Part shown: positions 1 to 64,000 of the stretch, in pieces
Layout of the letters: each line of letters opens with the position of its first letter
Numbering within the stretch: position 1 is the first letter of the stretch
From: Halomicroarcula saliterrae
GTDB lineage: Archaea > Halobacteriota > Halobacteria > Halobacteriales > Haloarculaceae
Direction: 5' to 3'
Assembly (NCBI RefSeq): GCF_031624395.1
Contig: NZ_JAMQON010000008.1
Coordinates: forward strand, 62,001-126,000
Length of the DNA stretch: 64,000 bases
Notes under the pieces: model-generated
Seen by the model: only the letters and a program-made list of their open reading frames with translations
The model's database searches: none
Told to the model about the DNA's origin: nothing
Position numbers and translations under genes: made by a program

Positions 1-111
1 ACATACCATTTGTACGTCGTCACGGAAGATAAGTATAGTATGAGTGAGTGCCTCAACCATATGTGTAATAGGGACGACGACGGCTTGGAGAATTGAATGT
101 CGGTTGTCCGC

Positions 112-534
112 TTACCTCACTCGCACTGTCCCGACCATTCCAGACCCCTCATGTGGGATACAGAAGTACCCGTACGTTCCCGGCTGATCGAACGTTTGCT
201 CGTAGCTCTCTCCCGGAGCGATGAGCCCCTCGGAGACCCGGTTCCTCGCGGCACGCTCTGACTCGAAGCCACCACTTGCGAAGTACGCCGCCGCGTCTGG
301 AATCTCGTCTTCATACGCCGTAACCGTGTGCTCGATCTCACTCTCGTTCGTCCACGTAACCGACCCACCAGGTTTGATCATCGCGGTCTTCGGGTCAAAT
401 TTGAGGTCGCCGGGCATCGTGACGGTCTGTACCGACGAGGATTGTCCACCCAAACACCCAGCCGTGCTGAGCGTCGCCATGGTGGCAGTGCTGAGTCGTA
501 ACACCGTTCGCCGATCGTAGATTTCGAGTGACAT
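112..534 (-). CDS. Cupredoxin (halocyanin-like) Tat lipoprotein
   Basis: A 140-residue exported blue-copper protein. The N-terminus has a twin-arginine-like start (DRRTVLRL) and a lipobox ending at Cys27, so it is probably lipid-anchored on the outer face of the membrane. The type 1 copper ligands are visible as His69 (EHTVTAY) and the C-terminal cluster Cys125, His128 and Met133 (FCIPHEGSGM). It is the last gene of a tight operon after the two-domain copper oxidase and the ZIP transporter, with 24 bases separating it from the ZIP gene. A close paralogue lies at 41501-41926 at the end of the copA operon. The likely role is electron transfer or copper binding next to the oxidase; the exact partner is inferred from position only. 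Confidence 0.9.
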   Translation of the reverse strand: MSLEIYDRRTVLRLSTATMATLSTAGCLGGQSSSVQTVTMPGDLKFDPKTAMIKPGGSVTWTNESEIEHTVTAYEDEIPDAAAYFASGGFESERAARNRVSEGLIAPGESYEQTFDQPGTYGYFCIPHEGSGMVGTVRVR

Positions 535-558
535 TGTAACAGAAATGGGTAGTGCTTA

Positions 559-1809
559 TTAGAGCGCCACGAAAAGGTCGGTCACGTACATAATGCCGAG
601 TCCGAGCAGAAATGCAAGCAGATTCGTGGCACTGGCCACGCGACCCCCTGCATCACGAACCATGCTCGCAATCTCCCAGTTGACCTGCAGGATAGCGCCA
701 ACACCGATCGCGAGGAAGAAGGCGCCGATCGTCGGTGAGTAGGCGAGGCTGCCGATCCAGCCACCGAGGATGACGGGTGCCCCGGCGATGACGCCGAGCG
801 CGGCGAAGTGCTTGAGCGCCGGACGTTCCCCGCGGGCGACCGGCGCAACGACAGCCGGACCTTCCGTCACGTTGTGAAGCATGAACCCGATTACGAGGAA
901 TGCACCGAGTGACACACGTCCGAGTGCAAACGAACTCCCGATAGCAAGCCCCTCCGCGAGGTTGTGCAGGCCGATTCCTACCGCGACCAGATAGGCGATC
1001 CAGAGGCCGCTGCTCGCCCGGCTATCACCAGCGGCGACGCGGCCCTCACGCCACGCGCTGATCGCCTGGACGAGGAGAAGAGCGCCGAAGATTCCGAAGA
1101 CGACCAAGAGGTTACCCTCGTACGCGCCTGGAACCCGCTCGGCGAGTTCGAACGCCTCGAACCCGGCGTCAAACGCCAAGAAGCCCAGTACGCCGGCCGC
1201 AAATATGAGCACGGCGTGTAGCCACCGATCGCTCATCGTCTTGATGTAGGGGAACCAGAGCATCCCCAAGGCGACCGGGATTACGCCGACGAACAGCCCG
1301 ATGACTGCCAGCGTTCCGAGCAGACTGAGACTAAACCCGGGTGACTGACTCGGAGCGACGATCGTGTTATGGAACGTCGCCCCGTCAGACAGTACGAGAG
1401 CGACTTCGAGATCCCATCCCGGATTCCAGTGATACGGGATCACAATCTGTGCGCTTTCCATCGGGGCGAGCGTTTGGTCACCACCAGCTCCTTCAACCCG
1501 GAAATCCCAGTAGGCTTCGTCGACGAGGACCTGTGATATCGTCACGGATTCGGGCCCGTTGTTCGTCACGTGCAGTACGACCGTTTCGTCGCTCGGAAGC
1601 GTCGTATGCGTGACCGTCACGTCTGGGAGCGGGGTGCCGCTCTGAACACCGGCGAGCGGTGATGTGAACGCGAATAAGCCCAGGACGAGCACGAGCAACA
1701 CGATCGGGAGTAACGCGCTGACCCATCGCGGAAGCCCGAGCGGTTGTATGCTCTCGTTCTCGGCTGGTACACCACCGTCCGTCGTCGAATCTCGTGTCTT
1801 GTCCGTCAT
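559..1809 (-). CDS. ZIP-family metal transporter with an extra N-terminal beta domain
   Basis: A 416-residue membrane protein. The C-terminal half has the ZIP signature helices with HNLAEG near residue 282 and HNVTEG near residue 312, which form the binuclear metal site in ZIP transporters. Unusually, the first helix (about residues 30-50) is followed by about 95 residues of predicted beta structure outside the membrane before the transport helices begin near residue 150. The start codon lies 1 base beyond the stop of the upstream copper oxidase gene, so the two are translationally coupled. ZIP proteins move Zn, Fe or related divalent ions inward or between compartments; the substrate here is not readable from sequence. 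Confidence 0.85.
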   Translation of the reverse strand: MTDKTRDSTTDGGVPAENESIQPLGLPRWVSALLPIVLLVLVLGLFAFTSPLAGVQSGTPLPDVTVTHTTLPSDETVVLHVTNNGPESVTISQVLVDEAYWDFRVEGAGGDQTLAPMESAQIVIPYHWNPGWDLEVALVLSDGATFHNTIVAPSQSPGFSLSLLGTLAVIGLFVGVIPVALGMLWFPYIKTMSDRWLHAVLIFAAGVLGFLAFDAGFEAFELAERVPGAYEGNLLVVFGIFGALLLVQAISAWREGRVAAGDSRASSGLWIAYLVAVGIGLHNLAEGLAIGSSFALGRVSLGAFLVIGFMLHNVTEGPAVVAPVARGERPALKHFAALGVIAGAPVILGGWIGSLAYSPTIGAFFLAIGVGAILQVNWEIASMVRDAGGRVASATNLLAFLLGLGIMYVTDLFVAL

Positions 1810-1810
1810 A

Positions 1811-3070
1811 TTAGACCACCTCGAAGAAACTCATCCAGCCGAGTTCGGCGAACTCGGACTGGTGGGCGTGGAACATGTACAGTCCTGGCTCGTGGTTGGA
1901 GTAGTCCATCTCGATGATGCCGCGCTGTGCTTGGCACTGCATAATCGTGTCCACGGTTTTGCTCGTCGGCGTCAGCGTTGTCCCGTGGTCGTAGTAGTCG
2001 AAGAACTGCGAGTGCGTGTGGAACGAATTGATGAGATCGAACTCCGTCGCATTGGAGAGGTACACGCGCTGGCGTTCATTCTTGTCGATTTGGATGGGGC
2101 GTTTCGTCTCACCCGCCGTCCAGTTGCCCTGTCCGTCGGTGTCACCGACTCCATATCCGAACGCCCGTGTGTTCGCCGCGTAGACCTCGTTTCCGCCGTC
2201 GAAGTTGGTATCGAACGAGTTCATCACCATCACCATCTCGTTCACGGCGTCGTTTTCGGCGTACTCGTGATTCCGGCTCTTTGCCTCTTCGACGAGCTGC
2301 GCCCGGAAGTCGTCGGTAATCGGACCGGGGTAATTGACGTAATCGCGTGGGTTTTCCCTGACGCGGTCGGGGTCCGGATCAACGATGATCGTGCCGTAGA
2401 GTCCGCGATGGATGTGCTCTTTCAGGGGGAGCGAGTGGCAGTGATAGAAGTGCGTACCGGCGGGCTGGGCGATCCACTCATAGGTGAAGGATTCACCCGT
2501 ATCAAGGACGCCGGGGCCGTTCTGGGGAATCCCGTCCATTCGCGGGTTGAGGTTCTTCAGGTGTGGATGAATCGTGTGCGCGTGTCGTCCGAGATTCGTA
2601 AACTCCACGCGAATCAGGTCGCCCTCGACGGCGCGGATCGTCGGACCCGGCACTTGGCCGTTGTACGCCCACGCTTGAAACTCGACGCCCGGCGCGATAG
2701 TTATCGTCGTGTCGACGGCAGTGAACTCGAATTCCCGTACGGTTCGGCCGTCCTCTTCGTAAACCTGTTGAGGAATGTTATCCTGCCCACTCTCTCCTGT
2801 ATTGAACGCGGTGAGAAACTCATGCGGATCGAAATTCAAATCTCGATATTCGCCCACCGCACCGAAGTTACCGTGTTCGTCTTCATCGTCGTGACCGGAC
2901 GAGGCACTTGCTCGGGAACTCCCCAGTCCAACTGCTGCACTCCCGGCAACACCGAGACCGCCGAGGACGGTGCGGCGACTGACGTTCGTTTCACCGGTGA
3001 GTGATTCGACCAGTCGCTCTTCGAGGCGTTCTGTGACCTTCGCTGCGCTGTTGTAATCTATCGATGGCAT
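1811..3070 (-). CDS. Two-domain multicopper oxidase, Tat exported
   Basis: A 419-residue protein with a Tat motif (SRRTVLGG, residues 31-38), so it folds with copper before export. The copper sites are clear: HTIHPH (165-170), HFYHCH...EH (208-219) with the type 1 Cys at 211, HTH at 351-353 and FHAH (400-403). Two cupredoxin domains with the trinuclear ligands split between them resemble the two-domain laccases and nitrite reductase fold rather than three-domain CopA/CotA enzymes. It is the first gene of the operon with ZIP and cupredoxin. A TATA element (3129-3135) and a TTAGAATGAG element lie upstream. Likely role: oxidation of Cu(I) or phenolic substrates outside the cell. It could instead be a nitrite-reductase-like enzyme, which I think less likely. 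Confidence 0.85.
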   Translation of the reverse strand: MPSIDYNSAAKVTERLEERLVESLTGETNVSRRTVLGGLGVAGSAAVGLGSSRASASSGHDDEDEHGNFGAVGEYRDLNFDPHEFLTAFNTGESGQDNIPQQVYEEDGRTVREFEFTAVDTTITIAPGVEFQAWAYNGQVPGPTIRAVEGDLIRVEFTNLGRHAHTIHPHLKNLNPRMDGIPQNGPGVLDTGESFTYEWIAQPAGTHFYHCHSLPLKEHIHRGLYGTIIVDPDPDRVRENPRDYVNYPGPITDDFRAQLVEEAKSRNHEYAENDAVNEMVMVMNSFDTNFDGGNEVYAANTRAFGYGVGDTDGQGNWTAGETKRPIQIDKNERQRVYLSNATEFDLINSFHTHSQFFDYYDHGTTLTPTSKTVDTIMQCQAQRGIIEMDYSNHEPGLYMFHAHQSEFAELGWMSFFEVV

Positions 3071-3128
3071 GATCTCCTCCGCTGGTCAAGCCTTAGCATA
3101 GCCATGTACGCTTATTCCTCGCCCAACA

Positions 3129-3135
3129 TATAAAT
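3129..3135 (-). promoter_or_regulatory. TATA box of the oxidase-ZIP-cupredoxin operon
   Basis: On the minus strand the sequence reads ATTTATA in an AT-rich patch about 60 bases before the oxidase start. A second TATA-like stretch (minus AGTTTATACTC, about 3159-3169) lies further upstream. No competing gene is nearby. The call rests on match and spacing only. Confidence 0.5.
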
Positions 3136-3322
3136 TAGACCCATCTAAAGTTAGAATGAGTATAAACTAAAACTCGGTCTGATGGGCCTCAATATGTTTG
3201 GTTTGAAGCCCCAGTGAGAGTGTGACCGGTAGACCCGAGTTTTGAACTAGCCCTGAAGCTCGCCACCGAATTCGATTATCAGGTCGAGGACCTGTTCTGG
3301 TGGGGCTACCTCAACCGTGACC

Positions 3323-4414
3323 TCAGGATACTCGACCCTGCTGCTGTGTACGGCCAACTTCGTAATTTCCCTCCAGTAGCGTCTCGACGAACGGCGAACT
3401 GTCGAACAGTTCCTGAATGTGCAAGACGCCCGCTGGTTGTGACGATCCCACCAGTTCCGATGTAACTTGAACTGCAACGAGTGCCGTCGCGCGGGCCTGG
3501 TCTGGCCCACGAACCCATTGTTCGATGCGGCTGAGGCGACCGTTCTTCGAGCCGCGAACCGCCGTCTTGATGACCGATTCGTCGGAACCAACCGGAAGGG
3601 TGTCGGCCAGTTTCACGATAATGTTGACGCCGAGCATCGACACGACCGGCTGGAACAGCCCAGTCCGACGTAACGCTGCCAGGTAGCGGGTGACAACACG
3701 AGAGTCGTAACAGAGTCGGCTTTCCACCGTGGGGATGTCCGTAGTCCGGGCGAGCACCTGTTGATCCGCGAGATTCGCTCGATACGCCCGCCGTCGCCCC
3801 CACTCCGGAATCCTGACCATTCGCGGCTCCGTGAGACCAGTCACAGAAATTGATTGCTCGGAATTCTGCACTGAAAAGCGCCCGAACGCGTCTTCGACGG
3901 TCCATTTGATCGTATCCGGGCCGAATGCTTCGCCGAGACCGAGGAGCAACGTGATGTCGGCCCTGTCGACGGTATCGAGTTCGGCAGCCGCATCGGAAAC
4001 AAACAGGTTTGTCATTCCTGGGGACAGACCCACGCTGAGGACAGCTGTAGATCCGTTCTTACGGGCGATGCCATCGGCTGTTTCGATGTCTCGGAGAAGT
4101 GAATCGTCCGGTGAGATGTCGACGTAGTCGATACCGCGCTCGAAACAAGATCTGGCGAACGTGGCGTCCGCTGCATCGAGACACATGACGACCGTTCCGA
4201 CGCCAGCGAGGGACTCATCGAATGACTCCTCGTTCACGTCGAGCGTACGAGCATTCACTCCTGCAATAGTGTCGGCGAAGCGATGTGCCTTTTCGGGGGA
4301 ACGGCCAGCCGCAATAACCTCTTCTGACACGCTATTGGCCAATTCATTACAGACCGTGCGGCCGATGGTCCCGTATCCGCCGACAACGAGAATCGCGTCA
4401 CCGGTAGCAGTCAT
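3323..4414 (-). CDS. Saccharopine-dehydrogenase-like NAD(P)-binding protein
   Basis: A 363-residue protein that starts with a Rossmann dinucleotide-binding motif (VVGGYGTIGRTV, about residues 10-21), followed by a second short motif (MCLDAAD) and a conserved SVGLSPGMTN segment typical of the saccharopine dehydrogenase-like superfamily. The substrate is unknown; members include dehydrogenases and trans-acting enoyl reductases. It stands alone, downstream of a separate promoter. The last residues (RTQQQGRVS) are not acidic or conserved in style, while another frame just past the stop encodes a plausible acidic tail down to 3247, so the 3' end may have shifted frame. Confidence 0.7.
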   Translation of the reverse strand: MTATGDAILVVGGYGTIGRTVCNELANSVSEEVIAAGRSPEKAHRFADTIAGVNARTLDVNEESFDESLAGVGTVVMCLDAADATFARSCFERGIDYVDISPDDSLLRDIETADGIARKNGSTAVLSVGLSPGMTNLFVSDAAAELDTVDRADITLLLGLGEAFGPDTIKWTVEDAFGRFSVQNSEQSISVTGLTEPRMVRIPEWGRRRAYRANLADQQVLARTTDIPTVESRLCYDSRVVTRYLAALRRTGLFQPVVSMLGVNIIVKLADTLPVGSDESVIKTAVRGSKNGRLSRIEQWVRGPDQARATALVAVQVTSELVGSSQPAGVLHIQELFDSSPFVETLLEGNYEVGRTQQQGRVS

Positions 4415-4466
4415 ACTCCCAATTTAGGACGGTTGCTAGTAGCTTTAATCCCGAGTATTCTTGGAG

Positions 4467-4477
4467 TATATATAAAA
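4467..4477 (-). promoter_or_regulatory. TATA element for the saccharopine-dehydrogenase-like gene
   Basis: The minus strand reads TTTTATATATA about 53 bases before the start codon at 4414 in the gap between this gene and the next. It fits a haloarchaeal TATA box; no experimental start is known. Confidence 0.45.
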
Positions 4478-4482
4478 TCTAC

Positions 4483-5265
4483 TTAGTCACCGAGATACTG
4501 GAGCAGGAATTTTGATTCGATGCGCTGGAGCTGTTCAGAGATCGTCGCCGGGGACCGATAGACTTCGGTAGCGATCTGTTCGTGCGTCGTTTCCCGTGGG
4601 ACTTCGTAATACCCGACCTCGACGGCAACCTCGAACACGGTCTGTTGCCGATCAGTCAACAGGCCCGATAGCCCAGGCCGTTCGGGGACGTATTCCCCGA
4701 CTTGTTCGGGATGCAATTCGATTCCGTGGGGCACCTCTGCAGAGATAGCAGTAATCGCGGACTCGGTGCCAGCCACTGTGAGTCGAATGCCACGCTTGCC
4801 ATAGTTGTCTGTGTACTCTATCGGTGGCACGACGATGAGTGAGTATGCGGCGAGGACATCGAACATGCTCGTCATTGACGGCGACGGCTGGTACTCAAGA
4901 TACACCAGTCCAGTTTCTTGTGTAATTTCGAACTCTAGCACTGTCGCTTCTTCCGAGAGTTCGCCAGCGGTATTATCGATTGTCTCCGATGTCTCCTCTA
5001 ATCGCTCAACTGCAGCGATTTTATGAACCGTCTCAGTCTTGCAGATATCACTAGCGAGCAGCTCACGATTGTTACTAAAGGGTCTGCGACCGGCTGAGGC
5101 GGTACTTTCTCTGCACGGAAAGCAGATCCAGGGATGATCCACAGGGTTGGCTCTGTACTCCCGAACTCCGAAGTAATCAACTTCCACAGCCTCGGAGGAT
5201 GGAATTGATGCGTGCCTTCTGTTACGATTCATCTGTTCTGAATCGAAATCGAGACTGATCTCCAT
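4483..5265 (-). CDS. Bat-type HTH transcriptional regulator
   Basis: The C-terminal 60 residues form the helix-turn-helix found in bacterio-opsin activator (HTH_10) proteins: LTDRQQTVFEVAVEVGYYEVPRE leads into THEQIATEVYRSPATISEQLQR. The middle (about residues 85-185) looks like the usual sensory beta domain of this family. The first 70 residues, with an isolated CFPC pair, do not resemble the family and may be a degenerate or fused extension. I start at ATG 5265; a start at 5334 is also open. Targets are unknown; it lies between the dehydrogenase-like gene and a second HTH gene. Confidence 0.7.
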   Translation of the reverse strand: MEISLDFDSEQMNRNRRHASIPSSEAVEVDYFGVREYRANPVDHPWICFPCRESTASAGRRPFSNNRELLASDICKTETVHKIAAVERLEETSETIDNTAGELSEEATVLEFEITQETGLVYLEYQPSPSMTSMFDVLAAYSLIVVPPIEYTDNYGKRGIRLTVAGTESAITAISAEVPHGIELHPEQVGEYVPERPGLSGLLTDRQQTVFEVAVEVGYYEVPRETTHEQIATEVYRSPATISEQLQRIESKFLLQYLGD

Positions 5266-5349
5266 TGTGGGCTTTGCGCTGGTTACATTTCCAGAATATC
5301 TCGAATGTCGAGCTCTCCGTTCAGCAAAACGCACGCTCCGCGGTCTATT

Positions 5350-5781
5350 TCAGTTCCGTTCATCTGGACGGTCGACGTCTTCGGCGGTCTTGATTTCGTC
5401 CGTTTTCTCGACTTCGGCGAATAGCTCTCGGTACGCATCGGGCTCGAAGAGGTTGTTCCGGTCGAACAGCTCGCGGGCGGCATTGGTGAGCTGAAAGAAC
5501 CGGTATGGCTGGCCCCGCTCGAGCCCCTCACGATCTCGCTCGATGGCCTTGATCAGCCCCACCTCCTCCAGCCGAATGAGGTGGTCGGTGAGCGTCGACG
5601 CGGCGACGCTCGGGTTGTAGTATTCGAGTTCTTTCTTCGAGGGCGCGCCTTTCGGATGACCGACAATCGTCCCGATGATATTCGCGCGGGTCGTGTCGTC
5701 GAGGGCACTCAACGCTGCGATCGGATCGAGGCCGGCCGCGTTCTCGGCTGGCGTGAGCGGGGTGGCGTCAGGCCGGGACAT
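5350..5781 (-). CDS. Winged-helix (ArsR-like) regulator
   Basis: A 143-residue protein of a common haloarchaeal type. Residues 20-105 fit a winged helix: LDPIAALSALDDTTRANIIG, a recognition region around PSVAASTLTDHLIRLEEVG and a wing at GQPYRFFQLT. The acidic C-terminal tail (KTDEIKTAEDVDRPDE) is probably disordered. It has no cysteine metal site, so it is unlikely to sense metal like classic ArsR. It is divergent from the gene at 5914, and the shared upstream region holds a GAAGTGG...CCACTTC inverted repeat that might be its own operator. Confidence 0.75.
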   Translation of the reverse strand: MSRPDATPLTPAENAAGLDPIAALSALDDTTRANIIGTIVGHPKGAPSKKELEYYNPSVAASTLTDHLIRLEEVGLIKAIERDREGLERGQPYRFFQLTNAARELFDRNNLFEPDAYRELFAEVEKTDEIKTAEDVDRPDERN

Positions 5782-5830
5782 TGTGTCTCAGTGTTTGTCC
5801 CCTGGTCAGATAACCATTTCGGTGAAACTC

Positions 5831-5865
5831 GAAGTGGTACCCAGAGTGCCGGGGCATTCCACTTC
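5831..5865. promoter_or_regulatory. Inverted repeat between divergent genes (possible operator)
   Basis: GAAGTGG at 5831-5837 faces CCACTTC at 5859-5865 across a 21-base spacer. It sits between the divergent starts at 5781 and 5914. The arms match perfectly over 7 bases. Regulation by the adjacent winged-helix protein is inference. Confidence 0.35.
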
Positions 5866-5913
5866 CGGTCGTATTTCCGTACCGTTAGGTGGCGGTAGTG
5901 AATCCTACCCAGT

Positions 5914-6489
5914 ATGACCAACGACGACGCTACCCGTCCCGTCATCGACAAATTGGGTGACCAGCCGGGCGAGACGCTCACACCCGAACGGGTCGAGGCG
6001 ATCCAGACCGCGATGCACGAGGACCTCGGACGATTCATCAACAACACGTCCTACTTCGTTCTCGGTTCCTACGGTGAGGAGGAGCGACCACGATTGGAGG
6101 CTGTTCGCGACCAACTTGCGAGCGATGCCGCAGCCTCAAACTCCGATGATGGTGTCGACGCATTCCTGATGGACGATATTCTGGACATCTCGGAGTTCTT
6201 CACGTCGAAATTCAAGCTGTTGGTCAGCTACGCGGATCATATCGTCGGGGTGTACGAACACTCCCAGGGCGGACACGCGTGGGAAGCGGGCTACATCGAT
6301 CAGCCGACCTATCGGGAGCGAACGCGAGCCTTCTATCGAACGTACGAGACTGAGGAGGAACAGTACGCGGCCTACGACGGGATGTTCGCACACTATCTCC
6401 TCTCGATGGAGCGGGTGGATCGTGCGTACACGTGGACGACGCCCGATGACCTTCGTGACTATATTGAGGATGCTTACGCGCCGGACTGA
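5914..6489 (+). CDS. Conserved haloarchaeal protein of unknown function
   Basis: A 191-residue soluble, acidic protein with no signal peptide or membrane helix. It is rich in aromatic residues (FYRTYETEEEQYAAYDG) and predicted mostly helical. It has no recognisable catalytic motif or metal-binding cysteine. It is divergent from the winged-helix gene and lies upstream of the TRAM gene in the same direction. I do not recognise a family function. Confidence 0.6.
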   Translation: MTNDDATRPVIDKLGDQPGETLTPERVEAIQTAMHEDLGRFINNTSYFVLGSYGEEERPRLEAVRDQLASDAAASNSDDGVDAFLMDDILDISEFFTSKFKLLVSYADHIVGVYEHSQGGHAWEAGYIDQPTYRERTRAFYRTYETEEEQYAAYDGMFAHYLLSMERVDRAYTWTTPDDLRDYIEDAYAPD

Positions 6490-6535
6490 CGGCGTGAGGA
6501 ACGACTATTTGCGTCGGATACTGAATCTTCTCGTG

Positions 6536-6976
6536 ATGGTCGACATCCCTGATACACTTCGCTCGGTATTTACTGCGACTATTGAGTCCGAGGACGGAAG
6601 CTGCACATTCGAGGTTCCAGCGAGTGAGGTACGTCACGACGCTATTCAACCCGGTGAAACGTATCGAATCGCTGTTCTCGAAACCGGGCATACAACGGCG
6701 CTATCCGATACACCGTCCGCGGACAGATCGTCTGAGACCTCCCCGACCACTCAGGAGCAGGGACCCCCCGAGCCGCCTGTTGAAGAGGGTGAGATTCGGG
6801 AGGTGACGATTGAGACGATTGGTGACCAGGGCGACGGCATCGCGAAGGTTGACCGCGGTTACGTCGTGATCGTTCCGGAGGGGCAGCCCGGTGACGAACC
6901 GACCGTTGAGATCGAACAGGTGCAACAGAACGTCGCCTTTGCTACGATCGTTGAGCCGGACCCCCGAACGCTGTGA
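6536..6976 (+). CDS. TRAM-domain RNA-binding protein
   Basis: A 146-residue protein from ATG 6536, which gives the typical N-terminus MVDIPDTLRSVFTA. The C-terminal half (from about residue 82) is a TRAM domain: GEIREVTIETIGDQGDGIAKV followed by a five-strand OB-like fold. TRAM domains bind RNA and are often free-standing in archaea, with proposed RNA-chaperone roles. The N-terminal 60 residues form a second small domain seen in haloarchaeal TRAM proteins, joined by a disordered Ser/Pro-rich linker. It is not obviously linked to metal resistance. Confidence 0.85.
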   Translation: MVDIPDTLRSVFTATIESEDGSCTFEVPASEVRHDAIQPGETYRIAVLETGHTTALSDTPSADRSSETSPTTQEQGPPEPPVEEGEIREVTIETIGDQGDGIAKVDRGYVVIVPEGQPGDEPTVEIEQVQQNVAFATIVEPDPRTL

Positions 6977-7064
6977 GTGCTCCTCTACCAAATCGTTTAG
7001 TTGATGCTGTCGGTAACGACGGAACCAGTGGAGTGTTCTACAGGATATGAAGAATCGTACTGTT

Positions 7065-7277
7065 TTATCTGACGGAGTATCCGTTTGCTTTGAGAAGTTC
7101 GCGGACGCGTTCCTCGTGATCGCCCTGGAGTTCGATGTGCCCTTCTTTGACGGTGCCACCAGTTCCAAGTGTAGATTTCAGTTCTGAGGCGAGTGAGTCG
7201 AGATCGGTGCCACCTTCGAACCCCTCGACGACGACCATTTTCTTTCCATACCGGCGTTCTTCCGTTCGGACAGTCAC
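7065..7277 (-). CDS. SUI1/eIF1-like translation factor, short form
   Basis: The 70 residues contain the SUI1 core: RRYGKKMVVVEGF, LASELKSTLGTGGTVKEGHIELQGDH and the C-terminal helix. Archaeal aIF1 helps select start codons on the small ribosomal subunit. Family members usually have about 95-100 residues with an N-terminal extension. Here the only good start is GTG at 7277; the open frame continues upstream to about 7370 (...NPLADLDRATEQ) without an ATG, which suggests a non-standard start or a lost N-terminus. It is probably a paralogue and not the main chromosomal aIF1. Confidence 0.8.
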   Translation of the reverse strand: MTVRTEERRYGKKMVVVEGFEGGTDLDSLASELKSTLGTGGTVKEGHIELQGDHEERVRELLKANGYSVR

Positions 7278-7476
7278 CTGTTCTGTCGCCCGATCGAGAT
7301 CAGCGAGCGGATTGCCCCATCGAATCAGTAGCGTAGATAATTTCGATGAGATGGTGCGAGAGCGGTATTCTCATATCAGGCTGGAGAGTTAGGAGACGTT
7401 GCTATCGAGGCGCTCGAAGATATCGACAGTATACCGCAGTGAATTCATATAGCGTACGAGGGCTGCACTGTCGTGT

Positions 7477-8130
7477 TCACACCGCTTCGACGGTGAACAG
7501 CGAATCGTCGTTGAGGACGACCTGCACGCGCCGGTGCCAGGCCTCGGCGAATGCCGCCCGCTGCTCCTCGCTCGCGGACCCCTCTAGAATCCGCTGGAGA
7601 TTCCCGATTGCGGGGCCGCCGTCGGGAACGTCGCTGACGTGGTAGGTCACTTCAACAGTCTCGTCCGTATCGGTTCGCCGGAACCGGAACGTCGGTTCGT
7701 GCGTGCCCGGGTCGAACGCGTCGAAGACGAGGAGATCACGACGGCTCCCGTGACCACCGGCGAGCCCGCTGAATCCGTCGTCGTCGGTCGCGCCAGTCAC
7801 GTACGAAATGATGCGCCCCATCACGCCGTACGCAGCATCGTCTCGCGGGCCGGCTGCCTGGACTTCGATTTCGCTTCGGATTGGATAGTCATCGGGATAC
7901 AGGGCATCGAGCCCGAGCTGGACGATCCGGTAGGCGCCCGAGGCAGTCGGACAGGAGTGACCGGCCTCTTTCACCGCGTCCGTGTAGGTGACGACGAACG
8001 GATCGCCTGATGTGAGGACGCCGAGGGCCTCCGCGACGGGGTCGCGGATTTCGATCGGGTCGGCGTCGTAGTCGACCTGCCAGTCGGTGCTAGTGTGCGT
8101 CGCGTCAGTCGCAGGTGAATTTGTTGTCAT
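7477..8130 (-). CDS. FmdE-like protein in the CPG-ATPase operon
   Basis: A 217-residue soluble protein. The segment EAGHSCPTASGAYRIVQLGL and the later VTGATDDDGFSGLAGGHG pattern resemble the FmdE superfamily (GHxCPG...G), named after formylmethanofuran dehydrogenase subunit E, although haloarchaea lack methanogenesis. His and Cys in GHSC are candidate metal ligands. It follows the P-type ATPase by 12 bases in one operon after the HMA chaperone, which points to a role in metal binding or delivery. The family assignment is by motif only. Confidence 0.6.
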   Translation of the reverse strand: MTTNSPATDATHTSTDWQVDYDADPIEIRDPVAEALGVLTSGDPFVVTYTDAVKEAGHSCPTASGAYRIVQLGLDALYPDDYPIRSEIEVQAAGPRDDAAYGVMGRIISYVTGATDDDGFSGLAGGHGSRRDLLVFDAFDPGTHEPTFRFRRTDTDETVEVTYHVSDVPDGGPAIGNLQRILEGSASEEQRAAFAEAWHRRVQVVLNDDSLFTVEAV

Positions 8131-8142
8131 TGGTTGTGGAGA

Positions 8143-10062
8143 TTAGTGTCGGAGCAGTCGCATCCCGTTGAGGATGACGAGGAGAACGCTGGCTTCGTGG
8201 ACGAGCATCCCGGCGGCGAGCGTGACGTAACTGGTGAGCACGCCAGCGAGCAGGACGGTCACGGTCAGCACCGCGAGCCCGACGTTCTCGAGGACGTTCC
8301 AGCGCGTCGCTTTACTGAGTGTGACCGCGTACGGGATGCGTTCGAGGTCGTCGGCCATCAGCGCCATGTCCGCCGTCTCGATGGCGGTGTCCGTGCCGGC
8401 AGCGCCCATCGCGATACCGACGTCGGCGGTCGCCAGCGATGGCGCGTCGTTGATGCCATCGCCGACCATCGCAACGACGTGGCCGTCGGCCTGGTATTCT
8501 TCGATGACGGTCTGTTTGTCCTCGGGGAGGAGTTCGGCGCGGTACTCGTCGATGCCCACTTCCCCTGCGACGGCACTTGCCGTCCGCTCGTTGTCGCCGG
8601 TGAGCATCACCGTCTCGATGCCGGCATCCTGAAGCGCCGCTACGACGCCAGGAGCGGCCTCTCGAAGTTCGTCGCGCATCGCGATCACGCCGATGATGCT
8701 GCCGTCTCGCACGACGTGGACGACCGTCTCACCGCGTTCCTCGCGGCCACGGACGTACTCGGCGATGTAATCCGGGATGTCGATGCTGCGGTCGTCGAGC
8801 AGCGCTCGGTTCCCAACGACGACCTCGTGGCCGTCCGTATGGGCGACGACACCCTTGCCGGCGACCACGTCGAAGTCATCCGGATCCGGAACCGACCGGT
8901 GTTCGGCGCTCGCGGCATCGGAATGGGCGACCGCAGTTCCGCCATCGGTTGCGGCGGTCGGACGGTCGCGTGCTGCGTCGACGATGGCGTCGGCGAGGTG
9001 GTGTTCGCTTTTCTTCTCGGCAGTCGCCGCGAGCGAGATTACCTCGTCGTCGTCGACGCCAAACCCCTCGACGTCGGCGACGGTGGTCTCGCCCTTCGTG
9101 AGGGTGCCGGTCTTGTCGAAGGCAACGAGGTCGATCTTGCCGGCACGTTCGAGGTGTTCGCCACCCTTCATCAGGACTCCCGACCGGGCGGCGTTCCCGA
9201 TGGCCGAGACGATGCTGACCGGCGGTCCGATGACCAGCGCGCCCGGACAGCCGATGACCAGCAAGGTGAGCGACAGGATCGCGTTCTGCGTGACTGCGTA
9301 CGCGCCGATTGCGAGCACGATGACGGCTGGGGTGTAGTACTTCGCGAACCGGTCGATGAGACTCTCCGTGGGCGACTGGGCCTCCTGGGCCTCCTCGACG
9401 CGGCGGATGATGCGCTCGAGCGTCGTATCCGAGCCCGCACCCGTCGTCTGGACCTCCAGTGCGCCTTCCTGGTTGACCGTCCCCGCGTAGACTTCGTCAC
9501 CGTCGGTCTTGTGAACGGGCGCGCTCTCGCCGGTGACCGGGGCCTGATTGACGGCACTCTCGCCGTCGACGACGCTCCCGTCGACCGGGATCTTTCCGCC
9601 CGGTTTCACGATGACAACTTCACCCTCCTCGACGTCGCGGGCAGGTACTTCTTGGAGGTCTCCGTCGCGACGGACGGTCGCCGTGTCGGGCGTCATCTCC
9701 AGAAGTTCCTGGAGGGCCGTCCGGGTCTTCCGCATCGTCCGGCCTTCTAGGTAGCTGCCGAGGCTGAACAGGAAGACGACGGCGGCAGCTTCCCAGTATT
9801 CGCCGATGACGATGGCACCAATGGCCGCCAAGGTCACGAGCGTCTTGATGCCGAGCGTTCGGTTGGTGACCTCGTAGTAGGCGGTTTTGGCGATGTCGTA
9901 GCCGCCGATGATCGCCGCGAGGATGAGAATACCGGCACTCGCTGTATCGAAGCCGGTGAAGTGGCCGAGGCTCCAGCCGCCACCGTAGAGGAGGCCGCTG
10001 GACGCCGTGACGATGGCTTTCCGGTTCTTCCGGTAGTACTGTGTGATCGTTTGTGCGTTCAT
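8143..10062 (-). CDS. P1B-type heavy-metal ATPase with CPG motif
   Basis: A 639-residue metal-transport ATPase. The transmembrane metal motif is CPG (Cys272) where CopA has CPC and CopB has CPH. The phosphorylated Asp is at 316 ([10 protein letters not shown]), TGES precedes it, and [10 protein letters not shown] and MVGDGINDAPS complete the HAD domain. The last helix carries HEASVLLVILNGMRLL, similar to the HEGST motif of Zn/Cd/Pb pumps. It has no fused metal-binding domain; a separate HMA gene starts the operon only 4 bases away. Residues 360-395 hold a His-containing acidic insertion. The motif set suggests a divalent ion (Zn, Cd, Co or Pb) over Cu(I), but the CPG class is not well characterised. 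Confidence 0.9.
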   Translation of the reverse strand: MNAQTITQYYRKNRKAIVTASSGLLYGGGWSLGHFTGFDTASAGILILAAIIGGYDIAKTAYYEVTNRTLGIKTLVTLAAIGAIVIGEYWEAAAVVFLFSLGSYLEGRTMRKTRTALQELLEMTPDTATVRRDGDLQEVPARDVEEGEVVIVKPGGKIPVDGSVVDGESAVNQAPVTGESAPVHKTDGDEVYAGTVNQEGALEVQTTGAGSDTTLERIIRRVEEAQEAQSPTESLIDRFAKYYTPAVIVLAIGAYAVTQNAILSLTLLVIGCPGALVIGPPVSIVSAIGNAARSGVLMKGGEHLERAGKIDLVAFDKTGTLTKGETTVADVEGFGVDDDEVISLAATAEKKSEHHLADAIVDAARDRPTAATDGGTAVAHSDAASAEHRSVPDPDDFDVVAGKGVVAHTDGHEVVVGNRALLDDRSIDIPDYIAEYVRGREERGETVVHVVRDGSIIGVIAMRDELREAAPGVVAALQDAGIETVMLTGDNERTASAVAGEVGIDEYRAELLPEDKQTVIEEYQADGHVVAMVGDGINDAPSLATADVGIAMGAAGTDTAIETADMALMADDLERIPYAVTLSKATRWNVLENVGLAVLTVTVLLAGVLTSYVTLAAGMLVHEASVLLVILNGMRLLRH

Positions 10063-10066
10063 TGGT

Positions 10067-10282
10067 CTAGGCGGGCTGGGGCGTGTAGCCCTGGTTTTCG
10101 ATGGCCTGTGCGAAGGCGTCGGGGTCAGCGACGTCGTCGTCGTACTCGATCTCGACTCGGCCGGTCGTGTAGTGGACTTTCACATTCTGGACGCCGTCGA
10201 CGTTCGAGAGGGCGTGTTCAACGGTGCTCGCGCAGGTCGGGCAGTCGAAGTCCATCACACGGAGTTGGGTCGTTTCGTTCAT
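10067..10282 (-). CDS. Free HMA metal-binding domain (metallochaperone)
   Basis: A 71-residue heavy-metal-associated domain with the metal loop DFDCPTCAST, in place of the copper-type GMTCxxC. CPTC with a preceding Asp is typical of domains that feed Zn/Cd/Pb pumps, matching the CPG ATPase that follows 4 bases later. I start at ATG 10282. An upstream ATG at 10318 would add a basic 12-residue stretch and would be leaderless from a TATA-like element near 10347, so it cannot be excluded. It is divergent from the Cys-containing HTH gene at 10480. Confidence 0.85.
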   Translation of the reverse strand: MNETTQLRVMDFDCPTCASTVEHALSNVDGVQNVKVHYTTGRVEIEYDDDVADPDAFAQAIENQGYTPQPA

Positions 10283-10354
10283 CACAGTTCTACGTAGCAC
10301 CCGGACCGCCATATACATTTTTTAGATGATATGTTTGAATAGAGATATAGGTCG

Positions 10355-10368
10355 TTGGAACAGTCCAA
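10355..10368. promoter_or_regulatory. Short inverted repeat in the divergent HMA/HTH promoter
   Basis: TTGGA-ACAG-TCCAA lies just upstream of a TATA-like CTATATC (minus strand, about 10343-10350) that could drive the HMA-ATPase operon. The arms are only 5 bases, so this is a weak operator candidate. Confidence 0.3.
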
Positions 10369-10479
10369 TAGGTCGTCTAGGGCTTCGACTCGATCCGACC
10401 GCAGGCCAGTCGTCCGGTCGAAGTGCTCGACAGCAGTGTTCGCCGCTACCTTTTCCCGCACGTGTCTCACAGTCCCATT

Positions 10480-11004
10480 ATGAGCAGTTCCGGTGCCGAC
10501 CACCATCTCGACGACATCGCGATCAGGGATACCCGCGTTTCGGACGCCATCGACGAACCAATGCGAGCGATGATCCTCGACATACTGGCCGATGAGGCAC
10601 GGACGGCAGGCGAGGTTCACGACCGACTCACCGATCGAGGGATCGAGCGGACCGAAAACACCGTTCGGCACCACATCAACGAACTCCGCGATTCCGGACT
10701 CGTAGACGTCGTCCGCTTTGAGGAGGGGCGTGGCGGCACGACGAAGTACTACCACGCGAACACGATCGTCCTCTCGTACTCACTACCGGGTTCGGCTGAT
10801 GCCGCCGTGGAGGAGATGACGGATGCTATCCAGCCGCAGGTCACGGAGGCACTGAACCATCTCACGGAGGAGTACGAGGAATCTATCGAGGAGATCACAA
10901 CGGAGATGCAGCCGTGTGACCACTGTCGGAACCAGAAGTACGAGACGTACGTCCTGCTGACCGTCCTGCGGCGAGCGTTCGTCCGCGCTCAGCGGGAATC
11001 GTAA
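10480..11004 (+). CDS. ArsR-like regulator with C-terminal CxxC metal site
   Basis: A 174-residue protein from ATG 10480. Residues 20-95 are a winged helix (DEPMRAMILDILADEARTAGE, then a recognition helix in TENTVRHHINELRDSG). A helical region (about 110-145) may dimerise, and the C-terminus holds PCDHCRNQKYE, a CxxC pair likely to bind metal. It diverges from the HMA-ATPase-FmdE operon, and a TTGGA-ACAG-TCCAA repeat lies between them at 10355-10368. The likely role is metal-responsive control of that operon; the metal is unknown. Confidence 0.8.
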   Translation: MSSSGADHHLDDIAIRDTRVSDAIDEPMRAMILDILADEARTAGEVHDRLTDRGIERTENTVRHHINELRDSGLVDVVRFEEGRGGTTKYYHANTIVLSYSLPGSADAAVEEMTDAIQPQVTEALNHLTEEYEESIEEITTEMQPCDHCRNQKYETYVLLTVLRRAFVRAQRES

Positions 11005-11214
11005 GCGACGCCAGTGACTCATAACGATATTTACTGACTCGGTCCATGGTGAGAGACTCCGTTGTTGTTGGATCTTCTGGTCACCCCATTCAGGACCCGT
11101 GTTCCCCGTGTCGCGCACGATCACCCGGGTGAAACGAATTGGCAGATGAAATCGCACGCCGTGAAGAGAACGTTAACAGCGTCGATATCGTCGAAACACG
11201 AGTGATTGGGGGCG

Positions 11215-11508
11215 TTAATCGTTGTCGAGTTCGGAACCCGCGTCTCCTTCGGCGAAGATTCGCCGGGAGATGATCGTTCCGTCAGAGATGGAATCAGGTT
11301 CGTCACGGCGGACGAAGCGTTTCTTGAGAACGTCGTAGGCGAACAGACTCGCACCGATGATAACGAAGCCCCAGTGGTAGCCTCCGACGTAGATCGTCCT
11401 GTCGACGCCGTCGCCACTGCCCGGGAGATTTCCAACGCATCCGGAGAGACCTGCGATGCCGGCTCCGAGCGCAGTGAGAAACTCGCGTCGCTGTACTGTC
11501 GAGGACAT
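11215..11508 (-). CDS. Small Tat lipoprotein of unknown function
   Basis: A 97-residue protein with a Tat-like motif (RREFLTA) and a lipobox ending in SGC at residue 24. The next segment DRTIYVGGYHWGFV resembles the first strand of cupredoxins related to cytochrome oxidase subunit II, but it runs into a short hydrophobic stretch (FVIIGASLFAYDV) and a charged tail with no copper ligands. It may be a truncated cupredoxin or a single-helix lipoprotein. It follows the SHOCT gene by 9 bases, so the two are probably co-transcribed. Confidence 0.6.
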   Translation of the reverse strand: MSSTVQRREFLTALGAGIAGLSGCVGNLPGSGDGVDRTIYVGGYHWGFVIIGASLFAYDVLKKRFVRRDEPDSISDGTIISRRIFAEGDAGSELDND

Positions 11509-11517
11509 GATTGCAGA

Positions 11518-11886
11518 CTACTGCGACTCCTCGCGGGTGAGTTTCGCACGCCGTTCCTCGAACTCCTCGTCGGAGAGGTCGCCACGAGCGTACGCCACTC
11601 GGAGTTCCTCGAGTGCTCTATCGCTGGTCAGCGACGACCCGACACCACCGACGAGGCCGCGATAGAGGAGGTAGCCGATGCCGACGAGGACAACGAGCCA
11701 GACGAGCATCATTCCGATACCCCACAGCGGTGAGAGGCCGCCGGCCATGCCACCACCCCACCACCAGCCCATCATGCCCATCATCGGCATCGCGAACACC
11801 ATCATCAACAGCGGGAACAGGACGATCACCGCGAGGACGATCAGGACGATGCGGAGCAGGCCGTCGGACGTGCGCTCTTTTGACAT
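11518..11886 (-). CDS. SHOCT-domain membrane protein
   Basis: A 122-residue protein with two hydrophobic helices (about 11-40 and 53-78), the first rich in Met and Trp (MGMMGWWWGGGMAGG between them), and a C-terminal SHOCT motif (ALEELRVAYARGDLSDEEFEE). SHOCT is a short helical C-terminal domain with proposed oligomerisation roles. This is one of five SHOCT genes in the window, all on the minus strand. The Met/Gly-rich loop could bind copper. Function is unproven. Confidence 0.8.
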   Translation of the reverse strand: MSKERTSDGLLRIVLIVLAVIVLFPLLMMVFAMPMMGMMGWWWGGGMAGGLSPLWGIGMMLVWLVVLVGIGYLLYRGLVGGVGSSLTSDRALEELRVAYARGDLSDEEFEERRAKLTREESQ

Positions 11887-12012
11887 AGTGAACCACTACG
11901 GACTTCGTTGGCTGCATTCATAAAGTTGGACGGCCAGTACTGCTCCGTTGGTGGTTCCTAGGTTGGGTGGCGGCTAATACGTCGCTCTGTGTCTTGCTTG
12001 GGGCGAATCCAC

Positions 12013-12234
12013 TCAGCAGCAGTCGGGGTCGTCGGGCGACCACTCACACGCGTTGCCAGTCGTCAAGTTGTTTTCGTCCACGTAGGTCGAGAGACACGCG
12101 TAGTTGCAGAAGTAGGTCGCCGACCCGCAGTCGTCGGTACAGTCGCGCACACAGATCGGGTCGTGGTCGAAGATACGCGATCCGCAGTACGCACAGGCCT
12201 CGTCGACGTCGGGAAGTTCGACGGTTGTAAACAT
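12013..12234 (-). CDS. Small cysteine-rich zinc-binding protein
   Basis: A 73-residue protein from ATG 12234. Cysteines are paired as CAYCGSRIFDHDPIC, then CTDDCG, then YFCNYACL and a terminal DCC, suggesting one or two zinc sites with a treble-clef-like C-terminal pair, comparable to TRASH or YHS knuckles (FCNYAC). It has no signal or membrane helix. Such microproteins are common in haloarchaea and their functions are mostly unknown. It could act as a metal buffer. Confidence 0.65.
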   Translation of the reverse strand: MFTTVELPDVDEACAYCGSRIFDHDPICVRDCTDDCGSATYFCNYACLSTYVDENNLTTGNACEWSPDDPDCC

Positions 12235-12333
12235 ACCTGCGCTACGGGCACGAGCCAAAAACGCATTTCGTCAGCCGACCATGCATATACGTTGCTTCCG
12301 GGCTGTCCGCGGCGGAGGCGTGAGACGGAGCGA

Positions 12334-12498
12334 CTAGAATTCGACCGCTCCGATCATCGGTTCGCCGACACACTTCGGGCAGACATCGGTGTCGTATTCC
12401 GCCATACAGTGTCGGTGGCAGGAGACCCCGCAGTGCTCGCAGACGAACACCTCGTCGTCGCTAGCGCATTCCGAGTCACAGATGTAGCACTGAACCAT
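12334..12498 (-). CDS. RING-like zinc-finger microprotein
   Basis: A 54-residue protein from ATG 12498. It has the spacing CxxC-x12-CxxC-x4-C-x-RHC-x8-CxxC (CYIC, CEHC, CHRHC, CPKC), a cross-brace pattern like RING or PHD fingers, filling nearly the whole protein. It would be a free zinc-binding module. It lies just upstream of the other Cys-rich gene on the same strand with about 100 bases between, so they could share a transcript. Confidence 0.65.
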   Translation of the reverse strand: MVQCYICDSECASDDEVFVCEHCGVSCHRHCMAEYDTDVCPKCVGEPMIGAVEF

Positions 12499-12736
12499 GG
12501 ATACTCGAACGTTGGCTCGCAAACCGCATCAACGCTATGCTCGGCGCCTGATAGATGTCTGATTTTCATGACGGCTACCGCCCAAGTCTATCCCTGTTTG
12601 GAGACAAAATGAATGCCAAATCGTTGGCTATCCATTGCTCTCTTCGAAATACAACCCAATCTCCGGGTTCTTCGACGGGGTCAACTTTCGATTCCTAACA
12701 ACAATTCGATTGAATGAGTAGAACGTCTTTCTACGT

Positions 12737-13462
12737 ATGGAAACGACCACGGCACCCACGGAGACGGTCGGTGAGAGTAAGACGCTCGTTCGAGGCAACG
12801 CCCTCGAGAAAACCTACGGGTCACGACTCCCGTTGGGACGGTCGACGCCCGTTCTCACCGGTGCGGATATCGAGGTCCGTGCCGGCGAGATCGTCGGCAT
12901 CGTCGGCGAGAATGGGTCGGGGAAGTCGACGCTGATGAAGATTCTCGTCGGGGTTCTCGACCACGACGCGGGCACGGTCGAACGGTATGGAACCGTCGGA
13001 TGGTGTCCGCAGGAACCCCTGCTCTACGATCGGTTGACCGTCTCTGAAACCTTCCGGCTCTTCGGCGCCGGGTACGGGATGAGTCGCGAGGAGATCGACG
13101 CGGCGAAACGGCGACTGGCGGACGAACTCGACTTCGAACGGTACCTCGATTACCGAGTTGACCAGCTCAGCGGCGGGAACCGACAGAAGGTCAACCTCAG
13201 CATCGCGTTGATGCACGACCCGGACGTTCTCATGCTCGACGAACCCTACACCGGGTTCGACTGGGAGACCTACCTGCGGTTTTGGGACATGGCTCAGGAC
13301 CTCGCAGACGACGGCACTGCTGTCGTCATGATCTCTCACCTCATCGAGGAACGGAGTCGCCTCGACCGCGTCTTCGAGGTGCGGAACGGACTGGTTCACG
13401 ACGTGACCGACGACGAAACTGAGAGCGAACTCCGAAGCGACCGGGAGGGAGACGATGAATAG
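12737..13462 (+). CDS. ABC transporter ATP-binding protein
   Basis: A 241-residue ATPase with Walker A GENGSGKST (about residues 56-64), Q-loop CPQEPLLYDRLT, signature LSGGNRQKV, Walker B VLMLDEP and a switch His in SHLIEE. It belongs to the ABC-2 exporter type (drug, lipid or metal-complex export). Its stop overlaps the start of the first permease by 8 bases, so the three genes form one operon. The substrate is not evident. Confidence 0.9.
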   Translation: METTTAPTETVGESKTLVRGNALEKTYGSRLPLGRSTPVLTGADIEVRAGEIVGIVGENGSGKSTLMKILVGVLDHDAGTVERYGTVGWCPQEPLLYDRLTVSETFRLFGAGYGMSREEIDAAKRRLADELDFERYLDYRVDQLSGGNRQKVNLSIALMHDPDVLMLDEPYTGFDWETYLRFWDMAQDLADDGTAVVMISHLIEERSRLDRVFEVRNGLVHDVTDDETESELRSDREGDDE

Positions 13463-14192
13463 GTTCGCCGTGGGCATTCGATCAAACGTTAGGACGTTCC
13501 TCAGGACGCCCCTGAACGTGGTCCTCGCGCTGGTGCTGCCGCTCGTGGTCATCGAGGGGTGGGGACAGGCGATGGCGGGGCTACCGCCGATGCCGACCGT
13601 CGAGGCGATTCCGCTCGATCTCGGGCGCGTCCTCGGCGCAATCTTCGGCGTCGCCATCATCGCTGGGCTGATGGGTCTGGTCCAGATGATCAGTGCCCGG
13701 GAGGCCGACCGACGGCTCGTCCAGACCGGGTACTCGCCGAGGACGTTACTTGCGACGCGGCTGGCGACTCTCGCGGGTGTCACGATTGTCGTCGCGGGGG
13801 TGAACTTCGGGGTCCTCTGGCTGACCGTCGAACCCGAGGCACCGCTGCTCGTGTTCGCGTTCCTCGCGCTCGCGGGCGTCGTCTACGCCTTCCTCGGTGC
13901 GCTCGTCGGCGCAGTGCTTCCGCGGCTGTTCGAGGGGTCGCTCGTCGTCGTGTTCCTCGCGATGATGGACGCGTTCCTCAGTGGCGACAGCCCGCTCGCC
14001 GCGGATGTCCCCGACTTCGTCCAGTACTTCCCGCTGTATCATCCGAAAGAACTTCTCCAGTCGGCCGTCTTCGACGGCACGTTCGCGGCGGGCGACCTCG
14101 CCTTCGTTGGCGGATACGTTCTCGTGTTGCTCGTCCTCGTGACTGCCGTATTCGGTGCGACGATGCGCACGTCTGGGGGGTGGTCAGCGTGA
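13455..14192 (+). CDS. ABC-2 type permease, first subunit
   Basis: A 245-residue protein with six predicted transmembrane segments, a cytoplasmic connecting loop after helix 2 (SAREADRRLVQTGYSPR) and the ABC-2 permease layout. It starts inside the ATPase gene and its own stop overlaps the GTG start of the second permease. It is paralogous in arrangement to the next gene (compare TGYSPRTLLATR with VGYRAREVIAAR), so the exporter is probably a heterodimer. Confidence 0.85.
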   Translation: MNRFAVGIRSNVRTFLRTPLNVVLALVLPLVVIEGWGQAMAGLPPMPTVEAIPLDLGRVLGAIFGVAIIAGLMGLVQMISAREADRRLVQTGYSPRTLLATRLATLAGVTIVVAGVNFGVLWLTVEPEAPLLVFAFLALAGVVYAFLGALVGAVLPRLFEGSLVVVFLAMMDAFLSGDSPLAADVPDFVQYFPLYHPKELLQSAVFDGTFAAGDLAFVGGYVLVLLVLVTAVFGATMRTSGGWSA

Positions 14193-14941
14193 ATCGAACG
14201 GCCACGGCGTTCGGTATCGGGCTCCGGGAACACGCCCGTAACTACGTCCTCGTGGCGCTCCTGGTGATTCTCCCAGTGTCGTTCATCACGCTCGCCTTTG
14301 CGGTCACCCAGGACGTCCAAATGCCGGTCCGGACGCTCGTCGACGGCGAGACGACGACCGTGATGCGAGGGATGCCCGAGGTCCATGGCGTGATCATGAC
14401 ACCGATCACGAGCTCGTTTATCGCTGGCTTGGCCGGCCTGTTCCTGATGCGCGAGGCGAGAGATACGGACGGCCGCCTCGCGGTTGTCGGCTATCGCGCC
14501 CGCGAGGTTATCGCCGCACGGTTCGGCGTCCTCGCCGTGATCACGCTTGTCGTTGTCGGCGTTTCCGTGGGCGTGATGCTCGTTGACTTCCAGCCCGAAC
14601 AGCTGTGGTGGTTCGTCGCCGCGATGGTTGTCCTTTCAGTTACCTACGGACTTATTGGGATGCTCGTCGGCGCCGTCTTCAACCGTCTGGCCGGCCTGTG
14701 GATCATGTTGATTCTCCCGATGATCGATATCGGGCTCTTCCAGGACCCGCTGTTCGTCCAGTCGGAGCCCGAGTGGTGGATGAAACTCTTCCCCGGGTAT
14801 CATCCTGTCCGGGTGATGGTCGATACCGGACTCACGACGGACCTTGATACTGCTATGTCGCTCGGTTGGGGATTCGGCTACCTCCTATTCGTCGGACTCC
14901 TCGCTATTTGGGTGTACTACCAAGGAACTCGAACGACGTGA
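14189..14941 (+). CDS. ABC-2 type permease, second subunit
   Basis: A 250-residue six-helix permease starting at GTG 14189, which overlaps the preceding stop (GTGA). The coupling loop REARDTDGRLAVVGYRAREV mirrors that of the first permease. The extracytoplasmic loop after helix 1 is polar and includes VMRGMPEVHGVIM. It completes the ATPase-permease-permease operon. The substrate is unknown; the position within metal genes is only suggestive. Confidence 0.85.
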   Translation: MNRTATAFGIGLREHARNYVLVALLVILPVSFITLAFAVTQDVQMPVRTLVDGETTTVMRGMPEVHGVIMTPITSSFIAGLAGLFLMREARDTDGRLAVVGYRAREVIAARFGVLAVITLVVVGVSVGVMLVDFQPEQLWWFVAAMVVLSVTYGLIGMLVGAVFNRLAGLWIMLILPMIDIGLFQDPLFVQSEPEWWMKLFPGYHPVRVMVDTGLTTDLDTAMSLGWGFGYLLFVGLLAIWVYYQGTRTT

Positions 14942-15019
14942 CGACACAATCGAAAGAGGGCGACCTCCGTAGACGGACGAATTTACAGACGTCTCCCCGA
15001 AGGGGTTTGTTGACTCACC

Positions 15020-15769
15020 TCACAGATATCGGTCGTCTTGCCTGTCGTCCAACCGTTCACGACGCTGCTGGAACTCTTCTTCGTCGATCTCGCCTCGTGC
15101 GTAACGGCGTTGGAGGGTTTCCATCGCGGACGTATCACTCCGGGAAGGAGCGTCACCTCGACCCAGTGCCCAGTAGAGGAGTCCACCGATCAGTCCCAGC
15201 ATTCCGAGTGCCCCGCCGATGAAGGGGACGCCGCCCCACCCGCCCCTCGATCCGCCCATCATGCCGCCGCCGGGACCCATCATGCCGCCATCGGTACTTC
15301 CGCTGCCCTCGACGTCCGAGCCGACGGCGACGGCGCCGTTCTGGACTATCGTCTCGCTGTCGGGGACCTCGCCGTCCGGGATCGGGCTGTCTTCAGCTGG
15401 ACCGCCAGGGCTACCGACGACGATACGACCGACCATGCCGACCGTCTTGTGCGGGATACAGTAATAGTCGTACGTGCCGGGCGCCTCGAACGTGTGCTCG
15501 AAGCTCCCCTGCGAGATGGTCCCGCTGTCGAAGGCGGTGCCGTCGGCGGGAACGCGGTCCGGATAGGCCGTCGCCGAGTGGGCTCCGGCTGCGATCTCGA
15601 AGCGGACGGTCGTGCCGGGTTCGACGTGGAGTCCGATCGGGTCGAAGTAGTTGTTGCCCATCTTCACGACGGGCGTTTCCTGTGCGGCGACTGGTTGGGT
15701 GAATCCCGCACTCGTGACTGTGCTGGCACCGAGCGCTCCTAGGAACTGGCGTCTACTGTAGTCTGTCAT
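15020..15769 (-). CDS. Cupredoxin-SHOCT fusion, Tat exported
   Basis: A 249-residue fusion read from ATG 15769. It has a Tat signal (SRRQFLGALGA, probable cleavage after VAAQ), then a cupredoxin domain with ligands in AHSATAY and YYCIPHKTVGM, a Gly/Met-rich linker (GGMMGPGGGMMGG), one transmembrane helix (about 180-200) and a C-terminal SHOCT motif (METLQRRYARGEIDEEEFQ) on the inner side. This joins in one chain the two protein types that elsewhere in the cluster are separate, linking SHOCT proteins to external copper binding. It follows the thioredoxin-like gene by 19 bases. Confidence 0.85.
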   Translation of the reverse strand: MTDYSRRQFLGALGASTVTSAGFTQPVAAQETPVVKMGNNYFDPIGLHVEPGTTVRFEIAAGAHSATAYPDRVPADGTAFDSGTISQGSFEHTFEAPGTYDYYCIPHKTVGMVGRIVVGSPGGPAEDSPIPDGEVPDSETIVQNGAVAVGSDVEGSGSTDGGMMGPGGGMMGGSRGGWGGVPFIGGALGMLGLIGGLLYWALGRGDAPSRSDTSAMETLQRRYARGEIDEEEFQQRRERLDDRQDDRYL

Positions 15770-15788
15770 TGTAGCTGGTTGGCTGCTG

Positions 15789-16097
15789 TTATCCACGGAT
15801 GATGCTGGCGAGCCGGTTCGCGAGTCCGGGCGATTGCTGGCCGGCGCTCTCGATGGCAGCGTCCAGTTCGTCCCGGTCGACGATGCCGATGAACTCGTCA
15901 GTCCGCTCCCCGTTCGCATACACGAGCGTCGTTGGCGTCTTTCGGACACCGTACTCCTCGGCCGTCTCCAGATCGGTCTGGATGTCGACCTCTCGGAACT
16001 CGACATCCGGATACGCATCTTCGATGCCCTCGTTTTTCTCTCGCTGCGTTGCGCACGCTCCACAGGTCACCTGCGTGAACAGGATAACTTCCGTCAT
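15789..16097 (-). CDS. Thioredoxin-like protein
   Basis: A 102-residue thioredoxin fold with active site VTCGACATQ (CxxC at residues 12-15), cis-proline loop RKTPTTLVY and a helical C-terminal extension. It lacks a signal peptide, so it acts in the cytosol. The CGAC centre is atypical next to CGPC of true thioredoxins. It lies directly upstream of the cupredoxin-SHOCT gene and may keep metal-binding thiols reduced; that link is inference. Confidence 0.8.
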   Translation of the reverse strand: MTEVILFTQVTCGACATQREKNEGIEDAYPDVEFREVDIQTDLETAEEYGVRKTPTTLVYANGERTDEFIGIVDRDELDAAIESAGQQSPGLANRLASIIRG

Positions 16098-16220
16098 AGT
16101 AGCTAGTATGGTCTTGTGCTTTTAGCACATTTCTATCCACATCCGAAAGCTGTGAGGATCACAGATTTCGGATTCCAAGGAGGCGGACGTGAGAAACGCC
16201 GGAGGTTGGTGGTCGGACCG

Positions 16221-16574
16221 TCACTCCGAGCGTTCGAGCTTGTTCTGACGCGCCTCGAACTCTTCCTCGGTGAGATCACCACGAGCGTATGCCATACGCA
16301 GCTCCTCCATTGCAGGATTCCGCGACGACTGCGATGCCGTCACGCGACGGAAGACGAGATATCCTCCACCGAGCAGGAGGAGGAGGAAGACCAGCTGGAC
16401 GAGCATCCCGACGAGTGGCCACCAGCCGCTGGTGGTCCCGCCGTAGCCCATCATCCCGCCGTAGCCCATCATGCCACCGAACCCCATCCCCATGGTGAGC
16501 ATCGGGAGGACGATGATCGCCCCGAGGATCAGGAGCACGATAGTCGTGGTGTCGAGTTGATTGGACGAGGACAT
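16221..16574 (-). CDS. SHOCT-domain membrane protein
   Basis: A 117-residue protein with two helices (about 9-30 and 52-75) separated by a Met/Gly/Tyr repeat (GGMMGYGGMMGYGG) and ending with MEELRMAYARGDLTEEEFE. The GGMMGYG unit is tandemly duplicated. It follows DUF302 by 2 bases, a tight pair. Met-rich loops outside the membrane are typical of Cu(I) handling, but no family function is established. Confidence 0.8.
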   Translation of the reverse strand: MSSSNQLDTTTIVLLILGAIIVLPMLTMGMGFGGMMGYGGMMGYGGTTSGWWPLVGMLVQLVFLLLLLGGGYLVFRRVTASQSSRNPAMEELRMAYARGDLTEEEFEARQNKLERSE

Positions 16575-16576
16575 TG

Positions 16577-16996
16577 TTACTCCTCCTCCGGCACCGTTCC
16601 CAACTCGTCTGAGACCGTTGCGATGACGCGCTCGAATCGTCCGTGCACGTCGACCGCGATCTCGTCGAGGTCTGGATTCTCCGTGATGCCGACCAGTTGC
16701 TGGGGATCGACGGCACTCACGACGACGTCACCGTCATCTGTCTCGTAGACGATGACGTTACACGGGAGCAGGGCCCCCAATTCTGGCTCTTCGGCGAGCC
16801 CCTCGTGGGCGAGTGGAGGGTTACACGCCCCGAGAATCCGGTATTGGTCGACGTCGACATCGAGCTTTTCCTTCAGGGTTGTTTTGACGTTGATGTCACA
16901 CAGGAGTCCGAATCCTTCGTCCTCTAGTGCGGTCGTGACTGCGGTTACGACATCGTCGAACGGTGCATCAATCGTTGTGGTAATGGTATACGTCAT
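16577..16996 (-). CDS. DUF302 protein
   Basis: A 139-residue protein with the DUF302 pattern: an N-terminal beta-helix-beta unit (TTTIDAPFDDVVTAVTTALEDEGFG), CNPPLAHEGL and the conserved LLPCNVIVYE. DUF302 proteins are widespread beside metal and sulfur genes and bind small molecules or metals in a few structures, but the role is unclear. Cys in LLPCN and ACNPP are candidate ligands. It starts the DUF302-SHOCT pair and follows the small gene at 17001 by 4 bases. Confidence 0.85.
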   Translation of the reverse strand: MTYTITTTIDAPFDDVVTAVTTALEDEGFGLLCDINVKTTLKEKLDVDVDQYRILGACNPPLAHEGLAEEPELGALLPCNVIVYETDDGDVVVSAVDPQQLVGITENPDLDEIAVDVHGRFERVIATVSDELGTVPEEE

Positions 16997-17000
16997 CGGT

Positions 17001-17174
17001 CTATTGGGTGTTTTTACTTTCCAAGCTCGTGATGAGCTTCGTTGCTTCCTCTTCGGTCAATCCAGCGCCGCCTGACGCATCTGAGGCGGTGAATGCACGG
17101 AGTCGTCGGCGTTCGGTAGCCTGTCTGCGCTGTTTTCGTGAGTCGATTCGGGCTATGTGTTGCGAGTCGTTCAT
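17001..17174 (-). CDS. Short charged protein, unknown
   Basis: A 57-residue protein from ATG 17174. It is basic in the first half (DSRKQRRQATERRRLRAF) and ends with TEEEATKLITSLESKN, which recalls the acidic helix of SHOCT proteins but is not a clear match. It precedes DUF302 by 4 bases and would be the first gene of that operon. The open frame continues upstream to 17594, but that extension looks non-coding. Confidence 0.45.
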   Translation of the reverse strand: MNDSQHIARIDSRKQRRQATERRRLRAFTASDASGGAGLTEEEATKLITSLESKNTQ

Positions 17175-17523
17175 TGTGGTGGTGGTCGGTCTTGTCGTGA
17201 CGCGCGTTTCGAGCCAGTCCGTGACCGGAATCGACGCACGTCGAGTTCTGTTCAGATCGCTCGAGCCGTTCCTGACGGATTCAGAGAGATCGTTGTTGTC
17301 GGGGTAGCTCAATCCTGTGTCCCATATTTTGTATGTCCATTCCTCTTCTCCACAATACTTTGGACGGCTGCTGGAGACATAACCGGCTAAGTCCGTTTGC
17401 TGACCCAGCAAATCGCTCCGTCGTTTAAGAATACTCTCTCGTTGTCCTGTTCTCCCGAGAATGCACGCCGGCGATACGAATCCACGTGGAGGACACGGAA
17501 AAGCACATGAGGGGTAGAAGGAC
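17175..17523. other. Intergenic region with a perfect inverted repeat
   Basis: No convincing gene. It holds the 17-base repeat at 17396-17412, a TATA-like TTTAAG at 17423-17428 (plus strand) and an 18-codon open frame from 17461 (MHAGDTNPRGGHGKAHEG) of doubtful meaning. It may be the remnant of a lost HTH-DUF7521 promoter. Confidence 0.4.
17396..17412. promoter_or_regulatory. Operator-like repeat TTTGCTG-ACC-CAGCAAA
   Basis: A perfect 7-base inverted repeat with a 3-base centre. The same 17 bases occur at 29119-29135, where they sit next to the TATA box of a HTH-DUF7521 operon. Here no such regulator is adjacent, so the site may serve the DUF302-SHOCT operon (start 17174) or be left over from a deletion. 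Confidence 0.6.
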
Positions 17524-17886
17524 TCACTGTGTGAGCGAGCGTCGTCGGGACTCGAACTCCTCGTCCGAGAGTTCACCCCGCGCGTAGCGCTCACGGAGTT
17601 CGGCGAGTGCAGTATCCGGCCCAGAGCCCGGTTCCTCGCGGTTAGTTCCGTACACGAAGAGCAGGATGAGTCCGATCAGGAGCAGCGGCCAGAGGAACAT
17701 CCCGCCCCCGAGCATCCCGAAGCCGCCAAGTCCGCCCATACCGCCCCAGCCGCCGCCCATCATACCGCCGCCGTAGCTTCCACTACCGTGGGCAGCAGCT
17801 GTTCCAGTCGCTGCGACCAGCAGCGGGACAGCGACGAGCGTGAGTCGACGAGCAGTGCCTCCGAGGTGAGTGGTGGGTTTCGTCAT
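17524..17886 (-). CDS. SHOCT protein with signal peptide and Met/Gly-rich region
   Basis: A 120-residue protein with an N-terminal signal (TLVAVPLLVAATGTAAAHG), a Gly/Met-rich segment (GGGMMGGGWGGMGG), one transmembrane helix (about 65-82) and a C-terminal SHOCT motif (LAELRERYARGELSDEEFE). The Met-rich region would face outward. It follows the small His/Met-containing secreted protein at 17938 by 51 bases, so both may be co-expressed. Confidence 0.8.
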   Translation of the reverse strand: MTKPTTHLGGTARRLTLVAVPLLVAATGTAAAHGSGSYGGGMMGGGWGGMGGLGGFGMLGGGMFLWPLLLIGLILLFVYGTNREEPGSGPDTALAELRERYARGELSDEEFESRRRSLTQ

Positions 17887-17937
17887 GATTGGGAATTGGT
17901 GGTGAGTTTCGGTATTCGGTCGAAACGGTCAGGGCCG

Positions 17938-18234
17938 TCAGCAGTGGCCCTGTCCGTACGTCCCGCCGTTGTAGTCGTCGTCAGCCATGTCCTGGGCCAT
18001 CTCGTCGACGGTCACACCCATGTGCGATTCCATCCACTCGACGCTACCAGGGCCCATGTGCTCGGTCATCTGCGCCTCCATCCAGGCCGCCCAGTCATCG
18101 GCGGTAGCATTGTCAGTGGGCGCATCGTCTGCGGTCGTGTCGGTGCCGTGTGCGCTGACCACGGGCGCGGCGAACGCGAGTCCGACGATCGCGAGCGCCA
18201 CGAGCAGCCAGCCGCCGAGTTTGAAGTTTGTCAT
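17938..18234 (-). CDS. Small secreted His/Met-rich protein
   Basis: A 98-residue protein with a clear signal peptide (LLVALAIVGLAFAAPVVSAHG) and an acidic mature region with repeated Met and His (WMEAQMTEHMGPGSVEWMES) ending in GQGHC. The Met/His content suggests metal binding outside the cell. No known domain is recognised. It lies upstream of a SHOCT gene that also carries a signal peptide. Confidence 0.65.
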   Translation of the reverse strand: MTNFKLGGWLLVALAIVGLAFAAPVVSAHGTDTTADDAPTDNATADDWAAWMEAQMTEHMGPGSVEWMESHMGVTVDEMAQDMADDDYNGGTYGQGHC

Positions 18235-18679
18235 TGTCTTTCTCCTCGGTTACTCGTAGGACCCCTCGGGAGTTATCGACGTGGGTGTGAATCCACGCAG
18301 GAGAACGTTCGAGAACGTGTATAGGGCGTTCTAACCGTTTTCCAAGGACAGAACCGTTCATCCGTGCCGAATTCGGTTGCTATGTAACTTTTTGAATACT
18401 CTGAAGAGTACTTTTGAACGATTAGATACCCCAAGGGTGATAAGCTGCTTGGCCACCTACGGCGAAGTTAGAACGAATGAGCGAGCTCGAAATTTCATCG
18501 ATTTACCGCGTATGATCGGCTCTTTACTATCGAATCTTACTGTGGCGGTGTATTTATTGGAGATTGGATTGTAAACCATAGTATCAAACTCATGTCTAAG
18601 TTTGTCCATCAGGAAATGTTGAAATACAAGGAAATCATCACAAATGGCGTGTTGGAGTTGCTACTTCGGCCACGATACA
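18235..18679. other. AT-richer intergenic region, no gene seen
   Basis: A 445-base stretch visibly richer in A and T than its surroundings. One 65-codon open frame (18377-18574) looks like random sequence with no start context. The composition continues into the next gene, which suggests that this segment was acquired separately. Confidence 0.5.
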
Positions 18680-19708
18680 ATGTCGAATAACTCCACGACG
18701 GAGATCCGTGTCGCTGTACTCGTAGGAAGCGAGCACATTGAGCGATGGCGATGGAACGCATTAGCCGCACTCGCAACGGAGCCCGATATCCGGATCACCC
18801 ACGTCGTAGTCAACGAAGGATCTTCGAGTTCGTCCGGAAAATCGGGAGTAGCGACTTTCGTTCGCGACGCGTTCAGACGATTCAGAGAATATCCACTCTG
18901 GTCGCTCGTCGGTGTTGGTCGAATACTTTCGTCCGTTCCTGTGTACTCACAGCCGCTCCACATCGATGCGATACCGGAAATTTCGAGCGCCGAACGATTG
19001 TCGTGTTCCCCAATTACGGTAGATGAGCTCTGGAATGAACTACCTGAGGAGACGATCGACAGACTCGAAGGCGTCGACGTCATTGTGCGGTTCGGATTCG
19101 GGATGTTAAAAGGGCGGGTGCTTACCACCCCAACGTATGGTGTACTTAGTTACCATCCTGGCGATATTCGTGTATACCGCGGTCAGCCGGGTGGGTTTTG
19201 GGAATTTCTCAACAGCGAAAGCCAAATGGGTGTGACCGTTCAGCGACTCAACGAAACACTTGACGGCGGAGAAATTGCGGCGCTTGAGTCTATCGACACC
19301 AGCGATCTGAACACGTGGCAGGAGATCAAAGTACGGGCCTACACCACAGCAGAACGAATGTTAGTACCCGCCGTTCGTACGGTCACAAGTGGAGATGTTA
19401 AACAACCCGACCAGATTGGCGAACTGTATCGAATCCCAAAGGGTTGGGATGTTATTCGGTATCTTGCGAAGAATACACAGGGACGAGTTCGGAACTTCAC
19501 AGACACAGTTCGACGATCCACTGGTAAATGGATTCAGCCGGGAACTGTGGCCCTTCTCATCCTGATCGGATTGCTGAACGCCGGGCTACATCCTCTCTTC
19601 AGCCATCACTATATCATCCCGATCCATCTCGAACAAATCCTAGGACTCGTACTCCTCGTGGGTGGGTTCATGTACCTCCTCGGTATGGACCGGCACCATA
19701 CAGTCTAG
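18680..19708 (+). CDS. Formyltransferase-like protein with C-terminal membrane helices
   Basis: The first 240 residues (from ATG 18680) resemble the formyltransferase fold of methionyl-tRNA formyltransferase and related sugar N-formyltransferases: a Rossmann start (RVAVLVGSEHIERWR), FGFGMLKGRVL and the HPGD-x5-RGQPGGFWEF motif. The usual catalytic Asn is not evident. The C-terminus adds two transmembrane helices (about 280-300 and 312-330), unlike classic members. ATG 18644 is an alternative start. Codon use is AT-richer than its neighbours. A role in cell-surface sugar modification is possible but unproven. Confidence 0.6.
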   Translation: MSNNSTTEIRVAVLVGSEHIERWRWNALAALATEPDIRITHVVVNEGSSSSSGKSGVATFVRDAFRRFREYPLWSLVGVGRILSSVPVYSQPLHIDAIPEISSAERLSCSPITVDELWNELPEETIDRLEGVDVIVRFGFGMLKGRVLTTPTYGVLSYHPGDIRVYRGQPGGFWEFLNSESQMGVTVQRLNETLDGGEIAALESIDTSDLNTWQEIKVRAYTTAERMLVPAVRTVTSGDVKQPDQIGELYRIPKGWDVIRYLAKNTQGRVRNFTDTVRRSTGKWIQPGTVALLILIGLLNAGLHPLFSHHYIIPIHLEQILGLVLLVGGFMYLLGMDRHHTV

Positions 19709-19862
19709 ATCGGTCGCCGCCTGATTGCTACTGTTCTATGTACAGTTTGGAATCTTAACCTCAACTGCAGAAATTTCTCCTCCCCAGCTAGGTCGTGTAG
19801 CGATTCATCGAATCAAGAACGGCAGTGAACAGCCTCGAATTAGTTCAGCTATTCCGTAGACT

Positions 19863-20351
19863 ATGCCACTCCAAGGACTTCTCACACAGATCGAACACGC
19901 GCTCGCACCGGTTCGCCACATCATGAAACCGATTCTGTCGGACCCGCTCGTGATGGGTGTCTGGGCGCTGTTCGTCCTCGCGTCCGTCGGCACCCTCTGG
20001 TGGGACATCCGCGAGCGGAATCAGGCGCTGCCATCGCTGATGAAAGGCGTCTGGACGCTGGTCATCCTCTATTCCGGGCCGTTCGGCCTGGCGGTCTACT
20101 GGTACTCGGGACGCACCCAGATTAGTAACGATTCGGTGTGGCGGCGCGGGTTCCGCTCGACCGCTCACTGCTATTCGGGATGTGGTGCCGGTGAAGTTCT
20201 CGGGTTCGCGCTCCTCGCGGGCCTGCTCGCACTTCAGAGTACGCTCCTCGTCGCTGCAGGAACGTTCGCGCTCGCGTATCTATTCGGCTACGCCCTGACA
20301 GTCGGTCCGCTGATCGAGGATGTGCTCACTGTCTGGCATTACGGGGTTTGA
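19863..20351 (+). CDS. DUF4396-like membrane protein
   Basis: A 162-residue protein with four predicted helices. The segment STAHCYSGCGAGEVLGF matches the conserved HCxxGCGxG core of DUF4396. The His and two Cys in this motif could bind metal or heme. In bacteria such proteins often occur near copper genes. It precedes the ion-channel gene by 27 bases, likely in one transcript. Confidence 0.7.
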   Translation: MPLQGLLTQIEHALAPVRHIMKPILSDPLVMGVWALFVLASVGTLWWDIRERNQALPSLMKGVWTLVILYSGPFGLAVYWYSGRTQISNDSVWRRGFRSTAHCYSGCGAGEVLGFALLAGLLALQSTLLVAAGTFALAYLFGYALTVGPLIEDVLTVWHYGV

Positions 20352-20378
20352 TCAGACTTCGAGCATAACGACAGACCA

Positions 20379-21377
20379 GTGAACTATTTATACTTCGGCT
20401 TGGGCGTGGGTCTGCTCGTCGTGACCGCGATCGATTTCCTGTGGACGACCCTTTGGGTCGAGGGCGGTGCAGGACCCCTCACCGCACGCTTGATGCGGGG
20501 AAAGTGGAAGCTGCTACGACGCGTTGGAACCTACAGCCCCCGCATTCGGACGCTCGCTGGTCCGATGGTTCTCGTCCTCGGGCTTGGGATGTGGATTGCT
20601 CTGCTCTGGGGTGGGTGGATGTTCGTCTTCGCGAGTGTCGAGAACGCTCTGAGAGACACCATCGACGCGGGCCCCATCTCCTGGGCCGAGCGGTTCTATT
20701 TCGTGGGGTATTCGTTGTTTACGATGGGCAACGGTGACTTCGCTCCCAGAGATGGCCTCTGGCAGATCCTGACTGCACTGATGACCGCCAGCGGGATGTT
20801 GCTGGTGACGCTGAGCATCACCTACGTCCTCTCCGTCCTCGAGGCTGTCACGCAGAAACGCACGTTCGCGCGAGACGTAAGCGGGCTCGGACTGGACAGC
20901 GAATCGATCGTCACCACCACCTGGAACGGTGATGAGTTCGACAACGTCGCGCTCCCACTCAACAGTATTACCACAGCGCTGAACGAACTGACAGCCAATC
21001 ACAAGGCCTACCCGATTCTGCACTACTTCTACACCGACGACCGCGAGGCTGCCGCCGTCTTGAGTGTTGCCAGTCTTGACGACGCACTGACTCTCTGGCA
21101 GCGAGCGACGCCAGAGGAGAACAGGCCCAGCGACTCGGTTCTCGAAAATGCCCGATCGAGTGTTCAGGGCTACCTCGACACGGTCAGCACGTTCGCGACG
21201 CAGTCCGACGAGCGTCCACCACCACCAGACCTCACCCTCCTACGCAAGGCGGGTGTCCCGACGGTGTCAGACGAGGAGTTCGACGACGTATTCGAAGAGC
21301 TGAAAGAGCGACGTCGAACCATGCACGGATTGATTCAGGCGGACGCGCGCCAGTGGCCGGGAACCCGAGAGGAGTAG
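20379..21377 (+). CDS. Two-helix ion channel protein
   Basis: A 332-residue protein from GTG 20379. Helices lie at about 1-20, 60-85 and 128-152, with a pore loop at residues 112-122 (SLFTMGNGDFA). The filter MGNGD replaces the TVGYGD of potassium channels, so selectivity may differ. The C-terminal 170 residues are soluble, acidic and helical with no RCK (TrkA-N) motif. It follows a DUF4396 gene by 27 bases. Confidence 0.75.
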   Translation: MNYLYFGLGVGLLVVTAIDFLWTTLWVEGGAGPLTARLMRGKWKLLRRVGTYSPRIRTLAGPMVLVLGLGMWIALLWGGWMFVFASVENALRDTIDAGPISWAERFYFVGYSLFTMGNGDFAPRDGLWQILTALMTASGMLLVTLSITYVLSVLEAVTQKRTFARDVSGLGLDSESIVTTTWNGDEFDNVALPLNSITTALNELTANHKAYPILHYFYTDDREAAAVLSVASLDDALTLWQRATPEENRPSDSVLENARSSVQGYLDTVSTFATQSDERPPPPDLTLLRKAGVPTVSDEEFDDVFEELKERRRTMHGLIQADARQWPGTREE

Positions 21378-21605
21378 TATCGACGGTTGAACACCCCTCA
21401 CTCAATCATTAGTTGAGACACCGACCTTCATTTCGTCGCTCCACCAAGAGTGTACGTCAGGGTACAACTGATGTCTGAGTGGCAGGCATTTGAGTAAGAG
21501 TCCTGTCTCGACTGCGGACGTGCTCTAGCCCGTATTAGGCGACGAACGTGAATTCGAGTGTGCGGGCAACAATGGCCTTCGTTCGACTCAAACCTCGCTA
21601 CTGAG

Positions 21606-23015
21606 CTACTCGACGTATCTCACGACGCGCGCCATGCCCGCATCGAGATGGTAGAGGTTGTGGCAGTGGAACAACCACCGGCCGGGATTGTCCGCATGGA
21701 AGTCGACCGTCACTTGTCCCATATGTCCCGGTACGAGAACGGTGTCTTTGATAGCGTTGCCGACCTGGAAGAAGTGGCCGTGAAGGTGCATCGGGTGAAC
21801 GACCGGGCTCTGGTTGGTCATCCGAATCCGGACGTGTTCTCCGGGTCGAATGTTTAGCGGATCGGCATCAGGGTAGGCCTGCCCGTCTATCGTCCACGTG
21901 TAGGACTGGCCCCCGCCGCGTGAGAGCGTCAGGTCGAACGTCCGGTCGGGACGCCCGCTCACACCGTCGAGCGAGGAGACCGCTCGAAGGTCGCCGTACT
22001 GCAATCGGTTATTCGAGGACGATGGAGACTGTGGAGTGCCCGAACCACCCGTGGACTCGTACTCGACGACGGCTCTGGCTGGTGGTTCGTTGCCGTCGAG
22101 TGCGTCCGCCTGGAGGAACCATCTCCCCGGATTCGTCGCTTCGACGACGGCGTCGTACCGCTCGCCAGCACCGAAGACGAACGAGTCTGCGTCGACGGGT
22201 TCGACGGGTTGGCCATCGGCATGGGTCACCGTCATCTCGTGGCCGGCGATCCGCACCCCGAAGACCGTCGCACTGGAAGCGTTCACGAACCGGAAGCGAA
22301 TTCGCTCGCCCTCAGCTACGTCGAACATCTGGGGGTTCTCAGGAAGGCGACCGTTGATTAGGAGTCCCTCGTATGGCGGCCGAACGTCGCCCATCATCCT
22401 GCCTCCCCCACCCATCCCTCTGTCCGACGGGAGGCGTGGCTCTCCGGGGAGGTAATCGTCGACGACGACGACGTACTCGCGGTCGTACTCGACGTGTGGG
22501 TCGGGTTCTTCGACGATCAGTGGGCCGAGCAATCCCCGGTCGAGCTGGAGCCCGACGTGGCTGTGGTAGAAGTACGTCCCGGCGGGTTCGGCACGGAACG
22601 TGTAGGTGAACGTCTCACCGGACGCGATCGGGTCTTGGGTCACGTTCGGCACGCCATCGACCGGATTCGGAACCGGAATACCGTGCCAGTGAATCGTGGT
22701 TTCCTCTCGGAGGTCGTTGGTCAGTTCGACACTGAGCACGTCACCCTCCTGAACGCGCAGCTCCGGTCCCGGGAATTGCTCGTTGTACGTCCAGTTGGTC
22801 GTCGACGTCTCGGGGGACGGTCGAATGGTTCCGGACGCCGCGGTGAGGCTGACGGACGTATCTGGCTCGTCAGTGACGGTCGAGCGTGGCGTCACCTCAC
22901 GACCACCGTCATCGTCGGTGCCCGGGAGCTGACCGGCGCAGCCCGCGAACGCTCCGAGAGTAGATGCGCCTGTCAACTGGAGAAGCCTGCGGCGGGAGAA
23001 TCCTCTGGAGGTCAT
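21606..23015 (-). CDS. Three-domain multicopper oxidase
   Basis: A 469-residue laccase-type enzyme with a Tat motif (SRRRLLQL) and lipobox (FAGC). All four copper motifs are present: HWHGIP, FYHSHVG, HPMHLHGHFF and HCHNLYHLDAGM, which supply the type 1 ligand set including Met and the trinuclear centre. Such CopA/CueO-like enzymes oxidise Cu(I) outside the membrane. It lies downstream of a membrane-anchored regulator and a YHS permease on the same strand, gaps about 125 bases each. Confidence 0.9.
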   Translation of the reverse strand: MTSRGFSRRRLLQLTGASTLGAFAGCAGQLPGTDDDGGREVTPRSTVTDEPDTSVSLTAASGTIRPSPETSTTNWTYNEQFPGPELRVQEGDVLSVELTNDLREETTIHWHGIPVPNPVDGVPNVTQDPIASGETFTYTFRAEPAGTYFYHSHVGLQLDRGLLGPLIVEEPDPHVEYDREYVVVVDDYLPGEPRLPSDRGMGGGGRMMGDVRPPYEGLLINGRLPENPQMFDVAEGERIRFRFVNASSATVFGVRIAGHEMTVTHADGQPVEPVDADSFVFGAGERYDAVVEATNPGRWFLQADALDGNEPPARAVVEYESTGGSGTPQSPSSSNNRLQYGDLRAVSSLDGVSGRPDRTFDLTLSRGGGQSYTWTIDGQAYPDADPLNIRPGEHVRIRMTNQSPVVHPMHLHGHFFQVGNAIKDTVLVPGHMGQVTVDFHADNPGRWLFHCHNLYHLDAGMARVVRYVE

Positions 23016-23140
23016 TTCCCTTATTTTCGTGGTCGACGAGTATAGGCCTCGCGCTGAAGGAGGGTCATATGGCCATCGCTCAGTTTGATTTCAACACCTA
23101 CGACGCCGGTGAATGGTTCTGAATCGTCGGAGATTCCCTG

Positions 23141-23737
23141 CTAGTTCATTTGTTTCTCTTGTAGGTCGTCACTCGGATAGATGCGATACGTCCGCCCTTG
23201 GCGCTCGCGGTACAGCAAGCCGCGCCTCTCAAGGGTACTAACCGTCTGGCTCACCTTGCTCTTCGAGAAGTCCGAGCGGTCCCGCAGTTCGATCTGTGTG
23301 ATGCCGGGCGAGGAGAGAACCGGCTTGAGGATACGGCGTTCGTCTTCCGGTAGGAGGTCTAACACGCGAGCCTGTGGCTGGGACTCCGGATTGATAGCTT
23401 CATTCGGCTGGATCTCTGGTGATTTGGCGCTCTCACGAGCGGTTGCGCTCTCCACCTCGTCCTGTGAGTGATCGGGTACATCTGTGCCGGTGAGGTCGTC
23501 CCGAACCACGAGATACCCCCCGCCGATGACAGCCGAGACGAGGAGGGTTCCGAGGACGTACCAGAGCGGGTTCGTTCCGTGAACCGCCCCCATCGACATT
23601 CCCATCATCGATCCCATCTCCTCGAATGCTTGCCGTTGCTGGTACGCATCCCAGCTGAGCGCACCGCCGATGATGAGAACGGCAGCGACGAGGAAACCGA
23701 CCACCGTATCGGCTCGCCGTCGATTCATCCCTCCCAC
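23141..23737 (-). CDS. Membrane-anchored winged-helix regulator with Met-rich loop
   Basis: A 198-residue protein. Two transmembrane helices (about 11-28 and 58-77) enclose an outer loop with five Met and one His in a short stretch (MGSMMGMSMGAVHG, 41-54). After a disordered acidic linker, residues 125-190 form a winged helix (LLPEDERRILKPVLSS, SKSKVSQTVSTLERRGLLYRE) like the MarR/DUF7343 type. The layout fits a one-component sensor: metal is bound outside and DNA inside. It sits between the YHS permease and the multicopper oxidase, which are likely targets. This is inference from architecture. Confidence 0.8.
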   Translation of the reverse strand: MGGMNRRRADTVVGFLVAAVLIIGGALSWDAYQQRQAFEEMGSMMGMSMGAVHGTNPLWYVLGTLLVSAVIGGGYLVVRDDLTGTDVPDHSQDEVESATARESAKSPEIQPNEAINPESQPQARVLDLLPEDERRILKPVLSSPGITQIELRDRSDFSKSKVSQTVSTLERRGLLYRERQGRTYRIYPSDDLQEKQMN

Positions 23738-23860
23738 CTCGATCTAGCGTGATACTCGTTCATGCCCGAGAGTTGGTGAGACTTCGCTGTACCAGTTGTG
23801 ATTGACCGAGGCTAGTCTCGGGGCTGCTTGATTTCGGAACGATGTATCGAGACATGACGG

Positions 23861-25264
23861 TCAGTGGTGTTCATGACTCTGGGACGTCCCCGTTCCAGAG
23901 GGCTGTGGGTGTTGCTGTGCGAATTCGGATGGGTGCTTCTCGAACGACCGCTTGCATCGCTTCGAGCAGAAGTAGTACGTCTCGTCGTCGTGGGTGAGAC
24001 TCGGCCCGCTATCGTCGGTCCGCATCCCACAGACGGGGTCCCGGTATTGGCCGGGAGCACCCAATCCTCGACGATAGACGTAGAGGAGGAACCCGGAGAG
24101 CGCGAACGCGATGATGTTGAGGTAGAACGTGTAGTTGAGTTCGAAGTACGTCTGTTCGGACGCGGTCTGGCCGCCGGTGAGATTCGGAACGATGCCGAGG
24201 GCGTTGAACAGTTCTTCCATGAGAAAGCCCGTGAAGGCCATCGTCACGAAGAATACGCCGAGAATGTACAGCATCACTTTCCAGCCGTAGTACTTCCGGT
24301 AGACGTTCAGAACGGGAATCGTGATGAGGTCGGCGTAGACGAACGCGATGATGCCGGCGAAGCTGACGCCACCGCCCCACAGCGCGACGGCGAACGGGAC
24401 GTTCCCCATACTCCCGACGAAGCTGAGCACGGCGATTGTGACACCCATAATCGCGTTCTCGGCGCTGACGAGCAATCCCTCACCCTGCAGGAAGAGCGAG
24501 TTCCACACCCACTGTGGCACGAACACGATGACGAACCCCGAAATCAGAAAGCCGGCGATGATGTCTTTCCAGATCATCGACCACTCCTTGCGGTACTGAT
24601 TCCCGACCTTGTACCACCCACCCCACGAGAAGAGTTCGTCGCGCCACCCGCCACTACTGGCAGCCTCTTGCTCGTAGGTCTCCATACAACCCTTCGAGCA
24701 GAACTTCAGCGTCTCGCCCCCGTCGGTCGTAAGCGAGTACTCGTTTTTCCCTTCCATCCCGCAGGTCGGATCCTCGGTGATTCCCCCCTCGTCGTCTCGC
24801 TGGTTCAGTTCCTGGCGAACTTGATCGAAGAGATTCTCGGGGAGCGTCAGATGAACGAGCAGTGCCATCACCGCGATGAGGATGACGCCACCGAGGAGTT
24901 CTGCGACGAGGAACTCCCACCCGAGGAGAATCAGAATCATCAGACCCAACTCCACGATGAGGTTCGTCGACGCGAACATGAACGCGAGGAAGTTCACTGT
25001 ATGCGCTCCCTTCTTGAACAATCCTTTCCCGATGGCGACGGCCCCGAAGCTACACCCACTACTCGCAGCGCCGAACAGTGTCGCCTTTGTGAGTCCACTC
25101 AGGTTCCCCTCTCCGAGAACGTTGGCCATCCGCTCTTTCGAGACGTAGACCTGGACGAGACTCGTGATGGCGAGCCCCATAATAATCGCCCACGCGGCTG
25201 TCCAGAGAAATCCAATACCGATCCGTAGCGATTCGAGAATCCCCTCGACGAGCGCGGCCTGCAT
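23861..25264 (-). CDS. YHS-domain permease (COG0701-type)
   Basis: A 467-residue membrane protein with about ten helices. It has the COG0701 permease halves (ATLFGAASSGCSFGAVAIGKGLFKKG and VLSFVGSMGNVPFAVALWGGG) and two YHS metal-binding domains, one in the middle (DPTCGMEGK...FCSKGC) and one near the C-terminus (DPVCGMRTDD...FCSKRC), then a His-rich tail ending HEHH. Members of this family are implicated in metal or arsenic efflux. A paralogue lies at 37405-38739, and a scrap of a third is at 59358-59543. A TAGAATCAA element lies 73 bases upstream. Confidence 0.85.
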   Translation of the reverse strand: MQAALVEGILESLRIGIGFLWTAAWAIIMGLAITSLVQVYVSKERMANVLGEGNLSGLTKATLFGAASSGCSFGAVAIGKGLFKKGAHTVNFLAFMFASTNLIVELGLMILILLGWEFLVAELLGGVILIAVMALLVHLTLPENLFDQVRQELNQRDDEGGITEDPTCGMEGKNEYSLTTDGGETLKFCSKGCMETYEQEAASSGGWRDELFSWGGWYKVGNQYRKEWSMIWKDIIAGFLISGFVIVFVPQWVWNSLFLQGEGLLVSAENAIMGVTIAVLSFVGSMGNVPFAVALWGGGVSFAGIIAFVYADLITIPVLNVYRKYYGWKVMLYILGVFFVTMAFTGFLMEELFNALGIVPNLTGGQTASEQTYFELNYTFYLNIIAFALSGFLLYVYRRGLGAPGQYRDPVCGMRTDDSGPSLTHDDETYYFCSKRCKRSFEKHPSEFAQQHPQPSGTGTSQSHEHH

Positions 25265-25625
25265 ATGTACACCATCGCAGGCATCGTCTTTGTCGATTGC
25301 GCTTACAAATCAAAAACAGGGGGCGTCACTTACCCATAGAATCAAAATCGTGAGCTGGCTTCGACTGGGTTCGCCGCATCGCACGGGGACAAACGACTGC
25401 GAGGGGAGCGTATGCGGTTCACTGTTCGGGTCTAATACTGTCTGAAACCGCTGCCCCCACGAACTCCGGGTTACTCAGAGCGAGCGTGCATACGGGAATA
25501 CATACCCATCAGATTGAGCAGACCAGCAATCGGGAGTGATGGCCATACTCATTGGTCGGTTTCGATTCGAAGATTTCTCGCCCTGATATCCGCCCCTTAA
25601 TAAGCACAATTGTAATAAATTATGA
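25265..25625. other. Divergent intergenic region between permease and DoxX
   Basis: No gene seen in 361 bases. It contains the TAGAATCAA element at 25337-25345 and an AT-rich CTTAATAAGC at about 25596-25605, which could be the TATA box of the DoxX gene. The rest shows nothing recognisable. Confidence 0.4.
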
Positions 25626-25646
25626 ATGAATCATTCTAGCTGCACT

Positions 25647-26219
25647 ATGGCAACGACAGAAACCCTCGAAACGGAAATCTGGGGCCGTCCCGTCACGTTC
25701 GACTACTCCGAGCACTGGGTCGGATACTCACTGTTCCTCCTTCGCATCGTGATGGGGTGGACGCTCTTTCAGGGCGGCGTCACGAAGCTCGTCACGTATC
25801 TGGACGCCAACCCGGAGAACAACTGGACTGCCGCTGGTTTCCTGATGAACGCCGTCCCGGAAGGTAATCCGCTGATGGGATTCTGGGGGAGTATGGCTGG
25901 GAACCCACTCATCGACCAGCTCAATATGTGGGGGCTCACGTTGACCGGACTCGCACTTATCTTGGGTGCGTTCGTCCGTTGGAGCGCCTTCTGGGGTGCG
26001 GTGATGATGCTGTTCTACTGGCTCGCGTCGCTGACCGGCGGGCTTCTGGCAGGGCTTCCTGTCGCCCACGGGTGGGTCGTCGACGACCACATCGTGTACG
26101 CCGTCCTCCTGTTCGGGCTGGGCGCGTTCGGTGCTGGGCGGATTCTCGGGCTGGATGCCTATCTCGAAGACCTTGAGATCGTGCAGTCCAATCCGTGGCT
26201 CCGGTACTTGCTCGGGTGA
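25647..26219 (+). CDS. DoxX-family membrane protein
   Basis: A 190-residue protein with four helices and the DoxX pattern: LFLLRIVMGWTLFQGGVTKL, WGLTLTGLALILGAFVRWSAFWGA and a C-terminal GAGRILGLDAYLEDLE. An ATG 21 bases upstream (25626) is also possible and would be leaderless from the AT-rich element near 25600. DoxX proteins occur in thiosulfate oxidation and redox stress complexes. Two relatives are in this window, one broken (35994) and one intact (60585). Confidence 0.85.
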   Translation: MATTETLETEIWGRPVTFDYSEHWVGYSLFLLRIVMGWTLFQGGVTKLVTYLDANPENNWTAAGFLMNAVPEGNPLMGFWGSMAGNPLIDQLNMWGLTLTGLALILGAFVRWSAFWGAVMMLFYWLASLTGGLLAGLPVAHGWVVDDHIVYAVLLFGLGAFGAGRILGLDAYLEDLEIVQSNPWLRYLLG

Positions 26220-26355
26220 TTCGAAAGGAAGCCTCGAAAACGTCCTCCTGTACCGTTTTCGTATGTCGACGAAACGTCGGTGGTCCCCTTCGACGGGCGT
26301 TTGCTTTCGAATCGTAACGACAATCGCATTGAACCATGCCGACGTATTACTAGAC

Positions 26356-26655
26356 ATGAGCACGACTACCAGCAACACCGCAAACCGTACTGACCAAGCT
26401 GAGGATGCAGTCCGAGAACTGAACGCGATTGCACTCGGGGCATCCGGAGCGATCGTCGCAGCAGCCGTGATGCTACTGCTCGGTGTCTTCGGTGCTGTCG
26501 GAGTGTACGAGGGTGCGGTAGCGATGATGGAACAGTGGCACCTGTTCTTCGAACCGACCGTCGTCGGAACGGTGGCGGGCATGGTCGAGGCAACTGTCAT
26601 TAGCTTCGTTCTCGTGTACGCCTTCGCGTGGTTGTACAACGCGCTCGCACGGTGA
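26356..26655 (+). CDS. Two-helix membrane protein, DUF5676-like
   Basis: A 99-residue protein from ATG 26356 with an acidic N-terminus and two helices (about 25-50 and 70-95) ending LVYAFAWLYNALAR. The shape and the final AWLYN match DUF5676, small proteins often next to copper genes in bacteria. It may be co-transcribed with the SRPBCC gene 33 bases later. The family call is tentative. Confidence 0.55.
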   Translation: MSTTTSNTANRTDQAEDAVRELNAIALGASGAIVAAAVMLLLGVFGAVGVYEGAVAMMEQWHLFFEPTVVGTVAGMVEATVISFVLVYAFAWLYNALAR

Positions 26656-26688
26656 GCGAAGGAAAAATGAGAGCGTGGAGAGACCACC

Positions 26689-27222
26689 ATGTATGTCACT
26701 GACAAAGCCGAAATCGTCATCGACGCATCGCCCGAGGAGATCTGGGACTACGTAACTGACCCCGTCCACTGGACGGCATCGAACCCCGAGGAACACTACG
26801 GACTCGAATACGACACACCCGATAATCGCCCACAAGAGGGGGCGACATTCCACCAGGCGGAAGAAGTCGCTGGGATGTACGCCGATCTGCACGGCCGATT
26901 TCAGTACATCGATCATCCACACGTGGCGGTCTGGACTGGGACAGCGTACTATCCACTCCTTCGTGGACTTGTCACCGTTCGAATCCCCGAAGGTGGTACG
27001 ATTCGGCTCGAAGAGACTGAGGATGGAACCCGGATGTCACACGCCGTCTGGATGGACTTCCCGAATAACCGCCGGGGCCGGTTGCTAAAGCGGCTCTTTA
27101 CCACCGTTCTTGACGGGAAGGCCAAGCTCTACGACCACACCAACAAGGAGCTCGTCTTCTTCAAGGAACGCATCGAGTCGACAGCCCATAAGCCCCCAAA
27201 ACCGACGGACGAGAGTCCGTAG
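26689..27222 (+). CDS. SRPBCC (START-like) ligand-binding protein
   Basis: A 177-residue protein beginning KAEIVIDASPEEIWDYVTDPVHW, the typical first strand and helix of SRPBCC folds, and ending with a long C-terminal helix (LLKRLFTTVLDGKAKLYD). The fold binds hydrophobic small molecules; the ligand is unknown. It is followed by the USP gene after 24 bases. Confidence 0.75.
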   Translation: MYVTDKAEIVIDASPEEIWDYVTDPVHWTASNPEEHYGLEYDTPDNRPQEGATFHQAEEVAGMYADLHGRFQYIDHPHVAVWTGTAYYPLLRGLVTVRIPEGGTIRLEETEDGTRMSHAVWMDFPNNRRGRLLKRLFTTVLDGKAKLYDHTNKELVFFKERIESTAHKPPKPTDESP

Positions 27223-27246
27223 CAACATCAACGCACTCATCCAACC

Positions 27247-28146
27247 ATGTATACCGACATCCTCATCCCGACTGATGGCAGCGATAACGTCGAGCCCGCA
27301 ATCCAATACGGACTTGAGCTCGCTCGCCGATACGACGCAACTGTCCACGCGCTCCACGTCGTCGACAGTTCGCCCATCGAGCGAAAGCTGGAACTGACTG
27401 CGCTGGAAACCGACCTGGAGACACTCCCAGACACGTGGTATGAGGCTGGCGATGCCGCCACCAAGCAGATCGAAACTCGAGCTGCAGAACATGGTCTCGA
27501 CGCAGTAACTGAGGTTCGCCGTGGCATTCCAGCGCGTGAAATTCGTTCCTACATCACCGATACCGGGATCGACCTCGTCTGTATGGGAACCCGAGGACAC
27601 ACCGGTCTCGACCGAGTCCTGCTCGGCAGTGTAACGACCCGACTCGTCCGTACTGTCGATATCCCCGTGCTCAGTGTCAAAGCAAAACAGGCGCTATCAG
27701 AACCCGGAATGCGGGGAGGCTTTGAGACTATCCTCGTCCCGACTGACGGGAGTAAGCCCGCACGAGAGGCAGTCACGCACGCTCTTGATTTGGCTCGGAC
27801 GTACGATGCGACACTTCATGCCCTCTACGTTGTGGATAGAGGTGCCTACGCGTCTCGTCCGGGATGGACGTGGGACGAACTGCAGCAAGTACTGGAGCAA
27901 AACGGAGAGACTGTCCTCGAAGATGTCCAGTCCCGGGCAACTGCCGACGGTGTTTCAGTCGCTGCTGAGATCACCCACGGTGTTCCTCATCAGGCAATCG
28001 GAGATTACTGCGATCAACACGGAATCGACCTCGTCGTGATGGGAACACACGGACGGTCCAGCCTTTCACGACGGATCATCGGAAGTGTGACCGAACGGGT
28101 TCTTCGGAACTCGGACGAGCCAGTATTGACCATTCGAGGAGTATAG
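27247..28146 (+). CDS. Tandem universal stress protein
   Basis: A 299-residue protein of two USP domains (about 1-145 and 157-299). Each has the start MYTDILIPTDGS or FETILVPTDGS and an ATP-binding loop near its end (MGTRGHTGLDRVLLGSVTTR and MGTHGRSSLSRRIIGSVTER), so both probably bind ATP. It is a cytosolic stress protein. A single-domain relative occurs at 59697-60146 in the second DoxX/HTH module. Confidence 0.9.
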   Translation: MYTDILIPTDGSDNVEPAIQYGLELARRYDATVHALHVVDSSPIERKLELTALETDLETLPDTWYEAGDAATKQIETRAAEHGLDAVTEVRRGIPAREIRSYITDTGIDLVCMGTRGHTGLDRVLLGSVTTRLVRTVDIPVLSVKAKQALSEPGMRGGFETILVPTDGSKPAREAVTHALDLARTYDATLHALYVVDRGAYASRPGWTWDELQQVLEQNGETVLEDVQSRATADGVSVAAEITHGVPHQAIGDYCDQHGIDLVVMGTHGRSSLSRRIIGSVTERVLRNSDEPVLTIRGV

Positions 28147-28158
28147 CCGTGGCTCGAG

Positions 28159-28434
28159 CTACCGGCGAAGCGAGATGAGAAGAACCACGAATCCGAGACC
28201 GATGGCGACCGATTCGATGATGTGGACAAGGGCGAGATCAAGCCCCCCGAACTCGAACAGTACTCCTTCGATGAACACACCGAGGGTAATAATTCCAAAG
28301 CCAACTGCAGCGTTTCTCATATAGTACGTCCCTGTTCGTCGATACGCCTCGAAACTGTAGTACGTGATCAGAATACCGAGGGCAAGGACAGCCAGGCGGA
28401 CGGCCACGAGAACGGCTGTTGTCGTATCCACCAT
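28159..28434 (-). CDS. DUF7521-like small membrane protein
   Basis: A 91-residue protein with three helices, related to the next gene (RLAVLALGILITYYSFEAYRR matches KLVTMVLGFVIAYQAYRGYRR). It is the third gene of the HTH-DUF7521-DUF7521 operon, 3 bases after the second. These small membrane proteins accompany winged-helix regulators in haloarchaea. Their function is unknown. Confidence 0.75.
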   Translation of the reverse strand: MVDTTTAVLVAVRLAVLALGILITYYSFEAYRRTGTYYMRNAAVGFGIITLGVFIEGVLFEFGGLDLALVHIIESVAIGLGFVVLLISLRR

Positions 28435-28437
28435 TAG

Positions 28438-28725
28438 TCAGTCCTCCAGTTTCTGCGGGTCACGTCCGTATAGAGCGTAGAGGATCGTGAGCATACCAAT
28501 CGCGACGATGGTTGTTGCCACCGTTCCCGCATTATGTAAGGTCAGGCCAACCACGTCGAACAAGATTCCTTCGACGATCGCGCCGAAGCTGATAATGGCG
28601 AACCCGACCGCGAGGTACAGCATCGATTGACTGTTGCTACGTCGGTACCCTCGATAGGCCTGATAGGCGATCACGAATCCCAGAACCATTGTGACGAGCT
28701 TTGCGACGATGAGTCCGGGGTGCAT
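28438..28725 (-). CDS. DUF7521-like small membrane protein
   Basis: A 95-residue, three-helix protein from ATG 28725, just 2 bases after the regulator stop, so translation is coupled. It shares VIAYQAYRGY and the C-terminal MLTILYALY with the copies at 61614-61889 and the fragment at 59280. A central Glu (GAIVEGILFD) is conserved among the copies. It may be a membrane partner that signals to the winged-helix protein; this is inference from constant pairing. Confidence 0.75.
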   Translation of the reverse strand: MHPGLIVAKLVTMVLGFVIAYQAYRGYRRSNSQSMLYLAVGFAIISFGAIVEGILFDVVGLTLHNAGTVATTIVAIGMLTILYALYGRDPQKLED

Positions 28726-28727
28726 GG

Positions 28728-29078
28728 TTATTCGTTCCTCATTGTGTTCCACAACCGAGCAAATCTGTCGGGCGCGTCTTCTCGAAGTTCGATACGGATG
28801 TCGAATCCTGATTCGAGGAGCTGGACCTCGACGCGGTCGAGTTGGGCTTCGTATTCGCTGTAATGATGACCGTCGGGATCAACGTGCGTTCGCTCGATAA
28901 GCAGATCGTACTCCAGTAACGTGTTGACCCGTCTGGAAACTGTCGAGACTGACATGTCACACTCTTCGCTGAGTTCCTTGGCGGACAGCTGTTTTGGGCG
29001 AGTCGCCTCGAGGATGGCGCGTGCATAGTCGTCGTCAAGGATTTCGAGAATCCCCGAGATGTCTCGCTCCTCACTCAC
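28728..29078 (-). CDS. Winged-helix regulator paired with DUF7521
   Basis: A 116-residue protein with LDDDYARAILEATRPKQLSAK, ELSEECDMSVSTVSRRVNTL and a wing around HVDPDGHHYSEY. It has no cysteine ligand except Cys in EECDMS. A TATA box at 29101-29108 would place transcription at the start codon, so the mRNA is probably leaderless. A perfect inverted repeat sits 10 bases beyond the TATA box. Its closest relative is at 61260-61610 with the same gene order. Confidence 0.8.
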   Translation of the reverse strand: MSEERDISGILEILDDDYARAILEATRPKQLSAKELSEECDMSVSTVSRRVNTLLEYDLLIERTHVDPDGHHYSEYEAQLDRVEVQLLESGFDIRIELREDAPDRFARLWNTMRNE

Positions 29079-29100
29079 AATCCGTGTTGTTGTGGGTGGG

Positions 29101-29108
29101 TATATAAA
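29101..29108 (-). promoter_or_regulatory. TATA box of the HTH-DUF7521 operon (leaderless)
   Basis: TTTATATA on the minus strand is centred about 27 bases from the start at 29078, the spacing expected for a leaderless haloarchaeal transcript. Confidence 0.6.
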
Positions 29109-29117
29109 GGAACGCCG

Positions 29118-29136
29118 ATTTGCTGACCCAGCAAAT
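29118..29136. promoter_or_regulatory. Operator-like repeat ATTTGCTG-ACC-CAGCAAAT
   Basis: A perfect 8-base inverted repeat with a 3-base centre, between the divergent HTH (29078) and cupredoxin (29195) genes and 10 bases upstream of the HTH TATA box. Its inner 17 bases are identical to 17396-17412; a diverged form is at 61203-61219 in the same place before the paralogous HTH gene. Probable binding site of this HTH family. Confidence 0.7.
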
Positions 29137-29194
29137 CTGCTTTCCGGACTATATGCCCAGACCGTGTAGGTTCACCTGTAAGGTGACCGATGCC

Positions 29195-29842
29195 ATGACC
29201 GATTCACTCACGCGTCGACGGATGCTCCAGCTGACTGGCGGTGCGGCAGTCGTTGGGCTTGCCGGGTGCACTGGAACGCAGAACAACGATGGCGGAGCGG
29301 CAAACGGCACGCCGACTGAGACTGGCCACGACGACGGCGGCACGGAGTCCGGTCACAGCGACGACGAGGATGACCACGACGAAGCAGTCGGGGCACCGTC
29401 CGATACGGCCGAGGTGCGGATGATTACCGAGGACGGTGGCTACCACTTCGAGCCCCACGTCGTGCGGGTGAACGTCGGGGGAACGGTCACCTGGAACAAC
29501 GAGAGTGGGAGTCACTCGACGACCGCCTACCACCCCGACAACGACCAGCCCCAGCTCGTCCCCGACGGCGCAGCGGCCTGGGACAGCGGCATCGTCTCCG
29601 AGCAGGGTGCGACGTTCGAACACACCTTCGAGACCGAGGGTGTCTACCACTACTACTGTACGCCCCACGAGAGCCTCGGGATGATCGGTAGCGTCATCGT
29701 CGGTGAGCCGGACCCCCACGAGCAGGTCGCACTCGAAGAGCCGCCGGCCGACAAGCCCGAGCGCGTCCGCGAGAAGCTCGAAGAACTCAATGGGATGATT
29801 CGGACGGCACTCGGCGACGACCACGAAGAGGACAGCCAGTAG
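29195..29842 (+). CDS. Cupredoxin Tat lipoprotein with His/Asp-rich linker
   Basis: A 215-residue protein from ATG 29195. It has a Tat motif (TRRRMLQLTGG), lipobox LAGC, a His/Asp-rich linker (GHDDGGTESGHSDDEDDHDE) and a cupredoxin domain with ligands in SHSTTAY and YYCTPHESLGM. The His-rich segment may bind additional metal. It ends with a short helical tail. It diverges from the HTH-DUF7521 operon across the inverted repeat and is a likely member of its regulon. Confidence 0.85.
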   Translation: MTDSLTRRRMLQLTGGAAVVGLAGCTGTQNNDGGAANGTPTETGHDDGGTESGHSDDEDDHDEAVGAPSDTAEVRMITEDGGYHFEPHVVRVNVGGTVTWNNESGSHSTTAYHPDNDQPQLVPDGAAAWDSGIVSEQGATFEHTFETEGVYHYYCTPHESLGMIGSVIVGEPDPHEQVALEEPPADKPERVREKLEELNGMIRTALGDDHEEDSQ

Positions 29843-29902
29843 ACCCACATAGCTTTCCCACCGTAGCAAGCACTTCTCATCAGGACGGAGGAGCGTCGAC
29901 GG

Positions 29903-30328
29903 ATGGGTATTTCAACACAGCACCAAGATCGACCACTCGCGCTCTGGGCACTCATCGCGACGATTGGTGTGCTCGGCGTGTCGGGACTCGCCGGCGGCGG
30001 CCAGTTCATCCTCGCTCCCTCGGGGCGTCTTATTGGAATCTCGCCGACGCTTCTGGCTGGTTCCCCGTTCGATAGCTATCTGGTTCCCGGGGTCATCCTC
30101 TTCAGTATCCTCGGTGTGTTCCCGCTGGTCGTCGTGTACGGCCTCTTCCGTCGAAAACGATGGGCGTGGCCGGCGGCCATCGCCGTCGGCGTCGCGCTCG
30201 TCGTCTGGGTCCTCGTCGAAGGGGCCGTCATCGGATTCGGGAAACGGTTGCAGTATCCCCACCTAATCCAGGGTGTGGTGATTGTCGGTCTTTCAGTTCT
30301 TCCCTCTGTTCGAGCGGCTCTCAGATGA
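29903..30328 (+). CDS. Four-helix membrane protein, unknown
   Basis: A 141-residue protein with four predicted helices (about 13-35, 58-82, 88-110 and 118-136). It has no conserved motif that I recognise. Its 3' end overlaps the convergent protease-like gene by 8 bases. It may be co-transcribed with the cupredoxin 60 bases upstream. Confidence 0.6.
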   Translation: MGISTQHQDRPLALWALIATIGVLGVSGLAGGGQFILAPSGRLIGISPTLLAGSPFDSYLVPGVILFSILGVFPLVVVYGLFRRKRWAWPAAIAVGVALVVWVLVEGAVIGFGKRLQYPHLIQGVVIVGLSVLPSVRAALR

Positions 30329-30854
30329 GAAGATTGTACCCGACGTGGGCGAGCGAAAGTGCGAGATACCCGAGCACGAGTGCCGCCAGGGTTCGCCGAG
30401 AGAGTGATGGGAACCCGATGTCGTCGGAGCCGTGAATCCGCTCGCCGAGTGCGTACGCGAACCGCCCGGCGAGTAACGCGAACGGCAGGTGGACGAACAC
30501 CAGCGGGAGCACGAGCGAGTCGAACCGGACTGTCGCCTCCAGCCGCGACAGGTACTCGAGTTTGAGCACGAGTTCGAGGAGCGCAACGGTCAGCCCGGAG
30601 GCCACGGTCGCGAGCAACCCCTCGGTCTTCGAGAGGAGCGTCCCCCGACGGTAACTCCAGCCGTAGAAGACGAGTATCAATGGGACGAACCGGACGAATG
30701 CCTCCTCGACGAGTCCGACCAGAAGTGTCCAGGTCGCGAGGGTCGTCACTCCGAGCAAGAGAAGTTCGAACTGGTAGGCGATCCACACGCCGACCCCGGT
30801 CACGACGCTGCTCACGCCCACGAGCCCGACCAACGACCGATACTGGAGCGTCAT
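30321..30854 (-). CDS. CPBP-like intramembrane protease family protein
   Basis: A 177-residue membrane protein from ATG 30854. It carries EEAFVR (Glu50-Glu51-x3-Arg55) and HVGYN (His170-x3-Asn174), the first and last metal-site motifs of the CPBP (Abi/CAAX) intramembrane proteases, plus His122 in VFVHLPF. About six helices. PrsW proteases are an alternative with a similar EE motif. It diverges from the Lon-like gene at 31000, so two protease-type genes share one control region. Confidence 0.6.
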   Translation of the reverse strand: MTLQYRSLVGLVGVSSVVTGVGVWIAYQFELLLLGVTTLATWTLLVGLVEEAFVRFVPLILVFYGWSYRRGTLLSKTEGLLATVASGLTVALLELVLKLEYLSRLEATVRFDSLVLPLVFVHLPFALLAGRFAYALGERIHGSDDIGFPSLSRRTLAALVLGYLALSLAHVGYNLLI

Positions 30855-30948
30855 GAGTGGTGATGAGACTGTGTCTATCCGTCGGTGCGCGACCGAAATA
30901 GGCGTACCCGTTCGAAACGCGTACACGAAGAGCATTTATTACTGCACC

Positions 30949-30967
30949 CGTGTTACATAGTAACACG
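30949..30967. promoter_or_regulatory. Operator-like repeat CGTGTTAC-ATA-GTAACACG
   Basis: A perfect 8-base inverted repeat with a 3-base centre between the divergent protease-like genes. A TATA-like TTTATT at 30935-30940 lies just upstream for the plus-strand gene, so the repeat would overlap the transcription start and could block it. The binding protein is not identified in this window. Confidence 0.6.
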
Positions 30968-30999
30968 CAAACCCCAGCGTAGCCACGCACCATACTGCT

Positions 31000-31734
31000 A
31001 TGCCCACCGATGACTCCGCGTCCGTCTCTCGCCCGTCCGATACGGAAAGAGACGTTGTAGGACGGGTGGAAGAGACGATTCTGTCACGGCGAGGGTTCCT
31101 CGCAGGACTCGGCCTGGGGGGCGTCGGCGGCGCTGGGGTGGTTCTCGGTCTCACGCGAGCGGGAGAAGGATTTCAGTCGCTGGCGACGCTTGCGGGTGGA
31201 GCCACGCTTCCCGCGACAACACGCTACTATCTTCCAGCGGTCGACGGCTCGGGCGACGGGCTCGTCGTCCCGTTCGAGTTCGATTTCACCGACGGGGACG
31301 GTGAGCTGTTCGTCAACCTGAACGGAATCGAAGTCCGTCACGACCTCCAGCTCTCGCTCCGAGAAGCGAGGGAGACGGCCACACGTCTCACCGGAGAGTC
31401 GCTCACCAACATGGCGACGCACATCACGTTCGAGCCCCCCTCGTCCGGCGTGCTTGCACTCCGCGGGAAGAGCTGGGAGGCCGGGCTTACCGTCGCACTC
31501 GTTGCTAGCCTCCGCCAGCAGTCGCTCTCACAGGAGACGCTCATGACGGGAATCGTCGACGACGAGGGCGCGTTGCTCCCCGTCGGCGGGATCGAGACGA
31601 AAGCGCGCGCGGCGCGGGCAGTCGGCGCACGGGAGCTAATCATCCCGGCAAGCGAACCGACGGACGTGGCTGTTCAAGGGCTCCGAATCGTCGAATCTCC
31701 CTCGATTACAGATGCACTCGACCGGATTCTGTGA
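31000..31734 (+). CDS. Membrane-anchored Lon-like (S16) protease domain
   Basis: A 244-residue protein. A Tat-like motif (SRRGFLAGLG, 29-38) and hydrophobic stretch anchor or export it. Residues 115-244 resemble the Lon proteolytic domain: candidate catalytic Ser158 in RGKSWEAGL, the conserved TGIVDDEGALLPVGGIETK with Lys201, and the AARAVGARELIIP helix-strand unit. No AAA ATPase domain is present. Archaeal Lon-like proteins without ATPase (COG1750 type) exist, but the Tat-type leader here would put it outside the membrane. Ser motif spacing differs from classic PSAG, so activity is unproven. Confidence 0.7.
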   Translation: MPTDDSASVSRPSDTERDVVGRVEETILSRRGFLAGLGLGGVGGAGVVLGLTRAGEGFQSLATLAGGATLPATTRYYLPAVDGSGDGLVVPFEFDFTDGDGELFVNLNGIEVRHDLQLSLREARETATRLTGESLTNMATHITFEPPSSGVLALRGKSWEAGLTVALVASLRQQSLSQETLMTGIVDDEGALLPVGGIETKARAARAVGARELIIPASEPTDVAVQGLRIVESPSITDALDRIL

Positions 31735-31837
31735 CCGGGGCGTCTCACTGCTGATTGGGTCCAAGGAGCGAATCGGTCCAGCCTAGCCGATGGCTTACGG
31801 GAAACGATTCAAGAGTCGGGTCGGCGTAGCTCAGGGT

Positions 31838-34615
<2,778 letters not shown>

Positions 34616-34641
34616 TAAGGGGCAACTATCCTGAGTGACAA

Positions 34642-35898
34642 ATGGTATTAGAGACAACTACTTCACGATCTGAAAGTTTCCGCTCTCGCTCACAGCAGTC
34701 GTCTGAACCGTTACCGCGAATCCAACGCGTGGCAGTACTCGGTGGGGCAGTCGGCGGTCTCGCCGCTGCTGAAGGCTTTTCCAAGCGAGGTTTCGAAGTA
34801 GACCTTTTCGAACGTCAGTCGTACGACGACAAACGAGTCAACTGTGGGGAAGCGATGACGGCCGTCTCGAAGATTCCACTCCGTTCGATGTCGGCGAATG
34901 GGTTCGTCAATGCTCTTCCGGAGTTACGTGTGGATATCTACGACGGAACGACATCCAGCAGACAGCACACCGGGAGTGGGAGATTCCCGGCCTCCGATAC
35001 GTACATCACCGACCGAAACATCGTTGAACGACGATGGTCCGAACGCCTCGCTGAAAAGGGCGTTTCGATTCACGAAAACCACCAGATCACGAAGGCGGAG
35101 TTCCGGACGTTGGCCGATAAATACGACCTCTTGGTCGACGCGACTGGCCAACCGTCGATTACCAGCAAAGTTCGAGGGAGAACGGACGAGTACGCGGGTC
35201 GGATGATCGCCCTCAATGCTGACGTGGAGGGCGACTTTTCAGATCTCTACCCGAATAGCCAGATCGTTCTTGAGGGCTATACCGGGTACGCGTGGGCGTT
35301 CTCGAAATCGCCCGAGCGGGCAAACGTCGGCATCGGGTGGACTGAGAGCGAACGCCCAGCCGATTACATAGCCGCATTTGAGGCGGCGTGTGAACGAAAC
35401 GGCTGGCCGATACCATCTCGGAGTCAGACGAATATCGCTATCATCCCCGAAGGACCGAGTCTCGATCCTGCGCTGACCTATCTACCTGAGTGGCCCGTCG
35501 TTCGTGTCGGGGATGCGGCTGGACTCGCGAATCGGCTGACCGGGAAGGGGATCTCGCAAGCAATTCAGTCGTCGTATCTCGCAGCCAAGTTGACGGCGGA
35601 GGGAAGCCTTCAGGAGTATCCAGACCGACTCTATCGGACGATGAAAGGGGAGTACCTGCTCGCCCGGATTATGCGGCACCTCGTCGAGACGCGTCAGATG
35701 ACCGTTCTCGGTGATGCCGTCCAAGTGGTGTCTGGAATCGACATCGAAGACATCGATCGATCCCCACGGGCGGTTCTTCGTCGCTTCTTGGGGCATCCAC
35801 GGGTGGCTGCTCGGATCTTCTCCAACCCGGCTGTAATCAAGCAGACGTATGCCGCCGTCACAGACGCCTGGGAATACGATACTATTCAGCCAGTATGA
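34642..35898 (+). CDS. FAD-dependent oxidoreductase, geranylgeranyl-reductase-like
   Basis: A 418-residue flavoprotein with an FAD-binding start (VAVLGGAVGGLAAAEGFSKR, about 30-49), a Cys in RVNCGEAMTA typical of geranylgeranyl reductases, and the second FAD motif VRVGDAAGLANRLTGKGIS. Such enzymes saturate isoprenoid chains of archaeal lipids or quinones, though related flavoproteins have other substrates. It follows aconitase by 26 bases. Confidence 0.8.
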   Translation: MVLETTTSRSESFRSRSQQSSEPLPRIQRVAVLGGAVGGLAAAEGFSKRGFEVDLFERQSYDDKRVNCGEAMTAVSKIPLRSMSANGFVNALPELRVDIYDGTTSSRQHTGSGRFPASDTYITDRNIVERRWSERLAEKGVSIHENHQITKAEFRTLADKYDLLVDATGQPSITSKVRGRTDEYAGRMIALNADVEGDFSDLYPNSQIVLEGYTGYAWAFSKSPERANVGIGWTESERPADYIAAFEAACERNGWPIPSRSQTNIAIIPEGPSLDPALTYLPEWPVVRVGDAAGLANRLTGKGISQAIQSSYLAAKLTAEGSLQEYPDRLYRTMKGEYLLARIMRHLVETRQMTVLGDAVQVVSGIDIEDIDRSPRAVLRRFLGHPRVAARIFSNPAVIKQTYAAVTDAWEYDTIQPV

Positions 35899-35962
35899 CG
35901 GTATCGGAGAGATCACCCCGAAAAGGGCTCTCTATTCCGGTATGGCGAGATCCCAACGCGAT

Positions 35963-35969
35963 TTTATAA
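35963..35969 (+). promoter_or_regulatory. TATA box of DoxX gene (leaderless)
   Basis: TTTATAA centred 28 bases before ATG 35994, the spacing for a leaderless transcript. Confidence 0.55.
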
Positions 35970-35993
35970 CACCTTCCCGGGAATTAGCACGAT

Positions 35994-36547
35994 ATGGCAT
36001 CTCAAGAAGTTCAATTAGAAAGTACGATCGGGGGGTTCACCGCAAGCGGTCGACTACACACGTTGAGTGTCTGGTTTATCTTTGCGCTTCGGTTGATGAT
36101 GGGACTGGCGTTCTTCCAGAGTGGTCTCGACAAGGTCCTCTCGGGAAGTTTTAGTGCCGGTGGATATCTCACCGGGGCCGTTCCGAATAGCGGGAGTCCA
36201 CTCGCTGATCTGTTCGTCGCGATGGGGAACACGCCGTGGTTTGTTGACTTCGTGAACGTTGCAGTACCGTGGGGAGAGCTGCTTATCGGCCTCGGGTTGT
36301 TGTTCGGTGCCCTCACTCGGCTCGCTGCGTTCTGGGGGGCATTTATGATGCTCATGTTCTATTTCGGCAACTGGGATGTCACACATGGCTACATCAACGG
36401 TGATTTCGCGTACATGCTCGTGTTCCTCTCAGTCGCCGCGTTCGGTGCGGGACGGATACTCGGCCTTACGCGTACATTGAACAGTACGAGGTTGGTGGAG
36501 TGCCGCTTGTCGAACGGCATCCCTGGACTCAGTATCTACTCGGGTAA
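35994..36547 (+). pseudogene. DoxX-family gene with a 1-base C-terminal frameshift
   Basis: Up to GAGRILGL (about residue 158) the product matches DoxX proteins closely, including TASGRLHTLSVWFIFALRL and GELLIGLGLLFGALTRLAAF. Then the frame turns to unrelated sequence and stops at 36551. Adding one base near 36468 restores a homologous tail (AYIEQYEVGG...LVERHPW...YLLG) ending at TAA 36545-36547, parallel to the intact copy at 60585. The restored gene has 184 residues. The lost base may be a real mutation or a sequencing error. Only the last 25 residues change, so the protein might still work. Confidence 0.8.
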
Positions 36548-36553
36548 GTAAGC

Positions 36554-37234
36554 GTGTCATCAATAGATACCACTATTACGAATCCCGGTGCTTGGGGCCT
36601 CGCGATTATCTTCATTGTCGTCGTTTCTTGGTTCTTCTATCGGTACTTCGCTCCTGACAGCTGGCGGGAGTGGGTCGGCGCAGGAGTGGTACAGGCGTTC
36701 ATCATCGCATTATATGCGGAGATGTACGGGTTTCCACTGACGATCTATCTGCTGGTCCGGTTTTTCGGTCTGGACCGCGAGTACGTCAGTACCAATCTCT
36801 GGTCTACACTGATCGGGTTTGGCGAAACGGGTATGTTCGTATCAATGCTCCTCGGCTACGCTGTGGCGTTTGTCGGCATCGGCCTGTTTGCTCAGGGATG
36901 GCGACAAGTCTATCGTGCCCGACAGGACGACCGACTGGTCACAGACGGGCTTTACAGGTACGTCCGCCATCCACAATACACCGGTCTGTTCATCGCTCTG
37001 TTTGGCGAGGGCATCATTCACTGGCCGACAATCTTCTCTGTCGCTCTATTTCCGTTCGTCGTTGTGATTTTTACGTGGCTTGCACGGAGAGAAGAGCGTG
37101 ATATGATCGATACATTCGGTGAGGACTACCGCACTTATCAGCGCAAAGTGCCGATGTTTATCCCCCGCTGGGAGCAGTGGCGCGATCTCGTGGCTGAGTC
37201 TCGTAGCAGCAGTGACGATCTCAAAGACCCATGA
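36554..37234 (+). CDS. ICMT/PEMT-like membrane methyltransferase family protein
   Basis: A 226-residue protein from GTG 36554, six bases after the DoxX restored stop. It has five or six helices and the C-terminal motif YRYVRHPQYTGLF with a following REERDMIDTFGEDYRTYQRKV, as in isoprenylcysteine carboxyl methyltransferase and related lipid methyltransferases that bind S-adenosylmethionine. A second member is at 50528-51145 next to CopB. The substrate is unknown. Confidence 0.75.
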   Translation: MSSIDTTITNPGAWGLAIIFIVVVSWFFYRYFAPDSWREWVGAGVVQAFIIALYAEMYGFPLTIYLLVRFFGLDREYVSTNLWSTLIGFGETGMFVSMLLGYAVAFVGIGLFAQGWRQVYRARQDDRLVTDGLYRYVRHPQYTGLFIALFGEGIIHWPTIFSVALFPFVVVIFTWLARREERDMIDTFGEDYRTYQRKVPMFIPRWEQWRDLVAESRSSSDDLKDP

Positions 37235-37404
37235 CTTCGACGAGACCGCTCTGGAATGAATGGTATTCGTATCGAAACTGTGGTTGGGCAGTGGAAGGGA
37301 GTCAGGGATTAATTGCCCGACACCGTAGATGTTCCTTGTCTGTGTCGTCGAATTATTGATAGACGAAATTCAGATTGTGAACTACGTGAGCAGGTAGATA
37401 CCCG

Positions 37405-38739
37405 TCAGTCCGTCATTGCCGCATGTCTCTCGTCACCGCGTTCCCCACCAGCCACCGAATCCTGTTTGTGGAGCCAGTAGAGGAACGCGAAGAACGCCGT
37501 CGCGAGGACGTTCAACACGAGCTTGTAGTTGAGCTCGATGGACACTTCGGCGATCTGCGCGGAGGCTCGTGAGGGGATGAGGCCCAGGCCCAGGAACAGG
37601 AAGTGGACCACGAACCCGGCGATAACGGCGGTGACGAAGATCATCAGACTGAGTACCGCCGCGAAGGTCGTCCCGTAGTACTCGTCGTAGGCTTTCATGA
37701 TCGGCGGGACGATGAGGTCCGCGAAGATGTACGAGAGCACCGACCCGAAGGGGAGCCCGCGCGTCCAGAGGACGGTCCCGAACGGGACGTTCCCGACCGA
37801 ACAGACGAAGGTGACGACGCCGATGATCGCACCCAGCGCGGCCGTCCAGAGGACGTACACCGGCAAACCGAATACGGCGCCAGAGAAGACGCTCGTCCAG
37901 ACGGCTTCGGGGATGAACCCGGCAATGAGGCCGGCGAAAATGAACCCGATAGCGATCTCGTCCCACAGCATCGCCCACTCCTTCCACTGTTTGTCCGCGA
38001 GCGATTTCCACCCGGACCACGAGGTCGCCTTTTCCGGAATCGACGTGTTCGCTTCCTCCGGGTCGAAGGAGTCCTTGCAGGACTGCGAGCAGAAGTAATA
38101 CGTCTGGCCCTCGTGCTCGATGGAGTAGTCGGTTTCCTCAGGGTCGACCTCCATTCCACAGACCGGGTCTTGGACAGTAATGCCCTCGTCGTCGGTGACG
38201 TTCTCGCGTGCTTCGTCGAGGATCTTGTCGGGGACGACGTAGACGAAGCCAACCGACATCAGGCCGATGAGGAGCAGGCCACCGACCACGTCGGCCAGCA
38301 GGAACTCCCAGCCCAGCAGCAGCCAGATGACGATGCCGATTTCGATGACGAGATTCGTCGAGGCAAACTGGAACGCCGCCAGCGCCGCCGCAGCCGACGC
38401 CCCCTTCTTGTAGAGGTTCTTCGCCGTGGCGATGGCCGAGTACGAACACGACGAGGAGACGAACCCGAAGAACGTCGCGAGGCCGATGGAGCGAGGCCCG
38501 TGTCCCTCGAGCAGCTCCGAAATCTGCTGGGTCGAGACCCACGCCTCGACGCCGCCGGCGATGGCGAACCCGATGACGAGCGCCCACCAGGTGATCCACG
38601 CCATCGCGGCGGTCGTCGTCGCGGCCTGCCTCGTGCTCTCCACGAAAAACGTCCCGAGCGGTTTTGTCGTCGTGACGATGCCGATGGCGACGGTGATTAC
38701 GGCGATAACCGAGAGGATCGCGTAATCTGATCTGTCCAT
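37405..38739 (-). CDS. YHS-domain permease (COG0701-type)
   Basis: A 444-residue paralogue of the gene at 23861. It has the paired permease motifs (ATFFGFVSSSCSYSAIATAKNLYKKG and VTFVCSVGNVPFGTVLWTRG) and one YHS domain in the middle (DPVCGMEVD...YYFCSQSCKDSF). The C-terminal YHS domain and His tail of the other copy are missing. Likely a metal-related exporter. An AGAATTTAGAATCAAGGG element lies about 107-124 bases upstream, shared with copA. Confidence 0.85.
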   Translation of the reverse strand: MDRSDYAILSVIAVITVAIGIVTTTKPLGTFFVESTRQAATTTAAMAWITWWALVIGFAIAGGVEAWVSTQQISELLEGHGPRSIGLATFFGFVSSSCSYSAIATAKNLYKKGASAAAALAAFQFASTNLVIEIGIVIWLLLGWEFLLADVVGGLLLIGLMSVGFVYVVPDKILDEARENVTDDEGITVQDPVCGMEVDPEETDYSIEHEGQTYYFCSQSCKDSFDPEEANTSIPEKATSWSGWKSLADKQWKEWAMLWDEIAIGFIFAGLIAGFIPEAVWTSVFSGAVFGLPVYVLWTAALGAIIGVVTFVCSVGNVPFGTVLWTRGLPFGSVLSYIFADLIVPPIMKAYDEYYGTTFAAVLSLMIFVTAVIAGFVVHFLFLGLGLIPSRASAQIAEVSIELNYKLVLNVLATAFFAFLYWLHKQDSVAGGERGDERHAAMTD

Positions 38740-38845
38740 TGTCTTGGTGGCCTACATCTAGGGGCTCCTCTCCTAATGCGGTTGTGGCTACATCTGTGGG
38801 ATATATCGTTTGTGAGCCTTTGGATACCAGCATCACAACCCTAGC

Positions 38846-38863
38846 AGAATTTAGAATCAAGGG
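38846..38863. promoter_or_regulatory. Element shared with the copA promoter
   Basis: AGAATTTAGAATCAAGGG matches 16 of 18 bases with 47034-47051 upstream of copA. It lies between the permease (start 38739) and the divergent gene at 38921. Candidate copper-regulon operator. Confidence 0.5.
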
Positions 38864-38920
38864 GTATGCCACTTCGGGTGCGGAGTAATTGACTTGTGGC
38901 TGGCTGGGGAGGATAGTCGT

Positions 38921-39220
38921 ATGCTTACGTCCTACAGCGAACTTCTCGTGACGGGTATCATTCTCGCGAGCACCGTGTACACGGTGAGTAAAACGCCCGC
39001 TGTCTGGCACCAGTACGAGGGAATATATGGACACCTACTCGTTGGCGTACCGCTCGTTGGGCTACTGTTCGGGATCGCCCATCTCGGGATGCTCACACCG
39101 CTTCCGCATGGCCTGCTCGCTGCAGTTGAAACCGGAGCTCTCCTCGGTGTCATAGTCCTACTCGGCGCACTCGGATATATTCACCCGCGACTTGGGTATT
39201 CTGGAGGAGAATCCCGATGA
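38921..39220 (+). CDS. Three-helix membrane protein, unknown
   Basis: A 99-residue protein with three hydrophobic helices and no known motif. It carries two His (IAHLGM, LPHGL) within or near helices. Its stop overlaps the next start (ATGA), so the two small membrane proteins are probably a pair. Confidence 0.6.
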   Translation: MLTSYSELLVTGIILASTVYTVSKTPAVWHQYEGIYGHLLVGVPLVGLLFGIAHLGMLTPLPHGLLAAVETGALLGVIVLLGALGYIHPRLGYSGGESR

Positions 39221-39516
39221 CTACGCTCCTCTTCTCGTTACTCTCGGCAGTCGTCGCTAGTGGGCTTGCGTCCCTTTGTTACATCCTGCTCTACGGGGAC
39301 ACTGTGTTGGTGATTCAGCGGCCGTTCTTTTTCAGAATCGGCGTTGGAGCGCTCTGTGCTGCCGTCCTCGGGGCGAGTGCGGTAGTGGTCGGGTGGGTTC
39401 CGACACATCTTCTTCACGCTATCTTCGCAGTATCAATCGCTGCGGCGGTCCGGACAGTCCATAACGGTCTCCATCCGGACACTGAAGCGTGGTTCTACTC
39501 GCTCTTCCGAACTTGA
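39217..39516 (+). CDS. Three-helix membrane protein, unknown
   Basis: A 99-residue protein coupled to the preceding gene. Helices at about 3-25, 38-60 and 62-80; a His pair in THLLHAIF and a conserved-looking end HPDTEAWFYSLFRT. Together with its partner it may form one membrane complex; no function is recognised. Confidence 0.6.
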   Translation: MTTLLFSLLSAVVASGLASLCYILLYGDTVLVIQRPFFFRIGVGALCAAVLGASAVVVGWVPTHLLHAIFAVSIAAAVRTVHNGLHPDTEAWFYSLFRT

Positions 39517-39608
39517 GCATCGAGGCAGACGATTTCTACTTCTCGGGCTGAGGTGGTTTGGATTCGTAACGACAAGAAGCCTAAAGATGGCATCCCAACG
39601 GAGAGACG

Positions 39609-40907
39609 ATGAGCGAGAAGCTGGGCCGTCTCGGTGCAGTCTCGATTGCGCTCGGTGGTATGATCGGAGGTGGGATCTTCGCCGTACTTGGCGTCGTTGC
39701 GGAAATGTCGGGGCCTGCGGCGTGGCTCGCCTTTACCGGCGGCGGTGTCGTCGCGTTCTGCGCTGGCTACTCGTACGTTCGTCTCCAGCGGCTTGGCGAC
39801 GTGTCCGGCGGCTCGGTCAGTTTCTTACAGGAGTTCGGTGAGTCGACGACGGTCGCTGGGATGGTCGGTTGGACGCTTCTGTTCGGCTATATCGGGTCGA
39901 TGGGAATGTACGCGTTCGCGTTCGGTAGTTTTGCGACGAAACTCCTCGGCGTCGAAACAGCCCTCGGGGTTCCACTCCGCCCCGTCGTGTCGGTTCTCAG
40001 CGTCCTGGGGTTTGTACTACTGAACGTCCTCGGTGCCCGGGCGAGTGGCGTGACCGAGGTGCTCCTCGTCGCGGCAAAGGTTGGGATTCTCCTCATTTTC
40101 GGTGTGTGGGGGTTCTATTTTGGAGCGCGGACAGGACAGCTGACGACCGGGTTCTCCTCCGTCGCGACGGGCGGGTTGCTCATGTCCGCTGCCCTCTCGT
40201 TCGTCGCCTTTCAGGGCTGGCAGCTACTCTTTTACGACGAGGGAAGTCTTCGGAACGCTCGGACGACCATTCCGCAGGCGATCTATCTCTCAATTCCCGC
40301 GTCTCTCGGGCTGTACGTCCTCGTGGCAGTCGTCACGACGAGTCTGCTTCGGCCCGAAACGATCGCCGCGAACCCCGAGGTGTCACTCGCCATCGCGGCC
40401 GAACCGTTCATGGGGCAGATGGGGTTCATCCTCATTTCCGTGGCGGCACTGTTCTCGACTGGGAGCGCGATCAACGCCACGCTGTTCTCGGCGGCCCACT
40501 TTGCGACGGGAATGCTTGAAGACGACCTACTTCCCGACCGGATCGGAGACGCCGATGCCGACGGTGCTCCAACGCGAACGCTTCTCGTCTTGGGCCTGAT
40601 AACGGCCGCGTTCACCGCCTACGGTAGTCTTCAGGGAATCACGTCGTTCGCGTCGCTTGCCTTCATCACCGTCTTTGGGTCGATGAGTTTCCTCGCGTTC
40701 AGGCATCGAGCGGGGCTTCGCACAGGGACCCTCCCCGCCGTCGGCGTGGTGGGTGCAGTACTGTTCTTCCCTTCGTTAGTGTACCACCTCGCCGTGATGG
40801 AACCCGCCGTCTTCAGTGTGGTCCTCGTTGTGACGGTCGTCCTCCTGGGACTGGAGATCCTCTACTTCGAGCGCGAGACTATTCGCTCCGAAATCGGTGG
40901 CGTGTGA
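39609..40907 (+). CDS. APC-family amino acid permease
   Basis: A 432-residue transporter with 12 helices. The first helix has the unwound motif IALGGMIGGGIFAVLG typical of APC transporters, which binds the substrate amine and carboxylate. The consensus AALFSTGSAINATLFS lies near helix 8. Amino acids or polyamines are likely substrates. It stands alone. Confidence 0.85.
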   Translation: MSEKLGRLGAVSIALGGMIGGGIFAVLGVVAEMSGPAAWLAFTGGGVVAFCAGYSYVRLQRLGDVSGGSVSFLQEFGESTTVAGMVGWTLLFGYIGSMGMYAFAFGSFATKLLGVETALGVPLRPVVSVLSVLGFVLLNVLGARASGVTEVLLVAAKVGILLIFGVWGFYFGARTGQLTTGFSSVATGGLLMSAALSFVAFQGWQLLFYDEGSLRNARTTIPQAIYLSIPASLGLYVLVAVVTTSLLRPETIAANPEVSLAIAAEPFMGQMGFILISVAALFSTGSAINATLFSAAHFATGMLEDDLLPDRIGDADADGAPTRTLLVLGLITAAFTAYGSLQGITSFASLAFITVFGSMSFLAFRHRAGLRTGTLPAVGVVGAVLFFPSLVYHLAVMEPAVFSVVLVVTVVLLGLEILYFERETIRSEIGGV

Positions 40908-40955
40908 TGCTGACGGGGCAGCAGTGCGTGAACGGTTTACGTAACCTGGACAATA

Positions 40956-41477
40956 TTGTCGAGTGTGCTCTTTTGGGTCCATGCTGCAGTCGCGTATCTC
41001 GTTTACCGAGGCATTTCTGGTGGTTCTACTGACCGATGTGACGATGTCCCGATCATCGCCCTGTTCGGAGGTGCGTTGCTCCCGGATCTCGTCGATAAAC
41101 CACTCGCGTTTGTACTTCCATCGCTCCCGAGTCGGTCGGTCGCGCACTCGGTGTTCGCCGCGGCACTCGTCGTCCTGATTGTATTCTACGGCACGAAACA
41201 CAGAGACCGGTGGGAGGTCGGCGCGGCGTACGCGCTCGGATATGGATCACACCTCGCTGCGGACCTCGTGGATTACCTGTTCGTCCCCGAGGAGACGCTA
41301 CTGTTTCTGTTTTGGCCGGTCGTAACTGACTATCACCACGTCGAGACGATCGGAGATCTGCTCGCGCTGTTGTCTCCGACCCCGTATGTACTCGGGCAAA
41401 CCGTCGTCACGGTACTGGGGCTCTGGCTATGGATAGCTGATGGAATGCCGGGATACCCATCGACCCACCGTCAGTGA
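40956..41477 (+). CDS. Membrane-bound metal-dependent hydrolase-like protein (DUF457 type)
   Basis: A 173-residue membrane protein that starts at TTG 40956 or GTG 40965. It has WVHAAVAYL, ALLPDLVDKPL, RSVAHSVF and YGSHLAADLVDYL, the His/Asp pattern of the YdjM/DUF457 family of predicted membrane-bound phospholipid or polar-lipid hydrolases. It lies just after the APC permease. Function in haloarchaea is unknown. Confidence 0.75.
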   Translation: MSSVLFWVHAAVAYLVYRGISGGSTDRCDDVPIIALFGGALLPDLVDKPLAFVLPSLPSRSVAHSVFAAALVVLIVFYGTKHRDRWEVGAAYALGYGSHLAADLVDYLFVPEETLLFLFWPVVTDYHHVETIGDLLALLSPTPYVLGQTVVTVLGLWLWIADGMPGYPSTHRQ

Positions 41478-41500
41478 TCGGGTGAGGTCGACTCTCGTGG

Positions 41501-41926
41501 TCATTCGACGATGACACGTCTGACCATCCCGCTTTCCTCGTGTGGCAGGCAGAAATACTGGTACGTCCCCGTGACGTCGAACGTGTAACTGTAGGTTTCG
41601 CCCCGTTCGAGAAACCCTCTCGCTGACGTACTCAACCGGACAGCCTGCTCGGACTCGTAGCCGCCGCTTGCGAAGTACGACGCCTCGTCGGGAATCCCTT
41701 CTTCGTATGCCGATGCGGTATGGGGGACTCCACTCTCGTTCACCCAGGTGACCTGCTGACCGGGGTCGATTGCGACTTCGCCCGGATCGAATCGGAGGTC
41801 GCCCGTCATCGTGACCGTCGGACCCGACGGGCCGCTACCTCCGAGACAGCCAGCAATCGCGGTTGCCCCGACTGCTAGCACACTCCGGCTCCGGCGAAGT
41901 ACCGACCGTCGTGAATAGCCGTTCAT
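41501..41926 (-). CDS. Cupredoxin Tat lipoprotein
   Basis: A 141-residue paralogue of 112-534, sharing the same layout: a Tat/lipobox start (AIAGCLGG), first copper His in VPHTASAY and the cluster YFCLPHEESGM. It is the last gene of the six-gene copA operon; its start overlaps the DUF1405 stop by 4 bases (ATGA). Likely an external electron carrier or copper acceptor for the other membrane proteins of this operon. Confidence 0.9.
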   Translation of the reverse strand: MNGYSRRSVLRRSRSVLAVGATAIAGCLGGSGPSGPTVTMTGDLRFDPGEVAIDPGQQVTWVNESGVPHTASAYEEGIPDEASYFASGGYESEQAVRLSTSARGFLERGETYSYTFDVTGTYQYFCLPHEESGMVRRVIVE

Positions 41927-42627
41927 CGGCGCACCCCTCGTGCGGAGGACTCCTCAGTTGTTTCGAGCTTCTTCACCCGTGTCGCTAGTGCGAGAAACGC
42001 CGCGGCGAGCGTCAGCGTCACGGCCGCGGCCGCTGCGAGGTCGTGCGCTCGCACCGAGTGATCGAGTGCGCCGTTGACGAGTTCGGCCCGCAGGAACGTG
42101 TGGTGAAACTCCCCGACGAGCGGCGCGAAGTAGTCCACGATGTCGTTGAGGCCGTACCAGACGGTGGTGACGGCGACCGCACCGACCGTGAACTCGGCGT
42201 AGCGATAGATCAGGAACGACTGGAGGCTCATCGCGAGATGGCTTACGATGAGGAACCAGTAGAGCCAGGGTTCGATACCGCCCGGTCCGTTGAGAACCAG
42301 CTGGACGAACGGCGTCCAGAGACCGAGTTTGATGTTGCCGAAGAAGGCGAGCATATGGAGCCACTCGACGTCGTAATCCAGTTTCCACGCGGCGAGACTG
42401 AGCGCGACGAACAGCGTCGCGGCGGGGCTGTCGGGGACGAACGGCCACATCACTATCGGGGTTTGGGCCAGCTGGAAGCGGTAGTACCAGAACCCGAACG
42501 CAGTCCCGGCCAGATTTATCGCGACGATGACCCACGCGTACCGAAGTGCGAAGTCCTCGACGCGCCGGGGGAGTGGGGCAAGGTAGCTGGGCAGTCGATT
42601 CGTGGTCGCTGTAGGTGCGGATGTCAT
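41923..42627 (-). CDS. DUF1405 membrane protein
   Basis: A 234-residue protein with about six helices. The pattern YYRFQLAQTPIVMWPFVPDSPAAT and ALDY...FFGNIKLGLWTPF matches DUF1405, a family of unknown function. Conserved His residues (WLHMLAF, VSHLAMS, HHTF) lie in or near helices. It sits between a Met-rich membrane protein and a cupredoxin in the copA operon. Confidence 0.85.
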   Translation of the reverse strand: MTSAPTATTNRLPSYLAPLPRRVEDFALRYAWVIVAINLAGTAFGFWYYRFQLAQTPIVMWPFVPDSPAATLFVALSLAAWKLDYDVEWLHMLAFFGNIKLGLWTPFVQLVLNGPGGIEPWLYWFLIVSHLAMSLQSFLIYRYAEFTVGAVAVTTVWYGLNDIVDYFAPLVGEFHHTFLRAELVNGALDHSVRAHDLAAAAAVTLTLAAAFLALATRVKKLETTEESSARGVRR

Positions 42628-42640
42628 TCGTCTCGCCGAA

Positions 42641-43111
42641 TTACATCCCTGTGCTGTCGTTTCGTCGGTTCGTCATAATCACGCCGCTGATCAACATCAG
42701 GACTGCGAGCGCGACCATTCCGAGGTCCCAGCCCATCCCGGCAGTCATCGACGACCCCATGCCGCCGCTCATCCCGCCACCCATTCCGCCGTTCATACCG
42801 GACCCCATCCCGCTACCCATTCCCCAGTTCACACTCCCGGTGACGCCGACCAGCGCCTGGTTGAGCAACATCACGAGCGAGTAGCCGATCATCAGGGGAC
42901 CACTCGCGTTCCCGAGCCGATCCGCATAGGGCGTCAGCAGAACGACGCCGTGGACGACCACGACGACGCCGAGGAGCGCCATGAGGAGCCCGCTGTTCGA
43001 GCCCATCATCCCGGTGCCACCTGTCGCGGAGAGCAGCGAGTAGACTCCCGAGACGAGTGCGATTGCCGCGCCGTACTGTCGTGTCGTACCGTTTGTGTTC
43101 ATCGTCTCCAT
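42641..43111 (-). CDS. Membrane protein with Met/Gly repeat
   Basis: A 156-residue protein from ATG 43111 (43102 also possible). Three or four helices in the first 100 residues and one at the end flank a repeat GMGSGMGSGMNGGMGGGMSG continuing to GMGW. Met-rich loops bind Cu(I) in other copper proteins. It starts 2 bases after the DUF63 stop. The same GGM motif recurs in the SHOCT proteins of this window. Confidence 0.7.
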   Translation of the reverse strand: METMNTNGTTRQYGAAIALVSGVYSLLSATGGTGMMGSNSGLLMALLGVVVVVHGVVLLTPYADRLGNASGPLMIGYSLVMLLNQALVGVTGSVNWGMGSGMGSGMNGGMGGGMSGGMGSSMTAGMGWDLGMVALAVLMLISGVIMTNRRNDSTGM

Positions 43112-43113
43112 TG

Positions 43114-44115
43114 TCAGACTCCGAGCATCATCCGAAGCGATCCACGGACGCCCATCGGGAGCCCAATTGCCCCGATGAAGAACGTCATGAGCCACCACCA
43201 AGTGTGGTTCATTTCGGCTTTCGCGTCCGCGAGGTACCACACGATACCGCCAGTCACGAGGAGTTTGAGGACGAACGTCGACCCCGAGAATCCGGTCGCC
43301 TGGTACACGAGATTCGTCACGACCAGCTTGGGTGAATAGCCGAGAAACGTGACGCCGATGAGATTCTGCGCCCCATCCCACAGCTGCCCGAAGACGGCCA
43401 GCAGGAACAACGGGTGTCGAAGGTGTGCGACATCAACGACGCTCGCTCCCCAGTAGTAGAGCGCGGTCACGCCGAGGGCGATCCCCGTCGTCGCGACCGG
43501 CACCCACAGGCGGAGAGGAGCCGACGTCGAGAGCCCGTGCCAGAGCGCCCACCCGACGGCACCGATCGCCCAGACCGTTCCAACGAGACCGACCGTCGAC
43601 GGGATGGACCCGATATTCCGGTTACGCGCGAGTGCGCCGACGCCGAGTGAGAGGACGGTGACGGCGGTGACGACGAAGTAGATCGACGGCGTGATGAACA
43701 GCACGGCGTAGTCACCGAGCAGGCCGATATCCTCGAGCGCACGCATCGCGCCGCCGGCGACGATGATCGGTGCGAACCCGTACGCGAGTCGAGCGTCGTA
43801 CGTGACGTCCAGCGCGTCGAGATACGCTCGGAGGCCGGGGAGACTGTACACGACGGCCGCGAGGTACGTCACCGTGTTCACGGCGTTGTATCCGCGGACG
43901 GCCCGTATTCCCTCGTGCGTGACCGGCTGGCCGGCAGCGTCGGCGACGACCGGACCCCAGAGATACTGCCAGACGAATCGGTCGTAGACGAGCGTCGGGA
44001 ATGCGAGGAGTGCTGCACCGACGAGGACGACCGGGGCGAGCAGATACAGGACCCACCACTCCCGAGTTCCAGTGGCGGGGAGGGCGGATCCGACGCGGCG
44101 AGTGACGGTGCTCAC
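43114..44115 (-). CDS. DUF63 membrane protein
   Basis: A 333-residue protein from GTG 44115, whose start overlaps the HTH stop (GTGA). Nine or so helices with the DUF63 marks YGFAPIIVAGGAMRALEDIG and LFLLAVFGQLWDGAQNLIG. DUF63 is an archaeal membrane family of unknown function. An upstream start at 44163 would run into the HTH gene and is less likely. It belongs to the copA operon. Confidence 0.85.
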   Translation of the reverse strand: MSTVTRRVGSALPATGTREWWVLYLLAPVVLVGAALLAFPTLVYDRFVWQYLWGPVVADAAGQPVTHEGIRAVRGYNAVNTVTYLAAVVYSLPGLRAYLDALDVTYDARLAYGFAPIIVAGGAMRALEDIGLLGDYAVLFITPSIYFVVTAVTVLSLGVGALARNRNIGSIPSTVGLVGTVWAIGAVGWALWHGLSTSAPLRLWVPVATTGIALGVTALYYWGASVVDVAHLRHPLFLLAVFGQLWDGAQNLIGVTFLGYSPKLVVTNLVYQATGFSGSTFVLKLLVTGGIVWYLADAKAEMNHTWWWLMTFFIGAIGLPMGVRGSLRMMLGV

Positions 44116-44336
44116 GACTCGCTCACCTCCAGTCGCCACGTCGTGCTTTTCGAGCGTCCCCACTGTTCGAGCGACACGTCGGTGAGGTCGTCCTGGAGCT
44201 GGCTCAGATACTGTGCGACGGCTTTCGGCGATCCGTCGAGGTCGCTGGCGATATCCCGAGCCCGAAGGTACGTGGGCTCAGTATCGGCCGTCTCGACGAG
44301 GTACGCGTGCACCGTGCGGCGGGAAATAGAGGACAT
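44112..44336 (-). CDS. Small winged-helix protein
   Basis: A 74-residue protein with ISRRTVHAYLVETADTEPTYLRARDIASDL and SPKAVAQYLSQLQDDL, a compact winged helix common in haloarchaea (DUF7123 type). It lies 20 bases after copA and overlaps DUF63. It may regulate this operon, but no metal-binding residues are visible. Confidence 0.7.
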   Translation of the reverse strand: MSSISRRTVHAYLVETADTEPTYLRARDIASDLDGSPKAVAQYLSQLQDDLTDVSLEQWGRSKSTTWRLEVSES

Positions 44337-44356
44337 GGAGCAAGTGGCTTTGGCGT

Positions 44357-46963
44357 TCAGCGGAGTTTCCCGAGCAGTTTGTAGTCGTGATCGGGGGTGT
44401 ACCGTCGGAACAGCAGGCTGTTCGACAGCACCGACACGCTGGAGAACGCCATCGCACCGGCAGCGAGCACCGGTTGGAGTAGGCCCAGCGACGCCAGCGG
44501 GATCATCGCGGTGTTGTACCCGAGCGCCCAGACGAGGTTCTGCTTGATCTTCGCGAGCGTCGCGTCCGAGATGCGGATGGCCTTCACGACGTCGAGGGGG
44601 TCGTCGCGCATCAGCGTCACGTCCGCCGCCTCAATGGCCACGTCCGTCCCCGAGCCGATGGCCGTCCCCACGTACGCGACGGCGAGGGCGGGCGCATCGT
44701 TGACGCCGTCGCCCACCATCATCGCCTTCCGGCCTTCGTCCTGAATGCTCTCGACGGCATCGGATTTGTCCTCGGGGAGAACCCCCGCGCGGACGTTCTC
44801 GGGAGCGATGCCGACCTGCTCGGCGACCGCGCGGGCGGTCCGCTCGTTGTCGCCGGTGATCATCATCACGTCGACACCACGTTCTTGGAGCTGACTTATA
44901 GCGTCCTTCGCGCTCTCTTTGATTGTGTCGGCATCGGCGACCACACCCACGAGTTCGCCCTCGTAGGCGACGAGCATTGCCGTCTTCCCCTCGTTCTCGA
45001 GGCGCTCCATCGTGTCCTGCGCGGGCGAGGGGTCGATATCGTTGTCACGGAGGAGCTTCCGATTCCCGACCAGGACCTCACTGTTGCCGACAGTCGCTCT
45101 GATGCCGTGGCCGGGGACGTTCTCGAAGTGGTCCGGGTCGCTCACGTCGATCCCCCGTTCTTCGGCGCCGTCGACAATGGCACGGGCGAGCGGGTGTTCG
45201 CTCGCATGTTCGGCCGTGGCCGCGAGCCGCAGGACATCCTCCTCACCGAGACGGTCACGAGCGGTCAGTTGGCCACCATCTGCAGCAGTATCGCCGCCAT
45301 CCGTGAGAGGCTGTCCGTCACCGTCGAACACGACGATGTCGGTGAGCTCCATTTCGCCTTTCGTCAACGTCCCTGTCTTGTCGAAGACGACCGTGTCGAC
45401 GTCCTTCGCTCGTTCGAGGATGTCACCGCCCTTGAACAGGACGCCGTTCTGTGCACCGATAGTCGTCCCGACCATCGTCGCGGCAGGCGTCGCAAGGCCC
45501 AGCGCACAGGGACAGGCGATCAGTACGGCCGACGCGAACACGATGATCGAGAACTCGAAGACGGTGACGGTCCCTCCAGCGATTGCAGGTCCACCTGCCA
45601 CGGCACCCCACAGCGGGAGCCACTCGACGAAGCTCGCGAGCGCTCCGGGGAACAAGTACCAGACGACACCCCAGAGAACGGCGTTGGCGATGACTGCCGG
45701 CACGAAATACGCCGAGATGCGGTCGGCGAGGTTCTGGATGTCGGGCTGGCGCGACTGGGCGTCCTTGACCGTCTGAACGATCTGCTGAAGCGCCGTGTCC
45801 TTCCCGACCTTCGTCGCCTCCACGACGAGCACGCCGTTCTCGTTGATAGTCGAGCCGACGACCTCGTCACCCTCGCTCTTCTCGACGGGGACAGACTCGC
45901 CGGTGACCATCGACTCGTCGACCGCTGACTGGCCATCGACGACGACCCCGTCGGTCGGAATCTGCTCGCCAGGCCGAACCTTCATCCGATCGCCGACCTC
46001 GACGTCCTCAAGTGGGATCTCCTCCTCGTTGCCGGCCTCATCGACGACGGTGGCCGTCTCGGCCTCCATCTCCAGCAGCTTGCGGAGCGCCTCGCCGGCT
46101 TGGCCCTTCGAGCGGGCTTCAAGGTAGTTCCCGAGGGTGATGAACACGAGGATGAGCGCGGCGGTGTCGAAGTACAGGCCGCCCGCGATGAGCCCTGAGA
46201 GGACTGCGACAGAGTAGACGTACGCAGTGGTCGAGCCCAGCGCGATCAGGACGTCCATGTTGGCGCGCTTGTTGTTCACCAGCGCATTGTACGAGTTCTT
46301 GTAGAACGGCCAACCGAGCACCAGCTGGACGGGCGTCGCCAGCAGGAACTCTGCCCAGCCGAACTCGATTCCGAGAATGGTCTCCGGGAGGACGCCACCG
46401 CCGAGGAGGAACTTCTCGGCGAGGAAAAAGAGGAGAGGTGCCGACAGCACCGCACCAAACAGGGTCAGTCGAAGCTGCTTACGGATTTCAGCCTGTCGCG
46501 CGGCGTCGCGCGCGTCCTCGCCAGAGTCGCTGTCGTCGCCGTCCTCTCGGACGGGCGAGTAGCCCGCGCTCTCGATGGCATCGTAGAGTGCATCCAGCGA
46601 CGTGTCCGCGGGGTTGTACCGGACCTGGGCTTCGTCGGTGGCGAAGTTCGCCTCGGCCGCGATGACACCGGGTGTGTTCTCTAGGGCAGTCTCATTGGTC
46701 TGTACACAGTTGGCACAGGTCATATCGGAGATGCCGATGGTCACTGTGTCAGACACTGCACCATACCCGGCATCTTCGATCGCCTCGTATATCTCTTCGA
46801 GCGATACCTCGTCAGGATCGTACTCGACGGAGCCTTCATCCGTGGCGAAGTTCGCGTTCGCCTCAACGACGCCGTCGAAGGACTCTAGCGCGTCGCCAAC
46901 TGTCGCCGAACAGTTAGCACAGGTCATCCCTGTGATGTCGAGATGTGCAGTTCGCGTTCCCAT
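44357..46963 (-). CDS. copA: Copper-exporting P1B-type ATPase
   Basis: An 868-residue copper pump. Two N-terminal HMA domains (about 6-66 and 75-135) each carry a CANC site: [10 protein letters not shown] and [10 protein letters not shown]. The membrane motif is Cys484-Pro-Cys486, followed by the phosphorylated Asp528 in [14 protein letters not shown] (actuator), [10 protein letters not shown] and [11 protein letters not shown]. Helices [12 protein letters not shown] and [18 protein letters not shown] carry the NY and MxxSS motifs of Cu(I)-type pumps. It is the first gene of the operon leading to the cupredoxin at 41501. It corresponds to the YvgX-type ATPase of Halobacterium. Confidence 0.95.
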
Positions 46964-47001
46964 TCTTGCCCTATACTACGTAGTCCTTCCTTAGTGCAGT
47001 T

Positions 47002-47018
47002 ACTGTTTCGAAACCAGT
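47002..47018. promoter_or_regulatory. Palindrome upstream of copA
   Basis: ACTGTTTCGAAACCAGT is nearly symmetrical around TTTCGAAA. A TATA-like TTCTATAC (minus strand, about 47029-47037) lies just upstream, so the palindrome would overlap the transcription start of copA. Candidate operator for the neighbouring TRASH-domain regulator. Confidence 0.5.
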
Positions 47019-47033
47019 GTTTTAGACCAGTAT

Positions 47034-47051
47034 AGAATTTAGATTCAAAGG
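47034..47051. promoter_or_regulatory. TAGATTCAA element upstream of copA
   Basis: AGAATTTAGATTCAAAGG shares 16 of 18 bases with 38846-38863 (YHS permease promoter), and TAGAATCAA recurs at 25337. It lies 71-88 bases before copA. Possible shared copper-regulon element. Confidence 0.5.
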
Positions 47052-47123
47052 CCTAGTTCCGTTCCACTACCGAAGGATGCCAATATCGACTTCGCCGATC
47101 TGGAGCGGAAATCGCGGCTACAA

Positions 47124-47696
47124 CTAGACTCCGTCTTCGAGACGTTGATACTGGTCTTCGAAGCGGCCACGGCACGACGGACAACAGAAGTGATAGATGT
47201 CTCCGTCGATTCGAGCGGATTCGCCCTCGCTATCGACCGTATTCCCACACTCGGCGCACGTGATTGCGAACTCGGTGCCGTCGAGGTCGTCGACGAGCGT
47301 CACCGAGTACTCCGTTGATGGCGCGTCTTCGAGGAGACCCTCGACCCACCGGCGAACGTTCTGTCCTTCCGCACGACCGTAGAACCATATTTTCCCCTCG
47401 GCAGTGGCGAAGAGGTGTTCGATACCATCCGCGTCGTGGAGCCGGCTTCGAAGTGACTCGATGGCAGCGGTATCGTTTTCGAGCTGGACGAACACCGGAA
47501 CGCCAGCTCGCAGTTGTGCGCGATTCACGTCGACGGTGAAGCCGTTGATGATGTCGGCCTCCTCTAACCGTTTCACGCGGTCTGATACGGCTGGCCCCGA
47601 GAGATCCACCTCCTCACCGATGCTGCTGAACGGGCGTCGCGCGTCCTCTGCTAGTAGCGAGAGGATCTCCATGTCTGTCTCGTCTAAATCACGCAT
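47124..47696 (-). CDS. AsnC/Lrp-type copper regulator with TRASH domain
   Basis: A 190-residue protein from ATG 47696. Residues 1-55 form the Lrp HTH (LDETDMEILSLLAEDARRPF, SGPAVSDRVKRLEE), a middle domain follows, and the C-terminus is a TRASH metal knuckle with CAECG and YHFCCPSCRGRF. In Halobacterium salinarum the same architecture (VNG1179C) is known to control the copper ATPase YvgX. It lies between copA and a copper chaperone, which strongly supports the same role. Confidence 0.9.
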   Translation of the reverse strand: MRDLDETDMEILSLLAEDARRPFSSIGEEVDLSGPAVSDRVKRLEEADIINGFTVDVNRAQLRAGVPVFVQLENDTAAIESLRSRLHDADGIEHLFATAEGKIWFYGRAEGQNVRRWVEGLLEDAPSTEYSVTLVDDLDGTEFAITCAECGNTVDSEGESARIDGDIYHFCCPSCRGRFEDQYQRLEDGV

Positions 47697-47828
47697 ATCT
47701 CCCCATTGAACCCCCGAACCACAATATTGTTTCCCAGCGCCAAGATTTGAATGCCATCCCACTTCCAAGATAGACTTTGGATTCGAAGCAGAAACTGACA
47801 AAGATTCCCCTCCCGTATGTACCAGTGT

Positions 47829-48026
47829 ATGACGCAGACCATCACTGTCGAAGGAATGACGTGCGGTCACTGTGAACAGACAGTCGAAGACGCGCTTCGA
47901 GAAGTGAGCGGCGTGACCGACGCGACTGCCGATCGCGAGGCCAAACAGGCGAGCGTCGATGGCGATGCTGACGTCACGTCACTCGTTCAAGCCGTCGAGG
48001 ACGCTGGATACACCGCCCACGCCTGA
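47829..48026 (+). CDS. copZ: Copper chaperone HMA protein
   Basis: A 65-residue HMA domain from ATG 47829 with the copper-type loop GMTCGHCEQT. It would shuttle Cu(I) to CopA or CopB. It diverges from the AsnC-TRASH gene across a 132-base region that contains TTTGAAT and lies upstream of the CopB gene on the same strand. Confidence 0.9.
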   Translation: MTQTITVEGMTCGHCEQTVEDALREVSGVTDATADREAKQASVDGDADVTSLVQAVEDAGYTAHA

Positions 48027-48149
48027 GAACCGCCGGAACGTACGTCCACAAGTGCCCCGCCGTTCTCGTTCGACACCGGCCCTCTTGACGGTACCGCGCC
48101 GTATCAGGGTCTGGACAGCATAATAAGGGACGGCACCAATACCCACGCC

Positions 48150-50522
48150 ATGAGCAACAATCCAGACCACGAGACATCCGAAAATCCCTCTAAAGAGGGG
48201 CACCCCTCGCATCAATCCGAAGGACCCGTCTACTGTTGTCGAATTTGCCGATTGAAAGCAGAGTCGGAACCACGAGCATCAGCCCACGCGTCATCCGAGC
48301 CGGAGTCCAAACTCCCGAAGGACGACACTCACACTGCGGCAGACGCCACCACGGAGTCCGAATCCACGGACGAACACGCACATAACGACCACGAAGCCGA
48401 ACACGCGCACCGCCACGCTGCGGCCGAGCACGCTCACTCTACAGAAGCAGAGCACGTACACGACGAGCACGACCATGGTGGTAACGCCCACGAGAAGGGA
48501 CACGGGGGTGGAAACGGGGATCACAGCGATCACACGGATCACTCAGGCCACGAGGCGATGTTTCGGCGGCGGTTCTGGGTGTCGCTCGTCCTCTCGATTC
48601 CGGTCATCGTCTTCAGCGAATTCATTCAGGACGTCTTCGGCTATACGGCCCCTACGTTCCCCGGGAGTACGTGGATAACGCCGGTACTTGCGGTCGTGAT
48701 CTTCGCGTACGGTGGCGTGCCCTTCCTCTCGATGGCCCGGACGGAACTGAAAAACCGCGAGCCGGGGATGATGATGCTCATCTCGCTGGCGATATCGGTG
48801 GCGTTCGTCTACTCGATCGCGAGTCTGTTTCTCGAAGGGACGACACCGTTTTTCTGGGAACTCGTCACGCTGATCGACATCATGCTGCTGGGCCACTGGG
48901 TGGAGATGCGGTCGGTCCGGGCGGCCTCGGGGGCGCTGGACGAACTCGCGAAGCTCATGCCCGATACCGCCGAGCGTATCACCGAGAGTGGAGATACCGA
49001 GGAAGTGCCCGTCTCCGAACTCGGCGAGGACGATGTCGTGCTCGTTCGCCCGGGCGCGAGCGTGCCTGCCGACGGCGAAGTCGTCGAGGGCGAGTCGTCC
49101 GTTGACGAGTCGATGATTACCGGCGAATCCAGACCAGTTGGGAAGGAGCCCGGATCAGAGGTGGTCGCCGGGACGGTCAACCAGGACGGGAGTCTCCGCG
49201 TCAAAATCACGAAGACCGGCGACGAGACGACGCTGGCGGGCATCATGCGACTGGTCGACGAGGCCCAGCAGTCCAAATCTCGAACCCAGTTGCTCGCCGA
49301 CAAGGCAGCTGGCTGGCTGTTCTATATTGCACTCGGCGTCGCGGCGATTACTGCCGTCGCGTGGGTCGTCGCGGTCGGGTACAACATCACCGTCCTCGAG
49401 CGCGTCGTGACGGTCCTGGTCATCGCGTGTCCCCACGCACTTGGACTTGCCGTCCCGCTCGTGGTCGCGATCAACACTTCCACGGCTGCCCAAAACGGGA
49501 TGCTCATCCGCGACCGCATCGCCATGGAGGAATCTCGAAATCTGGACACGGTGATGTTTGACAAGACCGGGACCCTCACGAAGGGCGAACAGGGCGTCGT
49601 CGGTGTTGAGACGGCAGGCGACTGGACTGAAGAGCGAGCATTCGAAGTCGCCGCTGGTGTCGAGGGTGACTCCGAGCATATGATCGCTCGCGCCATCCGA
49701 GACGCCGCCGAGGAACGGGATATCCAGCGAGCGAAGGTTTCGAACTTTGAGAATTTCCGCGGTCTCGGCGTCAGAGCCACTGTGGACGGCGAGACGGTTC
49801 ATATCGGTGGACCGAACCTGATCGAGAAATTCGGTATCGAGCGGTCCAACGAAATCGCTGCCTTCGCGGAGGAAGCTGGCTCGAACGCAGAGACGGTTAT
49901 CTACCTGGTTCACGACGAATCCGAAGTCGTTGCAGCATTCGCGCTCGCGGACGTTATTCGGGAGGAAAGCCGGCAGGCCATCGAGGCGCTACACGCGATG
50001 GATATTGAGGTGGCAATGCTCACCGGCGACTCCGAAGACGTTGCACGGGCTGTCTCGGAGGAACTCGGCATCGACCAGTACTTCGCGGAGGTACTCCCCG
50101 ACGAAAAGGACACGAAAGTCGAAGCGCTCCAGTCCGAGGGGAAACTGGTCGCGATGGTCGGCGACGGCGTCAACGACGCGCCGGCGCTCACGCGAGCAGA
50201 TGTCGGTATTGCCATCGGTTCAGGGACCGACGTCGCCATCGAGTCGGGCGATATCATCCTCGTCGACAACAATCCCCTGGATGTCGTCCGTCTCATCAAG
50301 CTCTCGAAGGCGAGCTACCGGAAGATGCAGGAGAATCTGGTCTGGGCGACCGGCTACAACGTCTTCGCGCTCCCACTCGCTGCCGGAGTCCTCGCGCCTA
50401 TCGGTATCCTGCTGTCGCCGGCGATCGGCGCGGTGTTCATGTCTCTCTCGACAATCATCGTCGCTATCAACGCCCGTCGTCTCCGCAGCGCCGATATTTC
50501 CGTGCCCGACATTGGTGCGTGA
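48150..50522 (+). CDS. copB: CopB-type P1B ATPase with His-rich N-terminus
   Basis: A 790-residue pump. The N-terminal 135 residues have a cysteine cluster CCRIC (29-33) and a long His-rich stretch (about 70-130) with repeated HAH and EHxH units. The membrane motif is Cys427-Pro-His429, the CopB signature, and the phosphorylated Asp is at 471 ([10 protein letters not shown]). [14 protein letters not shown] and [11 protein letters not shown] are present. CopB-type pumps export Cu or Ag. It is followed by a methyltransferase-like gene after 5 bases. A fragment of a second copy is at 61921-62274. Confidence 0.95.
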
Positions 50523-50527
50523 TCCCT

Positions 50528-51145
50528 ATGGCACTCCAGGCGACACAGACATTGTTCAGCGTCAGTCTCCTATCCGGGGGACTCCTACTGGGTGGCCTCC
50601 TTGCCACCATCGTCAGTCCGACATTCCGGTTCTGGCCGCACGGGACGCGGAACTGGACGTTCTGGGTCAGCTGGACAGCCTGGACGCTATACGTCGTGGG
50701 TCTGGTCGGCATTGCATACCTCGACTGGTGGCACTGGTACGAACCACCGGTGGTGGTGCAACTCGTCAGTGTGCTTGTTTTCGTAGCAGGCACAGCGCTG
50801 TCTATCTGGGCGATGTGGACACTCGGATTCTGGGAGAGCAGTGGTCTCGAAGGCCACCTTCAAACTGAGGGACCGTATCGCTTCTCTCGCAATCCACAGT
50901 ACGTGGGGTTCATCACCATGCTCGCCAGCGGAGGCCTCCTCGCAGGTTCGATTCAAACGGTCATTCTCGCTATCGGTGGAATCGTGTGGTTCCTGCTCGC
51001 ACCACTCGCCGAAGAGCCGTGGCTCCGCGAGCAGTACGGGGGTGAATACGAGTCATACTGCGAGGCGGTTCCACGATTCCTGGGTAGAACCAGTGGACGT
51101 GCAGCGCAGGCACATTCAGAGCAGTCAGAGAGTGATTCTCAATGA
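50528..51145 (+). CDS. ICMT-like membrane methyltransferase family protein
   Basis: A 205-residue protein from ATG 50528 with four or five helices and the motif YRFSRNPQYVGFI plus REQYGGEYESYCEAVPRFLG, as in isoprenylcysteine carboxyl methyltransferase relatives. It follows copB by 5 bases and its stop overlaps the next start (ATGA), so the three genes form one operon. Why a methyltransferase accompanies a copper pump is unclear. Confidence 0.75.
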   Translation: MALQATQTLFSVSLLSGGLLLGGLLATIVSPTFRFWPHGTRNWTFWVSWTAWTLYVVGLVGIAYLDWWHWYEPPVVVQLVSVLVFVAGTALSIWAMWTLGFWESSGLEGHLQTEGPYRFSRNPQYVGFITMLASGGLLAGSIQTVILAIGGIVWFLLAPLAEEPWLREQYGGEYESYCEAVPRFLGRTSGRAAQAHSEQSESDSQ

Positions 51146-52242
51146 CTGGACCCGCGACACAACCGATTGAGGTCGGCGGCCGAACCATCTCACCCGGAGA
51201 GAAGCGCCAGTTCCGCTATTCGGTGGGAACAAGTTTCCACGGCGACCCGATCGACATTCCGGTCACGGTCGTCAACGGAGAGAATGATGGCCCGGCGATG
51301 TTCCTCAGTGCTGCCGTGCACGGCGACGAACTGAACGGCATCAAGATCGTCCAAGAGGTCGCAGAAACCTACGGTCCCCCGGACATCCACGGGGCACTCG
51401 TCTGCCTCCACGTACTGAACGTCCCGGGATTCATGGCCCAACAGCGCTACATCCCGATCTATGACGAGGACCTCAACCGGTCGTTCCCCGGGAATCCACA
51501 GGGAACGATGGCGAAACGTCTCGCCCATACTATCTTCGAGGAATTCGTCTCGAAGTGCGACCTAGGGCTGGATTTCCACACCTCGACGCGCAACAGGACG
51601 ACGATGTATCACGTTCGGGCAGATATGCGCGACTCTGACGTCGAACGCATCGCCCGTGCATTCGGAACGAGCGTGATTCTCGACGGTGAAGGCTCAAACG
51701 GGACGCTCCGAAAGGCAGCATCGAAGACGGGGGTTCCGACCGTAACTGTGGAGATGGGGCGCGCCCACCGGTTCCAATCGACGCATCTCGAACGCGCCCT
51801 TCACTGCGTGGCGAGTGTCCTCGCTGAACATGAGGTTCTGCCAGACCGGCCGGTCTCTTGGCCTGGGTGGACGCGTGTGGTCGCACGCGACGGTGAGAAG
51901 ACGTGGCTTCGTGCTGCCACCGGCGGACTCGTCGAGATGAAGTGGGGCCCACAGCCACTCGTTGAGGGCGGGGAACAACTGTTCACTATCTCCGATCACT
52001 TCAAAGACGAAGTCGAAGTCGTTCGTGCACCGTCAACTGGCCTCGTCGTCGGTGTCCTCGAGAACGCAGTCGCGTACCCAGGGCATCCGCTGTGTCACTT
52101 CGTGAGCGTCGACGAAACGACCGCAGACATCATCCAGGACGACATCGAGCGGGGTGAGTTCGATGTCTACCGTGAGGGTGGTTTCCAACGGCCGGAATAT
52201 GGTGAGAGCGGTGAGTATGAAGGACGAGATCCGCTCTCTTGA
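51142..52242 (+). CDS. Succinylglutamate desuccinylase/aspartoacylase family protein
   Basis: A 366-residue zinc hydrolase-like protein. The N-terminal half has AAVHGDELNGIKI (zinc His and Glu) and the later LGLDFHTSTRNRT with the third ligand, plus a catalytic Glu in VTVEMGRAH. Such enzymes remove acyl groups from N-acyl amino acids or related amides. It overlaps the methyltransferase-like gene by 4 bases. A link to copper is by operon only. Confidence 0.8.
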   Translation: MTGPATQPIEVGGRTISPGEKRQFRYSVGTSFHGDPIDIPVTVVNGENDGPAMFLSAAVHGDELNGIKIVQEVAETYGPPDIHGALVCLHVLNVPGFMAQQRYIPIYDEDLNRSFPGNPQGTMAKRLAHTIFEEFVSKCDLGLDFHTSTRNRTTMYHVRADMRDSDVERIARAFGTSVILDGEGSNGTLRKAASKTGVPTVTVEMGRAHRFQSTHLERALHCVASVLAEHEVLPDRPVSWPGWTRVVARDGEKTWLRAATGGLVEMKWGPQPLVEGGEQLFTISDHFKDEVEVVRAPSTGLVVGVLENAVAYPGHPLCHFVSVDETTADIIQDDIERGEFDVYREGGFQRPEYGESGEYEGRDPLS

Positions 52243-52502
52243 CGGGGCAGCGTCTGCTGACAGGCTCTTCATCGGTTCGGAGAGCCCTCCCATAATTGCC
52301 TACTGGATCGTTTTTCGGCCAATAACCGTTCCAAGTTCTAATTCGTACGGTATGATGGTCGGCTTTTATCGAACATCGCTGAGATCACCTCAGCAAGATC
52401 GCGCCCTCTCAACTACAGACTCGCCGGGTACGAGTGTGTAAACTGTGCAGATCTGCTAGGTGATGCCCGGTATAGTAACGCTCACACCAACTTTTTCGCG
52501 AT

Positions 52503-53138
52503 CTATTGCGCGTTTTCAATCGCTTTCCTTACGTCAACCCAGACTTCATCAGGAGACTGTTTTCCGTCGACACGTTCCAGTTGACCTCGTTCTTCGTAGT
52601 ATTCAATAACTGGTTCAGTGGTCTCACGAAATACACGTAGACGTTCACGGACTGTCTCCTCGGTATCGTCATCCCGCTGCTCAAGTCGTTTTTCAACTTC
52701 AGGATCTTCAGGTGGACTGTATTTTATATGATAAGTGTCCCCTGTTTTTGGGTCTATACGGCGACCCGTGAGTCGTTGAACAAGTTCCTCCTCGTCTACG
52801 TCAAGATATAGAATAACGTCAACGTCGGTCATATTATTGAGTTCCTCAGCCTGTTCTACGTTGCGGGGATACCCATCCAGAACAAAGCCATTGACTTGCG
52901 ATAGAGCCTCTTTAACGAGCAGAGTGACAACCTCGTCCGGAACAAGCTCACCTTGATCCATATATATGCGCGGGACATCATACTCTGATTCAAATTCTGA
53001 AATATCCCTGTCCTTATTTGCCCGAAGGAGCTCCCCGGTAGTGATATGCTTTACATTAAACTCCTCAGAGGCCTTTCTACTCTGCGTCCCCTTTCCAGCA
53101 CCTGGTCCACCGAGGATTAGAATCCGTGGTTCGGCCAT
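52503..53138 (-). CDS. adk: Adenylate kinase
   Basis: A 211-residue enzyme of the long bacterial type, with P-loop GGPGAGKGTQ, the NMP-binding start TTGELLRANK, DGYPRN and the LID segment around GRRIDPKTGDTYHIKYSPP. The LID has no zinc-binding cysteines. It converts ATP plus AMP to two ADP. The gene is noticeably AT-richer than its neighbours, which suggests transfer or a different history. It may be an extra copy. Confidence 0.95.
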   Translation of the reverse strand: MAEPRILILGGPGAGKGTQSRKASEEFNVKHITTGELLRANKDRDISEFESEYDVPRIYMDQGELVPDEVVTLLVKEALSQVNGFVLDGYPRNVEQAEELNNMTDVDVILYLDVDEEELVQRLTGRRIDPKTGDTYHIKYSPPEDPEVEKRLEQRDDDTEETVRERLRVFRETTEPVIEYYEERGQLERVDGKQSPDEVWVDVRKAIENAQ

Positions 53139-53197
53139 GTCTCCCTTTTGATGTCAGTCACGAAAAAGACATGTATCGAGAGTCTCAGATGCGGTGG

Positions 53198-53698
53198 TTA
53201 CTTTCTCTGGGACTCTGACCGGATGATCCCGGAGAGATTGTCCATCTGTGCGGAGACATGGGCAGCTTCTCCCGCGAGGTGAGTGATGAGATCGTCAAGG
53301 GTGACGATCCCCACAACTGAGCCATCTTCGACAACGGGAACATGGCGGGCAGCCGCCTCGTTCATTTGTCGCAGTACCCTCGGTACCTCCGCCTCAGGCG
53401 TTACGGTGAGGGGGTCGGAGGTCATCACATCTCCGGCGGTTATGTTGGATTCGCTCTGATCCGTTGCGAGAACGTTGAACTCACTATCTGGCGTGAGGAG
53501 CGCGCCAATCAAATCTCGATCTGTAATGATGCCCACGAGCTGGTCGTTTTCTTCCACAACGACGTAGCGGGCACATTTGGTTTGCGCGACCATCGTTTGG
53601 GCGACCTCTGCTACCGACGTATCCGGAGTAACGCGGCCAACTGACTCGTCGGCGATACTCCCAACACGTAGTGTGAGATCGGATCGATTCTGTTCCAT
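53198..53698 (-). CDS. Tandem CBS-domain protein
   Basis: A 166-residue protein made of two CBS motifs (about 10-70 and 85-145): VGRVTPDTSVAEVAQTM...GIITDRDL and ITAGDVMTSDPLTVTPEA...GIVTLDDL. Such free CBS pairs bind adenine nucleotides and control other proteins. It shares strand with adk, 59 bases away. The target is unknown. Confidence 0.85.
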   Translation of the reverse strand: MEQNRSDLTLRVGSIADESVGRVTPDTSVAEVAQTMVAQTKCARYVVVEENDQLVGIITDRDLIGALLTPDSEFNVLATDQSESNITAGDVMTSDPLTVTPEAEVPRVLRQMNEAAARHVPVVEDGSVVGIVTLDDLITHLAGEAAHVSAQMDNLSGIIRSESQRK

Positions 53699-54225
53699 AC
53701 TGGGGGATTGGTTAGAGAGACTAAATAATATGGCGGCAGTTCCTCAATTCAGAGAGGCAACGCAGGGAGTAACGGTGCTTGGCTTCGGTGGACAGTAGCA
53801 CGTTTTGCGCTGCTACTATCCGACTGATATCCAGCGTGATGTTGGAGCCAAGCGGGGTGAATGTGCGACCGTAGTTACTAGTGGGCAGTCCAGCCTCCGT
53901 CGACAGGAATGTTTGTACCCGTGATGTACGACGCCTCATCAGAGGCGAGAAACATCGCAATGCCGCCAATCTCCTCGGGTTCGGCCACTCGCTGCATGGG
54001 TGTCTCGTCTCGGACGAACTCGTAGAACTGTTCCTGGTCGAGGTAGTCGTCTGTCATCGGCGTTTCAACGAATCCAGGGCAGATACTATTGACACGTACC
54101 CCTTCTGTGGCGTAGTCAATGGCGAGCTCTCGTGTGAAATTCACGACACCACCTTTTGCTGCCGAATAGGCAGGTGATCCAGGACCACCAACGAGGCCAT
54201 AAATCGACGCGACGTTAGTAAGCTA

Positions 54226-54245
54226 CCACGGCGTTCACGCCGTGG
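54226..54245. repeat. Right-end hairpin of the TnpB element
   Basis: CCACGGCGT-TC-ACGCCGTGG is a perfect 9-base inverted repeat with a 2-base loop, located 8 bases from the element end and downstream of tnpB. In IS605-group elements such hairpins are recognised by the transposase; the transcript here may also form the guide-RNA scaffold. Confidence 0.8.
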
Positions 54246-54266
54246 CATTCAGCGTGGACTCCCGTT

Positions 54267-55505
54267 CTAACTGTGCAACACAGTAGGCGAATATTCGCCG
54301 TTCACGGTCATCATCCCGCTGTTCAAGCGCACGCCTACGGGTGCGCCTCCACGTCCAGACTTTTGCTGGTCGCGGAGATACCTCAAACCGATATTCTTCG
54401 CCGCGTTGTAATCTGCGTGAACATCGTAACCGCACTTTAGACACCCGAACTCGTCCTGCCCGTTGTTGTGCGGACGATTATCCTCGTGTGTAAACCCACA
54501 CTTCGAGCAACGCTGACTCGTGTACGCCGGATTAATCTGTGTCACCACAAGCCCTTCCGACTCGGCTTTGTACGTGATATACTCGTAGAGCCGGTGGAAC
54601 GCCCACTTGTGAACCGCCTTCGCGTGAGGCAGGCGTTCACGGATGCCTTTGAGTTGCTCGAACACGATGTGCGTACAATCGTTTTCGAGAGCTTCCGCTA
54701 CGAGTTCATTCGAAATTGTGTGGAGCATCTGCTCGAAGCGTCCAGTCTGTTTACGACCGACTCGTTGGACGTTCTCGTGTGCCCATCGAGTGCCGGTCTG
54801 TTGCAGGTCGCCCCGTCGCTTCTCGTATTCGCGGTGCCAGTGGTTGAGTTCGCCACCGCTCCAGAACTGGCCGGTTGAGGTGATTGCGATGTTTGTGATG
54901 CCGAGGTCAACACCAAGGACGGAGACGTGCTTGGCATCGCCTGTGTCGGCCTCATCGTTCTCCACGGCGGGCTTTGTCCGCACGTGAAGGTAGAAACAGT
55001 CCTCAACATTGTCGTAGTGGAGCGTGGCTCCCTTCATCTCGTAGTCATCGTTGAACAGGTACGCCGAGTGTGGCGTATCTCGCTGTTCGTCCGGTAGAAC
55101 GAACTCTGCGGTGACTCTCCCGTCGATGGTGGCGAGTGTTGCGTGGTCGTCGTTGATGGTGAGGGTTCTCGAATCATAGCTAGCGAACCGTGACGTAAAG
55201 TGTGGTTTCGAGGCCTTCTTGCCCTCTTTCCAGCGTTCAACGACGCCTTTGACGGCTTCTGCGGCTCGATTTCGTGCGGCTTGCACGAGGTTGGCCGGAA
55301 GTGGCGAGTCGTCTCGAACGTCGTAGTAGGTGAGGTCGTGGAGTGTCTGTTTACTGGTGGTTTTCCAGTCTGGTTCCCACGCGACGTCTACGACGTAGTT
55401 GGCGGCGTCGAGGAAGTGGTCAGTTGTCTGGTGGAGGAGGTCAGCGGCACGCCCGTCCACGTCGAGTTTGACGGGAACGGTTCGGGTGCGTGAGTCTTCC
55501 ACCAT
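54267..55505 (-). CDS. tnpB: TnpB RNA-guided nuclease of IS605-type element
   Basis: A 412-residue TnpB with a complete RuvC-like site: Asp in [12 protein letters not shown], Glu in IVFEQLKGI and Asp in [11 protein letters not shown]. The zinc ribbon has CSKCGF and CLKCGY. TnpB proteins use a guide RNA from the element's right end to cut DNA. All catalytic residues appear intact, so it is probably functional. It is the only gene of the element. Confidence 0.95.
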
Positions 55506-55605
55506 CTGTACTTCATATGTAGGAGTATGTGTTTATAATATTCGGATTGGCGTGGGGAATCAGCCTGTCATCGAGCGTGGTTTGTGTCCGTGTTGTCGGC
55601 TTCCT

Positions 55606-55625
55606 CCCGCGCCTAAAGTCGCGGG
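55606..55625. repeat. Left-end hairpin of the TnpB element
   Basis: CCCGCG-CCTAAAGT-CGCGGG: a 6-base inverted repeat with an 8-base loop, 13 bases inside the left end, as usual for IS605-group elements of haloarchaea. Confidence 0.75.
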
Positions 55626-56105
55626 TTTCCGCCTTGCGGTCATTATGATACACCCCTCACGGTCTTTGAGATACGGGATCGCCGCCCGCGAGCCGTACAT
55701 AACCCCCGTGAGATTGACCTGAATAACCGTATCCCACTCTTCGAGCGACACTTCTTCGATGGACCCTACTTGGCCAATCCCAGCGTTGTTTACGATTACG
55801 TCAAGCTGTCCGTATTCGTCAACCGTACTGTTGACGAGGGTCTCTACCTGCTCATACTCCGTGACGTCACATTGGTGGAATTCACAGCCGAGTTCTTCGG
55901 CAGTCTCTCGGCCGGTTTCTTCCGTGCGACCTGCGATAACGACTTCGGCTCCGTAATCAATGTACTTCGAAGCAATTGCTTTGCCGATCCCGGTTGCACC
56001 ACCAGTGATGATCGCAACTTTATCTTTGAGCATATCAGGTACTTCGCATAGACGCCACAAAATAGTTTGAGGCGTCATAGAGAGTATCCATATTCGAGAT
56101 CCCAA

Positions 56106-57689
56106 TTATCGGCGCTGTTGCCTTGATGAATGAATGAATAAAATGATGAAGCCGAGCGCGACGACGATCCCAACAGTAGCAGAGATCTGACTTACGGGTA
56201 ATGCGAGGCCACTCGCTACAAATGTTCCTGCTGCGAGGATGGCGTACCCGATCGAACGAGTCTGGCGTCGTTGGTTCTGTACGATCTCTTGAGGTATCGC
56301 TGTACGTTCCTGTTCTCGTGCGTCCAGTTCACGATCCAATTTCGTGGGTAGCCGGAGGAGGGCCCAGAGGGAGGTTTCGATGTCGGACCGAGCTTCGGCA
56401 AGTTTCATCCGGGCTGCTCGCTGGAGGAAGCCGTGTTCGCGGAGGAACGCCTGCGCAGCTGCGAGGATATCGAACTCGGGATCGAGCTGTCTGAGAACGC
56501 CTTCACCGATCGATCCCACCCGAATGACTAACATCACGTCTGGCGGGATACGAAACGGAAACTCTCGGAGCATTCCGACGACCACGTCGATTATCTGCTG
56601 CCAGTTCACGTCACCACCCCCTTCGAGGTCATCGATAACTAACTCGAGAACGTGACCGACGGCGGCCCTGTCGGCGTCGGGATCGAGTGCACCAAGGGCG
56701 ACAAGTTCGTCGATGATGGATTCGACATCCCGATTGACAGCGGCCAGATAGAGGTTAATCACGCTCGCTTGCATCGCCGGCGTGAACCGACCGCTCATCC
56801 CGAAGTCGTAGAATACGATGCGGCCGTCGTTGTCGACGGCGATATTACCAGGATGAGGATCGCCGTGGTACACACCGTGGTCGAGTCCCATCGTGAAGTA
56901 GGCATTCGCCACTCGTCGAGCGACGTTCTCCGGATCGTAGCCCTTCGCTTCGAGTTCCTCGAGGTCAGTAACCTTCATTCCCTCGGCGTACTCCATAGTG
57001 AGGACACGTTCGGAGCAGACGTCACGAAACACGCGTGGGATCGTAACGGTCTCATTCTCGTCGGCAGCGAAATTTTCACAAATCTCCTCCATCATCTGAG
57101 CTTCCCGCTCGAAGTCCAGTTCCTCCAGAATGATGCGCTCAAAGTCGTCCGCCATGTTCCGGAGTGAGAAACTGAACCGATCAGGTGCGAGAAACAGTGC
57201 AAGGGGAACGAGGCGACGAATAATGCGCAGATCGGTCTCGATGAGGTCCTTGATTCCGGGTCGTCTCACTTTCACGACCACCTGTTCTCCCTGATAGGTC
57301 GCCCGATAGACCTGTGCTAGCGATCCGCCGGCGATGGGTTCGGGATCGAAGTCGTCGTACGAGTGATACCCGATGTCTTCGGCGAGAGCCGGAATCATCT
57401 CGCGATACGGACCCGCCGGGATCGCATCTTGGAGCACTGCGAACTCCTCCGCGTACACTTGCGGAACGAGATCTGGGCGCGTCGAGAGAACTTGGCCGAT
57501 CTTTACGAACGTCGGCCCAAGGTTGAGCATCGCCTCCCGTAGACGGCGGGCACGCTGCTCGTGCTGGTCCCGTGGCACAGTGCGTGACCCACCGACGATC
57601 AGAAACCGATGCCGGTCACGGAGAAAGCGTAGGATGAACGGGGTGAACGTCCCGAGAATACGAATTAGACGGAGAAGAAATCGAAACAT
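56106..57689 (-). CDS. AarF/UbiB (ABC1) family kinase-like protein
   Basis: A 527-residue protein with the ABC1 kinase marks: LNLGPTFVKIGQVLSTRPDL (KxGQ motif), GGSLAQVYRA in place of a Gly-rich loop, VVVKVRRPG with the Lys, HGVYHGDPHPGNI (catalytic loop) and FYDFGMSGR (metal-binding DFG). Two C-terminal helices (about 480-520) anchor it in the membrane. The family supports isoprenoid quinone or lipid metabolism. It reads away from the SDR pseudogene with a 72-base gap. Confidence 0.9.
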   Translation of the reverse strand: MFRFLLRLIRILGTFTPFILRFLRDRHRFLIVGGSRTVPRDQHEQRARRLREAMLNLGPTFVKIGQVLSTRPDLVPQVYAEEFAVLQDAIPAGPYREMIPALAEDIGYHSYDDFDPEPIAGGSLAQVYRATYQGEQVVVKVRRPGIKDLIETDLRIIRRLVPLALFLAPDRFSFSLRNMADDFERIILEELDFEREAQMMEEICENFAADENETVTIPRVFRDVCSERVLTMEYAEGMKVTDLEELEAKGYDPENVARRVANAYFTMGLDHGVYHGDPHPGNIAVDNDGRIVFYDFGMSGRFTPAMQASVINLYLAAVNRDVESIIDELVALGALDPDADRAAVGHVLELVIDDLEGGGDVNWQQIIDVVVGMLREFPFRIPPDVMLVIRVGSIGEGVLRQLDPEFDILAAAQAFLREHGFLQRAARMKLAEARSDIETSLWALLRLPTKLDRELDAREQERTAIPQEIVQNQRRQTRSIGYAILAAGTFVASGLALPVSQISATVGIVVALGFIILFIHSSRQQRR

Positions 57690-57784
57690 TGCCTTAGCAC
57701 AGAGTTCTTCCGACGGCCCTTAATACGTGCCCGTCAACCTACTTCGAAATACCCAATCGGCTTGGAGACGGATCTGTGAACAGA

Positions 57785-57928
57785 ATGCCGAGGGATCCCG
57801 TCTGTGGTATGCAACTTAGAGTTGACGAAGCGGTAGCTTCAGTCCGGCACGACGAGGTGACGTACTATCTCTGTAGCGAAGAATGTCGACAGCGCTTCGA
57901 GAAACAACCCGCGGTATACACCGAGTAG
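57785..57928 (+). CDS. Free YHS metal-binding protein (47 residues)
   Basis: A very short gene from ATG 57785 that encodes a complete YHS domain: RDPVCGMQLR, then VTYYLCSEECRQRFEK. YHS domains bind Cu or other metals through these cysteines. It is intact and could be a metal carrier. It starts a run of YHS relics between the AarF gene and the hydrolase. Confidence 0.75.
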   Translation: MPRDPVCGMQLRVDEAVASVRHDEVTYYLCSEECRQRFEKQPAVYTE

Positions 57929-57992
57929 GGAGCCTACGCACAGTAGCAATTGGCCGACTGACGTTTATGGAAGGGCGAGGCGTACTGCCGGT

Positions 57993-58123
57993 ATGCCAGT
58001 TGACCCGGTCTGCGGTATATGGAAGCCAGCGACTCAAGCGAAATCACCACCGAGTTCGAGGGGACGACGTTCTACTTCTGTTCGTCCGACTGTCGTGATT
58101 TCTTCGAAGAGCACCCGAAGTGA
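57993..58123 (+). pseudogene. YHS-domain gene broken by a 2-base insertion
   Basis: The frame begins MPVDPVCGI and then goes out of register. Removing two bases from the repeated TATAT near 58016-58020 restores CGMEASDSSEITTEFEG followed by FYFCSSDCRDFFEEHPK and a stop at 58121-58123, a 42-residue YHS protein. A start at ATG 58019 would keep only the second half of the domain. Confidence 0.75.
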
Positions 58124-58168
58124 TTCGTCGACGAGCCACGACCCCACCTCTGTGATGCGAGTGGCGTA

Positions 58169-58315
58169 ATGGTACCGCGCTTGCACTATGGCCGCGCCGT
58201 CGGTGAGTTCAACCTGACGGTCGCCGACCCGGAATTGCTGAGCGTCGGTCTCGAGGACGATACCGACCTTCAGTTCGATCTCGAACGGGCGATTAAAGCT
58301 GCAGAACGATCGTGA
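58169..58315 (+). CDS. Short open frame, unknown, probably a gene remnant
   Basis: The 48-residue frame from ATG 58169 has haloarchaeal composition (GEFNLTVADPELLSVGLEDD) and the same frame is open back to 58124. It has no motif I recognise. It ends 4 bases before the convergent hydrolase gene. It could be the remains of a longer gene. Confidence 0.35.
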   Translation: MVPRLHYGRAVGEFNLTVADPELLSVGLEDDTDLQFDLERAIKAAERS

Positions 58316-58319
58316 TTCC

Positions 58320-59252
58320 TTAGCGAACTTCGGATACTTCGCTACCGTTTTCGTCGACCGATTCTCGAACCGTCATTTCCAAATCCCGGTCCTTTCGAAC
58401 CGTCTTGATGAGTGCTTCAAGCAGACTGTTATACGCATTCGGGCGCTCTATCATAGCGACGTGACCGGTACGCTGTAGCCTGCAGAAAACGCTCTCGGGA
58501 ATCCGCCTCGCGGTTCCGCGTGCCACCTCGATGGGAACAATACCGTCGGCTGGTCCGTGGATGACGAGCGTTGGGGCATCGACTCGCTCAATATCGGGGC
58601 GACCGTCGTACCCCCAGAAGGCCTCGGTGACAGTCGTCCACGCTGAGCGACGGTGAGGAAGTGGGTTCGATTGCAGGAAGTCTTCGACAACGGCACGTGA
58701 CGTTCCTTCGTGGAAGCCTACGCTGTAGGCTAACTGCCGTATGAGCGCGTCATTCGCGGGAATCTTGTAGAGTTGGAGTGCGAGAAACAGTCGTAAGAGC
58801 GGTTTCTCCCACGTGGGTGTTAGGTCGTGGTCACCCCCAGCATGTAAAATGAGCCCGGCCGTTGGGTTGCGCTTCGCGTACTCGATTGTGAGGGCGGTAC
58901 CATAACTGTGGCCGTGGACGATAGGGCACTCGATGTCGAGTTCATCGAGGATATTCGCGAGATCGGAAACATGTCCCGAAAGGGTCTGCTCTTGGCGTGT
59001 GGTCGATTGTCCGTTACCGGCGAGCGCGTACGTGACTAGTTTGTGACTCCCTTTAAAAGCGTCAAGCTGTGGGTACGGGTTCCAAAGTGACCCGAGACCA
59101 CCGTGGACAAATACGATTGCTGGGTCTGGACCAGGAAGATGCAGTGTCTCCAGTGTGACTGATTCTGACACCTGAATGGGTGTCGATTCTGGGAGCAACT
59201 CTCGAACATCGTCGAACTTGACGTATCCCAGAGGGAAGTCAGATGAAGACAT
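58320..59252 (-). CDS. Alpha/beta hydrolase
   Basis: A 310-residue hydrolase with oxyanion strand FVHGGLGSLW, nucleophile elbow GHSYGTA (Ser), Asp in HGPADGIVP and His in GHVAMIERP, a complete triad. A lid-like helical region lies between about 150 and 215. It is cytosolic. The substrate is unknown. Its start adjoins the DUF7521 fragment. Confidence 0.85.
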   Translation of the reverse strand: MSSSDFPLGYVKFDDVRELLPESTPIQVSESVTLETLHLPGPDPAIVFVHGGLGSLWNPYPQLDAFKGSHKLVTYALAGNGQSTTRQEQTLSGHVSDLANILDELDIECPIVHGHSYGTALTIEYAKRNPTAGLILHAGGDHDLTPTWEKPLLRLFLALQLYKIPANDALIRQLAYSVGFHEGTSRAVVEDFLQSNPLPHRRSAWTTVTEAFWGYDGRPDIERVDAPTLVIHGPADGIVPIEVARGTARRIPESVFCRLQRTGHVAMIERPNAYNSLLEALIKTVRKDRDLEMTVRESVDENGSEVSEVR

Positions 59253-59279
59253 ACTAAAACACTTTGCCGAGTGGGATAT

Positions 59280-59360
59280 TCAGGGATTCGGCGCATAGAG
59301 CGCATACAGGATGGAAAGCATCCCCGCTGCCGCGACTAGTGCAGCCACGAGACAGGCCTC
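59280..59360 (-). pseudogene. C-terminal scrap of a DUF7521 gene
   Basis: On the minus strand the last 26 codons read AAGMLSILYALYAPNP at the end, the same ending as the intact gene at 61614-61889. The upstream part is replaced by a YHS-permease scrap on the opposite strand at about 59358. A recombination scar. Confidence 0.75.
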
Positions 59361-59543
59361 GGCGCGCCCGGTCCGTACCGCGACCCCGTCTGTGGCATGC
59401 GGACTGACGACAGCAAGCCATCGGCGACGCACGACGGCGAGACGTACTACTTCTGCTCGCAGACCTGCAAGGAGACCTTCGGGGAGAACTCGGACGAAAA
59501 CGCCACCGGGCATCCGATGGTGATGGAGGGGCACGACCACTGA
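59358..59543 (+). pseudogene. C-terminal scrap of a YHS permease
   Basis: The frame reads LGAPGPYRDPVCGMRTDDS, YYFCSQTCKETF and a tail ending MEGHDH, closely matching the C-terminus of the permease at 23861 (LGAPGQYRDPVCGMRTDDS). The rest of the permease is absent and no start codon precedes it. It abuts the DUF7521 scrap on the other strand. Confidence 0.8.
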
Positions 59544-59696
59544 CGGACAGCTCGTTGATGGTTCACAGTATCGAGTGAGTCCGTCCGTCGTGCTTGGACA
59601 CATCCGCTGACGCGGCCATACTGAACCCGCTACCGTGACTCTTGAGCGGAGAGAATTGGAAGTCAATTTATGATACCGCCTTCGAATTCCGACTGA

Positions 59697-60146
59697 ATGT
59701 ACGACCGAATTCTCCTGTCGACCGATGGAACTGTCGCGTCTGAAGATGCTGAAACGCACGCGATCGAGCTCGCAGCCGCTCACAACGCGGTCCTTCACGT
59801 GCTCTACGTCGTTGACGAGGATGTCGTGACTGCCTACAGCGGGGACGAGTACGTCGACGAGGCCGAAGGTCCCGAACACGGGCTCGAAGAACACGGCGAG
59901 GAGACGCTTTCGGAACTCCGACGTCGAGCCGCAGAGACCGATGTCGATGTCGAGACGACGATGCAACATGGCCGCCCCGCTGAGACCATCGTGAATCACG
60001 CAGACGACTGTGACGCCGATCTCCTCGTGCTCGGTACCAAACGCCGGCCGGACGAATATCGGGCGTTACTCGGAAGTGTCACCAACCGTGTTCTCCGATT
60101 GACGACTCGTCCGGCAACCGTCGTGAAAACCGAAGTCATCGAGTAG
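59697..60146 (+). CDS. Universal stress protein, single domain
   Basis: A 149-residue USP beginning MYDRILLSTDGTVASEDA and with a variant ATP loop (LGTKRRPDEYRALLGSVTNRV), in place of the common GxxGxxR. It belongs to the module of SHOCT, DoxX, HTH and DUF7521 genes that parallels 25.6-29.1 kb. Confidence 0.85.
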   Translation: MYDRILLSTDGTVASEDAETHAIELAAAHNAVLHVLYVVDEDVVTAYSGDEYVDEAEGPEHGLEEHGEETLSELRRRAAETDVDVETTMQHGRPAETIVNHADDCDADLLVLGTKRRPDEYRALLGSVTNRVLRLTTRPATVVKTEVIE

Positions 60147-60160
60147 GGAACGACCGGCCG

Positions 60161-60556
60161 CTACCGTCCATCATCTGGTCTGAGACGGGCGCGACGGCGG
60201 TCGAACTCCTCGTCGCCGATCTCGCCACGGGCGTACCGCTCTTGGAGGACGGCGAGTGCGCTATCCTCGGCGGGGCCGTTCGATTGCGACCGCGTCCCCA
60301 GCCAGTAGATGAAACCGAGGGGGACGGCGACGAGGAGTGCCATCCACAGGAGACCGAACAGCATCATCCCCCAGCCCCAGCTACCCCATCCGGCCATGTG
60401 GCCGTCGTTCCACATGCCGTCGTGCCAGCCCCACATCATTGCATCTGGGACAGTCGCGTGTGTTAGCGCCATTCCGGCGACGACGGCCAGAGCCAGCGCT
60501 CCGACGACGATGAGTCCCAGAGAACGAATTCCGCGTGCTTGAATTGGATTTTGCAT
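60161..60556 (-). CDS. SHOCT-domain membrane protein
   Basis: A 131-residue protein with two helices (about 12-32 and 60-85), an outer loop rich in Met, Trp, His (MMWGWHDGMWNDGHMAG) and a C-terminal SHOCT motif (LAVLQERYARGEIGDEEFD). It is 28 bases after DoxX in the same direction, probably one operon. Confidence 0.8.
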   Translation of the reverse strand: MQNPIQARGIRSLGLIVVGALALAVVAGMALTHATVPDAMMWGWHDGMWNDGHMAGWGSWGWGMMLFGLLWMALLVAVPLGFIYWLGTRSQSNGPAEDSALAVLQERYARGEIGDEEFDRRRARLRPDDGR

Positions 60557-60584
60557 TATTGTACTCCCAAAGGTCTCGGCGTGG

Positions 60585-61145
60585 TTAGCCGAGGATGTAT
60601 TCGAGGGCGGGGTAGCGCTCGACGAGCGTCTCGCCGCCGACGTCGTAGTTCTCGATGTACTGGTCGAGGCCCAGGATGCGGCCCGCGGCGAACGCGGCGA
60701 CCGCGAGGAACACGAGCATGTATGCGAAGTCCCCGTTGATGAACCCGTGACCCATGTCCCAGTTCCCGAAGTAGAACATGAGCATCATGAGCGCGCCGAA
60801 GAACGCCGCGAGGCGGACGAACGCACCAACGAGCAGCCCAAGACCGATTAACAACTCGCCCCACGGGACGGCGACGTTGGCGAACTCGACGAACCACGGC
60901 GTCGACCCCATCCACGCGAACAGGCCCGCAAGCGGGTTGCCGTTCGTCGCGGCAACGTTCGACAGGTAGCCGCCGGCCGCGAACTCGCCGGTGATCTTGG
61001 TGAACCCGGAGTACGCGAACGCGTAGCCCATCATGAGACGGAGCGCGAGCACGAACCACGCGCTGAGGCTGTGGACTTTCCCGCCGACGGTCAGGCCGCC
61101 GACTTTGCTCTCGAGCTGGTTCATGCCGGAGTCGAGTGGGGACAT
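60585..61145 (-). CDS. DoxX-family membrane protein
   Basis: A 186-residue, four-helix DoxX protein (start 61145, or ATG 61124). It contains LHSLSAWF-like VHSLSAWFVLALRLMMG, GELLIGLGLLVGAFVRLAAF and the intact ending YIENYDVGGETLVERYPALE, which shows the frame lost in the copy at 35994. It leads the DoxX-SHOCT operon and diverges from a HTH gene. Confidence 0.9.
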   Translation of the reverse strand: MSPLDSGMNQLESKVGGLTVGGKVHSLSAWFVLALRLMMGYAFAYSGFTKITGEFAAGGYLSNVAATNGNPLAGLFAWMGSTPWFVEFANVAVPWGELLIGLGLLVGAFVRLAAFFGALMMLMFYFGNWDMGHGFINGDFAYMLVFLAVAAFAAGRILGLDQYIENYDVGGETLVERYPALEYILG

Positions 61146-61202
61146 AATTATTGCACCTTCAACTATCAGTAGGCGGGTAGAGACGATATAATAGCGAGCT
61201 GG

Positions 61203-61219
61203 CGTGCTGAGTCAGAAAA
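61203..61219. promoter_or_regulatory. Diverged copy of the TTTGCTG..CAGCAAA repeat
   Basis: CGTGCTGAGTCAGAAAA matches the minus-strand form of 29119-29135 at 13 of 17 bases, in the same position relative to a paralogous HTH gene (just upstream of the TATA box). Supports an operator role. Confidence 0.5.
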
Positions 61220-61227
61220 CCGGGGGG

Positions 61228-61235
61228 CTATATTA
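61228..61235 (+). promoter_or_regulatory. TATA box of the second HTH-DUF7521 operon
   Basis: CTATATTA lies 25-32 bases before the GTG start at 61260, giving a leaderless transcript like its paralogue. Confidence 0.5.
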
Positions 61236-61259
61236 CCCTCCTGTGGAGATTAGAGGAGT

Positions 61260-61610
61260 GTGACTGAGGAGGCCGACCCGTCGGAGGTCTTCGCGACACT
61301 CGACGACGAGTACGCCCGCGACATCCTCGTGGCGACGAAGACCGACCGACTCTCCGCGAAGGAACTCAGCGAGGAATGCGACATGTCACGCCCGACCGTC
61401 TCGCGGCGTGTCACCCGCCTCGTTGAACAGGGCCTCCTCGAGGAGTACACGCATGTCGACCCCGGCGGACGGCACTACAGCGAGTACGAAGCGCGACTCG
61501 AGCGTGTCGAAGTCCTCCTGCAGGCGGAGGGCTTCGACGTGCAGATCGACGTCCGGCCGGACCCCGCCGACCGGATTACGTCAATCTTCGAGGAAATGCG
61601 GGGAGACTGA
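61260..61610 (+). CDS. Winged-helix regulator paired with DUF7521
   Basis: A 116-residue protein from GTG 61260, closely related to 28728-29078: LDDEYARDILVATKTDRLSAK, ELSEECDMSRPTVSRRVTRL and HVDPGGRHYSEYEARLERVE. It is followed by DUF7521 after 3 bases. It diverges from DoxX-SHOCT, with an operator-like repeat in between. It probably regulates both directions. Confidence 0.85.
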   Translation: MTEEADPSEVFATLDDEYARDILVATKTDRLSAKELSEECDMSRPTVSRRVTRLVEQGLLEEYTHVDPGGRHYSEYEARLERVEVLLQAEGFDVQIDVRPDPADRITSIFEEMRGD

Positions 61611-61613
61611 CTC

Positions 61614-61889
61614 ATGGAACACACGTTATTCGTCATCGGCAAGCTGTTCACGACCGTATTGGCCCTCGTCATCGCCTATCAGGCCTATCGCGGATACCAG
61701 CGCCATCGCACGCAGTTGCTTCTGTACGTCGCCGCCGGCTTCGCGCTGGTCGGGCTGGGCGGCCTTCTCGAAGGTGTTCTCTTCGAACTCCTCCAAGTGT
61801 CGATCTTCGAAGCAGGATTCGTCGCAGCACTCGTCACCGCCGCCGGGATGCTATCGATCCTCTACGCCCTGTATGCCCCGAACCCCTGA
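61614..61889 (+). CDS. DUF7521-like small membrane protein
   Basis: A 91-residue, three-helix protein sharing LVIAYQAYRGY, GGLLEGVLFE and the end AGMLSILYALYAPNP with its relatives. It is the partner gene of the winged-helix regulator. Immediately after its stop begins a CopB fragment. Confidence 0.8.
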   Translation: MEHTLFVIGKLFTTVLALVIAYQAYRGYQRHRTQLLLYVAAGFALVGLGGLLEGVLFELLQVSIFEAGFVAALVTAAGMLSILYALYAPNP

Positions 61890-61920
61890 AGATTCGGGGC
61901 GTTCATTCGAGAAGCGGCCC

Positions 61921-62274
61921 GTCGACGGAAACGAGGTGTACGTCGGCGGGCCGAACCTGTTGACCCAGCTCGATAGCGAGATCCCCGACCATCTCCAGCG
62001 CTTCGCTGAAGAGGCTGGCCAGAACGCCCAGACTGTGGTGTATCTCGTTCGTGACGGCGAGCTGATCGCTGCTTTCGCGATGGCCGACGTGATCCGCGAG
62101 GAGAGTTTCCGCGTCGTCGACGCACTCCACGATCTGGGCATCGAGGTGGCGATGCTGACCGGCGACTCCCAGGACGTCGCCAATGCTGTCGCCGACGAAC
62201 TGGGCATCGACACGGTGTTCGCGGAGGTCCTCCCCGAAGACAAGGACGAGAAAGTCCAGGAACTCCAGGACCAG
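61921..62274 (+). pseudogene. Internal fragment of a CopB-type ATPase
   Basis: The frame reads [38 protein letters not shown] and FAEVLPEDKDEKVQELQ, parallel to about residues 547-665 of the CopB at 48150. Both ends are cut: the left by a junction with the DUF7521 gene and the right by the insertion sequence near 62275. It lacks the phosphorylation site and membrane helices, so it is inactive. Confidence 0.9.
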
Positions 62275-64000
62275 GAGACTTACAGAGTACTTGTTTGTGC
62301 TGACCGATTCAACAGCAGCGGTTCCTGCGCAAAGAGGATGGGATCGCGCCGCTTGTGTGACTGGCTGATGGGATAGCTCACATGACTTCTCAGGAGCACC
62401 GATTGACCGACGCCTACCTTGTCGGGTTGACACTCACAGAGGCACTCAAAGCCGATCAGTCCCTCTGCACGGCTCTTCGAACTCTGGAGGGGCCGTTCGA
62501 TTCGCTCAATGACGGCTACCCAGAGTGGCATCCAGCACCGCACTCGTTCGAGGGGATGGTACGCTTGTTACTCTACCGCGAACTCACTGGCGAAAGCTAC
62601 CGTTCGCTCGCCCAGTATCCCGAACTCGCAGTTGTCTTCGACTTGGAGAAAATCCCCGACGAATCGGTGCTCTCGCGGACCTGGCGTAACCGGTTCGACG
62701 AGGCGACCCGGGAGTTCGTCACCACAGCCGCCCACTACGTCATCAAGGAAGTCCACGATCGCGACATCTCAGCGCCGGAGGTGCGGCCTAAGGCAGAGAT
62801 CGTCGACGATGAGCAAGAAGCCGCAGATCCAGTAGAAGACAAATCCTTCTCACAGGAGGAGATCATCCAGACAACGCGCCTCGCGCGTGATCACGCCTTC
62901 GGTCACTTCGACTCTGGTCGGGCGTCGAACGCCTCGTACGAGGACACACAATTCTTTGAGCTACAGACGTTCATGGGGATGGTCCACTGTGGAACTGCGC
63001 AGGGAGCGACTCGCTTCCAATATCGCCATGGCGAAGAGTACAGCCCCCATGGTGATACCCACCTCCGCGCCGTCAAGCAGTTCGATCCCGAAGAACTCGT
63101 GAACGGATTCAACGAGACAACGGATCGCTTGCTCTCCGTGATCGCCTCAGAAGCATCCTTTCGAAGGCCGGTCACCGCGGCAATCGATATCACGACTATT
63201 CCCTACTACGGAGAGGTCGAAGGAATGCCGATGGTCAGCGGGACCAAGGACAGAGACGGTCGAGCATTCAAATTCGCAACCCTCTCGATCATCGGGCAGA
63301 ACATCCCGCTCGTTCTGGCGGTTGAGCCGGTCCGTGAGAGTTCCGAGTGGGATGAGAACCCGTCGAATCAGATCCATCGTACTGTGCGACGGCTCGTTCG
63401 ACAAGCGAAAGAACAAGTTCCGATCGAGACGGTGCTGTGTGATCGAGAGTTTGACTCGATACAAGTGTTCCAGACACTCTCAAACCTCGATGTGAACTAC
63501 CTCATTCCGAAGCGAGTCTCAAGCTCCGAACGGGATGTGCTCGAACAAATGGAGGGAGACGACCAAGAGGTGGCTGTTGAGTCGGCTTCTATCCATGTAG
63601 AATCTGGATCGCATCCAATGCGGCTCCTGTACGTGCCGTCGACGAGTGGGGAGGGAACGGCCGTCTTCGCGACGAATCTACGAGTCGGTCCTGAGGAAGC
63701 CGAGACATTCTGTCAGCGCTACAGCCGCCGGTGGCAGATCGAGAGTGAGTACAAATCGATCAAAGGTGATTTTCTCGCGAAGACCTCCTCGAAAGACTAC
63801 CGCATTCGTTTGTTCTACTTCGTTTTCGCGGTCCTCTTGTACAATATCTGGCGGCTCACCGACTTCCTGCTGAAAGCGAGTGTGGGAGGTGAGATGGACT
63901 ACGCACCTGTGATTACTGCGGGTGAGTGTGTTGAGCTCGTTGCCTCGTCGTTGATTCCACACGACTAACCGGCTGATCCCCCTGAGTCCGCCGTTTGGGA
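62275..64000 (+). mobile_element. Insertion sequence with DDE transposase (right end beyond window)
   Basis: The left boundary is set by the point where CopB homology stops (62274-62277). The first bases read GAGACTTACAGAGTACTTG. The transposase gene fills most of the element. The right end is not identifiable within the window, so terminal repeats cannot be checked. Confidence 0.75.
62382..63968 (+). CDS. DDE transposase
   Basis: A 528-residue transposase. The catalytic triad candidates are Asp in AIDITTIPYYGE, Asp in VLCDREFDSI and Glu in RWQIESEYKSIKGDFL, an IS4-like pattern in which the last motif is followed by a hydrophobic helix (YFVFAVLLYNIWRLTDF). Residues 1-130 look like a DNA-binding region. 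The frame is intact, so it may be active. I do not assign a named IS. Confidence 0.85.
   Translation: MTSQEHRLTDAYLVGLTLTEALKADQSLCTALRTLEGPFDSLNDGYPEWHPAPHSFEGMVRLLLYRELTGESYRSLAQYPELAVVFDLEKIPDESVLSRTWRNRFDEATREFVTTAAHYVIKEVHDRDISAPEVRPKAEIVDDEQEAADPVEDKSFSQEEIIQTTRLARDHAFGHFDSGRASNASYEDTQFFELQTFMGMVHCGTAQGATRFQYRHGEEYSPHGDTHLRAVKQFDPEELVNGFNETTDRLLSVIASEASFRRPVTAAIDITTIPYYGEVEGMPMVSGTKDRDGRAFKFATLSIIGQNIPLVLAVEPVRESSEWDENPSNQIHRTVRRLVRQAKEQVPIETVLCDREFDSIQVFQTLSNLDVNYLIPKRVSSSERDVLEQMEGDDQEVAVESASIHVESGSHPMRLLYVPSTSGEGTAVFATNLRVGPEEAETFCQRYSRRWQIESEYKSIKGDFLAKTSSKDYRIRLFYFVFAVLLYNIWRLTDFLLKASVGGEMDYAPVITAGECVELVASSLIPHD

Follow-up and report, generated by a model that had tools for sequence, protein, structure and literature searches.

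Control region of a divergent pair of putative protease genes in a copper-associated haloarchaeal island, with a candidate operator in the Lon-like promoter

The short region separating two divergent genes near the middle of the window (the window being the whole 64-kb stretch of DNA that was analysed) is tentatively read here as controlling a mobile unit of two proteases within a copper-associated island, in which a Lon-like gene would be under a local repressor and the two products would form an ATP-free pair at the cell surface. The sequence-only reading that we followed up had described a perfect palindrome in a 145-base gap between the two divergent genes, and both descriptions were confirmed, the palindrome at 30949-30967 and the gap between starts at 30854 (-) and 31000 (+). 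The features to which the text refers are as follows.

28159-28434: small membrane protein, of the same look as its DUF7521 neighbour
28438-28725: small membrane protein DUF7521, after the winged-helix regulator
28728..29078, - strand: winged-helix regulator HTH_20, 116 aa
29117..29137, no strand: GATTTGCTG-ACC-CAGCAAATC, a palindrome other than that at 30949-30967, lying between the halocyanin gene and that of the winged-helix regulator
29222..29842, + strand: halocyanin (blue copper protein)
30321..30854, - strand: PrsW/CPBP-like membrane protein, 177 aa
30894..30909, - strand: block CGAAATAGGCGTACCC (+ strand letters), presumed core promoter of the PrsW/CPBP-like gene, a conserved alignment block
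30935..30941, + strand: TTTATTA, taken to be the TATA box of the Lon-like gene, from the sequence and a conserved block in the 21-locus alignment
30949..30967, no strand: palindrome CGTGTTAC-ATA-GTAACACG, perfect 8+3+8, candidate operator and perfect form of the conserved imperfect dyad TGTTA-N5-TAnCA
31000..31734, + strand: Lon-like protein, 244 aa, with a twin-arginine signal (RRxFL) and a complete Lon protease domain
31838..34615, + strand: aconitase AcnA

The divergent pair is inherited together. The membrane-protein gene was found at 22 places in 20 of 391 genomes from the class, and at each of the 22 the Lon-like gene lies beside it in divergent orientation; the partner was never found apart from the Lon-like gene at these places. 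Two of the Lon-like copies are damaged or incomplete: a contig end truncates that of L062, and that of L072 carries a frameshift. There are fewer independent cases than these counts suggest, since four loci (L064-L067) gave identical results and several others are near-identical. The Lon-like gene is present without the partner at 2 of 25 loci, in genome G186 and as a shortened copy in Haloprofundus pMHR1. The frameshifted copy is that of the Salinigranum rubrum plasmid unnamed2 (L072/L048), where the Lon-like reading frame is lost after about residue 178 and the partner is intact. Plasmid records carry the Lon-like gene in nine cases and the partner in eight.

Within the order (195 genomes), the membrane protein was found in 3, and at least 4 carry a match that spans most of the Lon-like protein, at 45-100% identity. 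The remaining matches listed in the order lie chiefly over residues 80-226, within long frames, which is what LonB would give, the LonB nature of such long-frame matches being confirmed in the own genome (the one that carries the window) alone. Pattern-based scans of viral contigs yielded no relative of either protein, and 392 genomes of the phylum, searched by profile, gave no distant bridge family, with one marginal 39-residue match in one genome. Since the island matches Halonotius terrestris DNA at 98.8% identity over 4.8 kb and the own genome belongs to the genus of genome G415, it looks as if the island moved recently between genera; the estimated contamination of the own assembly is 4.75%. 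Positions 26466-38951 of the window are, over 12.5 kb, 96.6% identical to a contig of that same-genus genome (G415:C37), a sign of recent spread.

The pair belongs to a mobile copper-associated module that comprises the HTH regulator, two DUF7521 genes, halocyanin and often aconitase, a setting that the sequence-only reading of this feature had not brought in. The context was read from the 25 neighbourhoods with a usable Lon-like match out of 26, in stretches of unequal length and after dropping matches below 40% coverage. The partner gene is present in 23 of the 25, and all 23 partner-bearing loci have homologues of halocyanin, the winged-helix regulator and both small membrane proteins, up to 7.7 kb away. 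In 21 of the 23, halocyanin lies beyond the partner gene at less than 2 kb from the Lon-like start; seven of these have a further small gene in the interval. Homologues of a copper-type P-type ATPase (at least 68%; the window has two) were found in 14 of the 25 fetched neighbourhoods; the ATPase is named copper-translocating in the deposited annotation, and the annotated plasmids carry further copper-related genes around the pair. An aconitase homologue is present in 18 of the 25 neighbourhoods, directly downstream of the Lon-like gene in 12 and inverted about 2.6 kb upstream in 6, and the aconitase and Lon-like genes are possibly co-transcribed. A spare aconitase would plausibly be useful under copper, which damages exposed iron-sulfur clusters.

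The assignment of the Lon-like protein as a protease of the Lon type held up. Its match to Pfam Lon_C (PF05362) is significant (1.4e-9; 38.3 bits against a cut-off of 21.1), and a 15-member profile of the family matched the protease domain of A. fulgidus LonB in the PDB at 3e-11 with Ser and Lys aligned. The corresponding residues, Ser158 and Lys201, aligned to positions that we take to be the catalytic ones of LonB, form a conserved dyad: S158 and K201 are invariant, as are R30, R31, F33 and L34, in the 15 aligned sequences, which were picked from 22 rows by leaving out frameshifted and truncated copies and near-duplicates. No AAA+ domain was found in the 244-aa chain, where Lon_C is the sole domain above cut-off; the NCBIfam LonB model matched the C-terminal part only and far under its cut-off (46.5 vs 516.6). 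An exported protease had been proposed, and an export-type signal is indeed predicted from the RRxFL motif and a hydrophobic stretch, the hydropathy peak of the protein beginning at residue 33. Later starts for the Lon-like gene appear in some deposited annotations; two of these would lose the export signal, a loss that the invariant RRxFL argues against, and they were not adopted.

A Lon domain free of ATPase has a described counterpart in Bacillus subtilis YlbL, presented in PMC6051672 as a membrane-anchored, AAA-free Lon domain with a PDZ domain that is thought to act outside the cell. Like YlbL, the window protein has a Lon Ser-Lys domain without an ATPase; unlike YlbL, it has a twin-arginine signal and different neighbours, no PDZ domain was found in it, and no checkpoint role is implied.

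The description of the partner as CPBP-like fared less well, as no member passes the Pfam CPBP cut-off and the resemblance favours PrsW over CPBP. None of the scanned members passes any Pfam or NCBIfam cut-off, those of CPBP and PrsW included. In 15 of the 21 membrane-protein rows (near-duplicates dropped), E50, E51 and R55 (EExxxR), E94, K98, H170 and N174 (HxxxN) are invariant and H122 is nearly so, and hydropathy peaks are spread over the whole 177-residue protein. A start codon at 30935 was rejected for this gene, its relatives aligning from 30854. The motifs of PrsW come in the order EExxK, helix glutamate and HxxxN, and those of CPBP/Rce1 are EExxxR, HxxxN and FxxxH. Of the intramembrane proteases PrsW (MEROPS M82) and CPBP/Rce1, it is PrsW with which the EExxx(K/R), helix-glutamate and C-terminal HxxxN motifs of the window partner come into register, in one of two comparisons. 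Among the CPBP motifs, EExxxR and HxxxN are present and invariant, and FxxxH is not matched as such.

Profile comparisons gave the same leaning at low scores. Pfam PrsW (PF13367) matched one of the 15 members, at 12.9 vs 23.5 bits (E 0.08) and collinearly over residues 11-176, and CPBP/Rce1 (PF02517) matched none of the 15. With hhalign, 17 PrsW sequences from relatives aligned over 122 columns with EE, E94 and HxxxN in register, at a score of 23.9 and a probability of just 4.7%; this score exceeds all 150 local shuffles (maximum 21.3) and is close to the 22.8 of an unrelated membrane protein. When the PrsW set was restricted to its 11 strong members, the alignment covered 52 columns without HxxxN and scored 22.2. 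The corresponding CPBP score was reached by 11 of 150 shuffles and does not stand out. Such likeness as the partner shows is to PrsW, and we call it PrsW-like, not a PrsW, because of the 22.8 of that unrelated protein against 23.9; it differs from PrsW in being sub-threshold in Pfam, in having R, not K, after the EE pair and in being shorter. A match to YknW was local (one of 15 members, 20 vs 110 bits). A PDB sequence search with the membrane-protein family returned three matches, the best at E 0.84 and none credible, and structure predictions of both proteins from few close relatives were of no use (pLDDT 49 and 36).

Might the membrane protein, instead of being a protease, serve the Lon-like domain as membrane anchor, adaptor or chaperone? 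We regard this as somewhat improbable. The sub-threshold profile scores would fit it, as would a BLAST comparison with the lonB-linked CPBP protein of the own chromosome that stayed at chance level (E 2.8), and an exported Lon domain free of AAA could need a membrane partner; against it stand the invariant EExxxR, E94 and HxxxN and the near-invariant H122, which fall in PrsW register in one of the two comparisons.

The pairing of Lon with a membrane protease is already known, and the window pair varies it, with a stripped Lon that bears an export signal and with a different membrane protein. A single transcription unit of lonB and a CAAX/CPBP-type gene (HVO_0783-HVO_0784) is described for Haloferax volcanii and Natrialba magadii, and deletion of the CAAX/CPBP-type gene is described as viable, with an altered proteome and no evident growth phenotype (PMC9263693, PMC4343526). 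The same sources portray the roles and targets of most archaeal membrane proteases as poorly known. In the own chromosome, lonB and the CPBP gene abut (L130:830-3139 and 3140-3967). This operon, like the window pair, sets a Lon-type gene directly beside a membrane-protease-type gene; its LonB is ATP-dependent, membrane-bound and cytosol-facing and its genes are co-directional, whereas the window pair is without AAA+, has an export-type signal, is divergent and is patchily distributed. The two membrane proteins have no significant similarity to each other. The window pair may be a reduced echo of the chromosomal operon and, if that is true, Lon and membrane proteases are paired in two ways, in an ATP-driven form on the chromosome and in a mobile form free of ATPase.

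The control region offers a candidate for how the unit is switched. The presumed TATA box of the Lon-like gene lies about 7-8 bases ahead of the palindrome. Archaeal transcription is reported to start about 26-27 bases downstream of TATA (PMC4158304) and, given TTTATTA at its position, the Lon-like start would be expected at about 30962-30966, inside the palindrome. The TATA-like part of the membrane-protein promoter is 30894-30902 and ends 47 bases before the palindrome. The conserved dyad therefore sits just after the Lon-like TATA box and overlaps the predicted start site, within the Lon-like core promoter; read in the direction of the other gene, it stands 47 bases ahead of the TATA element presumed there. 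For the TrmB regulator, PMC4158304 places sites downstream of BRE/TATA at repressed promoters and sites upstream at activated ones. The operators of archaeal repressors that it presents (TrmB family, MDR1, Phr) are, like the dyad, inverted repeats with a short spacer that lie beyond BRE/TATA and overlap the expected start; the sequence of the dyad differs from the TACT-N3-AGTA and TATCAC-N5-GTGATA quoted there. The palindrome probably serves as a binding site for switching the Lon-like gene and, because it follows the Lon-like TATA, overlaps the expected start and is 47 bases from the other TATA, repression of the Lon-like gene is, by analogy, its most likely effect.

This same geometry can be turned against the joint control of the two genes that had been suggested. 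The operator may be real and serve only the transcript of the Lon-like gene (with aconitase), the membrane-protein gene being controlled separately and the pair being kept as part of the copper island; the distance of the palindrome from the second promoter is in line with this, as are the two neighbourhoods of 25 in which the Lon-like gene has no partner. We nevertheless find it somewhat doubtful, for the partner is never without the Lon-like gene (22 of 22) and the length of the gap is near constant while other neighbours move: it measures 141-166 bases in 19 of the 21 aligned loci, and 233 and 254 in the other two. The 233-base gap is that of locus L056 (genome G265), where the end of the membrane-protein promoter is seemingly duplicated.

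In the reading set out at the beginning, which we favour, a dimeric winged-helix repressor would bind the dyad and block RNA polymerase at the Lon-like start, and also at that of aconitase where this gene is downstream, until it is released on a stress signal, probably copper. The Lon-like protein would then leave the cell by the twin-arginine route and act outside without ATP as a Ser-Lys peptidase, its partner would be an intramembrane protease of the PrsW/CPBP type, and both may trim or clear damaged envelope proteins, for example the nearby halocyanin. The membrane quality-control or signalling role that had been suggested for the pair is likewise a hypothesis. A more specific version of this reading is unlikely in our estimate: a mobile, ATP-free surface counterpart of lonB-CPBP, in which a Tat-exported Lon domain and a new PrsW-like family would service halocyanin-type proteins under copper stress, with a dedicated repressor over the Lon-like and aconitase genes. 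The degrees of belief that we attach to the competing readings overlap and need not add up to one. As a plasmid-borne recurrent unit with a candidate operator and a candidate stress, the pair is transferable to Haloferax volcanii for direct testing. Among the matches listed in open PMC text, we found no description of this gene pair or palindrome.

We then asked whether the palindrome could be a chance feature laid over ordinary promoter conservation. Its perfection alone is weak evidence, because palindromes are no commoner in the window than in shuffled sequence: with arms of at least 8 bases and a spacer of up to 10, there are 14 perfect inverted repeats against 11-15 in five first-order shuffles. 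The chance of at least one such repeat in a 145-base region of the same composition is 0.0245 (2000 shuffles). The palindrome is the sole match at up to three mismatches in the whole 64-kb window (0.27 expected). A weight-matrix scan gave no second strong site in the window to back a regulon, the best other site, at 52594, being weak (13.6 bits vs 27.4 for the palindrome). The shorter pattern GTTACN3GTAAC has three further occurrences in the own genome (none for the reversed-pattern control), none of which carries the full arms, and TGTTACN3GTAACA was present in 3 of the 17 genomes searched, at the pair locus only in the own genome. A reading of the palindrome as a terminator was dropped, as no T-run follows it.

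The comparison with relatives is more telling. From the control regions of 21 aligned loci, 19 distinct sequences were used for dyad symmetry, and 87 complementary pairs were observed at the palindrome centre against 33.6 expected, which is rank 1 of 159 centres. Counted per sequence in 7-base arms, the pairs number at least four in 17 sequences and three in the other 2. The arm and spacer lengths of this test derive from the window itself; without the window row the count is 80 against about 31.9 expected, in sequences that are akin and hence not independent. The dyad is conserved at the homologous position as TGTTA-N5-TAnCA: the half-sites TGTTA and TAnCA are kept among relatives, the 5-base spacer drifts, and information content peaks at TGTTA...TA.CACG (16 sequences). 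The search for the palindrome elsewhere that had been suggested thus found an imperfect dyad in relatives and the perfect 8+8 form only rarely, in 2 of the 21 aligned loci, namely the window and Halonotius terrestris, whose rows are identical. Taken as a 19-base block, the palindrome ranks 15 of 127 windows in conservation, below both core promoters, in a ranking based on 14 of the 21 sequences. A chance origin would account for the shuffle-like count, the rarity of the perfect form and the better conservation of the core promoters; it is quite unlikely in view of the first-ranked symmetry and of half-sites that are kept while the spacer drifts.

A signalling pair after the site-1 cleavage by B. 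subtilis PrsW, in which the membrane protease would cut a membrane-bound regulator and the Lon-like protein complete or trigger the cascade, has the PrsW-type motifs and the conserved HTH and small membrane-protein genes nearby in its favour and is very unlikely, for no membrane-anchored regulator came to light as a substrate, the regulator close by is a small HTH protein (116 aa) and, to our knowledge, Archaea lack sigma factors.

Several candidates were considered for the repressor that the favoured reading places on the dyad. Copper regulation in Halobacterium is ascribed in PMC3551603 to the Lrp-type sensor VNG1179C, which regulates a copper pump and chaperones. A gene annotated as AsnC-family lies by the ATPase in a Halorarius plasmid and has a homologue in the window at 47124-47696; nothing ties this homologue to the palindrome. 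The three other chromosomal GTTACN3GTAAC sites sit in L001-L003, and that of L003 reached a weight-matrix score of 15.3 bits, more than some of the training sites (10.1-15.1). There, between methyltransferase and LUD-domain genes, an ArsR-family regulator gene (L003:1098-1439; HTH_5 6.6e-10) stands beside TGTTAC-CCG-GTAACA (1497-1517). Relatives of this regulator were found in 16 of 17 genomes (the own, G186 and 15 carrying both pair genes), from 58% identity down to weak matches. It was dropped as controller of the pair: G214 has none and G415 a weak match (1.4e-5), both carry the pair, and the TGTTACN3GTAACA pattern is confined to 3 of the 17.

The nearby winged-helix protein was not assigned to the palindrome at 30949-30967 either, because its own promoter bears a different palindrome, of which it is possibly the regulator. 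The arms of this second palindrome are perfect in eight of nine aligned loci and one base off in Halomarina. It lies upstream of both TATA-like elements, an activator-type position. A copy with two mismatches is found at 17394-17414 (0 in 100 shuffles), and the core TTTGCTGN3CAGCAAA occurs at just two places in the own genome, both within the window. A second pair of winged-helix and small membrane-protein genes lies at 61260-61889, with a partial TGCTG-AGT-CAG dyad upstream.
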